NCBI GenBank assembly: GCA_913030915.1
Contig: CAJWEW010000012.1
Location: forward strand, 1-42,166
From: an uncultured Rhodobiaceae bacterium
Lineage (GTDB): Bacteria > Pseudomonadota > Alphaproteobacteria > Rhizobiales > TMED25
Length of the DNA: 42,166 nucleotides
Reading direction: 5' to 3'
Shown here: positions 1-42,166 of the stretch, one piece after another
Numbering within the stretch: position 1 is the first letter of the stretch
Layout of the letters: the number at the start of each line of letters is the position of its first letter
The notes under the pieces: model-generated
Seen by the model: the letters and a program-made list of their open reading frames with translations, nothing else
Database searches by the model: none
What the model was told of the DNA's origin: nothing
Made by a program: the position numbers and the translations under genes

Positions 1-100
1 GAATTAAACTATTACTAACCAAAAGATTTATTTGTTTTTTATCAGATATATCAACCATATTTGCTTCGCCAGAATTATTTATGTGAGTAAAATTTTTCAT
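1..100 (-). CDS. moaC: MoaC, cyclic pyranopterin monophosphate synthase (N-terminal fragment)
   Basis: Only the first 33 codons lie in the window; the gene runs off the left edge. The ATG at 100 starts one base after the trpC stop codon. The translation begins MKNFTHINNSGEANMVDIS, which matches the conserved MoaC start (a T-H-x-(5-8)-MVD(V/I)S pattern). MoaC converts 3',8-cH2GTP to cPMP in molybdenum cofactor synthesis in the cytoplasm. Placement directly behind trpC is a common alphaproteobacterial arrangement and implies co-transcription with the trp genes. It is relevant that a molybdenum-dependent enzyme is encoded at 30685-33045. The identification rests on a short stretch but the motif is distinctive. 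Confidence 0.85.
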   Translation of the reverse strand, partial: MKNFTHINNSGEANMVDISDKKQINLLVSNSLI

Positions 101-101
101 C

Positions 102-893
102 TTAATCAAGTAGGTCCTGAATTGCTTTTGTCATATTATCTGATTTAATTATACTTTCGCCAACTAGAAATGCTTTCACATTTTTCTCGCGTAACATTTT
201 GATTTGAGTATTGTTGTAAATTCCACTTTCAGAAATTACTATTAGATCATCGCTAAATTTTGATGCTAAATTAACGGTGGTCTTTATATCTGTTTCAAAA
301 GTATGCAAATTTCTGTTATTTATACCAATGAGTTTGGCATTCATGCTCAGCGCTCTCTCAAACTCATTCTCATTGTGAACTTCAAATATGCTATCTAATT
401 TAATCTCTTGAGCAGTTTGATAGAGTTCATGTGCCTGCGAGTCACTTAACATTGATAATATAATTAATATACAGTCCCCACCAAGGTATTTTGTTTCAAA
501 AACTTGATATGGGTCAATGAAAAAGTCCTTTCTCAGTAGTGGTAGGGGTGAGCTATTACGAGCAATAGTAAGATCCTCCTTTGAACCCATAAAAGAGGGT
601 GTATCAGTTAGCACGGAAATACATGTGGCCCCCGCTGCTGAGTATTCCTTTGCTATCTCTGATACATCAAATGCTTCCTTTAAAATTCCTTTTGATGGGC
701 TAGCTTTTTTTATTTCACATATTAAAGATATTTTACCAGTAAGAGCGTTATCTCTAATTGATCCTGAAAATGATCTCGCCATGCCTGAGTCTACACTAAC
801 ATGGTTTATCAAGTCATTGATTGAAAACGATTTGTAGCTATCGTTAACTTCAATTTTTTTGTATTCATATATTTTATCAAGTATTGAATTCAT
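102..893 (-). CDS. trpC: Indole-3-glycerol phosphate synthase
   Basis: This cytoplasmic enzyme closes the indole ring of CdRP to give indole-3-glycerol phosphate in tryptophan synthesis. The 263-residue length is normal for the monofunctional form. Visible family motifs are EIKKASPSKG at residues 60-69 (phosphate and catalytic lysine region), LLRKDFFID near 120, INNRNLHTF near 190 and SESGI near 220, all expected in the TIM barrel. It is not fused to TrpF. The ATG overlaps the trpD stop by one base (TGATG), indicating translational coupling. trpF, trpB and trpA are not in the window; in alphaproteobacteria they usually sit at a separate locus. Confidence 0.97.
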   Translation of the reverse strand: MNSILDKIYEYKKIEVNDSYKSFSINDLINHVSVDSGMARSFSGSIRDNALTGKISLICEIKKASPSKGILKEAFDVSEIAKEYSAAGATCISVLTDTPSFMGSKEDLTIARNSSPLPLLRKDFFIDPYQVFETKYLGGDCILIILSMLSDSQAHELYQTAQEIKLDSIFEVHNENEFERALSMNAKLIGINNRNLHTFETDIKTTVNLASKFSDDLIVISESGIYNNTQIKMLREKNVKAFLVGESIIKSDNMTKAIQDLLD

Positions 894-1912
894 CAGTCTA
901 ATCTATTTGACACTTTAATTAAATGCTCAAGGGTTTGAAGCGCTTTGCCACTATCCAATGACTCTTTTGATATTGCAATTGCATCCTCGATATTTCTAGA
1001 AAAACCACACATAACTAATGCTGCTGCAGAATTTAAGGATACAATTTCGCGATAAGGATTTTTTTCACCTTTGAAAATCTTAATCAATTCTTTTGCGTTA
1101 TAACTTGCATCTCCACCAACGATTTCTGATATTTTTGCAGGCCTAATATCAGTATTGTTAATTTCAAAAACTTCCTCCGAAATATGTCCACTGTCTAATT
1201 TATGGATAAATGTTTTATCTGATATCGATACCTCATCAAGTCCGTCATTACTGTGGACCAACCAAGCTGCGTCAGAGCCAAGGTTTTTGAGCACTTCAGT
1301 CATTGGACGCAAGAGGTCAAAATCATAAGTGCCAATGAGGTGTTTTTTTACATTTGCTGGGTTACACATAGGACCAAGTATATTAAAAATAGTTCGTGTT
1401 TTGAGTTCTGCCCTAACTTTTGCAACATGTTTAAAACTACCATGAAATAGTGGAGCAAATAAAAAACAAATATTTGTCTCGTTTATACATTCCACGCAGG
1501 AGTCTGGTTTCATATTAATATTTACGCCAAGCTCTGTTAATATATCGGATGATCCTGATAAAGATGATACTGATCTGTTGCCATGCTTTGCAACTTTAAT
1601 ACCGTTTGATGCGACTAGAAGTGCCGATGCTGTTGAGATATTTAATGTTTTGTAACCATCACCGCCGGTACCAACAATATCTATTGCACCATCGGGAACC
1701 ATAATAGTGGTCATTTTTTCTCTAATCGCACGCACAGCCCCTGTGATTTCATCAATTGACTCACCCTTATTTTTAAGACTGATAAGAAAGTTAGAAATAT
1801 CATCATCAACGCAATCACCAGACATTATTCTAATAAATGCATTGTAGCTATCCAAAACCGAAAGGCTCTGTTTATTAATTATCTTTTCAATATAATCAGT
1901 GAGTTCTGACAT
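893..1912 (-). CDS. trpD: Anthranilate phosphoribosyltransferase
   Basis: It transfers phosphoribose from PRPP to anthranilate, the second step of the tryptophan pathway. At 339 residues it has the usual length of a stand-alone TrpD. The PRPP-binding glycine loop GTGGDG is at residues 81-86, followed by the family continuation NIST and the KHGNRSVSS segment. A second family block, the FNILGPMCNPA segment, lies near residue 176. The start lies 14 bases after trpG and the end overlaps trpC by one base, so it sits inside one transcription unit. Not fused to the amidotransferase, unlike enterobacterial TrpGD. Confidence 0.97.
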   Translation of the reverse strand: MSELTDYIEKIINKQSLSVLDSYNAFIRIMSGDCVDDDISNFLISLKNKGESIDEITGAVRAIREKMTTIMVPDGAIDIVGTGGDGYKTLNISTASALLVASNGIKVAKHGNRSVSSLSGSSDILTELGVNINMKPDSCVECINETNICFLFAPLFHGSFKHVAKVRAELKTRTIFNILGPMCNPANVKKHLIGTYDFDLLRPMTEVLKNLGSDAAWLVHSNDGLDEVSISDKTFIHKLDSGHISEEVFEINNTDIRPAKISEIVGGDASYNAKELIKIFKGEKNPYREIVSLNSAAALVMCGFSRNIEDAIAISKESLDSGKALQTLEHLIKVSNRLD

Positions 1913-1926
1913 TAAATTAATTCTAT

Positions 1927-2490
1927 CTATAAGATTATAAAGTTTCTTAATATATCAATTCCATGCTCTGTTGCAATACTTTCAGGATGAAACTGTATAC
2001 CAAAAGTGGGAAATTCCCTGTGTGATACAGCCATAATATAGCCATCGTTCGCTGAACGAGCAGTAATAGACAGTTCAGGGCTCAATTTTTCTTCATTAAT
2101 AATGAGAGAATGATATCTGGTGGCAGAGAATTTCTCTGGTATATCTTTAAAAATTGGACACTCAGTGTGCGTAATTATCGCTGTTTTACCATGCATTAAG
2201 TGATCTGCTTTAATAATTTCCGATCCAAAGGCTTGTCCAATTGATTGATGCCCCAAACAAATTCCTAAAATTGGTAATTTCTTTGAAAAAGATTTCACAA
2301 CATCAACAGAAATACCTGCTTGACTGGGTGTGCAGGGTCCTGGGGATATTATTATATGACTTATATTACTCGGTATCTGATCAATGGATATTTGATCGTT
2401 ACGAACTACAGACGACTGCGCGCCTAGACTACCAATGTATTGCACAATATTGAATGTAAAGCTATCATAATTATCAATAATTAATATCAT
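1927..2490 (-). CDS. trpG: Anthranilate synthase component II (glutamine amidotransferase)
   Basis: This class I glutamine amidotransferase supplies ammonia to TrpE for anthranilate formation. The 187-residue protein shows the oxyanion segment SPGPCTP near residue 50, the nucleophile elbow GICLGHQ with Cys78, and the FHPES motif carrying His168 and Glu170, so the Cys-His-Glu triad is complete. The ATG overlaps the trpE stop by four bases. A paralogue, PabA, can serve folate synthesis in some bacteria; position in the trp operon favours TrpG, though a dual role is possible. Confidence 0.95.
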   Translation of the reverse strand: MILIIDNYDSFTFNIVQYIGSLGAQSSVVRNDQISIDQIPSNISHIIISPGPCTPSQAGISVDVVKSFSKKLPILGICLGHQSIGQAFGSEIIKADHLMHGKTAIITHTECPIFKDIPEKFSATRYHSLIINEEKLSPELSITARSANDGYIMAVSHREFPTFGIQFHPESIATEHGIDILRNFIIL

Positions 2491-3965
2491 TTATCTGCCC
2501 TGCTGCTGTTGATATCGAGGGCATCTTGTGCGGCATTGAATAGGGCGGAGGCCTTTGATTTGCATTCCTGGTATTCACTTTCCGGATTAGAGTCCGCAAC
2601 GATTCCAGCACCCGCTTGAACATACATTGAATTACCCTTAATTATTGCAGTTCTCAATGTTATGCAAGTATCCATATCTCCTGCTGCTGAAAAGTAACCA
2701 ACGCATCCAGCATAGATAGACCTGCGCTCCTTTTCAAGTTCTTCTATTATTTGCATTGCTCTTATTTTAGGTGCCCCTGATACTGTTCCAGCAGGAAATC
2801 CAGCTTTTAGGACATCAATCATATTGAATTTACTGTCAAGTTTTCCAATCACATTAGAAACTATATGCATAACATGGCTGTACAACTCTACAAAGAATTT
2901 ATCTGTAACCTTTACACTTCCAAGTTGCGATACCTTACCGACATCATTTCGTCCCAAATCAAGCAGCATTAAATGCTCAGCGAGTTCTTTCGGATCAGAG
3001 AGTAATGAGTCCTTATTATAATCATCTTCAGCCTGATCTTTCCCTCTTGGTCTAGTGCCTGCGATTGGTCTTACTGTTATTTCATCACTAAAAAGCCGAA
3101 TAAGTATTTCTGGACTTGACCCAATAACAGCAAACTCATCAAAATTGAGATAAAATAGAAACGGTGATGGATTTATTCTACGCAATGATCGGTATAATTC
3201 AAATGGGGGCAATTCAAAATTTGACTCGAAACGTTGGCTCAGCACAACCTGAAAGATGTCTCCTTCATAAATATAATTTTTGGCTTTCTCTACCATCTTG
3301 AGGTAGTCATCTTTTGTCGTGTTTGAGCTTATGTTAATTTTCTTTTGGTTGGTTGGAATATATATTTCATCAAAGGGTTTTTTGAGTAGATCGAGAACAA
3401 AATCTATTGAAGTATTGGCTTCGCCTAGCGCATCATGATATTTTTGATTTGAATTATACCTTAATGAATATACAACCGATAGCTCATCCTTTAAATTATC
3501 AAAGACAATTATGAGTGATGGTCTCATAAGTAGTGAGTCAGGGAAACCTGCATCAGATTTACTTAATTCGTTTATATCCTCAATTAATCTCACATTATCA
3601 TAACCGATGTAGCCAAAAACACCAGCAGACATTCTCGGTAGATGGTCTGGGAGCTTAATGTATGAACAATCGATTAAATTCTTCAACGATGCGAAAGTTT
3701 CCAAACCCTCTTTTTTGTATCCAGATGTCCATTTTGATTTTATGTAGGCCGTATCTCCATCGGATTTCCACCACATATCAGGCTTCATTCCAACGATTGA
3801 ATATCTACCTCTTTTTGTCCCCCCTTCAACGGACTCAAGCAGAAAGCAATTTGAATGATCCTCTAAACGCATTAAAATTGAAATAGGGGTAACAGTATCT
3901 GAGACGATTGTCTTCCATATTACTTGATCAATTTTTTCATTGTAAAGTTTTTCAGATTTATCCAT
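2487..3965 (-). CDS. trpE: Anthranilate synthase component I
   Basis: It converts chorismate and ammonia to anthranilate, the committed step of tryptophan synthesis. The 492-residue protein has an N-terminal domain with the LLES motif at residues 42-45, the known tryptophan feedback site. The C-terminal chorismate-binding domain shows IAGTRPRG, the DLGRNDVG segment, GFPAGTVSGAPK and a conserved end block (GAGIVADSNPE). The ATG is only five bases after ppiD stops, so there is no room for a leader peptide or attenuator directly upstream; control, if any, would be at the ppiD promoter or by feedback on the LLES site. Confidence 0.97.
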   Translation of the reverse strand: MDKSEKLYNEKIDQVIWKTIVSDTVTPISILMRLEDHSNCFLLESVEGGTKRGRYSIVGMKPDMWWKSDGDTAYIKSKWTSGYKKEGLETFASLKNLIDCSYIKLPDHLPRMSAGVFGYIGYDNVRLIEDINELSKSDAGFPDSLLMRPSLIIVFDNLKDELSVVYSLRYNSNQKYHDALGEANTSIDFVLDLLKKPFDEIYIPTNQKKINISSNTTKDDYLKMVEKAKNYIYEGDIFQVVLSQRFESNFELPPFELYRSLRRINPSPFLFYLNFDEFAVIGSSPEILIRLFSDEITVRPIAGTRPRGKDQAEDDYNKDSLLSDPKELAEHLMLLDLGRNDVGKVSQLGSVKVTDKFFVELYSHVMHIVSNVIGKLDSKFNMIDVLKAGFPAGTVSGAPKIRAMQIIEELEKERRSIYAGCVGYFSAAGDMDTCITLRTAIIKGNSMYVQAGAGIVADSNPESEYQECKSKASALFNAAQDALDINSSRADK

Positions 3966-3970
3966 TGAGA

Positions 3971-5839
3971 CTACTGGCTCTGAGTATTAAATAATCTATC
4001 AATGTTTTCTTGATATAATTTGACTGTATAATTATCCTCAAGCGATACTAGGTATTGCTCGAATAGATCGTTCCTCATCTGCAAATCTAGATTATCTATA
4101 AATTTCTGATCCCTCTCTAGCTCTGATTGTATATTCGGGAGTATTTCTGCTACCTTTCCAACAAGTACATTATTTTCGGATTTACCGGTAATTACTTCAT
4201 TAATATTTGCACTCAGAATTCTATCATTAAAGTCTTCACTAAATTCTCTAATCGGAGATAGTCTACTAAACGGCTCTGATCTTTTTATTTCAATTTGATA
4301 GGAGTCAACGAGCTCTTGAATTTGATTATTTATTAATCCAATTTCTAGCTGTTTTATGATTTCACTTTCTTTGTCATTTTTTCTTTTCTTAATCATATCA
4401 GCGGTTACAAGATCTCTAACCTCAGCAAAAGATTTTATATATGGTGGATTTATTGAATTCAAGTCAGTCCATATATAACCATTCGCGGTATCATGTACTT
4501 CAATAAAATCTCCAATTTCTGAGTTGAATATTTTTTGAATGAGCTCTTGGTGATTTATTTCCTCAACCACATCATTCTGTATATTTTTTCCGTTAATATC
4601 AATTTTCTTAAAATATTGCATCTCTATTTGATGTTTTGCAGATGCTTCTTCTATAGAAATACCATTTAGGAGGTCATCTTCAATTTCAAAATATAGCATT
4701 TCCACCAAATCAATTGCTTCTTGAAATTGGATTTCACCCCGTATCTCGTCAGCGACATCGTCAACTGTTGGGACTTTGCCAGAATTTATTTTTTCTAGGT
4801 ACAGAACTGAAATACCAAGCATTCCATCAATTGGTTCACCAAATTCGCCTTCAATCATATTGTATGCAGCATCAGCAACTTCAAAATCCAATATTTCATC
4901 TTTCCCAACTGAGCCAAGATAGCTCTGCTGTTTGCTTTGCGAATATTTCGTCAAAAGCTCATTAAATTCAAGTTCATATGAGTCATCATAGAAATTATCA
5001 GCTGTTGCCTCATCGTTAAAGAAGAACTGATATAGCTCCCTTGTCTCCGAGATATTAAAACTATCCAAATTAGCGTTAAAATATTCATTTATTTGGGATC
5101 GAGTAACTTGAATATCCTTTTTTATGTTTTCTGGATCCAATATGAGTGCAGCAAAGTCTCTCGTCTCGGATTTTTTGTATCCATTTTTAAATTTTTCATA
5201 AAATTCAAGGAGCTCTCTTTCAGATGGTGTTTTTACAACAATCTTGGATTTTGGGAGATCAATATATTCAATAACTCTCTCTGTCTTATTGAATTCATCA
5301 ACCATTTCAATAAGTATGTTGGGTATATAAGTTCTATTTCCTATTATATTAAATAACTGATTTTGTTTATTAACGTTAATTTCACTTTGCACATAAGTTT
5401 CATCATTATAACCTGCGTATGAGAGAAGCTGTTCATACCTTGCTTTGTTGAACCTACCATCAATTTTGAAGTTATCATCATCAACAATCTGTTCTGCAAC
5501 AAATTCTTCAGATATGTCTATTCCAAGTTTATTAATTTCAATTTGAAGAACCATCTTTCTAATTAAATTTTCAATTGCGATTTCATCTATGCCTAGTTCC
5601 AGTGATTCTCTCAATGAAATCTGCCTATCAAGTTGTGAACTAATTATTGATAGTTGATTATTATATTCTGTAACTACTTGATCGAGGCTAACTTCATAAT
5701 CATCGATCTCAATTGCAACAGTTTTTTTAAAATTACCAAAGATATCCTGTATACCCCAAACCGCAAAGCTTAGTATTAGAATACCAATTAGAATTTTAAC
5801 AAATGGTCCTGTTACTGATTTTCTTAGAGTATCCAGCAT
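3971..5839 (-). CDS. ppiD: PpiD-like membrane-anchored periplasmic peptidyl-prolyl isomerase / chaperone
   Basis: A 622-residue SurA/PpiD-family folding factor. A short cytoplasmic start is followed by one membrane segment at about residues 13-30, with the rest predicted periplasmic. The SurA-type N-terminal chaperone region covers roughly residues 40-190. A parvulin-like domain follows around residues 225-350 (the YLGSVGK block), then a long, poorly conserved C-terminal part. PpiD docks at the Sec translocon exit in E. coli, which fits the nearby secG. The order ppiD-trpE and ppiD divergent from tpiA is common in alphaproteobacteria. Whether the parvulin domain is catalytically active cannot be judged by eye. 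Confidence 0.88.
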   Translation of the reverse strand: MLDTLRKSVTGPFVKILIGILILSFAVWGIQDIFGNFKKTVAIEIDDYEVSLDQVVTEYNNQLSIISSQLDRQISLRESLELGIDEIAIENLIRKMVLQIEINKLGIDISEEFVAEQIVDDDNFKIDGRFNKARYEQLLSYAGYNDETYVQSEINVNKQNQLFNIIGNRTYIPNILIEMVDEFNKTERVIEYIDLPKSKIVVKTPSERELLEFYEKFKNGYKKSETRDFAALILDPENIKKDIQVTRSQINEYFNANLDSFNISETRELYQFFFNDEATADNFYDDSYELEFNELLTKYSQSKQQSYLGSVGKDEILDFEVADAAYNMIEGEFGEPIDGMLGISVLYLEKINSGKVPTVDDVADEIRGEIQFQEAIDLVEMLYFEIEDDLLNGISIEEASAKHQIEMQYFKKIDINGKNIQNDVVEEINHQELIQKIFNSEIGDFIEVHDTANGYIWTDLNSINPPYIKSFAEVRDLVTADMIKKRKNDKESEIIKQLEIGLINNQIQELVDSYQIEIKRSEPFSRLSPIREFSEDFNDRILSANINEVITGKSENNVLVGKVAEILPNIQSELERDQKFIDNLDLQMRNDLFEQYLVSLEDNYTVKLYQENIDRLFNTQSQ

Positions 5840-5963
5840 TTTCTCACTATAGTATTATTCCATGTTTGTTCATGCCGTTAATATAAGGTAATATAAAAAT
5901 TAATTCTATTGTTTTATTGTGTGACGGATTTTGTCTGATTTTTTACGAAAAAGGTGGGAATAA
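5840..5963. promoter_or_regulatory. Divergent intergenic region between ppiD and tpiA
   Basis: This 124-base AT-rich gap lies between divergent starts, so it must hold promoters for the ppiD-trp run (minus) and for tpiA (plus). A Shine-Dalgarno-like AAGGTGG sits just upstream of the tpiA ATG. I could not assign convincing -35/-10 pairs, and I see no small gene or stable hairpin. Confidence 0.5.
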
Positions 5964-6713
5964 ATGAAATTCAACCCAGATTTAATGACTTTCGCGGGTA
6001 ATTGGAAAATGAACGGCCGCCATGATGACAGGCCCGATATTGAGAGTTTGATTAAATTAATCAGCGAAGATGATGCCAATATCATATTATTTCCGCCGTA
6101 CACACTAATCTCGAGTTTTGTCGATATTAGCAAAAATTCAAACCTGAATATAGGCGGCCAAGACTGCCACCATGAAGACTCTGGGGCATTTACTGGTTCA
6201 GTATCTGCTTCTATGCTTCGTGACTCCGGTGCTGATTTTGTAATCATTGGTCATTCAGAGGTGAGGGCGATACAAGGGAAGGGCCCAGATAATATAATAA
6301 ATAAAATCCAAAGCGCTCATGTAAATAATCTTATTACAATAATTTGTGTTGGTGAAGACATCAGAGTAAGGTCAGAGGGGGAGCATTATAATTTCATAAG
6401 CAAACAACTAAAAGCCTCGGTTTCAAGCACCTCAAATCATAATAATACTATTATCGCCTATGAGCCAATTTGGGCTATTGGTACTGGGAAGACTGCAACA
6501 GTTGAGGATATTTATGAGATGCATGCCCACATTAATAATACACTACAAGACACTGATATATTTAAAAAAGGTAACCCATCACTACTCTATGGAGGATCCG
6601 TTAACCCAGAAAATGCAGGGGAGATATTAAACATAGATAATGTTAACGGTGTACTTGTTGGAGGAAGCTCTCTCGATTACTCAAAATTTAACGAAATTAT
6701 AAAATCAAAATAA
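5964..6713 (+). CDS. tpiA: Triose-phosphate isomerase
   Basis: It interconverts dihydroxyacetone phosphate and glyceraldehyde 3-phosphate in glycolysis and gluconeogenesis. The 249-residue TIM barrel has the catalytic lysine in GNWKMNG, the catalytic histidine in IGHSE and the catalytic glutamate in AYEPIWAIGTGKTA. The phosphate-binding blocks YGGSVNPENA and VLVGGSSL close the protein. The usual GHSERR segment reads GHSEVR here, a change next to, not in, the catalytic residue. The AAGGTGG ribosome site supports the ATG at 5964. Confidence 0.97.
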   Translation: MKFNPDLMTFAGNWKMNGRHDDRPDIESLIKLISEDDANIILFPPYTLISSFVDISKNSNLNIGGQDCHHEDSGAFTGSVSASMLRDSGADFVIIGHSEVRAIQGKGPDNIINKIQSAHVNNLITIICVGEDIRVRSEGEHYNFISKQLKASVSSTSNHNNTIIAYEPIWAIGTGKTATVEDIYEMHAHINNTLQDTDIFKKGNPSLLYGGSVNPENAGEILNIDNVNGVLVGGSSLDYSKFNEIIKSK

Positions 6714-6756
6714 TTTTTAATCATTGTTAATTCATTAAAATTATAGTAAATAAGCA

Positions 6757-6763
6757 TTGGAGG
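6757..6763 (+). promoter_or_regulatory. Ribosome-binding site that decides the secG start
   Basis: TTGGAGG lies six bases (5 to 6 depending on count) before the ATG at 6769. Its first three bases form an in-frame TTG that could be mistaken for an earlier start, but using it would leave no ribosome site upstream. Confidence 0.8.
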
Positions 6764-6768
6764 TTACC

Positions 6769-7104
6769 ATGAGCTCATTAATACTAATTCTACATCTAGC
6801 AGTAGCCATAATTTTAGTTGGCGTAATCTTATTACAAAGATCTGAAGGTGGTGCCCTTGGTATTGGGGGCGGTGGATCAGGAGGTGGATTATCTGGCTTC
6901 CTTAAAGGTAGAGGGCAGGCGAGTGGACTAGTAAAAATAACCATTATCCTTGGTACTATTTTTTTTATCACCTCAATGAGTTTAACAATCATAAATTCAT
7001 ATAATAACCAATCTGTCATCGATAGAGTCACAAACGATCTTGACCCATCAAGTTTAATCACAACATCTGAAAATGATGATGTCAGCGTACCAATATTGGA
7101 ATAG
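6769..7104 (+). CDS. secG: SecG, protein translocase subunit
   Basis: A small inner-membrane subunit of the SecYEG channel. The 111-residue protein has the typical layout: membrane segment 1 (about residues 3-20), the LLQRSEGGALG block, a glycine-rich loop, a second membrane segment (about 53-73), then a short polar tail. I chose the ATG at 6769, because the in-frame TTG at 6757 belongs to the ribosome-binding sequence TTGGAGG at 6757-6763. It precedes pyrG, as in many alphaproteobacteria. Confidence 0.93.
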   Translation: MSSLILILHLAVAIILVGVILLQRSEGGALGIGGGGSGGGLSGFLKGRGQASGLVKITIILGTIFFITSMSLTIINSYNNQSVIDRVTNDLDPSSLITTSENDDVSVPILE

Positions 7105-7174
7105 CTTGTACTTTGTATTTGATATTTTGATTTAGTATTTTACATTTAAATAATTTTTGTTATTTTATAATTCC

Positions 7175-8803
7175 ATGGCACGTTTTATTTTTATAACAGG
7201 TGGTGTGGTATCTTCCCTCGGAAAAGGTCTATCTTCAGCATCACTTGGTGCACTGCTTCAATCTCACGGATATAAGGTCAAACTTCGTAAGCTAGATCCA
7301 TATTTGAATGTGGATCCTGGTACAATGAACCCAATACAGCATGGTGAAGTATTTGTCACCGATGACGGTGCCGAAACAGATCTTGATCTTGGTCATTATG
7401 AGCGCTTTACCGATGTATCTGCTACTAAATTTGATAATATTACCAGTGGCAAAATTTACCAAGATATTATCCAAAAAGAGAGAAGGGGAGATTATCTTGG
7501 TGGTACAGTTCAAGTAATTCCCCACGTAACTGACGCGATAAAGGAATTCATCACACAATACACGGATGATGTTGATTTTCTGTTGTGCGAGATTGGAGGT
7601 ACCGTCGGTGATATAGAGGCCTTACCATTTTTTGAAGCAATTAGACAATTAAGAAACGAATTGAGTCCTGAAAATTGTCTATTCATTCACCTAACTTTGT
7701 TGCCATTTATTGCCGCAGCGGGTGAACTTAAGACCAAGCCAACGCAACATTCAGTTAAAGAGTTAACATCTATCGGTATCCAGCCTGATATTATCATATT
7801 ACGCTGTGACAGAGATATTCCTGAAGATGAAAGAAAAAAAATCTCATCATTTTGCAATGTCCCATTCAGCAGAATAATCCCGGCCGTAGATGTTGGAAAT
7901 ATATATGATGTCCCCATGAATTTTCATGAGAACGGTTTGGATAGCGAAGTATTAAATATATTTAATCTCGAGCAAAAAAATAAACCAAATTTCATTAAAT
8001 GGAAAAAAATATCATCAAATGCTGGCTCTTTAGAAGAGAGTGTAAAGGTTTCAATTGTTGGAAAATATATACAATTGCAAGATGCCTACAAATCTCTTGA
8101 TGAAGCGATATACCATGCTGGATTAATAAATAAGATTAAAGTTAATGTCGAATGGGTGGACTCTGAGTTGTTGGAGAGCTCGCCTCCAATTGACTATCTC
8201 AATAGCACAGATGCAATTTTAGTACCAGGTGGTTTTGGCCAACGTGGTAGTGAGGGTAAAATTAATGCAATTAGATTTGCGCGTGAGAAGAAGGTTCCCT
8301 ACTTAGGTATCTGTTTTGGAATGCAAATGGCTATTGTAGAGATGTCAAGATCACTTCTAAAACTGCATGGGGCAAATACGACAGAGTTTGGAGATACAGA
8401 TCATCCTGTTGTTGATCTAATGAAGCAATGGAAAAAAGGAAAAACCACTGAAAAAAGAGATGAAAATACGAATCTTGGAGGGACTATGAGATTAGGGGCG
8501 TATGAAGCAGTCCTGAAGAAGGGCTCAAAAGTCGAAGAGATTTACAATTCAAATAAAATTAACGAAAGACATCGACATCGTTGGGAAGTCAACATTGATT
8601 ATCAAAAGCATCTCGAAAATCAAGGGGTAGTATTCTCTGGGTTATCACCAGATGGAAAATTACCAGAGATTATTGAATTATCTGATCATCCTTGGTTTGT
8701 TGCAGTACAGTTTCACCCAGAATTAAAATCTAGACCTTTTAACCCACATCCTTTATTTGTATCTTATATTCTTGCCGCACGAGAAAAAAGTAGGTTGGTC
8801 TGA
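7175..8803 (+). CDS. pyrG: CTP synthase
   Basis: It aminates UTP to CTP using ATP and glutamine, the last step of pyrimidine nucleotide synthesis. The 542-residue protein has the synthetase domain first, with [11 protein letters not shown] near the N-terminus. The glutamine amidotransferase domain follows, with the nucleophile in GICFGMQMA near residue 380 and the His/Glu pair in FHPELKSRP near the end. The start is the ATG at 7175, giving MARFIF, the family-typical start. An upstream in-frame TTG at 7157 has no support. The ribosome site is weak. The 70-base gap from secG shows no clear terminator. Confidence 0.96.
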
Positions 8804-8815
8804 GGATACTATTTC

Positions 8816-10117
8816 ATGCATGATATTCAAAAAATTAGAGATAACCCCGATAAATTTACTGAGTTACAGTTACGAAGGGGTGTAAAGGTTGATGTAGAAG
8901 AAATAATAACATTGGACTCATCAAAACGCTCACAAATGACAAAGCTACAAAATCTTCAGAACGAAAGGAATGAGTTATCGCAGCAAATTGGGTTACAAAA
9001 AGGAAAAGATAAAAGCGGGAAGACGGATGAGCTAATAAACAAAGTCCGTGTCATAAAAGATCAAATCTCACAACTTGAAAATCAGATATCTGCAACCAAT
9101 GAGCGTCTTGAAGTCATTCTATTAGAGCTACCAAATCTTCCATTTGATGATGTTCCCATTGGAAGTGATGAAAGCTTCAATATTGAAATTGAAGCGAAAA
9201 GATATGGCAATGTTAGTGATAAAAAAACTGCTGAGCACTTCGAAATTGAAACAATTGATGGCATGATGGATTTTGAGACGGCTGCCAGGGTGTCAGGCTC
9301 AAGATTTGTGTATTTGAAAGGTGGACTAGCATTGCTTGAAAGAGCGCTTGGGCAGTTTATGCTTGATACTCATACGACTAAAAATGGCTATACTGAAATA
9401 GCGCCACCGCTTATTGTGAATAATGGCTCAATGCTTGGCACCGCTCAACTGCCAAAGTTTGAAGAGGATCAATTTCAGGTCATAGTTCACGATAATGATT
9501 TAACTGATCAAAACAATCGTAAATGGTTAATTCCAACAGCTGAAGTTTCGCTAACAAATATTGTGAGGGAGAAGATAACAGACAAAGCTGATTTACCATT
9601 AAGATTTGTTGCTTTAACATCGTGCTTCAGGGCGGAGGCTGGCGCCGCAGGAAGAGATACGAGGGGTATGATCCGCCAACATCAATTTCAGAAAGTGGAG
9701 TTGGTTTCAATAACAGAACCAGAACTATCAGAGAAGGAGCATGGCCGTATGCTCGAGTGTGCCGAAACTATACTTAAGATGTTGGAGCTACCTTACAGAG
9801 TTATGTTGCTCTCATCAGGTGATATGGGTTTTTCTGCCCAAAAGACTTATGATCTTGAAGTTTGGATGCCCGGGCAACAAACTTATCGAGAAATATCCAG
9901 CATTTCAAATTGCGGTGACTTTCAGGCTAGGAGAATGAAGGCCAGATATAAAGACGGTAATAAAAACACAAAATATCTGCATACATTAAATGGATCAGGG
10001 GTCGCTGTTGGCAGAGCTCTTATTGCTATTCTTGAAAACTACCAAACACCTGATGGCATTCAAGTGCCTGATGTATTAAAAAAATATATGAATAATTTGA
10101 GTACCATAAAAATCTAA
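8816..10117 (+). CDS. serS: Seryl-tRNA synthetase
   Basis: It charges tRNA-Ser with serine. The 433-residue class II synthetase begins with a charged helical region (about residues 30-105) expected to form the tRNA-binding coiled-coil arm. Class II motif 2 is visible as FRAEAGAAGRDTRG near residue 270, and motif 3 as GVAVGRALIAILENYQ near 390. The ribosome site GAGG overlaps the pyrG stop (TGAGG), so the two genes are probably co-transcribed. Confidence 0.97.
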   Translation: MHDIQKIRDNPDKFTELQLRRGVKVDVEEIITLDSSKRSQMTKLQNLQNERNELSQQIGLQKGKDKSGKTDELINKVRVIKDQISQLENQISATNERLEVILLELPNLPFDDVPIGSDESFNIEIEAKRYGNVSDKKTAEHFEIETIDGMMDFETAARVSGSRFVYLKGGLALLERALGQFMLDTHTTKNGYTEIAPPLIVNNGSMLGTAQLPKFEEDQFQVIVHDNDLTDQNNRKWLIPTAEVSLTNIVREKITDKADLPLRFVALTSCFRAEAGAAGRDTRGMIRQHQFQKVELVSITEPELSEKEHGRMLECAETILKMLELPYRVMLLSSGDMGFSAQKTYDLEVWMPGQQTYREISSISNCGDFQARRMKARYKDGNKNTKYLHTLNGSGVAVGRALIAILENYQTPDGIQVPDVLKKYMNNLSTIKI

Positions 10118-10143
10118 AATTCATTTACTAAACGACTTAACCT

Positions 10144-10899
10144 ATGAAACAAAAAAAAATATTGATAACAAATGATGATGGTATTAATGCTCCGGGAATT
10201 GAACTCTTAATCAACGCTGCAAAAAAGATATCAAATGATATAACAATTATTGCCCCAGAGAGAGAGCAGAGCGGAAGATCTCAAGCAATGTCATTATCTG
10301 ATATTATTAGACTGAGGGAAATTGATGTGAATATATTTTCCATATCTGGCACACCTACAGATTGCGTCATGCTTGCAATCAAGCAATTAATGAAAGATAA
10401 CAAACCAGATCTAATTCTTTCAGGGGTTAATAGAGGTCAGAATCTTGCTGATGATGTAAATTACTCTGGGACAATTGGAGCTGCAATGGAGGGCGCAATA
10501 CATAACATTAAGTCTATCGCATTGAGTCAAGTTTTCAATATACACAATAAAGGGTTGGATGCATTCGAGGCAACAAAAAAAAATCTAGATAGCACATTAG
10601 ATTTTGTTTTAGATTTAGACTATCCAGATAATATTGTTCTAAATATCAATTTTCCAGATATCTTTGACGATAATCTGGGTTATCGGTTTACACGACAAGG
10701 AAAAAGAGATGTGCCAGCTCACACAATGGAAGAAAGGATAGATCCAAGAGGGCAAAAATACTATTGGATAGGCTTTAAGAGGGCCGAGGGTGGTATGCAC
10801 GATGGAACAGATCTGGATTGTATTCAGAAAGGCTTTATTTCAATTACACCAATTGGCCCAGATCGGACAGAGTATTCATATCTTGAGACCAAAATTTAA
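10144..10899 (+). CDS. surE: SurE, 5'/3'-nucleotidase
   Basis: A metal-dependent phosphatase acting on nucleoside monophosphates, associated with stress survival. The 251-residue protein begins with ILITNDDG, which carries the metal-binding Asp pair, and has the GVNRGQNLADDVNYSGTIGA block with the conserved Asn. It follows serS by 26 bases. The serS-surE order is typical of alphaproteobacteria, but pcm (isoaspartyl methyltransferase), often found after surE, is absent here. Confidence 0.95.
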   Translation: MKQKKILITNDDGINAPGIELLINAAKKISNDITIIAPEREQSGRSQAMSLSDIIRLREIDVNIFSISGTPTDCVMLAIKQLMKDNKPDLILSGVNRGQNLADDVNYSGTIGAAMEGAIHNIKSIALSQVFNIHNKGLDAFEATKKNLDSTLDFVLDLDYPDNIVLNINFPDIFDDNLGYRFTRQGKRDVPAHTMEERIDPRGQKYYWIGFKRAEGGMHDGTDLDCIQKGFISITPIGPDRTEYSYLETKI

Positions 10900-10932
10900 T
10901 CATAGAAGTCTTCTTTTGAAATATAATATTAA

Positions 10933-10968
10933 CTAATTATGAATAAACTTAAGTTTATCTTTAATTAG
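10933..10968. repeat. 36-base imperfect inverted repeat between surE and nlpD
   Basis: Outer arms CTAATTA (10933-10939) and TAATTAG (10962-10968) flank a perfect 16-base palindrome ATAAACTTAAGTTTAT (10943-10958), with three unpaired bases on each side. It could be a dyad operator or an RNA hairpin. There is no downstream T-run, so it is not a standard intrinsic terminator. Confidence 0.5.
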
Positions 10969-10984
10969 CTAAATTCAATGATAT

Positions 10985-11989
10985 ATGACTCCGAGATATA
11001 GATCAAAATACATTATATTAATTCTAGTTACGTTTTTACTAACCTCATGTAGCGCAGGAATGGAGAGGTTTAAAACTATAGATAATGATGAAAGAAAAAT
11101 TCAAGTCAAACAATATTCCGAAAATCAAAAGGAAACACCAAAAAGCGCTTACTCAAACTACTGGATTGTATCGAGAGGAGAGACGCTAGAGTTCATTGCG
11201 AAATCAACTGGGGTGCCTGCAGAAGACATAGCGTATTATAACTCATTATCTGATCCATATAAACTCAATGATGGGATGCGCTTATACATAGCAAAAAGAA
11301 AGCTGGACGCAAAAACAGACTCACCCAAAAGCAGTCAAGATAATATTGAGAATGACGGTCTATCTAGCTTTGATGGCGTTTATTATGTCAAAGCAGGAGA
11401 TACAATCTCATCGATTGCCACGAAATTTGGAATTAATGCAAAACAACTAATCGAGTTAAATAAAATTGTGAATCCTAGTCTAATATATATCGGCCAAGAA
11501 CTAAAAATCACGGAAAATAAATCACTAAATTCAGATAAAATAACCAATACGGTTTCAGTTAAAGAAAGTAAGAGAGAGGCTAATACTATCGATGACACAG
11601 AAAAACCAAAGGCTAGCACACCTCAATTTAGATGGCCTGTTTTAGGGAGAATTATAAATAATTATGGAGCTGATGTACATGGCAGGATTAATAATGGAGT
11701 ATATATTTCAGCCCCATTAGGATCAGAAGTAAGAGCTTCTGAACGTGGCGTAGTAACCTTTGTTGGCACCGAAGATTATTTTGGTGACCTCATTATAGTA
11801 AAGCACCTAAACAACTGGGTCTCGTCCTATGCACATCTTGACAAAACAAATGTATTAATAGGCGATAAGATAGAAAAAGGTGATATTATTGGATCGGTTG
11901 GCGCATCTGGAATAATAGAAAGCCCTCAATTATACTTTGAGCTGAGGCGAGGCACAATTGTACAGGATCCAACTGACTTTCTAAATTAG
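10985..11989 (+). CDS. nlpD: NlpD-like lipoprotein: two LysM domains plus degenerate LytM (M23) domain
   Basis: A probable outer-membrane lipoprotein of cell-wall remodelling. The 334-residue protein has a lipoprotein signal ending in LLTSC (lipidated Cys22), LysM repeat 1 at about 59-102, LysM repeat 2 at about 131-174, a low-complexity linker, and a C-terminal M23/LytM domain at about 216-333. The zinc site is not intact: the expected HxG(I/V)D block reads NNGVYIS, and the final HLHFE block reads QLYFE. This is the pattern of NlpD/EnvC-type amidase activators rather than active endopeptidases. The gene ends four bases inside the convergent ATPase gene. Alphaproteobacteria usually have a LysM/M23 gene at this position. 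Confidence 0.88.
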   Translation: MTPRYRSKYIILILVTFLLTSCSAGMERFKTIDNDERKIQVKQYSENQKETPKSAYSNYWIVSRGETLEFIAKSTGVPAEDIAYYNSLSDPYKLNDGMRLYIAKRKLDAKTDSPKSSQDNIENDGLSSFDGVYYVKAGDTISSIATKFGINAKQLIELNKIVNPSLIYIGQELKITENKSLNSDKITNTVSVKESKREANTIDDTEKPKASTPQFRWPVLGRIINNYGADVHGRINNGVYISAPLGSEVRASERGVVTFVGTEDYFGDLIIVKHLNNWVSSYAHLDKTNVLIGDKIEKGDIIGSVGASGIIESPQLYFELRRGTIVQDPTDFLN

Positions 11990-12846
11990 CCTAATTTTAT
12001 GTTATTTTTAGCTGCAATAGCAGTGATGAATTGCCATGCTACCCGACCAGATCTTGAACCTCGTCCAGCAGCCCATTCAATTGCCTCTGCGTGCAAGTTT
12101 TCTGTTCTTGGAATTTTATAATGTCGCGTGTAAGCGTCAATCATTGAAAGATATTGATCTTGCGAACAATTATGAAATCCGATCCACAAACCAAATCGAT
12201 CAGAAAGAGAAACTTTCTCCTCTATTGCCTCTGATGGATTTATGGCCGTAGATGTCTCGTTTTCTATCATCTCACGTGCCATAAGATGTCGTCTATTTGA
12301 TGTAGCATAAAATATTACATTTGAAGGTCGGCCCTCGATACCGCCCTCAAGAGCTGTTTTGAGTGATTTGTAGGTTGTATCGTCATTATCAAATGATAAA
12401 TCATCGCAGAATATAATAAAATTAACATCACTGTATTTTTTGATTATACCTAAAATATCTGGCAAATCTCTTATATCCTCCCGGTGAATTTCTATCAAAA
12501 CGAGTTTTTTCGATCCTTTACATAACTTGCCATGTATGCCTTTGATAAGTGAACTCTTTCCCATACCGCGTGCACCCCATAAAAGCGCATTATTTGCAGG
12601 CAGTGATTTTGAAAATTTTGTTGTATTTTCAAGGAGAATGTCAATATTTTGATCAATACCTTGCAGCAGCTCAAGCGGAATAGAGTTCACATTCTTTACT
12701 GGCCTGAAGTATCGTCTTTCGGATTGCCACATAAATGCATCCGCCTCTTTCCAATCAATTTCAATTTCAGCTCTAGTGTGCTTTTCTTCCAGAATCCTTC
12801 TAATTTTTGATATTTCTTCAACTAATTTGTCGTTATACTCTGTCAT
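11986..12846 (-). CDS. AAA+ ATPase of the DUF815 family
   Basis: A 286-residue P-loop ATPase of unknown cellular role. Walker A is GARGMGKS at residues 91-98, and Walker B is FIIFCDD ending near residue 149. A sensor-like YATSNRRHL segment follows near 180, then a C-terminal region rich in conserved Arg and Gly. No membrane segment is seen. It lies between nlpD and yajC on the opposite strand, a position conserved in many alphaproteobacteria, but this does not reveal its function. Its last four bases overlap the nlpD stop. Confident as a DUF815-type ATPase; no function is claimed. Confidence 0.85.
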   Translation of the reverse strand: MTEYNDKLVEEISKIRRILEEKHTRAEIEIDWKEADAFMWQSERRYFRPVKNVNSIPLELLQGIDQNIDILLENTTKFSKSLPANNALLWGARGMGKSSLIKGIHGKLCKGSKKLVLIEIHREDIRDLPDILGIIKKYSDVNFIIFCDDLSFDNDDTTYKSLKTALEGGIEGRPSNVIFYATSNRRHLMAREMIENETSTAINPSEAIEEKVSLSDRFGLWIGFHNCSQDQYLSMIDAYTRHYKIPRTENLHAEAIEWAAGRGSRSGRVAWQFITAIAAKNNIKLG

Positions 12847-12974
12847 TTGTTCAGATATGTAAAATTATTATTTAAAAATTTTTCATTAACCTATATATAT
12901 TATATAGAAATTAATTGGAAATATATTTTTCTATCAATAATTTTAGTTTTTTATATAAAGAGAGTGAATTTATT
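12847..12974. promoter_or_regulatory. Divergent region between the DUF815 ATPase and yajC
   Basis: A 128-base, very AT-rich region between divergent starts, so it should contain promoters for both. A short near-palindrome CTATATATATTATATAG is present near 12891-12907. In-frame codons upstream of yajC exist from 12915 but encode an atypical leader and were not accepted as coding. Confidence 0.4.
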
Positions 12975-13274
12975 ATGATTACCCATGCATACGCGGCATC
13001 ACAACCAGGCGGTGGTGATGTTTTTCTACAATTACTTCCATTTTTGCTCATATTCTTAATAATATACTTCCTGATTTTGAGGCCACAGCAAAAGCGGGTC
13101 AAAGCACATAAGGAGATGATTGACCTACTAAAAAAAGGTGACACCATTATCACACAAGGGGGTCTAATTGGAAAAATATCAAAAATTATAAGCGATCAAG
13201 AGGTTGAAATTGAAATAGCCAAAGATGTCAAAGTTAAGGTTGTAAGAGGGATGATTTCAGACAATAGAAAATGA
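12975..13274 (+). CDS. yajC: YajC, Sec translocase accessory subunit
   Basis: A small single-pass membrane protein of the SecDF-YajC complex. The 99-residue protein has an N-terminal stretch, one hydrophobic segment (about residues 18-36), the diagnostic LRPQQKR motif, and a small cytoplasmic domain with KKGDTIITQGGLIGKI. I chose the ATG at 12975. An earlier in-frame start at 12915 would add 20 residues not seen in the family. It is followed by secD after 19 bases. Confidence 0.94.
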   Translation: MITHAYAASQPGGGDVFLQLLPFLLIFLIIYFLILRPQQKRVKAHKEMIDLLKKGDTIITQGGLIGKISKIISDQEVEIEIAKDVKVKVVRGMISDNRK

Positions 13275-13293
13275 TTCTCTAACAGGGATAAAA

Positions 13294-14883
13294 ATGCTAT
13301 ATTTCTCAAAATTCAAATCAATAAGCATACTCTTAATTTGCTTACTAGGCATCATTTTTGCTTTACCCAATTTACTAAGCCAGAATACTCTGAATGGTCT
13401 ACCGAAAATTATTCCACACAAACAAATCAATCTTGGTCTGGACCTGAGAGGGGGATCGCATCTCTTAGTCGAGGTTCAATCATCCGTGCGTGCCTCTGAA
13501 AGAATGGATGATCTGTATGATGAAATTAGAATGGAACTCAGACGCAATAAGATTTCTCTATCAGATATAGCACAAAGCAATAATCAAATAAAAATAACGC
13601 TGAGCGACGATGGTTTCAAGGGGGATCTGATAGATATTATTGAGTCTTTATCACAAAATGTGAGAGGACAATTGGGATCTGGTCAATTAGCTAATGAACT
13701 TGAAATTATAGAGCAAATTGATGGTTCAATTCTCGTTAGTATGACAGAAGAGGCCTTAAATGATCTTTTGCGGCGTTCAGTTGATCAGTCAATCGAAATA
13801 ATAAGAAGAAGAATAGACGAGCTTGGGACAAAAGAGCCTACAATACAAAGGCAGGGTAATTCGAGGATCCTTATTCAAGTACCAGGACTAGATGACCCTA
13901 AAAGGTTAAAAGATCTTCTTGGAACTACTGCAAAAATGACATTTCACTTGATTGATCCTTTTTATGACGGTGGCAATGTATCTCGTTCGTCAATGCAATT
14001 AAAGCACGCAAACAATGAAAGTACATATGTAGTCGAGAGGAGATCCATAATAGGAGGGGAAAATTTAGTTGATGCACAACCTGGGTTTGACTCACAAACC
14101 AACCAACCAATTGTAAATTTCCGTTTTGATGGTCAAGGTTCACGGAAATTTGGAAAGATAACGACAGATAATGTTGGCAAGCTATTCGCAATTGTTCTTG
14201 ACAATGAGGTGATATCCGCTCCAATCATCAATGAGCCGATATTAGGTGGCTCAGGCATGATATCAGGAAGTTTCACAGTTCAAGAGGCCAATGATTTGGC
14301 CATTCTGCTGAGGGCCGGAGCGTTACCTGCGCCTCTAATTATACTAGAGGAAAGAACTGTTGGCCCTGGTTTGGGTGCTGACTCAATAAAATCAGGGCAA
14401 ATTGCATCAGTATTGGGTCTAGTACTCGTTTTAATATATATGTTTGTCTCATATGGCAGATTTGGAATTTATTCAAATATATCACTTTTAATAAATTTAT
14501 CCTTAATCGTAGCTATACTATCAATTTTACAAGCCACATTAACATTACCGGGAATTGCGGGTATAATTCTCACGATTGGGATGGCCGTTGATGCAAACGT
14601 TTTAATCTTTGAGAGAATAAGAGAAGAAGTTTCTAATAAAAAGTCTGTAATTAATGCAATAGATAATGGATATAAGAGGGCCCGTACGACAATACTTGAC
14701 GCAAACATTACTACCTTTATTGCAGCTATTATACTATTTCAATTGGGTTCTGGTCCTATAAAAGGGTTTTCTATAACACTTGCAATTGGAATTATTACAT
14801 CAGTTTTTACTGCTTTCACACTCACAAGGTTTCTTGTGGCATTGTGGATAAAAAGATCAAACCCAAAGGAAATTAATATTTGA
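13294..14883 (+). CDS. secD: SecD, protein-export membrane protein
   Basis: With SecF it uses the proton gradient to pull secreted proteins through the Sec channel. The 529-residue protein has an N-terminal membrane segment, then the LGLDLRGGSHLLVEV motif (about residues 48-62). A large periplasmic domain follows, then a C-terminal block of five membrane segments with the GLVLVLIYMF, GMAVDANVLIFERIREE and FTLTRF signatures. Length and layout are normal for an alphaproteobacterial SecD. It precedes secF by eight bases. Confidence 0.97.
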   Translation: MLYFSKFKSISILLICLLGIIFALPNLLSQNTLNGLPKIIPHKQINLGLDLRGGSHLLVEVQSSVRASERMDDLYDEIRMELRRNKISLSDIAQSNNQIKITLSDDGFKGDLIDIIESLSQNVRGQLGSGQLANELEIIEQIDGSILVSMTEEALNDLLRRSVDQSIEIIRRRIDELGTKEPTIQRQGNSRILIQVPGLDDPKRLKDLLGTTAKMTFHLIDPFYDGGNVSRSSMQLKHANNESTYVVERRSIIGGENLVDAQPGFDSQTNQPIVNFRFDGQGSRKFGKITTDNVGKLFAIVLDNEVISAPIINEPILGGSGMISGSFTVQEANDLAILLRAGALPAPLIILEERTVGPGLGADSIKSGQIASVLGLVLVLIYMFVSYGRFGIYSNISLLINLSLIVAILSILQATLTLPGIAGIILTIGMAVDANVLIFERIREEVSNKKSVINAIDNGYKRARTTILDANITTFIAAIILFQLGSGPIKGFSITLAIGIITSVFTAFTLTRFLVALWIKRSNPKEINI

Positions 14884-14891
14884 ATGGGTAA

Positions 14892-15815
14892 ATGTTTATG
14901 AAACCAATTAAGATAATAAAATTAGATACAAGTATAAATTTTCTATCCAAGACAAAACTTTTTGTATCACTCTCGTTTTTCTTTGTAATTGCCTCTATAT
15001 TTCTTTTATTCTCAAGAGGTTTAAATTTTGGTATTGACTTTAATGGCGGTACATTAATTGAGGTACAGAAGATATCGGGAAATGCTGAAGTATCTGAAAT
15101 GCGGGCGCGTTTAGGGCAGCTTGATATTGGAAACATACAATTACAAGAGTTTGGGAAGAAAACCGATTTACTTATACGTGTGGAGCAGTTGACTGACAAA
15201 GAAGGAGATCAACAGGCAATAATAACTAAAATTTCAGAGGTTGTGGGAATAGATTATGAGATAAGGAGAATTGAGGTTGTTGGTCCAAAAGTATCTGCTG
15301 AGCTTATTAAAAAGGGTATAATTGCAGTTATATCAGCAGTTATTTCTGTCTTAATTTATATTTGGTTTAGATTTGAGTGGCAATTTGGTATCGGCGCAAT
15401 ATTTGCTCTTGTCCATGATATTGTGATCACGATTGGTGTATTTTCCTTATTGCAATTGGAGTTTAATTTATCAATTATTGCCGCCCTGCTTACCATCGTC
15501 GGGTACTCACTTAATGATACGGTGGTGATATATGATAGAATACGGGAGGAACTACGTAAATATAAGAAAATGCCAATAATGGATCTCATTAACCAAGCAT
15601 TAAACTTAACATTGTCCAGAACTCTTATGACGTCCATAACAACTCTTCTTGCCCTTCTTTCACTATATTTATTTGGCGGGGAGGTTATCAAGGGCTTTAC
15701 ATTTGCAATGATTTGGGGAGTCCTGATTGGTACTTATTCCTCAATCTTTATTGCTTCGCCAGTACTAATTGGCTTAAACATTAAGCGCGATTGGTCAAAA
15801 AATGATGCTGAATAG
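14892..15815 (+). CDS. secF: SecF, protein-export membrane protein
   Basis: Partner of SecD in the RND-type export motor. The 307-residue protein has membrane segment 1 (about residues 22-42), the GIDFNGGTLIEV motif near 53, a short periplasmic domain, and five further membrane segments with GYSLNDTVVIYDRIREE and the SRTLMTSITTLLALL block. The start could equally be the second ATG at 14898. The gene ends one base before the convergent trmFO stop. Confidence 0.97.
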   Translation: MFMKPIKIIKLDTSINFLSKTKLFVSLSFFFVIASIFLLFSRGLNFGIDFNGGTLIEVQKISGNAEVSEMRARLGQLDIGNIQLQEFGKKTDLLIRVEQLTDKEGDQQAIITKISEVVGIDYEIRRIEVVGPKVSAELIKKGIIAVISAVISVLIYIWFRFEWQFGIGAIFALVHDIVITIGVFSLLQLEFNLSIIAALLTIVGYSLNDTVVIYDRIREELRKYKKMPIMDLINQALNLTLSRTLMTSITTLLALLSLYLFGGEVIKGFTFAMIWGVLIGTYSSIFIASPVLIGLNIKRDWSKNDAE

Positions 15816-15816
15816 G

Positions 15817-17178
15817 TTATGTAAAAGAAGAGCTGAGCCATTCACTTAAATCATTTTCTGCGCGTTGTACAATCCTATTTTTTTTCTCAACATCTCTAAT
15901 TCTTTTTGGCTTCTTTCTAATATCCCTAATATCCATATTCTCAAAGAGCCCGTAGTTTATATTCATTGGCTGAAAATTTTTCACATGATCTTTGCGCGTA
16001 ATATAACTTATTAGACTGCCCATTGCTGTTGTTTTGGGTGGTGGCGTTTGTTTTCTCATTTTTAACTTGTTGTACATCATGAGTCCTGATAATAATCCGA
16101 TTGAAGCTGACTCAACATATCCCTCAACTCCAGTGATCTGCCCAGCAAACTTGATCCTCTGATCTGAGATAAGACTTAAGTCATTTAATAATAGCTTTGG
16201 GCTGTTAATGTATGTATTTCTATGCATACCGCCAAGCCTTGCAAATCTTGCATTACACAGTCCAGGAATTTTTCTAAAAATATCTGTTTGGTGGCCATAT
16301 TTTATTTTCGTTTGAAATCCGACCATGTTATACAATTGACCAGATACATCATCTTGCCTCAGCTGAACGACTGCATATGGTTCATCACCCTTTTTATGAG
16401 GATTATTTAAACCAAAAGGTTTCATTGGTCCATGACGAAGAGTTTGCACTCCAGTCCTTGCTATGACTTCAATTGGAAGGCATGAGTCAAAGTATGGTGT
16501 ATCTTTCTCCCATTCATTAAAGCTTGCCTGATCAGCCTCAATCAACTCATCAACAAATTGAAGGTATTGCTTCTCATTTAACGGGCAATTAATATAATCA
16601 TTTAAAGACCCCGAAGGCCCCACTTTGTTATATCTTGATTGGAACCATGCCTCTGACATATCTACGGAGTCTGTATAAACAATTGGCGCAATGGCGTCAA
16701 AAAAGTATAAAGAGTCATCCGAGCTTTTTTTTAGAATAAGCTCTGATAAAGACGCAGATGTAAGGGGGCCGGTCGCAATAATTATATTTTCCCAATCATC
16801 TGGAATATTTATTACCTCTTTCTGAATAACATTAATATTTCGATGACTGCGTATACACTTAGTGACTTTTGCAGAAAATAAGTTTCTATCAACCGCAAGA
16901 GCTGATCCAGCTGGTACCTTGTGCTCATCGGCAGCCTTCATTATAAGTGACTCACAAATTCTGAGCTCTTCGTGCAATATTCCAACTGCATTTGAGTGCT
17001 TGTCATCAGAACGAAAAGAGTTTGAGCAAACTAACTCTGCCAGTTCTGATGTTTGATGTGCGGGGGTAAGCTTTTCTGGTCGCATTTCGTAGAGATCTAC
17101 TTTTATATTACGCTCTGCCAGTTGCCATGCAGCTTCACAGCCGGCGAGCCCACCTCCTATTATTTTAACTTGTGTCAT
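15817..17178 (-). CDS. trmFO: TrmFO, methylenetetrahydrofolate-tRNA (uracil-5-)-methyltransferase
   Basis: It makes 5-methyluridine at position 54 of tRNAs using methylene-THF and FAD. The 453-residue protein opens with the FAD-binding GGGLAGCEAAWQ and EMRPEK segments, then the diagnostic CSNSFRSD block with Cys51. A second conserved cysteine lies in SCLPIEVIARTG. GidA-like blocks such as QLRQDD and GQITGVEGYVES follow. It is divergent from the lipoprotein gene after a 44-base gap and convergent with secF. A clear Shine-Dalgarno sequence is not seen. Confidence 0.95.
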   Translation of the reverse strand: MTQVKIIGGGLAGCEAAWQLAERNIKVDLYEMRPEKLTPAHQTSELAELVCSNSFRSDDKHSNAVGILHEELRICESLIMKAADEHKVPAGSALAVDRNLFSAKVTKCIRSHRNINVIQKEVINIPDDWENIIIATGPLTSASLSELILKKSSDDSLYFFDAIAPIVYTDSVDMSEAWFQSRYNKVGPSGSLNDYINCPLNEKQYLQFVDELIEADQASFNEWEKDTPYFDSCLPIEVIARTGVQTLRHGPMKPFGLNNPHKKGDEPYAVVQLRQDDVSGQLYNMVGFQTKIKYGHQTDIFRKIPGLCNARFARLGGMHRNTYINSPKLLLNDLSLISDQRIKFAGQITGVEGYVESASIGLLSGLMMYNKLKMRKQTPPPKTTAMGSLISYITRKDHVKNFQPMNINYGLFENMDIRDIRKKPKRIRDVEKKNRIVQRAENDLSEWLSSSFT

Positions 17179-17222
17179 TGCGAATCTTAATTAAATAATA
17201 TTTAAGTCTTTTATATTACATT

Positions 17223-17903
17223 ATGAACATGAATAAACATTTTTTATTAGCTCTTTGCCTCATGTTTCCGTTTTTAATGGTTTCTTGTACTACAAGTTAT
17301 TCGCCAATGAATACTAAATATCCTGATCTTAATAGCTATATGTCTGATATGGGCGTTATTACAGATGATGAGTCAGATGTTGTGGTATGTTCGGGCTATA
17401 ACTGCAATTTTAAAACTCAGATTAAATTCACAGATAATGACCGTGAAATGATACATGAAATATTTAAAAGTAGAGATTTTCGAACTCCTTACGAGGAAAG
17501 GCAAATGATAGCTACTGCTGTTGCAACTATTGAGACAGTTGTTGGGCCTATTGTTGGGACTGCGAATGATAAGGGAGGCGTTCTTGAGAATGAATTTATT
17601 GGTAATATTGAAAAGCAAGATTGTGTTGATGAGTCGGCATCAACAACAAGTTATCTAAAGTACTTTCAAGATAATGAGTTAATATTTATGCATTCAGTTG
17701 TTGTGCCGCAATCAAGGGGGGCATTAATAGATGGACGTTGGCCGCATTTCAGTGCGACAATAAGAGATAAAAAAAATAAGAAGCAGTTTGTTATCGACTC
17801 ATGGTTTAGAGATAATGGTGAACCCCCAGTAGTTATGGAGCTTCAAGATTGGGTTTATGATTGGAGGAGGGCAAACGAAGTTCAAAAGGAAGAACTCAAC
17901 TAG
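17223..17903 (+). CDS. Unassigned lipoprotein with a possible Cys-His-Asp triad
   Basis: A 226-residue protein whose name I do not recognise. It starts with a lipoprotein signal (hydrophobic residues 7-20, then VSC with Cys22), so it should be anchored to a membrane facing the periplasm. The C-terminal half contains DCVDES (Cys134, Asp136), WPHFSATI (His175) and FVIDSWF (Asp192). The order and spacing Cys, His, Asp, with the last two on predicted strands, resemble transglutaminase-like/papain-fold proteins such as LapG. That is an inference, and the active site could equally be unrelated. The extreme 3' end overlaps the convergent uvrA by eight bases. No obvious Shine-Dalgarno sequence precedes the ATG. 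Confidence 0.75.
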   Translation: MNMNKHFLLALCLMFPFLMVSCTTSYSPMNTKYPDLNSYMSDMGVITDDESDVVVCSGYNCNFKTQIKFTDNDREMIHEIFKSRDFRTPYEERQMIATAVATIETVVGPIVGTANDKGGVLENEFIGNIEKQDCVDESASTTSYLKYFQDNELIFMHSVVVPQSRGALIDGRWPHFSATIRDKKNKKQFVIDSWFRDNGEPPVVMELQDWVYDWRRANEVQKEELN

Positions 17904-20773
17904 ATAGCATTTCTCTCAGAAATTTTCCTGTGTGACTCGCTTTTTGCTTTGCAATATCCTCCGGTGTTCCTTCCGCTATGATTTTACCACCATGATCCCC
18001 ACCTTCGGGTCCCATATCAATAATCCAGTCTGCACTTTTTATCACATCTAAATTATGCTCGATGACTAGGACACTGTTTCCTTTGTCTACTAGCTCATTT
18101 AATATTTTTATTAACTTTTGGACATCATGAAAATGTAAGCCGGTTGTTGGTTCGTCTAGAATATAGAGTGTATTACCTCTTGGTTTTCTCGATAGCTCCT
18201 TTGAGAGCTTAATTCTTTGAGCTTCGCCGCCAGATAATGTGGTTGCTGATTGACCAATCTTTATGTAATCCAACCCCACAGCTTGAAGCATCATTAATTT
18301 ATCACGAATTGCAGGTATTGCTTTAAAAAACTCTACAGCCTCGAAAACAGTCATATCGAGCACATCAGATATATTTTTATCTTTATACCTAACTTCCAGA
18401 GTTTCTCGGTTATATCTTTTCCCACTACAAACGTCACAAGTCACGTATACATCAGAAAGAAAGTGCATTTCAACCTTTATAAGTCCATCGCCTTCGCAGT
18501 GTTCACATCTGCCACCTTTCACATTAAATGAGAACCTACCTGGCTTATAACCTCTAGTCTTAGATTCTGGTAGGCTTGCGAACCAATCACGAATCGGTGT
18601 GAAGGTACCCGTGTACGTGACTGGATTTGATCTTGGTGTACGTCCGATTGGTGACTGATTGATCTCTATAATTTTATCGATACATTCATCACCAATGATA
18701 TTACTATAATTATCAAAAACCATCCCTGCTCTTGAGAGCTTTGAGTTAAGCCCTTGGAATAATATATTATTAATAAGCGTGGATTTGCCTGATCCTGACA
18801 CACCGGTTATGCATAATAGTAAACCGAGAGGGAAATCTGCATCAATACCCTGAATATTATTTTCTTTAGCGCCAGTTATTTTGAGTGAAGCTGATTTTTT
18901 TCGTCTTACTTTTGGAATATCTATTAAAAGTTTTTTGCTTAAATATTTGCCCGTGATTGATTTACTATTTTTTTGAATGTCCTTCAGGGATCCCTTCGCA
19001 ACAATATCACCTCCATTAACTCCTGCCCCAGGTCCTATGTCAACTATATAGTCAGCAGCCCGCATTGCCTCCTCGTCGTGTTCAACAATAATAACTGTAT
19101 TACCAAGATCTCTGAGTGACGATAGAGTGTGCAGTAATCTCCCATTATCCCTTTGATGCAAACCAATTGATGGCTCGTCAAGTACATAAATTACACCGGT
19201 GAGTTTGGAACCAATTTGGCTTGCCAATCTTATCCTTTGAGCCTCACCTCCTGATAATGTACCAGAAGATCTTGCTAGAGTTAGGTAATCAAGCCCAACC
19301 TCATTCAGAAAACTTAGCCGATCAAAGATCTCTTTAAGTATCGGAGTTGCAATTGTCTTTTTATTATCTGTGAGTACATCAGCAATGGTTGATATCCACT
19401 CTTTTGCGTCTTTAATTGACATAGATGTAAGAACACTAATATCAATGTCTTCAATTTTCACACATAACGCGTTTTCATTGAGTCGTTTACCGTTACATGC
19501 ACTGCAAGGTTGGAGTGATTGATATCTGAATAATTCTCGAAATTTATACCTAGATTTAACTTGCTTTATTGCATGATTAATCATTGGTATAATTCCATCA
19601 AATGGTTTTAGAAAATTTAGCTCATCAATATTTCTACTTTTTTTATGCTCAATATTTTTTTTATAGCCATACAGAATTATATCTTGGACTTCTTTATCGA
19701 TATTTTTCCATGGGGATGACAAGCTAAATCCATATTCTTGAAGTAGCGGTTCCAACATGTCAGATATGAGGGATGTGTTCAGATTTCTCCACGGCCTAAT
19801 CGCGCCATCAATTATTGATAGATCTTCATTAGGTATAATTTTCTTTGGATCTGCAGAATATATGTTACCGATGCCGTCGCAGCCTTTGCAGGCGCCAATT
19901 GGACTGTTGAATGAGAAAAGCCTAGGTTCGATTTCCCCAAGGCTGAATCCGGATACTGGACATGCAAATTTAGTTGAAAATACTAATCTCTCATGTGTAT
20001 CATTTTTAGAGGTATTAATTCTTCTTTCAGAGATAATTTGTTTATCGGCAAATTCCACTATCAGAAGTGAACCCGAATACTGAAGTGCCGTTTCAATCGA
20101 GTCTGCCAGTCTGACAGGATCTATTGACCCACTGATCAATCTATCTATAACTATATCAATGTCATGCTTGAAATTCTTTTCTAGTTTTGGAACTTTATCA
20201 ATTGTATAGAAACTTCCGTCCACCTTAACTCTTTGAAAGCCATCTTTTCTAATTTTTTGAAATTCAGTCTGAAATTCACCTTTTTTTTCTTTTGCTATTG
20301 GCGATAGCAAAATGATTTTTTGACCATCCTTCAGTTTCATTATTCTATCAACCATATTTGAAACTGTTTGAGCCTCAATTGGCAGCCCTGTTACTGGTGA
20401 GTATGGTGTCCCAACCCTTGCGTACAACACACGTAAGTAATCATATATTTCCGTCACAGTTCCAACGGTCGATCTTGGATTCCTTGAAGTTGTTTTTTGT
20501 TCTATTGAGATTGAAGGTGACAAACCCTCTATACTTTCCACTTTGGGCTTATCCATCATTTCAAGAAATTGCCTTGCATAAGAAGATAGGCTTTCTACAT
20601 ACCTTCTCTGCCCCTCCGCATAGATAGTGTCAAATGCTAGACTTGATTTACCTGAACCCGATAGCCCAGTAAAAAGAACTAATTTTTCCTTAGGTATTTC
20701 TAAGGAAATATCTTTAAGGTTGTGTTCCGATGCTTTAACAATTTTTATGACTTTATTGATTTTTTTTCTGCAT
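17896..20773 (-). CDS. uvrA: UvrA, excinuclease ABC subunit A (start apparently out of frame at an A8 tract)
   Basis: It recognises damaged DNA and loads UvrB in nucleotide excision repair. Both ABC ATPase cassettes are present: Walker A GLSGSGKSS in the N-terminal part (near 20660 on the map) and GVSGSGKST in the second. Two LSGGEAQRI signatures and the zinc-binding CEHCEGDG and CDVCSGKR blocks are also visible. The uvrA reading frame continues upstream of the internal ATG at 20559 through the whole first Walker A region to codons for KVIKIVKASEHNLK, but meets a stop at 20775-20773 with no ATG/GTG/TTG start in between. An ATG at 20773-20771 is one base out of frame, separated by A8 (20760-20767). 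With A7 it would give MQKKINKVIKIVK and a normal 958-residue protein. This is a sequence error, slippage, or a non-canonical start (such as ATC, ATT or ATA). Confidence 0.93.
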
Positions 20774-20871
20774 TATTTGTTTAGGTTTCAACAATATAAT
20801 AATTTAATCATTATTATTAAATATAAAAGTGTTGAAATTCATATATAATTTAAATTGTTAGGAGTTTTGAT
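20774..20871. promoter_or_regulatory. Divergent uvrA/ssb promoter region
   Basis: This region lies between the divergent uvrA and ssb starts. A perfect -10 hexamer TATAAT is at 20844-20849 for ssb, but the matching -35 position is poor. An AT-only inverted repeat ATAATAAT / ATTATTAT (20796-20803 and 20110-plus-700, that is 20810-20817) is centred between the genes. A ribosome site AGGAG at 20860-20864 serves ssb. The alphaproteobacterial LexA box (GTTC, seven bases, GTTC) is not present on either strand. Confidence 0.5.
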
Positions 20872-21342
20872 ATGGCTGGTAGTTTAAATAAGGTGACATT
20901 AATCGGTAATCTTGGTGCTGACCCTGAGGTTCGAACTATGGGGAATGGTAAAAAAGTTGCAACATTTAGTCTTGCAACTACAGAAAATTGGACCGATAAA
21001 TCAACAAATGAACGCAAAGAAAGTACAGAATGGCATCGCATCGTTGTTTTTAACGAAGTGCTTTTGAGAGTTGTCGAGGACTATGTAAAAAAAGGATCAA
21101 AGCTCTATCTTGAGGGTAATCTGCAAACAAGAAAGTGGCAAGATCAATCGGGACAAGATAGATATACGACTGAAATAGTTGTGCAAAATTTTAGGGGTAC
21201 ACTTATTTTACTGGATAGCCGCAGCGAGTCAACTCCTTCGATTCCAAATGATCGTCCTGAAACACTAAGTCAGTCTAATTCAGAAGTCCTTCAAACTACT
21301 GAAGCAGTTGCTGATGAATTTGATGATGAAATTCCATTTTAG
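20872..21342 (+). CDS. ssb: Single-stranded DNA-binding protein
   Basis: It coats single-stranded DNA in replication, repair and recombination. The 156-residue protein has the OB-fold N-terminal domain (about residues 1-112) starting [17 protein letters not shown], a short linker rich in Ser, Thr and Asn, and the acidic tip FDDEIPF that binds partner proteins. The divergent uvrA-ssb pair is classic in proteobacteria. The ATG is preceded by AGGAG. Confidence 0.98.
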
Positions 21343-21453
21343 TTAACTTTTATCTTCAACAGAAAGATGACCAACATCACATTAAATAATTCTATCTGGC
21401 TTTATAAACTGATAAAATTAAGAGATTAAATGATTCGGGATTTTTAAAGTAAG

Positions 21454-24177
21454 TTGTCAGAAAACGAAAACGATAAATCAAAAGACTTAGGCTCAGGTAT
21501 ATTACCCGTTACAATAGAAAATGAAATGAGCTCGTCATACCTCGATTACGCAATGAGTGTAATCGTATCGAGAGCTATTCCTGATGTCAGAGATGGCCTG
21601 AAACCAGTTCACAGAAGAATACTCTACTCAATGAGTCAGATGGGGCTAGATTTTAATAAACCCTATAGAAAGTCGGCTCGAGTAGTTGGCGATGTCATCG
21701 GTAAGTATCACCCTCATGGTGACTCTGCTGTTTATGAGTCGCTTGTCAGAATGGCTCAATCATTCTCAATGATGGCACCTTTGATTGAAGGGCAAGGTAA
21801 TTTCGGGTCGGTTGATGGCGATCGTCCAGCTGCAATGAGGTATACAGAATGTAGGCTCGAAAAAATAACCACACTTATGCTAGAAGATATTGATAAGGAT
21901 TGTATTGAATATCAAGAAAATTATGATGGCTCAGAGAGTGAGCCAACTGTTCTACCCTCCAAATTTCCAAATCTTCTCATAAATGGTGCTGGAGGTATAG
22001 CTGTGGGTATGGCGACGAATATCCCGCCACATAACTTATCTGAAGTAATTGATGGATGCATTTCAATCCTCAATAATCCATCAACAACTGAAGAAGAGCT
22101 TAATGAAATTATTCCAGGGCCAGACTTCCCAACTGGAGGATTGATAATCGGAAGAAATGGAATAAGATCTGCGCAGCAAACAGGTAGGGGATCCGTTATA
22201 CTTAGGGGTAAAGCAGAAATTGAAGAAAAAAATAATAGAAGCTCTATCATAATTTCGGAAATACCATATCAGGTGAATAAGTCTAGCCTTATTGAAAAAA
22301 TCGCTGAAGTAGTAAGGGACAAAAGAGTTGAAGGAATTTCTGATATTCGGGATATATCTGACAGGCATGGCATAAGGGTAGTTATCGAGCTAAAAAAGGA
22401 CGCTGAAGCTGATGTCATACTAAACCAGTTATACAAATATACTCCGCTTCAATCGTCATTTGGTTGTAATATGGTTTGCCTGAATTCTGGAAAACCTGAA
22501 TTATTATCGATAAGGCAAATAATAGATTCTTTCCTGGAATTTCGAGTGGATATTGTAGTAAAAAGATCAACCTATCTTCTAAACAAATCAAGGGATAGGG
22601 CGCATGTTCTTGTCGGTTTAGCGATAGCAATATCAAATATTGATGAGATTATCAAGGTTATAAGATCATCGCCTGATCCAGCGACTGCTCGCGATTATAT
22701 GCTCAAGAAAAAATGGATACCAAAAAATGTTGAGTCGCTCATAAAGCTTATCGATGACCCTCGACATAAGATTGCAAAAGATGGGTCATACATGCTATCT
22801 AATGATCAAGTTCAAGCAATATTAGATTTGCGTTTGCAACGGCTTACTGCAATTGGACGTGACGAAATCGAGAAAGAGCTAAATTCTATCGGTGAGCATA
22901 TAAAGGAATATCTCGAAATTCTAACAAACAGAAAGGTTTTGGATAGCCTGATCGAGAAAGAGCTTTTAGAGGCAAAAGAGTCATTTGGAGTTGCAAGGAG
23001 AACGGAAATAACTGACCTTGAATTGGATGTTGATGACGAAGATCTTATTCCAAAGCAAGATGTCGTTGTTACTGTGAGTCATAAAGGATATATAAAAAGA
23101 GTACCATTATCCACCTACAGGAGTCAGCGACGAGGTGGCAAGGGCCGCGCCGGTATGAGTACAAGAGATGAGGATTTTGTTACACAGATCTTTGTTGAGA
23201 ATACACATACGCCAATACTTTTCTTCTCTTCCACAGGTATTGTGTACAAAATGAAGGTTTGGAAACTACCACAAGGTACACCGCAATCAAAGGGAAAAGC
23301 AATGATAAACTTATTACCTTTGAGCGACGGTGAGAACATCACAACAATAATGCCGTTACCCGAGAATGAACAGGAATGGGAAAATTTATATATAATGTTC
23401 ACAACTGAAAAAGGTAATGTCAGGAAGAACAAGCTAAGCGATTTTGTCGATGTTCGGGCAAATGGTAAAATAGCAATGAAATTACAGGATAGCGATGAAA
23501 TAAAAACAGTCGAAACATGCACAGACGATGATGATTTATTAATAACAACCCTCAAAGGGCAATGCATCAGGTTTCGAGTTTCAGACGTTAGGCTATTTGT
23601 TGGAAGATCGTCAACGGGCGTTAGAGGAATTAAGCTCGCGCAAGGTGACAGGGTGATATCATCAGCAATTATTAAATCAATGAGTGCTTCAACTGAAGAA
23701 AGGGCTGCATACCTGAAAATGAGCAGGGCTGTCCGTGGTGACATTGAGTCTGAACATGATGAAAATGATGAAAATGCCGAAAATATAACTCCAGCAATTC
23801 TATCTGATGAAAAATATGCCGAAATGGGTGCTTCTGAGCAGTTTATTTTATCCATTTCCAATAATGGTTATGGGAAGAGGACATCAACATTTGAATACAG
23901 AGTTACCGGTAGGGGTGGGAAAGGTATTATTGCTATGGTTGTGAATGATCGAAACGGGAATATCGCGGACTCATTTCCGGTTGACTCAACAAATCAAATA
24001 ATTCTCGTAACAAATAATGGAAAATTAATAAGATGCCCTGTTGATGATATAAGAATTGCTTCAAGATCAACACAGGGTGTCAGAATATTTGATGTAGATA
24101 ACCAAGAGCAAGTAGTCTCTGTAGAGCGCTTAGGGGATCTTGAATCTGAAGAAGACGATGGGGCCGATGATGAATAG
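21454..24177 (+). CDS. gyrA: DNA gyrase subunit A
   Basis: It breaks and rejoins DNA to introduce negative supercoils with GyrB. The 907-residue protein has the catalytic tyrosine in AAMRYTECR (Tyr130). The quinolone region HPHGDSAVYE has Ser91 and Glu95 in the positions of E. coli Ser83 and Asp87, the susceptible-type state. The C-terminal beta-pinwheel contains the GyrA-box QRRGGKG, so it is gyrase, not ParC. An acidic tail ends the protein. The start is TTG at 21454: an in-frame stop lies three codons upstream and no ATG occurs before conserved sequence. The ssb-gyrA gap of 111 bases may hold the promoter. Confidence 0.97.
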   Translation: MSENENDKSKDLGSGILPVTIENEMSSSYLDYAMSVIVSRAIPDVRDGLKPVHRRILYSMSQMGLDFNKPYRKSARVVGDVIGKYHPHGDSAVYESLVRMAQSFSMMAPLIEGQGNFGSVDGDRPAAMRYTECRLEKITTLMLEDIDKDCIEYQENYDGSESEPTVLPSKFPNLLINGAGGIAVGMATNIPPHNLSEVIDGCISILNNPSTTEEELNEIIPGPDFPTGGLIIGRNGIRSAQQTGRGSVILRGKAEIEEKNNRSSIIISEIPYQVNKSSLIEKIAEVVRDKRVEGISDIRDISDRHGIRVVIELKKDAEADVILNQLYKYTPLQSSFGCNMVCLNSGKPELLSIRQIIDSFLEFRVDIVVKRSTYLLNKSRDRAHVLVGLAIAISNIDEIIKVIRSSPDPATARDYMLKKKWIPKNVESLIKLIDDPRHKIAKDGSYMLSNDQVQAILDLRLQRLTAIGRDEIEKELNSIGEHIKEYLEILTNRKVLDSLIEKELLEAKESFGVARRTEITDLELDVDDEDLIPKQDVVVTVSHKGYIKRVPLSTYRSQRRGGKGRAGMSTRDEDFVTQIFVENTHTPILFFSSTGIVYKMKVWKLPQGTPQSKGKAMINLLPLSDGENITTIMPLPENEQEWENLYIMFTTEKGNVRKNKLSDFVDVRANGKIAMKLQDSDEIKTVETCTDDDDLLITTLKGQCIRFRVSDVRLFVGRSSTGVRGIKLAQGDRVISSAIIKSMSASTEERAAYLKMSRAVRGDIESEHDENDENAENITPAILSDEKYAEMGASEQFILSISNNGYGKRTSTFEYRVTGRGGKGIIAMVVNDRNGNIADSFPVDSTNQIILVTNNGKLIRCPVDDIRIASRSTQGVRIFDVDNQEQVVSVERLGDLESEEDDGADDE

Positions 24178-24670
24178 ATGTTTTTTTCCTGGATCCTTTG
24201 ATCCTTTTACTGTCGGACACAAGAATATTATTGAAAAAGCATCAATAGTTTCAGAACATATAACAATTGGTATTGGTCAACATCACGAAAAAAATTCATT
24301 AATAGACATTAATACAAGAGAGTCTTTGTTGAATGAGTCAATTAAATCTATTAAGGTATCAAATACAAAAATTGATGTAATTATTTTTGATAGTCTTTTG
24401 GTTCAGGCAGCAAAAGATAATCAATGCAATGTAATTATACGTGGTATAAGAGATACATCGGATCTCAATTACGAATTAAGAATGTATAATACAAACAAGA
24501 TAATCGATCCTAATATTGAGACATTATTTATACCGACAGATAATGATCTTAATCATGTCTCGTCAAGCTTAGTGAGGCAAATCTATAAACTTGGTGGTTC
24601 AATTGAGTCTTTAGTTCCAGATAATGTAAATAAATACTTGATAAAGAACTTCAATTCCATTACCAAATAA
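24170..24670 (+). CDS. coaD: Phosphopantetheine adenylyltransferase
   Basis: It makes dephospho-CoA from phosphopantetheine and ATP, the penultimate step of coenzyme A synthesis. The 166-residue protein starts MNRCFFPGSFDPFTVGH, with the nucleotidyltransferase (T/H)xGH motif at residues 14-17, and has RGIRDTSDLNYE and the HVSSSLVR block. The ATG at 24170, or the adjacent one at 24167, overlaps the gyrA end, as coupled genes do. Earlier in-frame starts at 24140 and 24158 lie in gyrA and add residues not found in the family. Confidence 0.95.
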   Translation: MNRCFFPGSFDPFTVGHKNIIEKASIVSEHITIGIGQHHEKNSLIDINTRESLLNESIKSIKVSNTKIDVIIFDSLLVQAAKDNQCNVIIRGIRDTSDLNYELRMYNTNKIIDPNIETLFIPTDNDLNHVSSSLVRQIYKLGGSIESLVPDNVNKYLIKNFNSITK

Positions 24671-24674
24671 AATT

Positions 24675-25193
24675 ATGTTTATAAAGAAATTTCTGATATT
24701 AATAACCTTAATTATATTTACTGGAGTCGCTATGGCCGAAAATACAAAAGAAAAATTGTTAATTGAACTTTCGCATGGTGATGTGATAATTGAATTACAC
24801 AGTGACATTGCGCCACTGCACGTTGAACAAATAAAGACATTAGCCAGAGACGGTTTCTATGACGGTATAATATTTCATCGGGTTATAGACGGTTTTATGG
24901 CGCAGACAGGGGATCCAACAGGGACTGGTATGGGTGGATCGGGTTATCCAAATCTAAAAGCTGAATTTTCCAACAAGCCATTTGATAGAGGTACCGTCGG
25001 CATGGCAAGGTCAAGTAATCCCAACAGCGCTAATAGTCAGTTCTTTATTTGCTTCCAACCTGCGCACTTTCTTAATCAACAATACACTGTTTGGGGTACT
25101 GTTGTAGAAGGAATGGAAAATGTAGATAAGATTGCTCGCGGTGAGCCGCCCGCAAACCCGGACTCTATGATCAAAGTGACAGTAATAGAGTAA
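24675..25193 (+). CDS. ppiA: Periplasmic cyclophilin-type peptidyl-prolyl isomerase
   Basis: A folding catalyst for proline bonds in exported proteins. The 172-residue protein has a clear signal peptide (MFIKKFLILI start, hydrophobic core, cleavage likely after AMA at residue 21). A cyclophilin domain follows, with the catalytic region FHRVIDGFMAQTGDPTGTG, then NSQFFICF and the QYTVWGTVV block. It lies between coaD and queA, a common alphaproteobacterial order. Whether it is better named ppiA or ppiB is uncertain; the signal peptide favours a periplasmic PpiA role. Confidence 0.93.
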   Translation: MFIKKFLILITLIIFTGVAMAENTKEKLLIELSHGDVIIELHSDIAPLHVEQIKTLARDGFYDGIIFHRVIDGFMAQTGDPTGTGMGGSGYPNLKAEFSNKPFDRGTVGMARSSNPNSANSQFFICFQPAHFLNQQYTVWGTVVEGMENVDKIARGEPPANPDSMIKVTVIE

Positions 25194-25202
25194 CGCAGTA
25201 TT

Positions 25203-26258
25203 GTGAAAATTGGGTTATTTGACTTCCAGCTCGATAAGAGTAAGATAGCTCTCGCACCAGCAGATCCGAGAGATCATTCCAAGTTAATGATATTAGATAA
25301 ATCTAAAAAAATCACTCATAAATATTTTTATGACCTTCCCGATCTCCTGAGTCCAAAAGATGTAATTGTGATAAATGACACCAAAGTTACCCCAACATAT
25401 TTTGAGATAAAAAGATGGAGGAAAGATAATTCTTCAAATATAAAATTAAATATTATTAGACAATTAGATGATGGTGATTGGATAATATTAGCAAAGCCGA
25501 AGAGACGACTTAAAATAATGGATAAATTAATTTTCTCTGATAATGACCAAGTATCAGCTGATGTTGTCGGATTTGAGGGTGAGCATGTTAAAATAAGGTT
25601 TGATCAAGATATGGATATGGTCTCCTGGATAGAGAGTAATGGAAAATTACCACTCCCTCCCTACATTACAGCTCAACGTGAGCTTAGAGACGAAGATAAA
25701 GAGTCTTACCAAACAGTTTATGCAGAGCACGCCGGGTCTGCAGCAGCACCAACTGCCGGTCTGCATTTTACTGAAAGATTACTAGATAATATTCAGGCGA
25801 AAGGCATACGTATTTGCAATGTATTACTTCATGTTGGTTCCGGTACATTTTCACCAATTAAAACAAATAATATTATGGATCATAAAATTCATTCAGAGTG
25901 GTGCCATTTAGATCCTCAGGCAGCCGACTTACTGAATGAAACAAGGGCAGCGGGAGGTAACATTATAGCTGTTGGAACTACTAGCATGAGAATATTAGAG
26001 TCTGCCGTTGATGGTACCGGTAAATTTAGTGAATACAAAGGTGAAACAGATATCTATATTAAGCCAGGACATAAGTTTAGAGCTGCGGATGCTATGATTA
26101 CAAATTTTCATTTACCTAAATCGTCTCTGTTTGTTTTAGTTTGTGCGTATTACGGAATAAATGATATGCACGTAGCTTATGCATCAGCCATGGACAATAA
26201 TTATAGATTTTATTCTTATGGGGATGCTTGTTTTATATGTGGAGATTTGAGTGTTTAA
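25203..26258 (+). CDS. queA: QueA, tRNA preQ1(34) S-adenosylmethionine ribosyltransferase-isomerase
   Basis: It adds the cyclopentene ring precursor to preQ1 at the wobble base of tRNA, using S-adenosylmethionine as the ribosyl donor, to give epoxyqueuosine. The 351-residue protein shows the expected VINDTKV, AGSAAAPTAGLHFTERLL, HVGSGTFSPIK and GTTSMRILESA blocks. The start is GTG at 25203, which gives a family-typical N-terminus. It overlaps tgt by eight bases, and the two act consecutively in queuosine synthesis. Confidence 0.96.
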   Translation: MKIGLFDFQLDKSKIALAPADPRDHSKLMILDKSKKITHKYFYDLPDLLSPKDVIVINDTKVTPTYFEIKRWRKDNSSNIKLNIIRQLDDGDWIILAKPKRRLKIMDKLIFSDNDQVSADVVGFEGEHVKIRFDQDMDMVSWIESNGKLPLPPYITAQRELRDEDKESYQTVYAEHAGSAAAPTAGLHFTERLLDNIQAKGIRICNVLLHVGSGTFSPIKTNNIMDHKIHSEWCHLDPQAADLLNETRAAGGNIIAVGTTSMRILESAVDGTGKFSEYKGETDIYIKPGHKFRAADAMITNFHLPKSSLFVLVCAYYGINDMHVAYASAMDNNYRFYSYGDACFICGDLSV

Positions 26259-27360
26259 AATAACAGCAAAAGATAGATATGCCAGATGTGGTCAATTAGA
26301 TCTTGCTCATGGAATGGTTGAGACCCCTGTATTTATGCCTGTTGGAACTCAAGGGACAGTAAAAGCAATTTCCGTAGACACACTAAAAAAGATTGGTTTT
26401 AATATTATACTTGGTAACACCTATCATCTTTATCTGAGACCGGGAACAGAAATCCTTTATAAATTTGGTGGCTTAAATAACTTTATGAAGTGGGATAGGC
26501 CAATATTGACAGACTCTGGCGGATTTCAAATTATGTCTCTTTCTAAGCTTATGAAAATTGAAGAGGGTGGTGTGAGATTTCAATCACATATAGACGGAAA
26601 AGAATTTTACTTATCTCCGGATATTTCAATGAAAGTACAGGACTCAATTGGGTCTGATATTCATATGGTTCTCGATCAATGTATTGAATTCGATAAGGGT
26701 ATGTCAAACATAAGAGAAGCAATGAATTTATCTCTAAAATGGGCTGAAATGTCGAAAAAGTGCTTTGTTAAAAAGAAGGGAAGGATGCTCTTTGGAATCG
26801 TTCAGGGAGGAACCGATCAACATTTGAGGGAGCAATCAGCAATCAAGACAATTGATATTGGTTTTGACGGTTATGCAATTGGGGGTCTTGCGGTTGGTGA
26901 AGGTCATGAATTGATGCTGAAGACGCTAGATTTCACAATACCAAATTTACCGGATGAAAGGCCACGATATCTAATGGGTGTTGGAACACCTGAGGACCTT
27001 GTTGAGTCTGTGAAGAGGGGTGTTGATATGTTTGATTGCGTAATGCCCACTAGAGCGGGTCGCCACGGTCTCGCATATACAAAATTTGGTACAATTAATT
27101 TAAGAAACGCAAAATTTTCAGACGATATGATGCCCGTTGACGAAGAGTCAGATTGTCCCATTGCATCAGTGTATTCAAGGTCATACCTCCATCATTTAAT
27201 TAAATCTAAAGAAATACTTGCTGCTATGCTTATTTCAGAAATAAATTTACATTACTATAATTCGCTTATGATAGATCTAAGGTTCGCAATAAGAGAAAAT
27301 CGCTTGGATCTAAAAATTCAAGAAATTAAAAAAAACTGGAGAAGCGTGGATGTATTATAA
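26251..27360 (+). CDS. tgt: tRNA-guanine transglycosylase with an altered zinc site
   Basis: It exchanges guanine 34 of GUN-anticodon tRNAs for preQ1. The 369-residue TIM barrel has GNTYHLYLRPG, the general acid/base Asp88 in TDSGGFQ, FGIVQGG, and the nucleophile Asp262 in MFDCVMPTR, so the catalytic residues are intact. The C-terminal zinc site is degenerate: the usual C-x-C-x-x-C reads S300-D-C302-P-I-A305, and the fourth ligand His aligns with Ile331. Only one of four ligands is left. The start is GTG at 26251, overlapping queA by eight bases. Confidence 0.95.
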   Translation: MFKITAKDRYARCGQLDLAHGMVETPVFMPVGTQGTVKAISVDTLKKIGFNIILGNTYHLYLRPGTEILYKFGGLNNFMKWDRPILTDSGGFQIMSLSKLMKIEEGGVRFQSHIDGKEFYLSPDISMKVQDSIGSDIHMVLDQCIEFDKGMSNIREAMNLSLKWAEMSKKCFVKKKGRMLFGIVQGGTDQHLREQSAIKTIDIGFDGYAIGGLAVGEGHELMLKTLDFTIPNLPDERPRYLMGVGTPEDLVESVKRGVDMFDCVMPTRAGRHGLAYTKFGTINLRNAKFSDDMMPVDEESDCPIASVYSRSYLHHLIKSKEILAAMLISEINLHYYNSLMIDLRFAIRENRLDLKIQEIKKNWRSVDVL

Positions 27361-27372
27361 TCCTGTTTTTTG

Positions 27373-27388
27373 TGTTTATAAATAAACA
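27373..27388 (+). terminator. Short AT-rich hairpin after tgt (weak terminator candidate)
   Basis: TGTTTAT and ATAAACA form a 7-base inverted repeat separated by two bases. It lacks G-C pairs and a following T-run, so it may be coincidental. It is the only candidate between tgt and the tRNA promoter. Confidence 0.2.
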
Positions 27389-27392
27389 TTAG

Positions 27393-27421
27393 TTTACAAC
27401 ACTTTAAACCTGCCATATAAA
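27393..27421 (+). promoter_or_regulatory. Sigma-70-type promoter of tRNA-Lys
   Basis: A -35 TTTACA (27393-27398) and a -10 TATAAA (27416-27421) are spaced 17 bases apart, each with five of six consensus bases. Transcription would begin near 27428, about 12 bases before the mature tRNA. Confidence 0.75.
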
Positions 27422-27439
27422 TTACTATATTTCAATTGT

Positions 27440-27515
27440 GGGCCCTTAGCTCAGTCGGTAGAGCAGGTGACTTTTAATCACTGTGTCATAGGTTCGATTC
27501 CTATAGGGCCCGCCA
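27440..27515 (+). tRNA. tRNA-Lys (anticodon UUU)
   Basis: A full 76-base cloverleaf can be drawn by eye. The acceptor arms are GGGCCCT (27440-27446) and AGGGCCC (27505-27511). The D-arm is GCTC...GAGC. The anticodon loop CTTTTAA places TTT at 27473-27475, the T-arm holds GGTTCGATTCC, and the 3' CCA is encoded (27513-27515). It decodes AAA/AAG lysine codons, which are heavily used in this AT-rich genome. Confidence 0.97.
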
Positions 27516-27553
27516 TATCTTGTGATAAAAAAATCAAATATGTTTCATAGTTG

Positions 27554-27572
27554 ATATGCTTTCAAAGCATAT
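27554..27572. repeat. 19-base perfect inverted repeat downstream of tRNA-Lys
   Basis: ATATGCTTT and AAAGCATAT flank a single central C. It lies 38 bases after the tRNA and 94 bases before the next gene. It may be a tRNA 3' hairpin or a repressor operator for the following run. The next T-run is about 20 bases downstream, so a canonical terminator is unlikely. The rest of the 151-base gap (27516-27666) shows no gene. Confidence 0.5.
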
Positions 27573-27666
27573 GATAAAATTATAAATTCAATAGTTTTTT
27601 TAATAGTAGATCTAAACATCTATGCTATAGTTATATATATGATATGTAGGTTTCTGAGGAGGGCTT

Positions 27667-28194
27667 ATGGCTTTTGAAGGCGTTCATAGAGTTGGTCATG
27701 TAGGTATTTGGGTTAGTGATATTGAGAAATCACTAGAATGGTATAGGGATTTAGTAGGACTCAAATTAACTGGTATTTGGGGTGAGCCATACAGAAAACA
27801 CAGGATGTGTTTTGTTAGATGTGAAGACTGGCATCATGATATTGTTTTCTTTGAGATAGACAAAGAAAAAGATAGAAGTAAATTAGATCAATCAGATACT
27901 GGTAAAAGACATGCCCCTGGAGTTCATCATATTGCATTTGAAATACCAGAAAGAGAAGATTGGTTAAATGCACTTGAGCACTGCAAAAAGAATAATATAC
28001 CCTTTGTGTCAGGTCCATACGTACACGGTCACGAAGCTAAGTATGTTGAAGGAGATGATACATTAGGTTTCGTTGGTGGAAGCGGGAGCCATGCATTTTA
28101 TATTACGGATCCAGACGGTAATAGAATCGAGTTTTATACATGGATGATGAAGGTCACAAAAGAATGTATCGCTGCACCAAACCCAGATCTTTAA
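27667..28194 (+). CDS. VOC-fold (glyoxalase/extradiol dioxygenase-like) metalloenzyme
   Basis: A 175-residue protein with two paired beta-alpha-beta-beta-beta units. The three VOC metal ligands are plausible: His11 in RVGHVGIWV, His88 in GVHHIAFE and Glu155 in NRIEFYTW. DPDGNRIEF is a strong family signature. The arrangement resembles type I extradiol dioxygenases and fosfomycin-resistance-like proteins; the substrate cannot be read from sequence. The start has a strong ribosome site (GAGGAGG, about five bases upstream). The end overlaps the DUF2141 gene. Confidence 0.85.
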   Translation: MAFEGVHRVGHVGIWVSDIEKSLEWYRDLVGLKLTGIWGEPYRKHRMCFVRCEDWHHDIVFFEIDKEKDRSKLDQSDTGKRHAPGVHHIAFEIPEREDWLNALEHCKKNNIPFVSGPYVHGHEAKYVEGDDTLGFVGGSGSHAFYITDPDGNRIEFYTWMMKVTKECIAAPNPDL

Positions 28195-28604
28195 TATCAA
28201 TGGCCATTCTGGCTATTTATGTAATGCAGGGCAACCCAGAGAACGCCCACGCTCATGCAACCTTCGAAATAAATAATGTATCAAGTGATGATGGCCATGT
28301 AGTATTGCATCTTTACGAGAGTAAAACTTCATTTAAGAAATTTAACCCAGACCGCAGTTATAAGAAAGTAGCCACAAAAGGTACGACAATTATTCCGGTA
28401 GATGATTATCACGAGGGCGATATTGCTATTTTTGTGTTTCATGATGAAAATAGTGATGAGAAATTTAACACCTCAATTTTTTGGACACCAAAAGAAGGTT
28501 ACGCTTACAGTAATCAATATATCCCAACTGGTATTCCTAAATATGAGGAAGCGCTTTTTCGACTTGAGCATGGAGTAAAGGCTAACTTAGAACTGATTTA
28601 TTAA
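28164..28604 (+). CDS. DUF2141 secreted protein
   Basis: A 146-residue protein of unknown role. It has an N-terminal signal (positively charged MYRCTKPR, hydrophobic core, probable cleavage in AHAHA) and a DUF2141-type beta domain. The family blocks GHVVLHLYESK, IFVFHDENSDEKF and TPKEGYAYSNQY are visible. I prefer the ATG at 28164, preceded by GAAGG, over 28140 (inside the VOC gene) or 28200 (no ribosome site and no charged N-region). It overlaps the VOC gene by 31 bases and stops one base before the first transporter, so all four genes 27667-30441 are probably one operon. Confidence 0.8.
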   Translation: MYRCTKPRSLISMAILAIYVMQGNPENAHAHATFEINNVSSDDGHVVLHLYESKTSFKKFNPDRSYKKVATKGTTIIPVDDYHEGDIAIFVFHDENSDEKFNTSIFWTPKEGYAYSNQYIPTGIPKYEEALFRLEHGVKANLELIY

Positions 28605-28605
28605 C

Positions 28606-29517
28606 ATGCTCGGTCTTGTATGTGCGGTGGTGTCTGCAGTAACATTTGCTGCAAATGATACAGCCTTAAGAAGAGGAATACTGTTTGCCTCTGTCTATAA
28701 ATCGATAATTGTTACAGTTCCGATTGGGCTCCCCGTTTTTTTATTTGCTATTGCATTCACAAATTCATGGTCTATCTTTCGTGATTTAGATATTACGCAA
28801 TTTCTTTTTTTTGGATCCGCAGGTGTAATTCATTTTATATTCGGAAGATATTTTGGTTATAAAACGATCGAGTCTCTTGGTGCAACTCAGGCTGGCCCAA
28901 TCGTGCAATTGGGCTTACTAATTTCAGTTTTTTTCGCTTATCATCTGTTTGATGAAGAAATAACAAATATTCATATTATTGCTATTTTTCTAATCATTTT
29001 ATCACCAATGATAATACTTCTGGGTCGTGAGGGTGATAAGTTCACAAAGTCTGGGATTGAGATGAAGTATAAATCGGGATTTTTCTGGGGCTTGTCTTGT
29101 GCTACTTGTTATGGAATAAGTCCTTTACTTGTGAAATCAGGTTTTTCTAATTATAGTCTTGAAGTGACAATCCTTGCAGGTTTTGTATCTTACATTTCGG
29201 CAATATTTTTTTTAATCTTTATAATGGCTCTCTTCAGAGTGGGAATTAGGGACATTCTCGAAATGGATAAAAGAGCATTAAAATGGTTCACTATTACAGG
29301 ATTCATGGGTTCCTCAGCTCAGCTGTTTAGGTATATTGCTTTGGGGCTAATACCGATCTCGATTGTTGAGCCTATTCATCGAACCTCTGTCATTTTTAGA
29401 GTTTTATTTGGTTATATGATTAATAGGAAGCACGAAATAATAAATACTAGGGTCCTATTTGGTGTTGCACTGTCTGTAGTTGGTATGTACTTATTAATAT
29501 TACAAATAGATTTTTAA
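28606..29517 (+). CDS. EamA/DMT-family transporter, copy 1
   Basis: A 303-residue inner-membrane protein with about ten hydrophobic segments in two similar halves, as in the drug/metabolite transporter superfamily. It begins directly with a membrane segment (GLVCAVVSAVTFAANDTALRR). Conserved family-like blocks include GATQAGPIVQLGLLIS in the first half and ISIVEPIHRTSVIFRVLFG near the end. The substrate is unknown. It is followed after 18 bases by a paralogue with the same start pattern, so the pair arose by tandem duplication. Confidence 0.88.
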   Translation: MLGLVCAVVSAVTFAANDTALRRGILFASVYKSIIVTVPIGLPVFLFAIAFTNSWSIFRDLDITQFLFFGSAGVIHFIFGRYFGYKTIESLGATQAGPIVQLGLLISVFFAYHLFDEEITNIHIIAIFLIILSPMIILLGREGDKFTKSGIEMKYKSGFFWGLSCATCYGISPLLVKSGFSNYSLEVTILAGFVSYISAIFFLIFIMALFRVGIRDILEMDKRALKWFTITGFMGSSAQLFRYIALGLIPISIVEPIHRTSVIFRVLFGYMINRKHEIINTRVLFGVALSVVGMYLLILQIDF

Positions 29518-29535
29518 AGAGGGAATAGAAGACGT

Positions 29536-30441
29536 ATGTTGGGTGGTGTTTTAGCATTAATTTCAGCAATGATGTTTGCGCTAAACACAACAGCGCTTAG
29601 AAGGGGTGTCTTGACTGCTCCGGTCCATCAAGCAATCGCAATAACTGTTCCTCTTGGTCTACCCTTTTTTTTCATTATTCTTTTAATATTTGACTGTTTT
29701 TATGTATTTAAAGATCTATCAATAAGATCAATTTTCTTCTTTTCAGTTGCTGGTATTATTCATCTTGTTATTGGTCGCTATTGTAATTATCGATCTACAC
29801 AATTACTGGGCGCAACTCAATCGGGTCCCATAACTCAGCTTGCTTTGCTTATCTCATTAATCTTTGCCCTTACCTTACTAAACGAAGAATTAAATCTTTA
29901 TCTATTTACTGGGATATGCCTTGTCTTTAGCGGTCCTACTACAATTTTTTTTGCAAGAAAAAGCAACTCAAAAACTAAATCCGGGGTAGTAATGGATTAC
30001 AAGAAAGGATATCTCTGGGGATTATTATGTGCATTAGCATTCGGTTCCAGTCCTTTTTTTATAAAGCTTGGTCTTGAAGACGGCGGTCTTAAAGAAAATA
30101 TAGTTGGCGGTTTCATTGCCTATCTCTCAGCTACACTACTAGTGCTTATAATAATCTTACTGTCTAGGACTAGGTTTGGCGACATTTATGCTCTTAATAA
30201 TAAGGGGGTGAAATGGTTTATCTTGACCGGATTTTTAGGTTTTTTATCCCATCTTTTTAGGTATATGGCGCTTGGAGTAGCACCTATCTCAATTGTTGAA
30301 CCTATTCAAAGAACTACGATTATATTCAGAGTTATTTTTGGATGGATACTGAACAGACAGCACGAAATAATAAATAAAACGGTATTGTTCGGGATATTGT
30401 TGTCTGTAGCTGGGGTATACTTAATTATATATCAAATATAA
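29536..30441 (+). CDS. EamA/DMT-family transporter, copy 2
   Basis: A 301-residue paralogue of the preceding gene, with the same ten-segment layout and matching blocks (TTALRRGVL, GATQSGPITQLALLIS, ISIVEPIQRTTIIFRVIFG). The sequences differ through most other regions, so the duplication is not recent. The pair could act as a heteromer or transport different substrates, as in paired SMR exporters, but EamA proteins usually work as single polypeptides or homodimers. The gene ends four bases from a convergent small gene. Confidence 0.88.
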   Translation: MLGGVLALISAMMFALNTTALRRGVLTAPVHQAIAITVPLGLPFFFIILLIFDCFYVFKDLSIRSIFFFSVAGIIHLVIGRYCNYRSTQLLGATQSGPITQLALLISLIFALTLLNEELNLYLFTGICLVFSGPTTIFFARKSNSKTKSGVVMDYKKGYLWGLLCALAFGSSPFFIKLGLEDGGLKENIVGGFIAYLSATLLVLIIILLSRTRFGDIYALNNKGVKWFILTGFLGFLSHLFRYMALGVAPISIVEPIQRTTIIFRVIFGWILNRQHEIINKTVLFGILLSVAGVYLIIYQI

Positions 30442-30445
30442 AAAG

Positions 30446-30604
30446 TTACTTCCAGAAATCTACATCTTCAGCTTTAAACTCAAGTGCTTGCGATGTGTCT
30501 TCTGCTGGATTTGCTTTATCCTGCTGGTACATAAAATACCCGCCGATTCCCATTATTACCACTAGCAATAACATTAATAAATATTGATTTCTTGTATTCA
30601 TCAT
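30446..30604 (-). CDS. 52-residue single-pass membrane peptide
   Basis: A small gene on the minus strand. The translation begins MMNTRNQYLLMLLLVVIMGI: a short positive N-terminus, one hydrophobic segment (about residues 8-25), then a polar acidic tail ending DVDFWK. The GGAG ribosome site lies a few bases before the ATG at 30604. It follows the molybdenum-hydroxylase gene by 80 bases on the same strand. No family is recognised. The clean start, ribosome site, membrane topology and convergent fit (four bases from the transporter stop) support a real gene. Confidence 0.7.
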   Translation of the reverse strand: MMNTRNQYLLMLLLVVIMGIGGYFMYQQDKANPAEDTSQALEFKAEDVDFWK

Positions 30605-30684
30605 TTACTCCATATTAGATATTCTATATATATCAAACTGAGCCTAAAGATAAAGAAAATAAGTTAAAATTATGCAAATATATC

Positions 30685-33045
30685 TTAATTTATTATCTCC
30701 CACATTTTCTCTGATGTTACAGGCATGTTTAAATTTTTTCCATCAACACCATTTAACTCTAGGGCATTTACAATAGCGTTCATAATGGTTGGTAATGCAC
30801 CGGATATCCCAGCTTCACCGCAACCTTTAATTCCAAGAGGATTTGTTTTACATGGAATTGGATGCGACTTAAAAACAAATTCTTTTGGAATATCCGCTGC
30901 TTTTGGCATTGTATAATCCATGTAGGAACCGGATAATAGTTGGCCATAATCGTCATAGCATAGGTTTTCCATCATAATTTGTCCTTGAGCTTGTATTATT
31001 CCACCTAGCACCTGACCCTCAACTAAAAGCGGATTTATGAGATTACCAAAATCATTCACAGCTGTATGTTTTATCAGTTTAACGACACCAGTTTTTGGGT
31101 TTATTTCAACTTCAGATATGTGACAACCATTAGGGAATGAGCAGGGTGGTGTATCTTCTGCTAGTTCTCCATCAAGACCTTGAGGCAGCGATCCTGGCAG
31201 TTTTTGATCCTTCATGAGTTGCTTAATTTCTCTACTGAGATCAAGAATATTTATCTTGTGATTGGTATTTGGTATTTCAAAATTACCATTATTAAATTCA
31301 ACACTTTCAAAATCCTCTTCGAATAAGTGTGCTGCTAATTTTTTTCCATTAGAAATTACAATGTTAGATGCTTTTAATAGCAGTGTGCCACCACTGATAG
31401 CCGTCCTAGAACCACCTGTCCCAGTACCTGCAATTAATTCTTTACTATCACCTTGAAGTAATTTGAAGCTCTCCATTGGGATACCTAACTTATCTGACAT
31501 TATTTGCGCAAAAGATGTTAAGTGCCCTTGACCATAATCTAGATTACCGCTTACAAGCGTAACTTCACCGTTATCTTCGAATCTTATCCTCCCCATTTCT
31601 TTTCCTGGAGGTGCGGTTACTTCAAGATAATACGTGAGGGCGCGACCTCTATACAGACCATTTTTCTTTGACTCCTCCTGCCTCTGGCTAAAATTTACCC
31701 AATCAGCAGTTTCGAGTGCGTCTTGCAGCACACTATGGAAGTCACCGCTGTCATAATTTAAACCAGCAGCTGATTGATATGGGAATTGATCTTTCTTTAT
31801 AAGATTGATTTTTCTTAGTTCTACAGGATCAATCATCATTTCAATCGCGGCTTTCTCAAGAAGTCTCTCCATAATATATACACCTTCCGGCCTTCCAGCG
31901 CCACGATAAGCGCCAATTGGGGTTGTATTCGTGTAGACTGCTTTTGAATTTACATACATTTTTGGTAGATCGTAAGCACCACAAAAATTATTTTTTATAT
32001 TCATTGATTGCGCCATAGGTCCCATTAAACCCATAAAGGCGCCAGAGTTTGCAACAACTTGGATTTTAGCTGCTACCATTTTTTTATTATTATCGAACGC
32101 TATTGTTGCATCAATCCACGAGTCTCTTCCATGAGTGTCTGAGAGAAATGAGTCGGTTCGAGTATCTTTCCATTTTATTGTTTTTCCAGTCTTCTTTGCT
32201 GCAACCAAGGAGGCAATATATTCAGGGTATGGACTTGACTTCATCCCAAATGAGCCGCCGACACTTGGTGTGTGGCAATGCATTTGATCTCTATCAACAT
32301 TAAAGATATTGGCTAAGATATTCGCAAAACCGAACAGGCCTTGAGAAGGTGAATGTAAATCATAGCTATTCGTCTCACTGTTGAAACTTGCCATGCATGC
32401 GCGTGGTTCCATAGCTGATATAATTAATCTGCTATTTCTCAGTTCAATGGATGTTTTATATTTTGCTTTTTTGATCAAGTCGTCTACTTCACTTTCATCT
32501 CCATATTCCCAATCAAGCGCAATATTATCATTTAATGTTGGATGAATAGAGGAACTGTCAGCTGACATAGCATCGCGTGGATCAACAATCACGTCATACT
32601 CTTCAATTTCAAGAAATATTAATTCAGCTGCATTTTTTGCGTTATTGAGAGTATCCGCGATTACGAATGCAACCGGTTGCCCCACATAATATACTTTATC
32701 CTTTGCAAGGGAGACTAGAGGAGGTACTTTTATGCCATTTCCATCTTTACCTTTGAGTTTATCCGCCGTTAAGCAGGGTATCACACCAATTTTTTCTTGA
32801 TCCATATCCTTGTATGTTAGGATATCAAGAACACCTGGTTGTGATTTGGCTTCGTCCACATTAATATCTATTATTTTTCCGTGTGCATAGGGTGATCTAA
32901 AAACAAATGCTTCCAGTGCTTGACTCTCACTTTTTATGTCATCAGTATACGTTCCTTCACCACGGAGTAATTCAGGGTCTTCAAACCTTGATACTGATTG
33001 CCCAACTGAGAATTTTGTAAAAGTTAAATCATTAAAATCATCCAT
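30685..33045 (-). CDS. Molybdenum hydroxylase large subunit (xanthine dehydrogenase/CoxL form II-like)
   Basis: A 786-residue molybdopterin-binding subunit. It starts with the family signature VGQSVSRFEDPELLRGEGTY and has an a/b-hammerhead region (about 20-130). The cofactor-binding parts follow, including AYRGAGR (the form II signature, instead of the CO-dehydrogenase form I AYxCSFR) and the GxGE active-site glutamate in KGCGEAG near the C-terminus. It would oxidise an aldehyde, purine or N-heterocycle using water as oxygen source. The partner FAD and 2Fe-2S subunits are not in the window, which is unusual. It overlaps the GMC oxidoreductase stop by one base. Confidence 0.88.
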   Translation of the reverse strand: MDDFNDLTFTKFSVGQSVSRFEDPELLRGEGTYTDDIKSESQALEAFVFRSPYAHGKIIDINVDEAKSQPGVLDILTYKDMDQEKIGVIPCLTADKLKGKDGNGIKVPPLVSLAKDKVYYVGQPVAFVIADTLNNAKNAAELIFLEIEEYDVIVDPRDAMSADSSSIHPTLNDNIALDWEYGDESEVDDLIKKAKYKTSIELRNSRLIISAMEPRACMASFNSETNSYDLHSPSQGLFGFANILANIFNVDRDQMHCHTPSVGGSFGMKSSPYPEYIASLVAAKKTGKTIKWKDTRTDSFLSDTHGRDSWIDATIAFDNNKKMVAAKIQVVANSGAFMGLMGPMAQSMNIKNNFCGAYDLPKMYVNSKAVYTNTTPIGAYRGAGRPEGVYIMERLLEKAAIEMMIDPVELRKINLIKKDQFPYQSAAGLNYDSGDFHSVLQDALETADWVNFSQRQEESKKNGLYRGRALTYYLEVTAPPGKEMGRIRFEDNGEVTLVSGNLDYGQGHLTSFAQIMSDKLGIPMESFKLLQGDSKELIAGTGTGGSRTAISGGTLLLKASNIVISNGKKLAAHLFEEDFESVEFNNGNFEIPNTNHKINILDLSREIKQLMKDQKLPGSLPQGLDGELAEDTPPCSFPNGCHISEVEINPKTGVVKLIKHTAVNDFGNLINPLLVEGQVLGGIIQAQGQIMMENLCYDDYGQLLSGSYMDYTMPKAADIPKEFVFKSHPIPCKTNPLGIKGCGEAGISGALPTIMNAIVNALELNGVDGKNLNMPVTSEKMWEIIN

Positions 33046-34655
33046 TATTTATCTCCTTTTTGCCCAAGTATCATGTCAGCTGCTTTTTCTGCTATCATTA
33101 TAGTAGGAGCATTTGTATTCCCGGATACTAAGTTCGGCATAATTGAGGCATCAACGACTCTAAGAGATTCGATTCCATGTACTCGAAGCTCATCGTCAAC
33201 TACCGCCATATCATCACTGCCCATTTTACATGTACCTACTGGATGATAGCTAGTTCTGCAGTATTGCTTTATATAATCTAGTAATTCTTCATCGGTATTT
33301 AAAGTACCACCTGGGTACTTTTCCTCAACAACATATTCTGCTAATTTTTTATTTTTAAAAATACCTCTTATGATCTTAATTGACTCTAGAAGTTTTAATC
33401 TATCTCTCTCAACGCTAAGGTAATTTGGAGCAATTTCAGGGGGCATTGTTGGATCGTTTGATGTAATTTTTACATAGCCTCTACTTTCTGGTCTTAGCAA
33501 TGTACACACAACTGTCACACCTGGATACTTATGAGGGGCACCACCAGGGTCCGTTGATGAGAACATTAACACAAGACTCTGTATATCTGGCGTTTCTAAT
33601 GAGTTATTAGTTTTAAAAAATCCACCGGCATATGCAACACCCATATGCAGAAGTCCTTTTCGATTAAATATATAGTCTAAACCTGCCGCAACTCTAACTG
33701 AGGTTTTGTGAAAGACATCATTTGCAGTAAATGGACGGTTCAATTGATACATAATTGGTGCATTAATATGGTCTTGTAGGTTCTCCCCAACCCCATTTAG
33801 CTCATGGACGACCTGAATATTATATTTGTTTAATAATTCAGGGTTGCCAACTCCAGATAATTGTAAAAGTTGAGGGGAGTTAAAGGCACCTAATGAGAGC
33901 AGAACCTCATTCTTTGCATTTACTGTGAATTGTTTTCCTTTTTTTGAATAGGATATTCCAACTGCTTTTTTTCCATCAAAAATTATTCGTGATGCCAGAG
34001 CATCTGTAATTATAGTCAGATTTGGCCTTCTTTTTGATTTTTCTAGGTAAGCTCTTGCAGTGCTCCACCTTCTTCCCTTAAATTGCGTCCATTGAAATGG
34101 ACCAAATCCTTCCTGAGTTTCGCCATTGAAATCATTATTTCTTGGGAATCCTTCATCAACAGCAGCATCAACGTAAGCATTTGCGAATGGATGTACGTCT
34201 CTGTGATCAGACACATGAAGATCACCACTCACGCCGTGGTATTGGTCTTCTCCTCTTTCTTGTATTTCTGCTTTTTTGAAGTAAGGAAGAATATCATCAT
34301 AAGACCACCCCTTGTTACCGAGTTGGCGCCACACATCATAATCTTGTTTTTGCCCTCTTATATAAATCATACCATTTATAGAACTTGATCCGCCCAGTAC
34401 CTTTCCTCTTGGGGCAACAATACTTCTTTGCACCCAACCATCATCGCTCTTAGTTTGATACATCCAATTGAGCTTTTTATTCTTAAATAATTTAGCGTAC
34501 CCTATCGGCACATGTATCCACGGGTTTCTATCTTTTGGACCAGCTTCTAATAAGCATACTGTATTTTCTGGATTTTCAGATAATCTTGCAGCGAGCGCAC
34601 ATCCGGCACTACCTGCGCCTACAATGATGTATGAAAAACTTTGATTATCTGGCAT
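33045..34655 (-). CDS. GMC-family (choline dehydrogenase-like) FAD oxidoreductase
   Basis: A 536-residue alcohol/choline-type dehydrogenase. Motifs are the FAD dinucleotide-binding VGAGSAGCALAARLSE at about residues 12-27, GKVLGGSSSINGMIYIRG near 85, the second GMC signature GAFNSPQLLQLSG near 257, and the active-site His in YHPVGTCKMG with the downstream Asn of SGNTNAPTIM. No signal peptide is seen. The stop overlaps the ATG of the molybdenum-enzyme gene, suggesting coupling and possibly consecutive oxidation of an alcohol and then an aldehyde. The substrate is unknown; choline is not specifically supported. Confidence 0.9.
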   Translation of the reverse strand: MPDNQSFSYIIVGAGSAGCALAARLSENPENTVCLLEAGPKDRNPWIHVPIGYAKLFKNKKLNWMYQTKSDDGWVQRSIVAPRGKVLGGSSSINGMIYIRGQKQDYDVWRQLGNKGWSYDDILPYFKKAEIQERGEDQYHGVSGDLHVSDHRDVHPFANAYVDAAVDEGFPRNNDFNGETQEGFGPFQWTQFKGRRWSTARAYLEKSKRRPNLTIITDALASRIIFDGKKAVGISYSKKGKQFTVNAKNEVLLSLGAFNSPQLLQLSGVGNPELLNKYNIQVVHELNGVGENLQDHINAPIMYQLNRPFTANDVFHKTSVRVAAGLDYIFNRKGLLHMGVAYAGGFFKTNNSLETPDIQSLVLMFSSTDPGGAPHKYPGVTVVCTLLRPESRGYVKITSNDPTMPPEIAPNYLSVERDRLKLLESIKIIRGIFKNKKLAEYVVEEKYPGGTLNTDEELLDYIKQYCRTSYHPVGTCKMGSDDMAVVDDELRVHGIESLRVVDASIMPNLVSGNTNAPTIMIAEKAADMILGQKGDK

Positions 34656-34761
34656 AAATATTTACTTAAATTAATCTATTCAATTAAAAAAATATATTAT
34701 ATTTTTTAAAAAAATGTAATAGTAATTATTTAAATTAGTAATATTTTTATAGGTTCTAAAA
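34656..34761. promoter_or_regulatory. Divergent promoter region of the catabolic island
   Basis: This 106-base region separates the divergent GMC and nitroreductase genes. A perfect A/T-only inverted repeat with 10-base arms (AAAAAATATA and TATATTTTTT around one T) spans 34687-34707. It could be an operator between the two operons, or chance in such AT-rich DNA. No -35/-10 pair is confident. Confidence 0.4.
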
Positions 34762-35355
34762 ATGCCAATCAATAAACCCGCAGACGCAAAACATAAATTA
34801 AATACACTAATCAATAATAGATGGAGCCCCCGTGCTTTCGACGATAGGAGTGTTGATAACGAAATTTTAAATTCATTATTCGAAGCGGCCAGATGGGCAG
34901 CATCATGCAATAATTCCCAACCATGGAGATTTATAATTGCCAAAAAAGAGAACTCAGAAGAGTATGCAAAAGCACTATCATGCTTTAATGAGAATAATCA
35001 AAAATGGGCATCCACTGCTCCTGTTATTGGTTTCATAGGAGCCTATCAATTAATGTTGGGTGATAAAAAAAGTCGAACATATTTTTATGATACGGGTATG
35101 GCTATGTCACAATTTACACTTCAAGCGCTTGAGTATGATTTATATATACATCAGGCTGGTGGGGTCTTGTTGGATGAAATCAAGATAAAATATGATGTGC
35201 CAGATGATGTGGACATCATCTGTGGTTTTGCGCTTGGGTATCAGGGTGAGGCTGATATTTTGCCAGAACCATACAATGAACGAGAACTGCAAGAACGAGT
35301 TCGGAACCCAATTGAAGATTTTGTTTTCACAAATTCTTTTAACAAAGATAAATAG
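34762..35355 (+). CDS. Nitroreductase-family flavoprotein
   Basis: A 197-residue FMN-dependent nitroreductase-fold protein. It has the FMN-phosphate motif NNRWSPRAFDD at about residues 17-27, and the AARWAASCNNSQPWRF block near 45. Family members reduce nitro compounds, quinones, enones or flavins with NAD(P)H. In this context, the enzyme begins a seven-gene plus-strand run (gaps of 18, 5, -1, -1, 10 and 17 bases). Its role in the pathway is not known. Confidence 0.87.
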   Translation: MPINKPADAKHKLNTLINNRWSPRAFDDRSVDNEILNSLFEAARWAASCNNSQPWRFIIAKKENSEEYAKALSCFNENNQKWASTAPVIGFIGAYQLMLGDKKSRTYFYDTGMAMSQFTLQALEYDLYIHQAGGVLLDEIKIKYDVPDDVDIICGFALGYQGEADILPEPYNERELQERVRNPIEDFVFTNSFNKDK

Positions 35356-35373
35356 AAAGAAATAGGTAGCAAG

Positions 35374-36447
35374 ATGAAATCAAACAAACAAGAGACAGGG
35401 GTAGCGGTAATTGGTGCTGGTGGCATCGGTAACCTGAGAGCACATTCCTGTAAACAAATAACCCAAGTAGACTATATTGCGGTTTGTGATATCAAAGATG
35501 AAAAATTGGAAAATGTTGCCGAGTCTGTTAAAGCGGATATTGCAACAAACAACTACTCCGATGCAATAGAGGATAGCCGGGTTGGTGCTGTTATCATTTC
35601 TACTGACGAAGAGAATCACTATGATGCAACTATGAAAGCGGTAGAGCTTGGAAAGTCTGTACTCATAGAAAAACCTTTTGTTTTGGATCTTGGTGAAGCT
35701 GATAATATTCTAGCAAAAGCAAAAGAAACAGGCGCTGAAGTCTTTGTCGGATACACTCAAAGATTCCGAAGAAAATTTCTTCTTGCTAAGGAGGCGGTAA
35801 GAAGGGGTCAGTTGGGGGATATTGTATTCTCAATGGGAAAAATTTATGTAACACGAGCTGTAGGTGAAGCCGTTGCTGGACGGTCACCAAATACGACACC
35901 ATCGATTAATACTGGTACCTATTTAGTTGATTTGATGTTGTGGTATAACGAGGGTAAAAAACCTGTAGAAGTATATGCTAAATCAGCAAGCAATGTGTTT
36001 AAGAGTTATAATAGAGACGATTTTCAATGGATGCTTGTCACCTATGATGATGGGTCTGTATCTTCGCTTGGCACAAGCTGGCTGCAGCCAAGACATTGGC
36101 CTGCTTACACGGCTACAATGGAAATAGATCTCCAAGGGACAAATGGTTCACTAAATATCGATGACGCTCACAGGGATGTTGTATTAGTACCCGGAGATCC
36201 TATTCCTTGCCCTTACACTCCTCAGTACAATGTTGATGTGGCATTTCTTGGATCTGCGATGCCAGGTGATTTTGTGATGGGTGAGTTCTTTGGCCCAATG
36301 AAGGAGGAGACGGATGCCTTTATTAGACACACCTTGGGTATGGGCGGTGTCGGCCTCACAACAGGTGAGGAGGCAAGAGTTGTTTTATCCTTGACAATGG
36401 CGGCTGATAGATCGGCTAAAGAAGGGGTTCCAATAAAACTCGAGTAA
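35374..36447 (+). CDS. Gfo/Idh/MocA-family NAD(P)-dependent oxidoreductase
   Basis: A 357-residue dehydrogenase of the glucose-fructose oxidoreductase/inositol dehydrogenase family. The N-terminal Rossmann fold starts VAVIGAGGIGNLRA. The family EKP motif (LIEKPFVLDLGEA) carries the conserved catalytic lysine near residue 104. The C-terminal alpha/beta domain includes GTYLVDLMLWY. Known substrates are sugars, inositols and related polyols. The ribosome site is AGGTAG, and there is an 18-base gap from the previous gene. The substrate cannot be deduced. Confidence 0.88.
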   Translation: MKSNKQETGVAVIGAGGIGNLRAHSCKQITQVDYIAVCDIKDEKLENVAESVKADIATNNYSDAIEDSRVGAVIISTDEENHYDATMKAVELGKSVLIEKPFVLDLGEADNILAKAKETGAEVFVGYTQRFRRKFLLAKEAVRRGQLGDIVFSMGKIYVTRAVGEAVAGRSPNTTPSINTGTYLVDLMLWYNEGKKPVEVYAKSASNVFKSYNRDDFQWMLVTYDDGSVSSLGTSWLQPRHWPAYTATMEIDLQGTNGSLNIDDAHRDVVLVPGDPIPCPYTPQYNVDVAFLGSAMPGDFVMGEFFGPMKEETDAFIRHTLGMGGVGLTTGEEARVVLSLTMAADRSAKEGVPIKLE

Positions 36448-36452
36448 TATAC

Positions 36453-37097
36453 ATGACTGAGCTAAATGTTGATCCAAATACGCTATCGAGGCAAGATCGG
36501 TACAAATTAATGTGTGCTTTAGTGATTCCAAGGCCTATAGCACTAGTTACAACAATATCAAAAGATGAAGTAGTTAATGCTGCGCCTTTCTCTTTTTTTA
36601 ACGTCTTTTCAGATAAACCATCAATTGTTGCACTCGGTGTAAACTCACGACCTGAGGGCGGAATGAAAGATACATCTGCAAACATAAATTATAAAAAGGA
36701 ATTTGTTGTTCACATGGTTACATTTGAAATAGCAGAGCAGATGAACATCAGCTGCGTGAATTTTCCACCGCATATTAGTGAAATTGACCAGGCAGGATTT
36801 ACCCTAAGGAAATCACATATTCTTGAAACGCCGTCGATAGCAGAAAGTCTGGTTGCATTGGAATGCAGACTTCATTCAATTATACCATTGGGTGATGATA
36901 GAAATTTAACACTTGGAGAGGTTGTCAACGTTTCAACAAATACAGATGTATTGGATACTGAGAAGAATTATGTGAATATAGATAATTATAAGCCCATTGC
37001 AAGGTTGTTTGGTAATATGTATTCTGAATTATCAGATTTCTTTGAATTAAAGAGGTTGAACTACGAACAATGGATTCAAGACAAAGAGGAGAACTAA
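36453..37097 (+). CDS. Flavin-reductase-like (FMN-binding split-barrel) protein
   Basis: A 214-residue protein of the flavin-reductase-like domain family. It shows the IPRPIALVTT start of the split barrel, followed by NAAPFSFFNVFSDKPSIVALG and then the long FxxHMVTxE region. These proteins reduce FMN/FAD for a partner oxygenase or act as flavin-binding oxidoreductases. No monooxygenase lies nearby, so the partner is not apparent. It overlaps the acyl-CoA dehydrogenase start by one base. Confidence 0.82.
   Translation: MTELNVDPNTLSRQDRYKLMCALVIPRPIALVTTISKDEVVNAAPFSFFNVFSDKPSIVALGVNSRPEGGMKDTSANINYKKEFVVHMVTFEIAEQMNISCVNFPPHISEIDQAGFTLRKSHILETPSIAESLVALECRLHSIIPLGDDRNLTLGEVVNVSTNTDVLDTEKNYVNIDNYKPIARLFGNMYSELSDFFELKRLNYEQWIQDKEEN
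37085..37092 (+). promoter_or_regulatory. Ribosome-binding site that decides the acyl-CoA dehydrogenase start
   Basis: AGAGGAGA ends a few bases before the ATG at 37097. It supports this start over the in-frame ATG at 37070, which lies inside the upstream gene and lacks a ribosome site. Confidence 0.75.
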
Positions 37098-38242
37098 TGG
37101 ATTTTAACTTTACACAACAGCAAGATGAAATGAGGACGCATTTACAAGCATTCCTGAATAAGATATGCCCTGAAGAATATGTTGAAAAATGTGACAAAGA
37201 TGGTGTACCGCCCTATGAGGCTTATAAAGCGCTTTGTGATGCAGGTTGGTTGGGTTTAATTATACCAGAGGAGTATGGAGGTACTGGCGGTGATGCAGTT
37301 GATCTCGCAATTCTTCTTGAGGAAACGGGAAAAAGATTTGAAGAGCTAGCGATGTGGGTCTTTCGAACGATGACATGGGGTGCATTTGCTATTATGGCTC
37401 ATGGTTCTGAAGAACAAAGAAAATTCTTTTTGCCAAAAATTGCCAAAGGAGAACTGTCATTTGCATTTGGTTTAACTGAACCATCATCTGGCTCTGATGC
37501 TGCTGCGCTAAAGACGCGTGCCGACACGATAGGAAATGATAAATACCTAATTAATGGACAAAAAGTATTTACGTCTGGAATGGACATCAGTGACTATTGC
37601 TTGGTTGTTCTCAGAACGTCAAAGGAGGATAAAAAGCAAAAAGGAATTACAACATTTATGGTTGATACGAAGAAAAAAGGTATTGACGTTAAGAAGATTG
37701 ACACGCTTGGGCACCGCTCAATTGGCACTACACAAGTCTTCTATAATGATGTTGAGGTATCGAAAGATGATATTATCGGTGAAATCGGTGGTGGCTGGCA
37801 AATCTGTGACTCATGTCTTTGGTATGAAAGATTATGTTTGTCAGCGGCAAGAACAGGCGCAGCATCAGCTTGCTTTGATCTTGCTCTTCAATACGCCAAA
37901 TCACGAGAGCAGTTTGACAGACCAATCGGTAAATTTCAGGCAATTTCGCATAAACTTGCTGATATGAAAGTTATGATAGAATTATCAAGGTTGCTTTTTT
38001 ATAAATTTGCCACTTCTATAAATGAAGATAAGGCTAGTCGCCATGAAGCTGCAATATTGAAGTTGTATACCAGCGAGTCTTATACAAAGATAACCGAGCA
38101 CGCTATGCAAATATATGGTGGATATGGATTTTGTATGGAGTACCCAATACAAAGATTTTTTAGAGACGCTCGTTTATCTGTGATTGGTGCTGGGACATCT
38201 GAAATACAGAGAAATATTATTGCCAAAAGTATAGGTTTGTAA
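37097..38242 (+). CDS. Acyl-CoA dehydrogenase
   Basis: An FAD enzyme that makes a 2,3-double bond in an acyl-CoA and passes electrons to ETF. The 381-residue protein has the FAFGLTEPSSGSDAAAL motif near residue 125, the SREQFDRPIGKFQAISHKLADM block near 280, and a C-terminal YGGYGF...EYPIQRFFRDARL segment with the expected catalytic glutamate. I start at 37097 (MDFNFTQQQDEM), supported by GAGGAG upstream. It overlaps the CoA-transferase start by one base. Substrate specificity cannot be set from sequence alone. Confidence 0.93.
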   Translation: MDFNFTQQQDEMRTHLQAFLNKICPEEYVEKCDKDGVPPYEAYKALCDAGWLGLIIPEEYGGTGGDAVDLAILLEETGKRFEELAMWVFRTMTWGAFAIMAHGSEEQRKFFLPKIAKGELSFAFGLTEPSSGSDAAALKTRADTIGNDKYLINGQKVFTSGMDISDYCLVVLRTSKEDKKQKGITTFMVDTKKKGIDVKKIDTLGHRSIGTTQVFYNDVEVSKDDIIGEIGGGWQICDSCLWYERLCLSAARTGAASACFDLALQYAKSREQFDRPIGKFQAISHKLADMKVMIELSRLLFYKFATSINEDKASRHEAAILKLYTSESYTKITEHAMQIYGGYGFCMEYPIQRFFRDARLSVIGAGTSEIQRNIIAKSIGL

Positions 38243-39432
38243 TGAATCATCCGTTGAAAGGTGTGAAAGTTATAGAATTAGGTCAGATTATTGCGGGAAC
38301 CTATGGTGGTCAGGTGCTTTCCGACTTAGGTGCTGAAGTCATCAAAGTAGAAACACCAAATGGTGATTTAGGTAGAATTCCGTCAGTTGCACCAATAAAT
38401 GGAGAAAGTGGCCTTTTTTTAACTTTCAATAGAAATAAGAAAAGTATTGTTATCGATCTTAAAACAGATCAAGGCCTCGAACTCTTTTATGAACTTGTAA
38501 AAAAAGCTGATGTAGTAATTGATAATTTTAGGCCTGGGGTATTACAGAGGTTGAAAATTAATTATGAAGTATTGAGTGAAATAAATAAAAGATTAATCCA
38601 ATGTTCGGTAACAGGATACGGTGAAGAAGGTGCGTATGCAAATTTACCGGCATTAGATATAATAATACAATCGATTACAGGTTACATGGCAATAACGGGT
38701 GAACCAGACAGCGCGCCAGTTCGAACCGGTATACCACTTGCTGATCTATCGGGGGGCATATTCTCATGTAAGGCCATCCTTGCTGCGCTTTACAAAAGGG
38801 AAAAAACAGGGCAGGGTTCATCAATCAACTTATCGATGTTTGATGGTATGCTGAATTTGCTTACCTATCTTGGAACAGTATGGCTTACAAAAGGAGAGCT
38901 TCCTGTTCCACCGGGATCATCACATATGTATTCTGTCCCATGGCAAGCATTTAAAGTAAGTGACGGATATGTTGTTATAGCTACCAGACAGGAGGTATTT
39001 TGGGAAAGAATGTGTGATGCAATGGATATTGAGGATGTAAAAATTGATCAAAGGTTTGCAACCAATCCAAAGCGTGTCGAAAATAGAGATATTTTAATCC
39101 CAATATTAGAGAATATATTCTTAAATAAATCCGTAAAAGAGTGGATTGATCTATTCCGAGAATACGAAGTTCCATGTGCTCCTGTTAATAATTTAGACGG
39201 CGCTTTTGGAGAGCCTCCGGTGGCTGAGAGGGATATGATCGTAAAATATGATCATCCAACTGCAGGAGAAATAAAATTACCGGGAAATCCAATGAAATTC
39301 AGTGATGTAAATGAAACTATATCAACACCAGCACCCACCCTTGGTGAGCATACAAAAGAGATTTTGACATCGATGCTTGGAATGGATGCTGAACAAATTG
39401 ATAAATTAATTAAAAGTGAAATTATAAAATAA
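38242..39432 (+). CDS. Class III CoA-transferase (CaiB/BaiF family)
   Basis: A 396-residue transferase that moves CoA between acids (formyl-CoA/carnitinyl-CoA type). It starts with the family motif VKVIELGQIIAGTYGG. Further blocks are RNKKSIVIDLK, the SVTGYGEEG segment, and ALDIIIQSITGYM with the likely catalytic Asp139, then GIPLADLSGG. In this context it would activate a carboxylic acid for the adjacent dehydrogenase and hydratase without spending ATP. Acid and CoA donor are unknown. Confidence 0.93.
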   Translation: MNHPLKGVKVIELGQIIAGTYGGQVLSDLGAEVIKVETPNGDLGRIPSVAPINGESGLFLTFNRNKKSIVIDLKTDQGLELFYELVKKADVVIDNFRPGVLQRLKINYEVLSEINKRLIQCSVTGYGEEGAYANLPALDIIIQSITGYMAITGEPDSAPVRTGIPLADLSGGIFSCKAILAALYKREKTGQGSSINLSMFDGMLNLLTYLGTVWLTKGELPVPPGSSHMYSVPWQAFKVSDGYVVIATRQEVFWERMCDAMDIEDVKIDQRFATNPKRVENRDILIPILENIFLNKSVKEWIDLFREYEVPCAPVNNLDGAFGEPPVAERDMIVKYDHPTAGEIKLPGNPMKFSDVNETISTPAPTLGEHTKEILTSMLGMDAEQIDKLIKSEIIK

Positions 39433-39442
39433 GGAGAAAAAA

Positions 39443-39892
39443 ATGGTAGGTTTATACTGGGAAGATTGGGAGATCGGAAAAGAGTATGTCTCACCGAGTA
39501 GAACAATCACAGAAGCTGATATAGTTCATTTTGCAGGTATATCTGGTGATTATAATCCGCTGCATATTAATGAAGAACACTGTAAAAAAACAATCTTCGG
39601 TACTCGAATCGCACACGGTCCACTCGTTTATTCAATCGCCGCTGGTTTGCTGTTTCAGCTGCACTTATATGACGACACATTAATTGCTTTTTTAGGATTT
39701 GATAGTTTAAAGTTTACAAAACATGTCATTGCAGGAGACACCATCACGGCCAAGATTGCTGTTCTAGAAAAAAGAGAAACGTCAAAAGAGGATCGTGGTG
39801 TTATGAAAAGGAGCCTAAAAGTCTACAACCAAAATGATGAAATGGTTCAAGACGCGGTTCAAGCTTTTCTGCTAAAGCGAAAACCCGCATAG
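39443..39892 (+). CDS. MaoC-family hot-dog enoyl-CoA hydratase
   Basis: A 149-residue hot-dog protein. The (R)-hydratase catalytic motif is visible as SGDYNPLHINEEHCK followed by FGTRIAHG, containing the Asp and His expected in MaoC-type 2-enoyl-CoA hydratases. It would hydrate the enoyl-CoA made by the upstream dehydrogenase. A clear ribosome site (AAGGAG) lies six bases before the ATG. A role in a specific pathway is inferred from neighbours only. Confidence 0.88.
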   Translation: MVGLYWEDWEIGKEYVSPSRTITEADIVHFAGISGDYNPLHINEEHCKKTIFGTRIAHGPLVYSIAAGLLFQLHLYDDTLIAFLGFDSLKFTKHVIAGDTITAKIAVLEKRETSKEDRGVMKRSLKVYNQNDEMVQDAVQAFLLKRKPA

Positions 39893-39909
39893 TTTGGTAA
39901 ATAAGCATT

Positions 39910-41652
39910 ATGTATCCCAAAAAAGAAATCATTCTTGATAACAAAATAGAGGTTATTTGGGATCAAGAGATTGTAATGTCTGATGGTATCATAATTCGAT
40001 GCGATATTTTTAAACCAAATGATGACAAAAAATATCCAGTAATCATGACTTATGGACCCTATGGTAAGTGGCTTCATTTTGATCAAATATACTCAGAGCA
40101 GTGGGAACGGATGTGTGAAGACCATCCTGACGTACCAGCTGGATCGTCCAATGCATATCAGAATTGGGAAGTAGTTGATCCAGAAAAATGGGTAACTGAT
40201 GGATATGTTGTCATCAGAGTCGACTCGAGGGGAGCAGGGCGTTCTGAGGGCGTATTAGATTTATGGTCACGCAAAGAAGCTGAAGATTTCGCTGAGTGCA
40301 TCGAATGGGCGTCAAATCTTGAGTACTCAACTGGTAAGGTTGGCATAAATGGTATTTCCTACTACGGGATGAATCAATGGCAAGTAGCATCCTTACAACC
40401 AAAAAATTTAACTGCAATGTGTGTTTGGGAGGGTGCTGCGGATTACTATCGTGAATTAGGATATCATGGTGGTATTTATTGCTCATTTACTGAGGCATGG
40501 TTCCAAAAGCAAGTTTTAACTGTGCAAAATGGTAAAGGTGAGAACGGTTTGATGGGTGATATTAAAGGCGATTGGGTAGCTGGACCAAAAACTTTAAGCG
40601 AAGAGCAATTAAGAGAAAATCGAAGAGAATTTCCAGCTGAAATACTGGAAAATAAGCTTGCAACAGATGATTTTTGGACATCCAGAATGCCGGACTTTTC
40701 TAAAATCAACATTCCCTTATTATCATCTGCTAATTGGGGAGGGCAAGGTTTACATTCACGTGGTAATTTTGATGGATATGTTAGATCTGCGTCAGAACAA
40801 AAATGGCTTGAGGTGCATGGGATAGAGCATTGGACAGAATTTTATACTGATTATGGCGTAAAAATACAAAAACAGTTTTTTGATTATTATCTCAAAGGAA
40901 AAGAAAATGGATGGCAGGATCGACCAAAAGTCAATCTTCTAACGCGCTATCCAAATGAAGTATTTAAAGAAAATTATTATTCAAGTTGGCCCTTAGAAGG
41001 AACTGATTGGGGGAGGGCTTATTTAAATGCATCAGATCTATCCTTAGATCAACACAATTCAATAGAGGCAGAAATTACGTACAAGGGGTTCTCCGACGGT
41101 GTAACATTTCTTGCACCACCAGTTGACCAAGAAACAGAAATTACTGGCCCTATTGGTCTAAAAATATACATCTCCTCAGATACGGCAGACGCGGATATAT
41201 TTGCAGTTTTCAGGGTTTTTGATGAAGAATTAAAAGAGGTAACTTTTCAGGGGGCAATAGATCCACATACACCAGTATCTCAAGGGTGGCTGCGTGCATC
41301 ACATCGCAAATTAGATAAAAAATTATCAAAAGATTACCAGCCATATCACACGCATGATGTGATAGAGCCTTTAAGCCCTGGTACTGTTTATGAATTAAAT
41401 ATTGAAATATGGCCAACATCTATAGTTTTACCCAGAAATTACCGTTTAGCATTATCAATACGTGGCAAGGACTACGCATGGCCGGGTGGTGAAGTAAAAG
41501 GTTTAGGCAATCTCGATGATGTGTTTACAGGAGTTGGTCCATTTAAGCATCAAAATGAATTGGACAGGCCTAGTGCGATATTTGACGGAAATGTCACTAT
41601 ACACACAGGTGGTAAATACGAGTCATTTCTAGTGCTACCATATATTAGCTAG
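39910..41652 (+). CDS. CocE/NonD-family hydrolase (peptidase S15 fold)
   Basis: A 580-residue alpha/beta hydrolase of the cocaine-esterase/X-Pro dipeptidyl-peptidase group. The nucleophile is in GISYYG (Ser150). The HGIEHW segment offers the catalytic His. A C-terminal jelly-roll domain covers about residues 370-575. The common GxYD acid block reads NWGGQGLHSRGN here, so the acid residue is not in its usual place. No signal peptide is seen, so it is probably cytoplasmic. It may cleave an ester or amide and feed its products to the neighbouring enzymes. It is the last gene of the plus run. Confidence 0.87.
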   Translation: MYPKKEIILDNKIEVIWDQEIVMSDGIIIRCDIFKPNDDKKYPVIMTYGPYGKWLHFDQIYSEQWERMCEDHPDVPAGSSNAYQNWEVVDPEKWVTDGYVVIRVDSRGAGRSEGVLDLWSRKEAEDFAECIEWASNLEYSTGKVGINGISYYGMNQWQVASLQPKNLTAMCVWEGAADYYRELGYHGGIYCSFTEAWFQKQVLTVQNGKGENGLMGDIKGDWVAGPKTLSEEQLRENRREFPAEILENKLATDDFWTSRMPDFSKINIPLLSSANWGGQGLHSRGNFDGYVRSASEQKWLEVHGIEHWTEFYTDYGVKIQKQFFDYYLKGKENGWQDRPKVNLLTRYPNEVFKENYYSSWPLEGTDWGRAYLNASDLSLDQHNSIEAEITYKGFSDGVTFLAPPVDQETEITGPIGLKIYISSDTADADIFAVFRVFDEELKEVTFQGAIDPHTPVSQGWLRASHRKLDKKLSKDYQPYHTHDVIEPLSPGTVYELNIEIWPTSIVLPRNYRLALSIRGKDYAWPGGEVKGLGNLDDVFTGVGPFKHQNELDRPSAIFDGNVTIHTGGKYESFLVLPYIS

Positions 41653-41656
41653 TTTC

Positions 41657-42109
41657 TTACTTTTTAGCTTTTTTACCCTCTTCGGTCTCCGGCTCCCATA
41701 TTTTCTGATGAGAGTTATGGGTATCTTCATCCCATATATGCTCAGTGCCCTCCCCAAGAAAGACAACAAAAGCCTCTGCTCCATCTGGATACTCGTATGG
41801 ACCATGTAGTTTATCCCATCCAAAAATATAATCTCCAGGCCTCAAGTCTTTACCATCAACACACATTCTACCCTTCAGAACTAATATAGAATGCCAGCTT
41901 TTATGTGAGTGAGCTGGTTCAACATAACCGGGGGGAAATTTTACCTTCATGTCAATTCTACCCATCTTTTTATCGTGCGCAAAAACTTTTGCCTTAACTC
42001 CCTTTGGTAAGGTCAAAAGTTCATTCGCAAGATCTTCTTCCCACTCAATATCAGAGTCATGTATAGTTAAAAATTCATGGTCAAAACCATCATTAAATTG
42101 ATCAGACAT
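41657..42109 (-). CDS. Cupin-domain protein
   Basis: A 150-residue single cupin. Motif 1 is read as PAHSHKSWHSILVLKG, with His-x-His and a His where many cupins have Glu. Motif 2 is PGDYIFGWDKLHGPY. These could bind a metal ion. The short acidic N-terminus and the Lys-rich tail EEGKKAKK are not recognised. The function is open: metal-dependent enzyme or sensor. The ribosome site AGAGG lies eight bases before the ATG at 42109. It is convergent with the CocE gene (4-base gap), and promoter sequence lies in the last 57 bases of the window. Confidence 0.85.
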   Translation of the reverse strand: MSDQFNDGFDHEFLTIHDSDIEWEEDLANELLTLPKGVKAKVFAHDKKMGRIDMKVKFPPGYVEPAHSHKSWHSILVLKGRMCVDGKDLRPGDYIFGWDKLHGPYEYPDGAEAFVVFLGEGTEHIWDEDTHNSHQKIWEPETEEGKKAKK

Positions 42110-42166
42110 TTAAACCTCTTTGTCTATATTTTTCAATTACTTATAGTATTTTATTAACGTAATAAA
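42110..42166 (-). promoter_or_regulatory. Upstream sequence of the cupin gene, window edge
   Basis: The last 57 bases are AT-rich and non-coding as far as visible. The ribosome site for the cupin gene lies here (AGAGG on the minus strand). No complete gene is seen before the right edge. Confidence 0.4.

What the first reader, a model, noticed from the sequence alone, without database searches (positions are those of the whole stretch)
27148..27255. Tgt lacks three of the four usual zinc ligands
Bacterial Tgt normally binds structural zinc through C-x-C-x-x-C plus a downstream His. Aligning by eye around the SRSYLHHL block, S300, C302 and A305 replace the three Cys, and I331 replaces the His. 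The catalytic residues Asp88 and Asp262 are intact and queA is directly upstream, so the protein is probably used. This may be a zinc-independent Tgt, a possible adaptation to zinc-poor ocean water.
Basis: partly seen in the sequence, partly recalled or inferred. Interest (0 to 1): 0.55.

Follow-up and report, generated by a model that had tools for sequence, protein, structure and literature searches.

The report
Bacterial Tgt without its zinc site
The tRNA-modifying enzyme Tgt in this bacterium really has lost the residues that hold its zinc, but so have its relatives across a large order of mostly soil, plant and animal bacteria, so this looks like an old inherited design change and not an adaptation to zinc-poor sea water.

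Summary
Window 26251-27360 (+) is an intact 369-aa Tgt. Of the four zinc ligands (C-x-C-x-x-C...H) only the second Cys, C302, remains; S300, A305 and I331 replace the others. It is neither an error nor a private oddity. The full-motif DNA pattern occurs in 0 of 297 genomes of the same order (286 of them have a Tgt), against 153 of 385 in a class-wide sample. Of 89 order Tgts read, 81 keep one ligand, 7 keep none and 1 keeps two. Named members are Mesorhizobium, Brucella, Rhizobium and Xanthobacter. Caulobacterales are intermediate (first and third Cys lost, His kept); Pelagibacteraceae lost the site by other substitutions.

Both catalytic Asp, the preQ1-pocket motif, the predicted fold and purifying selection are kept. 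The genome has QueA, QueG and a queuosine-precursor transporter but no QueD or QueF, so Tgt probably uses salvaged preQ1. Published work on S. meliloti and Bartonella henselae shows that Tgts of this order are active.

Best reading: a working, zinc-independent variant of Tgt, probably inherited from an ancestor shared with Rhizobiales. The ocean explanation is not supported. Metal content was not measured.

The parts
26251..27360 (+). tgt, tRNA-guanine(34) transglycosylase, 369 aa, GTG start, zinc-less variant
   Evidence: only TGT-family match in the genome
27148..27150 (+). Ser300 in place of zinc ligand Cys1 (Z. mobilis C318)
   Evidence: alignments
27154..27156 (+). Cys302, the one retained ligand (Z. 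mobilis C320)
   Evidence: Cys in 81 of 89 order Tgts, Trp in 4, Val in 2, Ser 1, Asn 1
27163..27165 (+). Ala305 in place of zinc ligand Cys3 (Z. mobilis C323)
27241..27243 (+). Ile331 in place of the His ligand (Z. mobilis H349)
27064..27066 (+). His272 in GRHG (Z. mobilis N290), marker of the clade
   Evidence: His in 91 of 170 rows, none of the 56 CCCH rows; 79 of 79 in the order set
26512..26514 (+). Asp88, catalytic (Z. mobilis D102)
   Evidence: invariant
27034..27036 (+). Asp262, catalytic nucleophile (Z. mobilis D280)
   Evidence: invariant
26881..26901 (+). GGLAVGE (residues 211-217), substrate-pocket motif that PMC10723273 links to preQ1
   Evidence: paper section read
25203..26258 (+). 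queA, directly upstream, overlaps tgt by 8 bases

Best explanation
This is a working Tgt that inserts preQ1 at position 34 of GUN tRNAs and does not hold the structural zinc of the textbook enzyme. The zinc subdomain keeps its fold (predicted). Small residues (S300, C302, A305, and Ala, Asn, Ile or Val at position 331) occupy the former site and presumably pack or hydrogen-bond in place of the metal (inferred). The loss was probably inherited from an ancestor within Alphaproteobacteria: Cys1 and Cys3 first (state kept in Caulobacterales), then the His in Rhizobiales/Hyphomicrobiales including this lineage, and in a few members C302 too. Here Tgt is probably fed by imported preQ1 and followed by QueA and QueG. 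Shown: residue states, distribution, selection, gene content. Inferred: absence of metal, the packing, the order of loss, the activity of this particular protein.
For: 0 of 297 order genomes carry the full-motif pattern while 286 of 297 have Tgt. 89 order Tgts read: 81 keep one ligand, 7 none, 1 two. Named Hyphomicrobiales are zinc-less and Caulobacterales keep the His. Both catalytic Asp in 170 of 170. dN/dS about 0.08-0.11 against four relatives. Model mean pLDDT 92.7, blocks over residues 291-350 at 95-98; Z 54, rmsd 1.3 over 364 residues to Z. mobilis TGT. QueA, QueG and precursor transporter present. S. meliloti tgt mutant phenotypes (PMC3568095, passages) and B. henselae Tgt complementing E. 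coli (PMC10723273, Results read in part).
Against: No metal was measured. A confident fold model does not show absence of metal. C302 is kept in 81 of 89 order Tgts, which packing alone need not explain. In the 142-row tree the window's family sits beside Pelagibacterales and SAR116 (94 and 86, unstarred), which would make its loss separate; the 67-row tree puts it inside the Rhizobiales/Caulobacterales clade (87 and 89, unstarred). The S. meliloti and B. henselae Tgt sequences were not read here.
Confidence: 0.8

Rival explanations
1. The site still binds a metal through other ligands, for example C302 with H272 and further side chains, or across the dimer.
For: C302 is Cys in 81 of 89 order Tgts and H272 is His in 79 of 79 of the order set; neither conservation is explained.
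Against: Seven of 89 order Tgts have no ligand left and four of these have Trp at C302. No other Cys is newly conserved; the scan for newly conserved Cys, His, Asp or Glu gave H272 as the only His or Cys absent from zinc-type Tgts. Distances could not be measured.
Confidence: 0.1
2. The loss is a recent adaptation of a marine lineage to zinc-poor water.
For: Small AT-rich genome (1.31 Mb; window GC 0.367); Pelagibacteraceae, also ocean bacteria, lost the site by other substitutions; the 142-row tree would allow a separate loss.
Against: Order-wide in large-genome and terrestrial relatives; marine-named Rhodobacterales, SAR116 and gammaproteobacteria keep CCCH; FolE and HisI kept in a same-family genome.
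Confidence: 0.05
3. The gene is decaying and makes an inactive Tgt.
For: De novo preQ1 genes are missing: no QueD, no QueF over cut-off in 0 of 14 family genomes; QueC hits are MnmA and GuaA plus one weak unnamed fragment.
Against: Purifying selection, catalytic and pocket residues intact, QueA, QueG and transporter kept.
Confidence: 0.04
4. Sequencing or assembly error.
For: None found.
Against: Full open frame and zinc-less site in 10 of 10 other family Tgts read and across the order.
Confidence: 0.01

Closest known systems
Zinc-type bacterial Tgt (Z. mobilis, E. coli; TIGR00430)
   Same: Same fold, catalytic Asp pair, preQ1-pocket motif, queA-tgt neighbourhood; Z 54, rmsd 1.3 over 364 residues, about 50% identity to the Z. 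mobilis enzyme
   Different: Three of four zinc ligands replaced; GRHG in place of GRNG or GRTG
Hyphomicrobiales Tgt (Brucella, Rhizobium, Mesorhizobium, Xanthobacter; B. henselae and S. meliloti by publication)
   Same: Same zinc-less state (SCTN, SCAA, SCSH, SCSN, SCAN, SCLA) and GRHG
   Different: Ala, Asn or, in one Rhizobium, His at position 331 where the window has Ile; large genomes, most with de novo queuosine synthesis according to PMC10723273 (for the class)
Caulobacterales Tgt
   Same: Cys1 and Cys3 lost, GRHG present
   Different: His ligand kept (SCSH, VCSH, IGSH)
Bacterial GluRS without zinc (PMC4381286)
   Same: A structural zinc site on a tRNA enzyme is absent in many bacteria while the subdomain fold and the function remain (passages)
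   Different: Another enzyme and fold; zinc dispensability was tested by experiment there and not here

Membership tests
Bacterial Tgt (TIGR00430, PF01702) | Score over the curated family cut-off | tested here: met
   TIGR00430 469.4 bits, cut-off 306.75; PF01702 480.6 bits, cut-off 26.3
Bacterial Tgt (TIGR00430, PF01702) | Two catalytic Asp (Z. mobilis D102, D280) | tested here: met
   D88 and D262
Bacterial Tgt (TIGR00430, PF01702) | preQ1-type pocket GGLAVG | tested here: met
   G211-E217; motif meaning from PMC10723273
Bacterial Tgt (TIGR00430, PF01702) | TGT TIM-barrel fold with C-terminal zinc subdomain | tested here: met
   predicted model only
Zinc-type Tgt | C-x-C-x-x-C plus downstream His | tested here: not met
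   S, C, A, I
Zinc-independent Tgt (proposed here) | Loss of the ligand set shared across a clade | tested here: met
   0 of 297; 89 order Tgts with at most two ligands
Zinc-independent Tgt (proposed here) | No bound zinc in the purified enzyme | not testable with these tools
   metal content not measured
Zinc-independent Tgt (proposed here) | Catalytic activity of this protein | not testable with these tools
   only indirect: selection and published activity in the order

The most novel reading that the evidence does not exclude
The former zinc pocket has been turned to a new use in this clade: the near-invariant C302 and the clade-specific invariant H272 form a new small site, either a redox-sensitive thiol or a site for a different metal, that tunes tRNA binding or dimer formation.
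Probability: 0.07. Interest if true: 0.65.

Novelty: new variant of a known kind. Interest (0 to 1): 0.42.

Why it matters
Open-access papers call the Tgt zinc ligands highly conserved and the metal required (PMC4425180 and PMC9508795, passages). A whole order that includes Brucella and the rhizobia appears to do without it. That gives a natural series, from four ligands through two and one to none, on which to test how an enzyme sheds a structural metal. It also bears on the usual list of zinc-dependent steps in queuosine synthesis.

Tried and rejected
Frameshift or error: rejected. A second, zinc-type copy in the genome: none, one PF01702 match. H272 as a general compensation for zinc loss: rejected, 23 of 114 rows without the full site lack it (3 Asn, 19 Thr, 1 Phe), so it is better read as a clade marker. 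Measuring the H272-C302 distance: no coordinates were available in the box. Papers on residues near Z. mobilis N290: nothing found. A report of zinc-less Tgt in print: none in searches (open-access library; listings and some passages seen), so subscription papers could hold one. Rfam on the window: one tRNA, no riboswitch. Weak QueC hits in the own genome were named MnmA and GuaA and a third fragment (L173) was not named; one of the four weak QueF hits in relatives (L180) was named FolE, the other three were not checked.

Rows dropped and choices made: L001 and L045 repeat the window gene and were left out of the 170-row alignment. One search used 142 of the 170 rows without the four ligand columns. 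One search used 67 of the 170 rows, chosen by hand after one search was seen, without the ligand columns and column 290. One search missed 23 loci through a strict filter; one search recovered all of them. In the count of 89, 19 loci (L043, L044 and 17 new ones) had been found by a zinc-less pattern and so lean that way; the other 70 came from a plain protein search, 30 given as its best matches and 40 picked by me from its listed places to cover many families.

Full report
Check of the observation. The ORF at 26251-27360 (+) codes for a 369-aa Tgt. Against Z. mobilis Tgt the ligands C318, C320, C323 and H349 read S300, C302, A305 and I331. One ligand of four is left. D88 and D262 are in place. 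The genome holds no other TGT-family gene. queA ends 8 bases inside tgt.

Distribution. In the same order, 286 of 297 genomes have a Tgt, and 0 of 297 have the DNA pattern for C-x-C-x-x-C followed by SR[AS]Y.HH. In a class-wide sample the same pattern occurs in 153 of 385 genomes, in none of the 5 of this order. A pattern that demands a third-ligand codon not starting with T occurs in 20 of 385 class genomes and in 22 of 398 phylum genomes, all 22 among the 46 of this order (the 46 counted by me from the listing). Both patterns are strict, so the counts of matches are lower bounds.

Residues. In a 170-row alignment (169 loci plus Z. mobilis) the full CCCH set is in 56 rows: Z. mobilis and 55 of 80 named relatives. 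It is in 0 of 11 rows of the window's family, 0 of 61 other rows of the order and 0 of 17 rows drawn by the zinc-less pattern elsewhere in the class. With 17 further loci the order stands at 89 Tgts: 81 with one ligand, 7 with none, 1 with two. Four of the seven with none have Trp where C302 stands. Named Hyphomicrobiales (Mesorhizobium, Brucella, Rhizobium, Xanthobacter) all lack Cys1 and Cys3, and all but one Rhizobium lack the His. Caulobacterales keep the His. Of six Pelagibacteraceae rows, three read CNLH and one each CNLN, CLLH and SNCH. One Acetobacteraceae row reads DSAH. The site was therefore lost more than once: the 142-row tree needs at least 10 changes between full and not full, of which starred branches force 3.

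Where this lineage belongs. The search tool places the genome in the same order as these large-genome relatives, and the order's rows fall with named Hyphomicrobiales in the gene tree. The window's own family is a long branch of unusual composition. The 142-row tree sets it beside Pelagibacterales and SAR116 (94 and 86, unstarred). The 67-row tree sets it inside the Rhizobiales/Caulobacterales clade (87 and 89, unstarred), and joining it to the Rhizobiales rows is not rejected (p-AU 0.575). The derived GRHG (H272) points the same way: His at this place is found in 91 rows, none of them CCCH, and in 79 of 79 rows of the window's family, the order and the named Hyphomicrobiales. I take shared inheritance as more likely, not as shown.

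Does it work? Selection is purifying: dN 0.037-0.054 against dS 0.42-0.50 for the whole gene, and ratios of 0.04-0.17 over residues 290-345, for the window against four relatives. The model is confident, with blocks over residues 291-350 at 95-98, and matches Z. mobilis TGT at Z 54, rmsd 1.3 over 364 residues. The genome has QueA, QueG and a queuosine-precursor transporter (TIGR00697; PF02592 in 13 of 14 family genomes). It has no QueD and no QueF (0 of 14 family genomes over cut-off), and its QueC hits are MnmA and GuaA plus a weak unnamed fragment. With GGLAVGE in the pocket, which PMC10723273 links to preQ1, the likely substrate is imported preQ1. The genome is 93% complete, so single absences are weak alone, but QueF is absent family-wide. 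PMC10723273 already describes this kind of preQ1-salvage gene set (tgt, queA and queG kept) as sporadic in Alphaproteobacteria.

Published function in the order. In S. meliloti, tgt (SMc01206; queA is SMc01207) is needed for HeLa-cell effects and for nitrogen-fixing symbiosis, and preQ1 does not rescue the tgt mutant in the HeLa assay (PMC3568095, passages). B. henselae Tgt restores Q in an E. coli queDF tgt mutant given preQ1 (PMC10723273, Results read in part; the text has no occurrence of 'zinc'). I did not read those two protein sequences. That they lack the site is an inference from the 0 of 297 result and the named relatives.

Why not the ocean. Large-genome and terrestrial relatives share the loss, and marine-named Rhodobacterales, a SAR116 cell and marine gammaproteobacteria keep the site. 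A same-family genome keeps FolE and HisI, whose zinc ligands I recognise from memory in the translations. Zinc economy may still have played a part in Pelagibacteraceae; this was not tested.

What is new. In GluRS the same kind of loss is known and tested (PMC4381286, passages). For Tgt I found no report (searches; open-access library). I therefore call it a new variant of a known enzyme. Its weak points are the missing metal measurement, the unexplained conservation of C302 and H272, and the undecided branch of the window's family.

Noticed in passing
L201 (own genome C16), L202 (own genome C7); window 25203-27360: The genome looks like a preQ1 salvager: precursor transporter, Tgt, QueA and QueG present, QueD and QueF not found.
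   Followed up: partly
L080, L092, L102, L116, L118, L120: Pelagibacteraceae Tgts lost the zinc site by other substitutions (CNLH, CNLN, CLLH, SNCH), apparently separately from Rhizobiales.
   Followed up: partly
L197, L198, L199, L200: Four Tgts of one large-genome family (f35) have Trp at the C302 position and no zinc ligand left (SWAI).
   Followed up: no
window 27064-27066 and 26986-26988: H272 (Z. mobilis N290) never occurs with a full zinc site, and the Lys at Z. mobilis 264 is Thr in 77 of 79 zinc-less order rows; neither is explained.
   Followed up: partly
window 27440-27515 (+): A tRNA-Lys (TTT) gene lies 79 bases downstream of tgt; it is not a queuosine-type (GUN) tRNA.
   Followed up: no
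window 28606-30441 (+): Two adjacent, similar-looking membrane proteins of about 300 aa, possibly a tandem duplication (one weak family hit).
   Followed up: no
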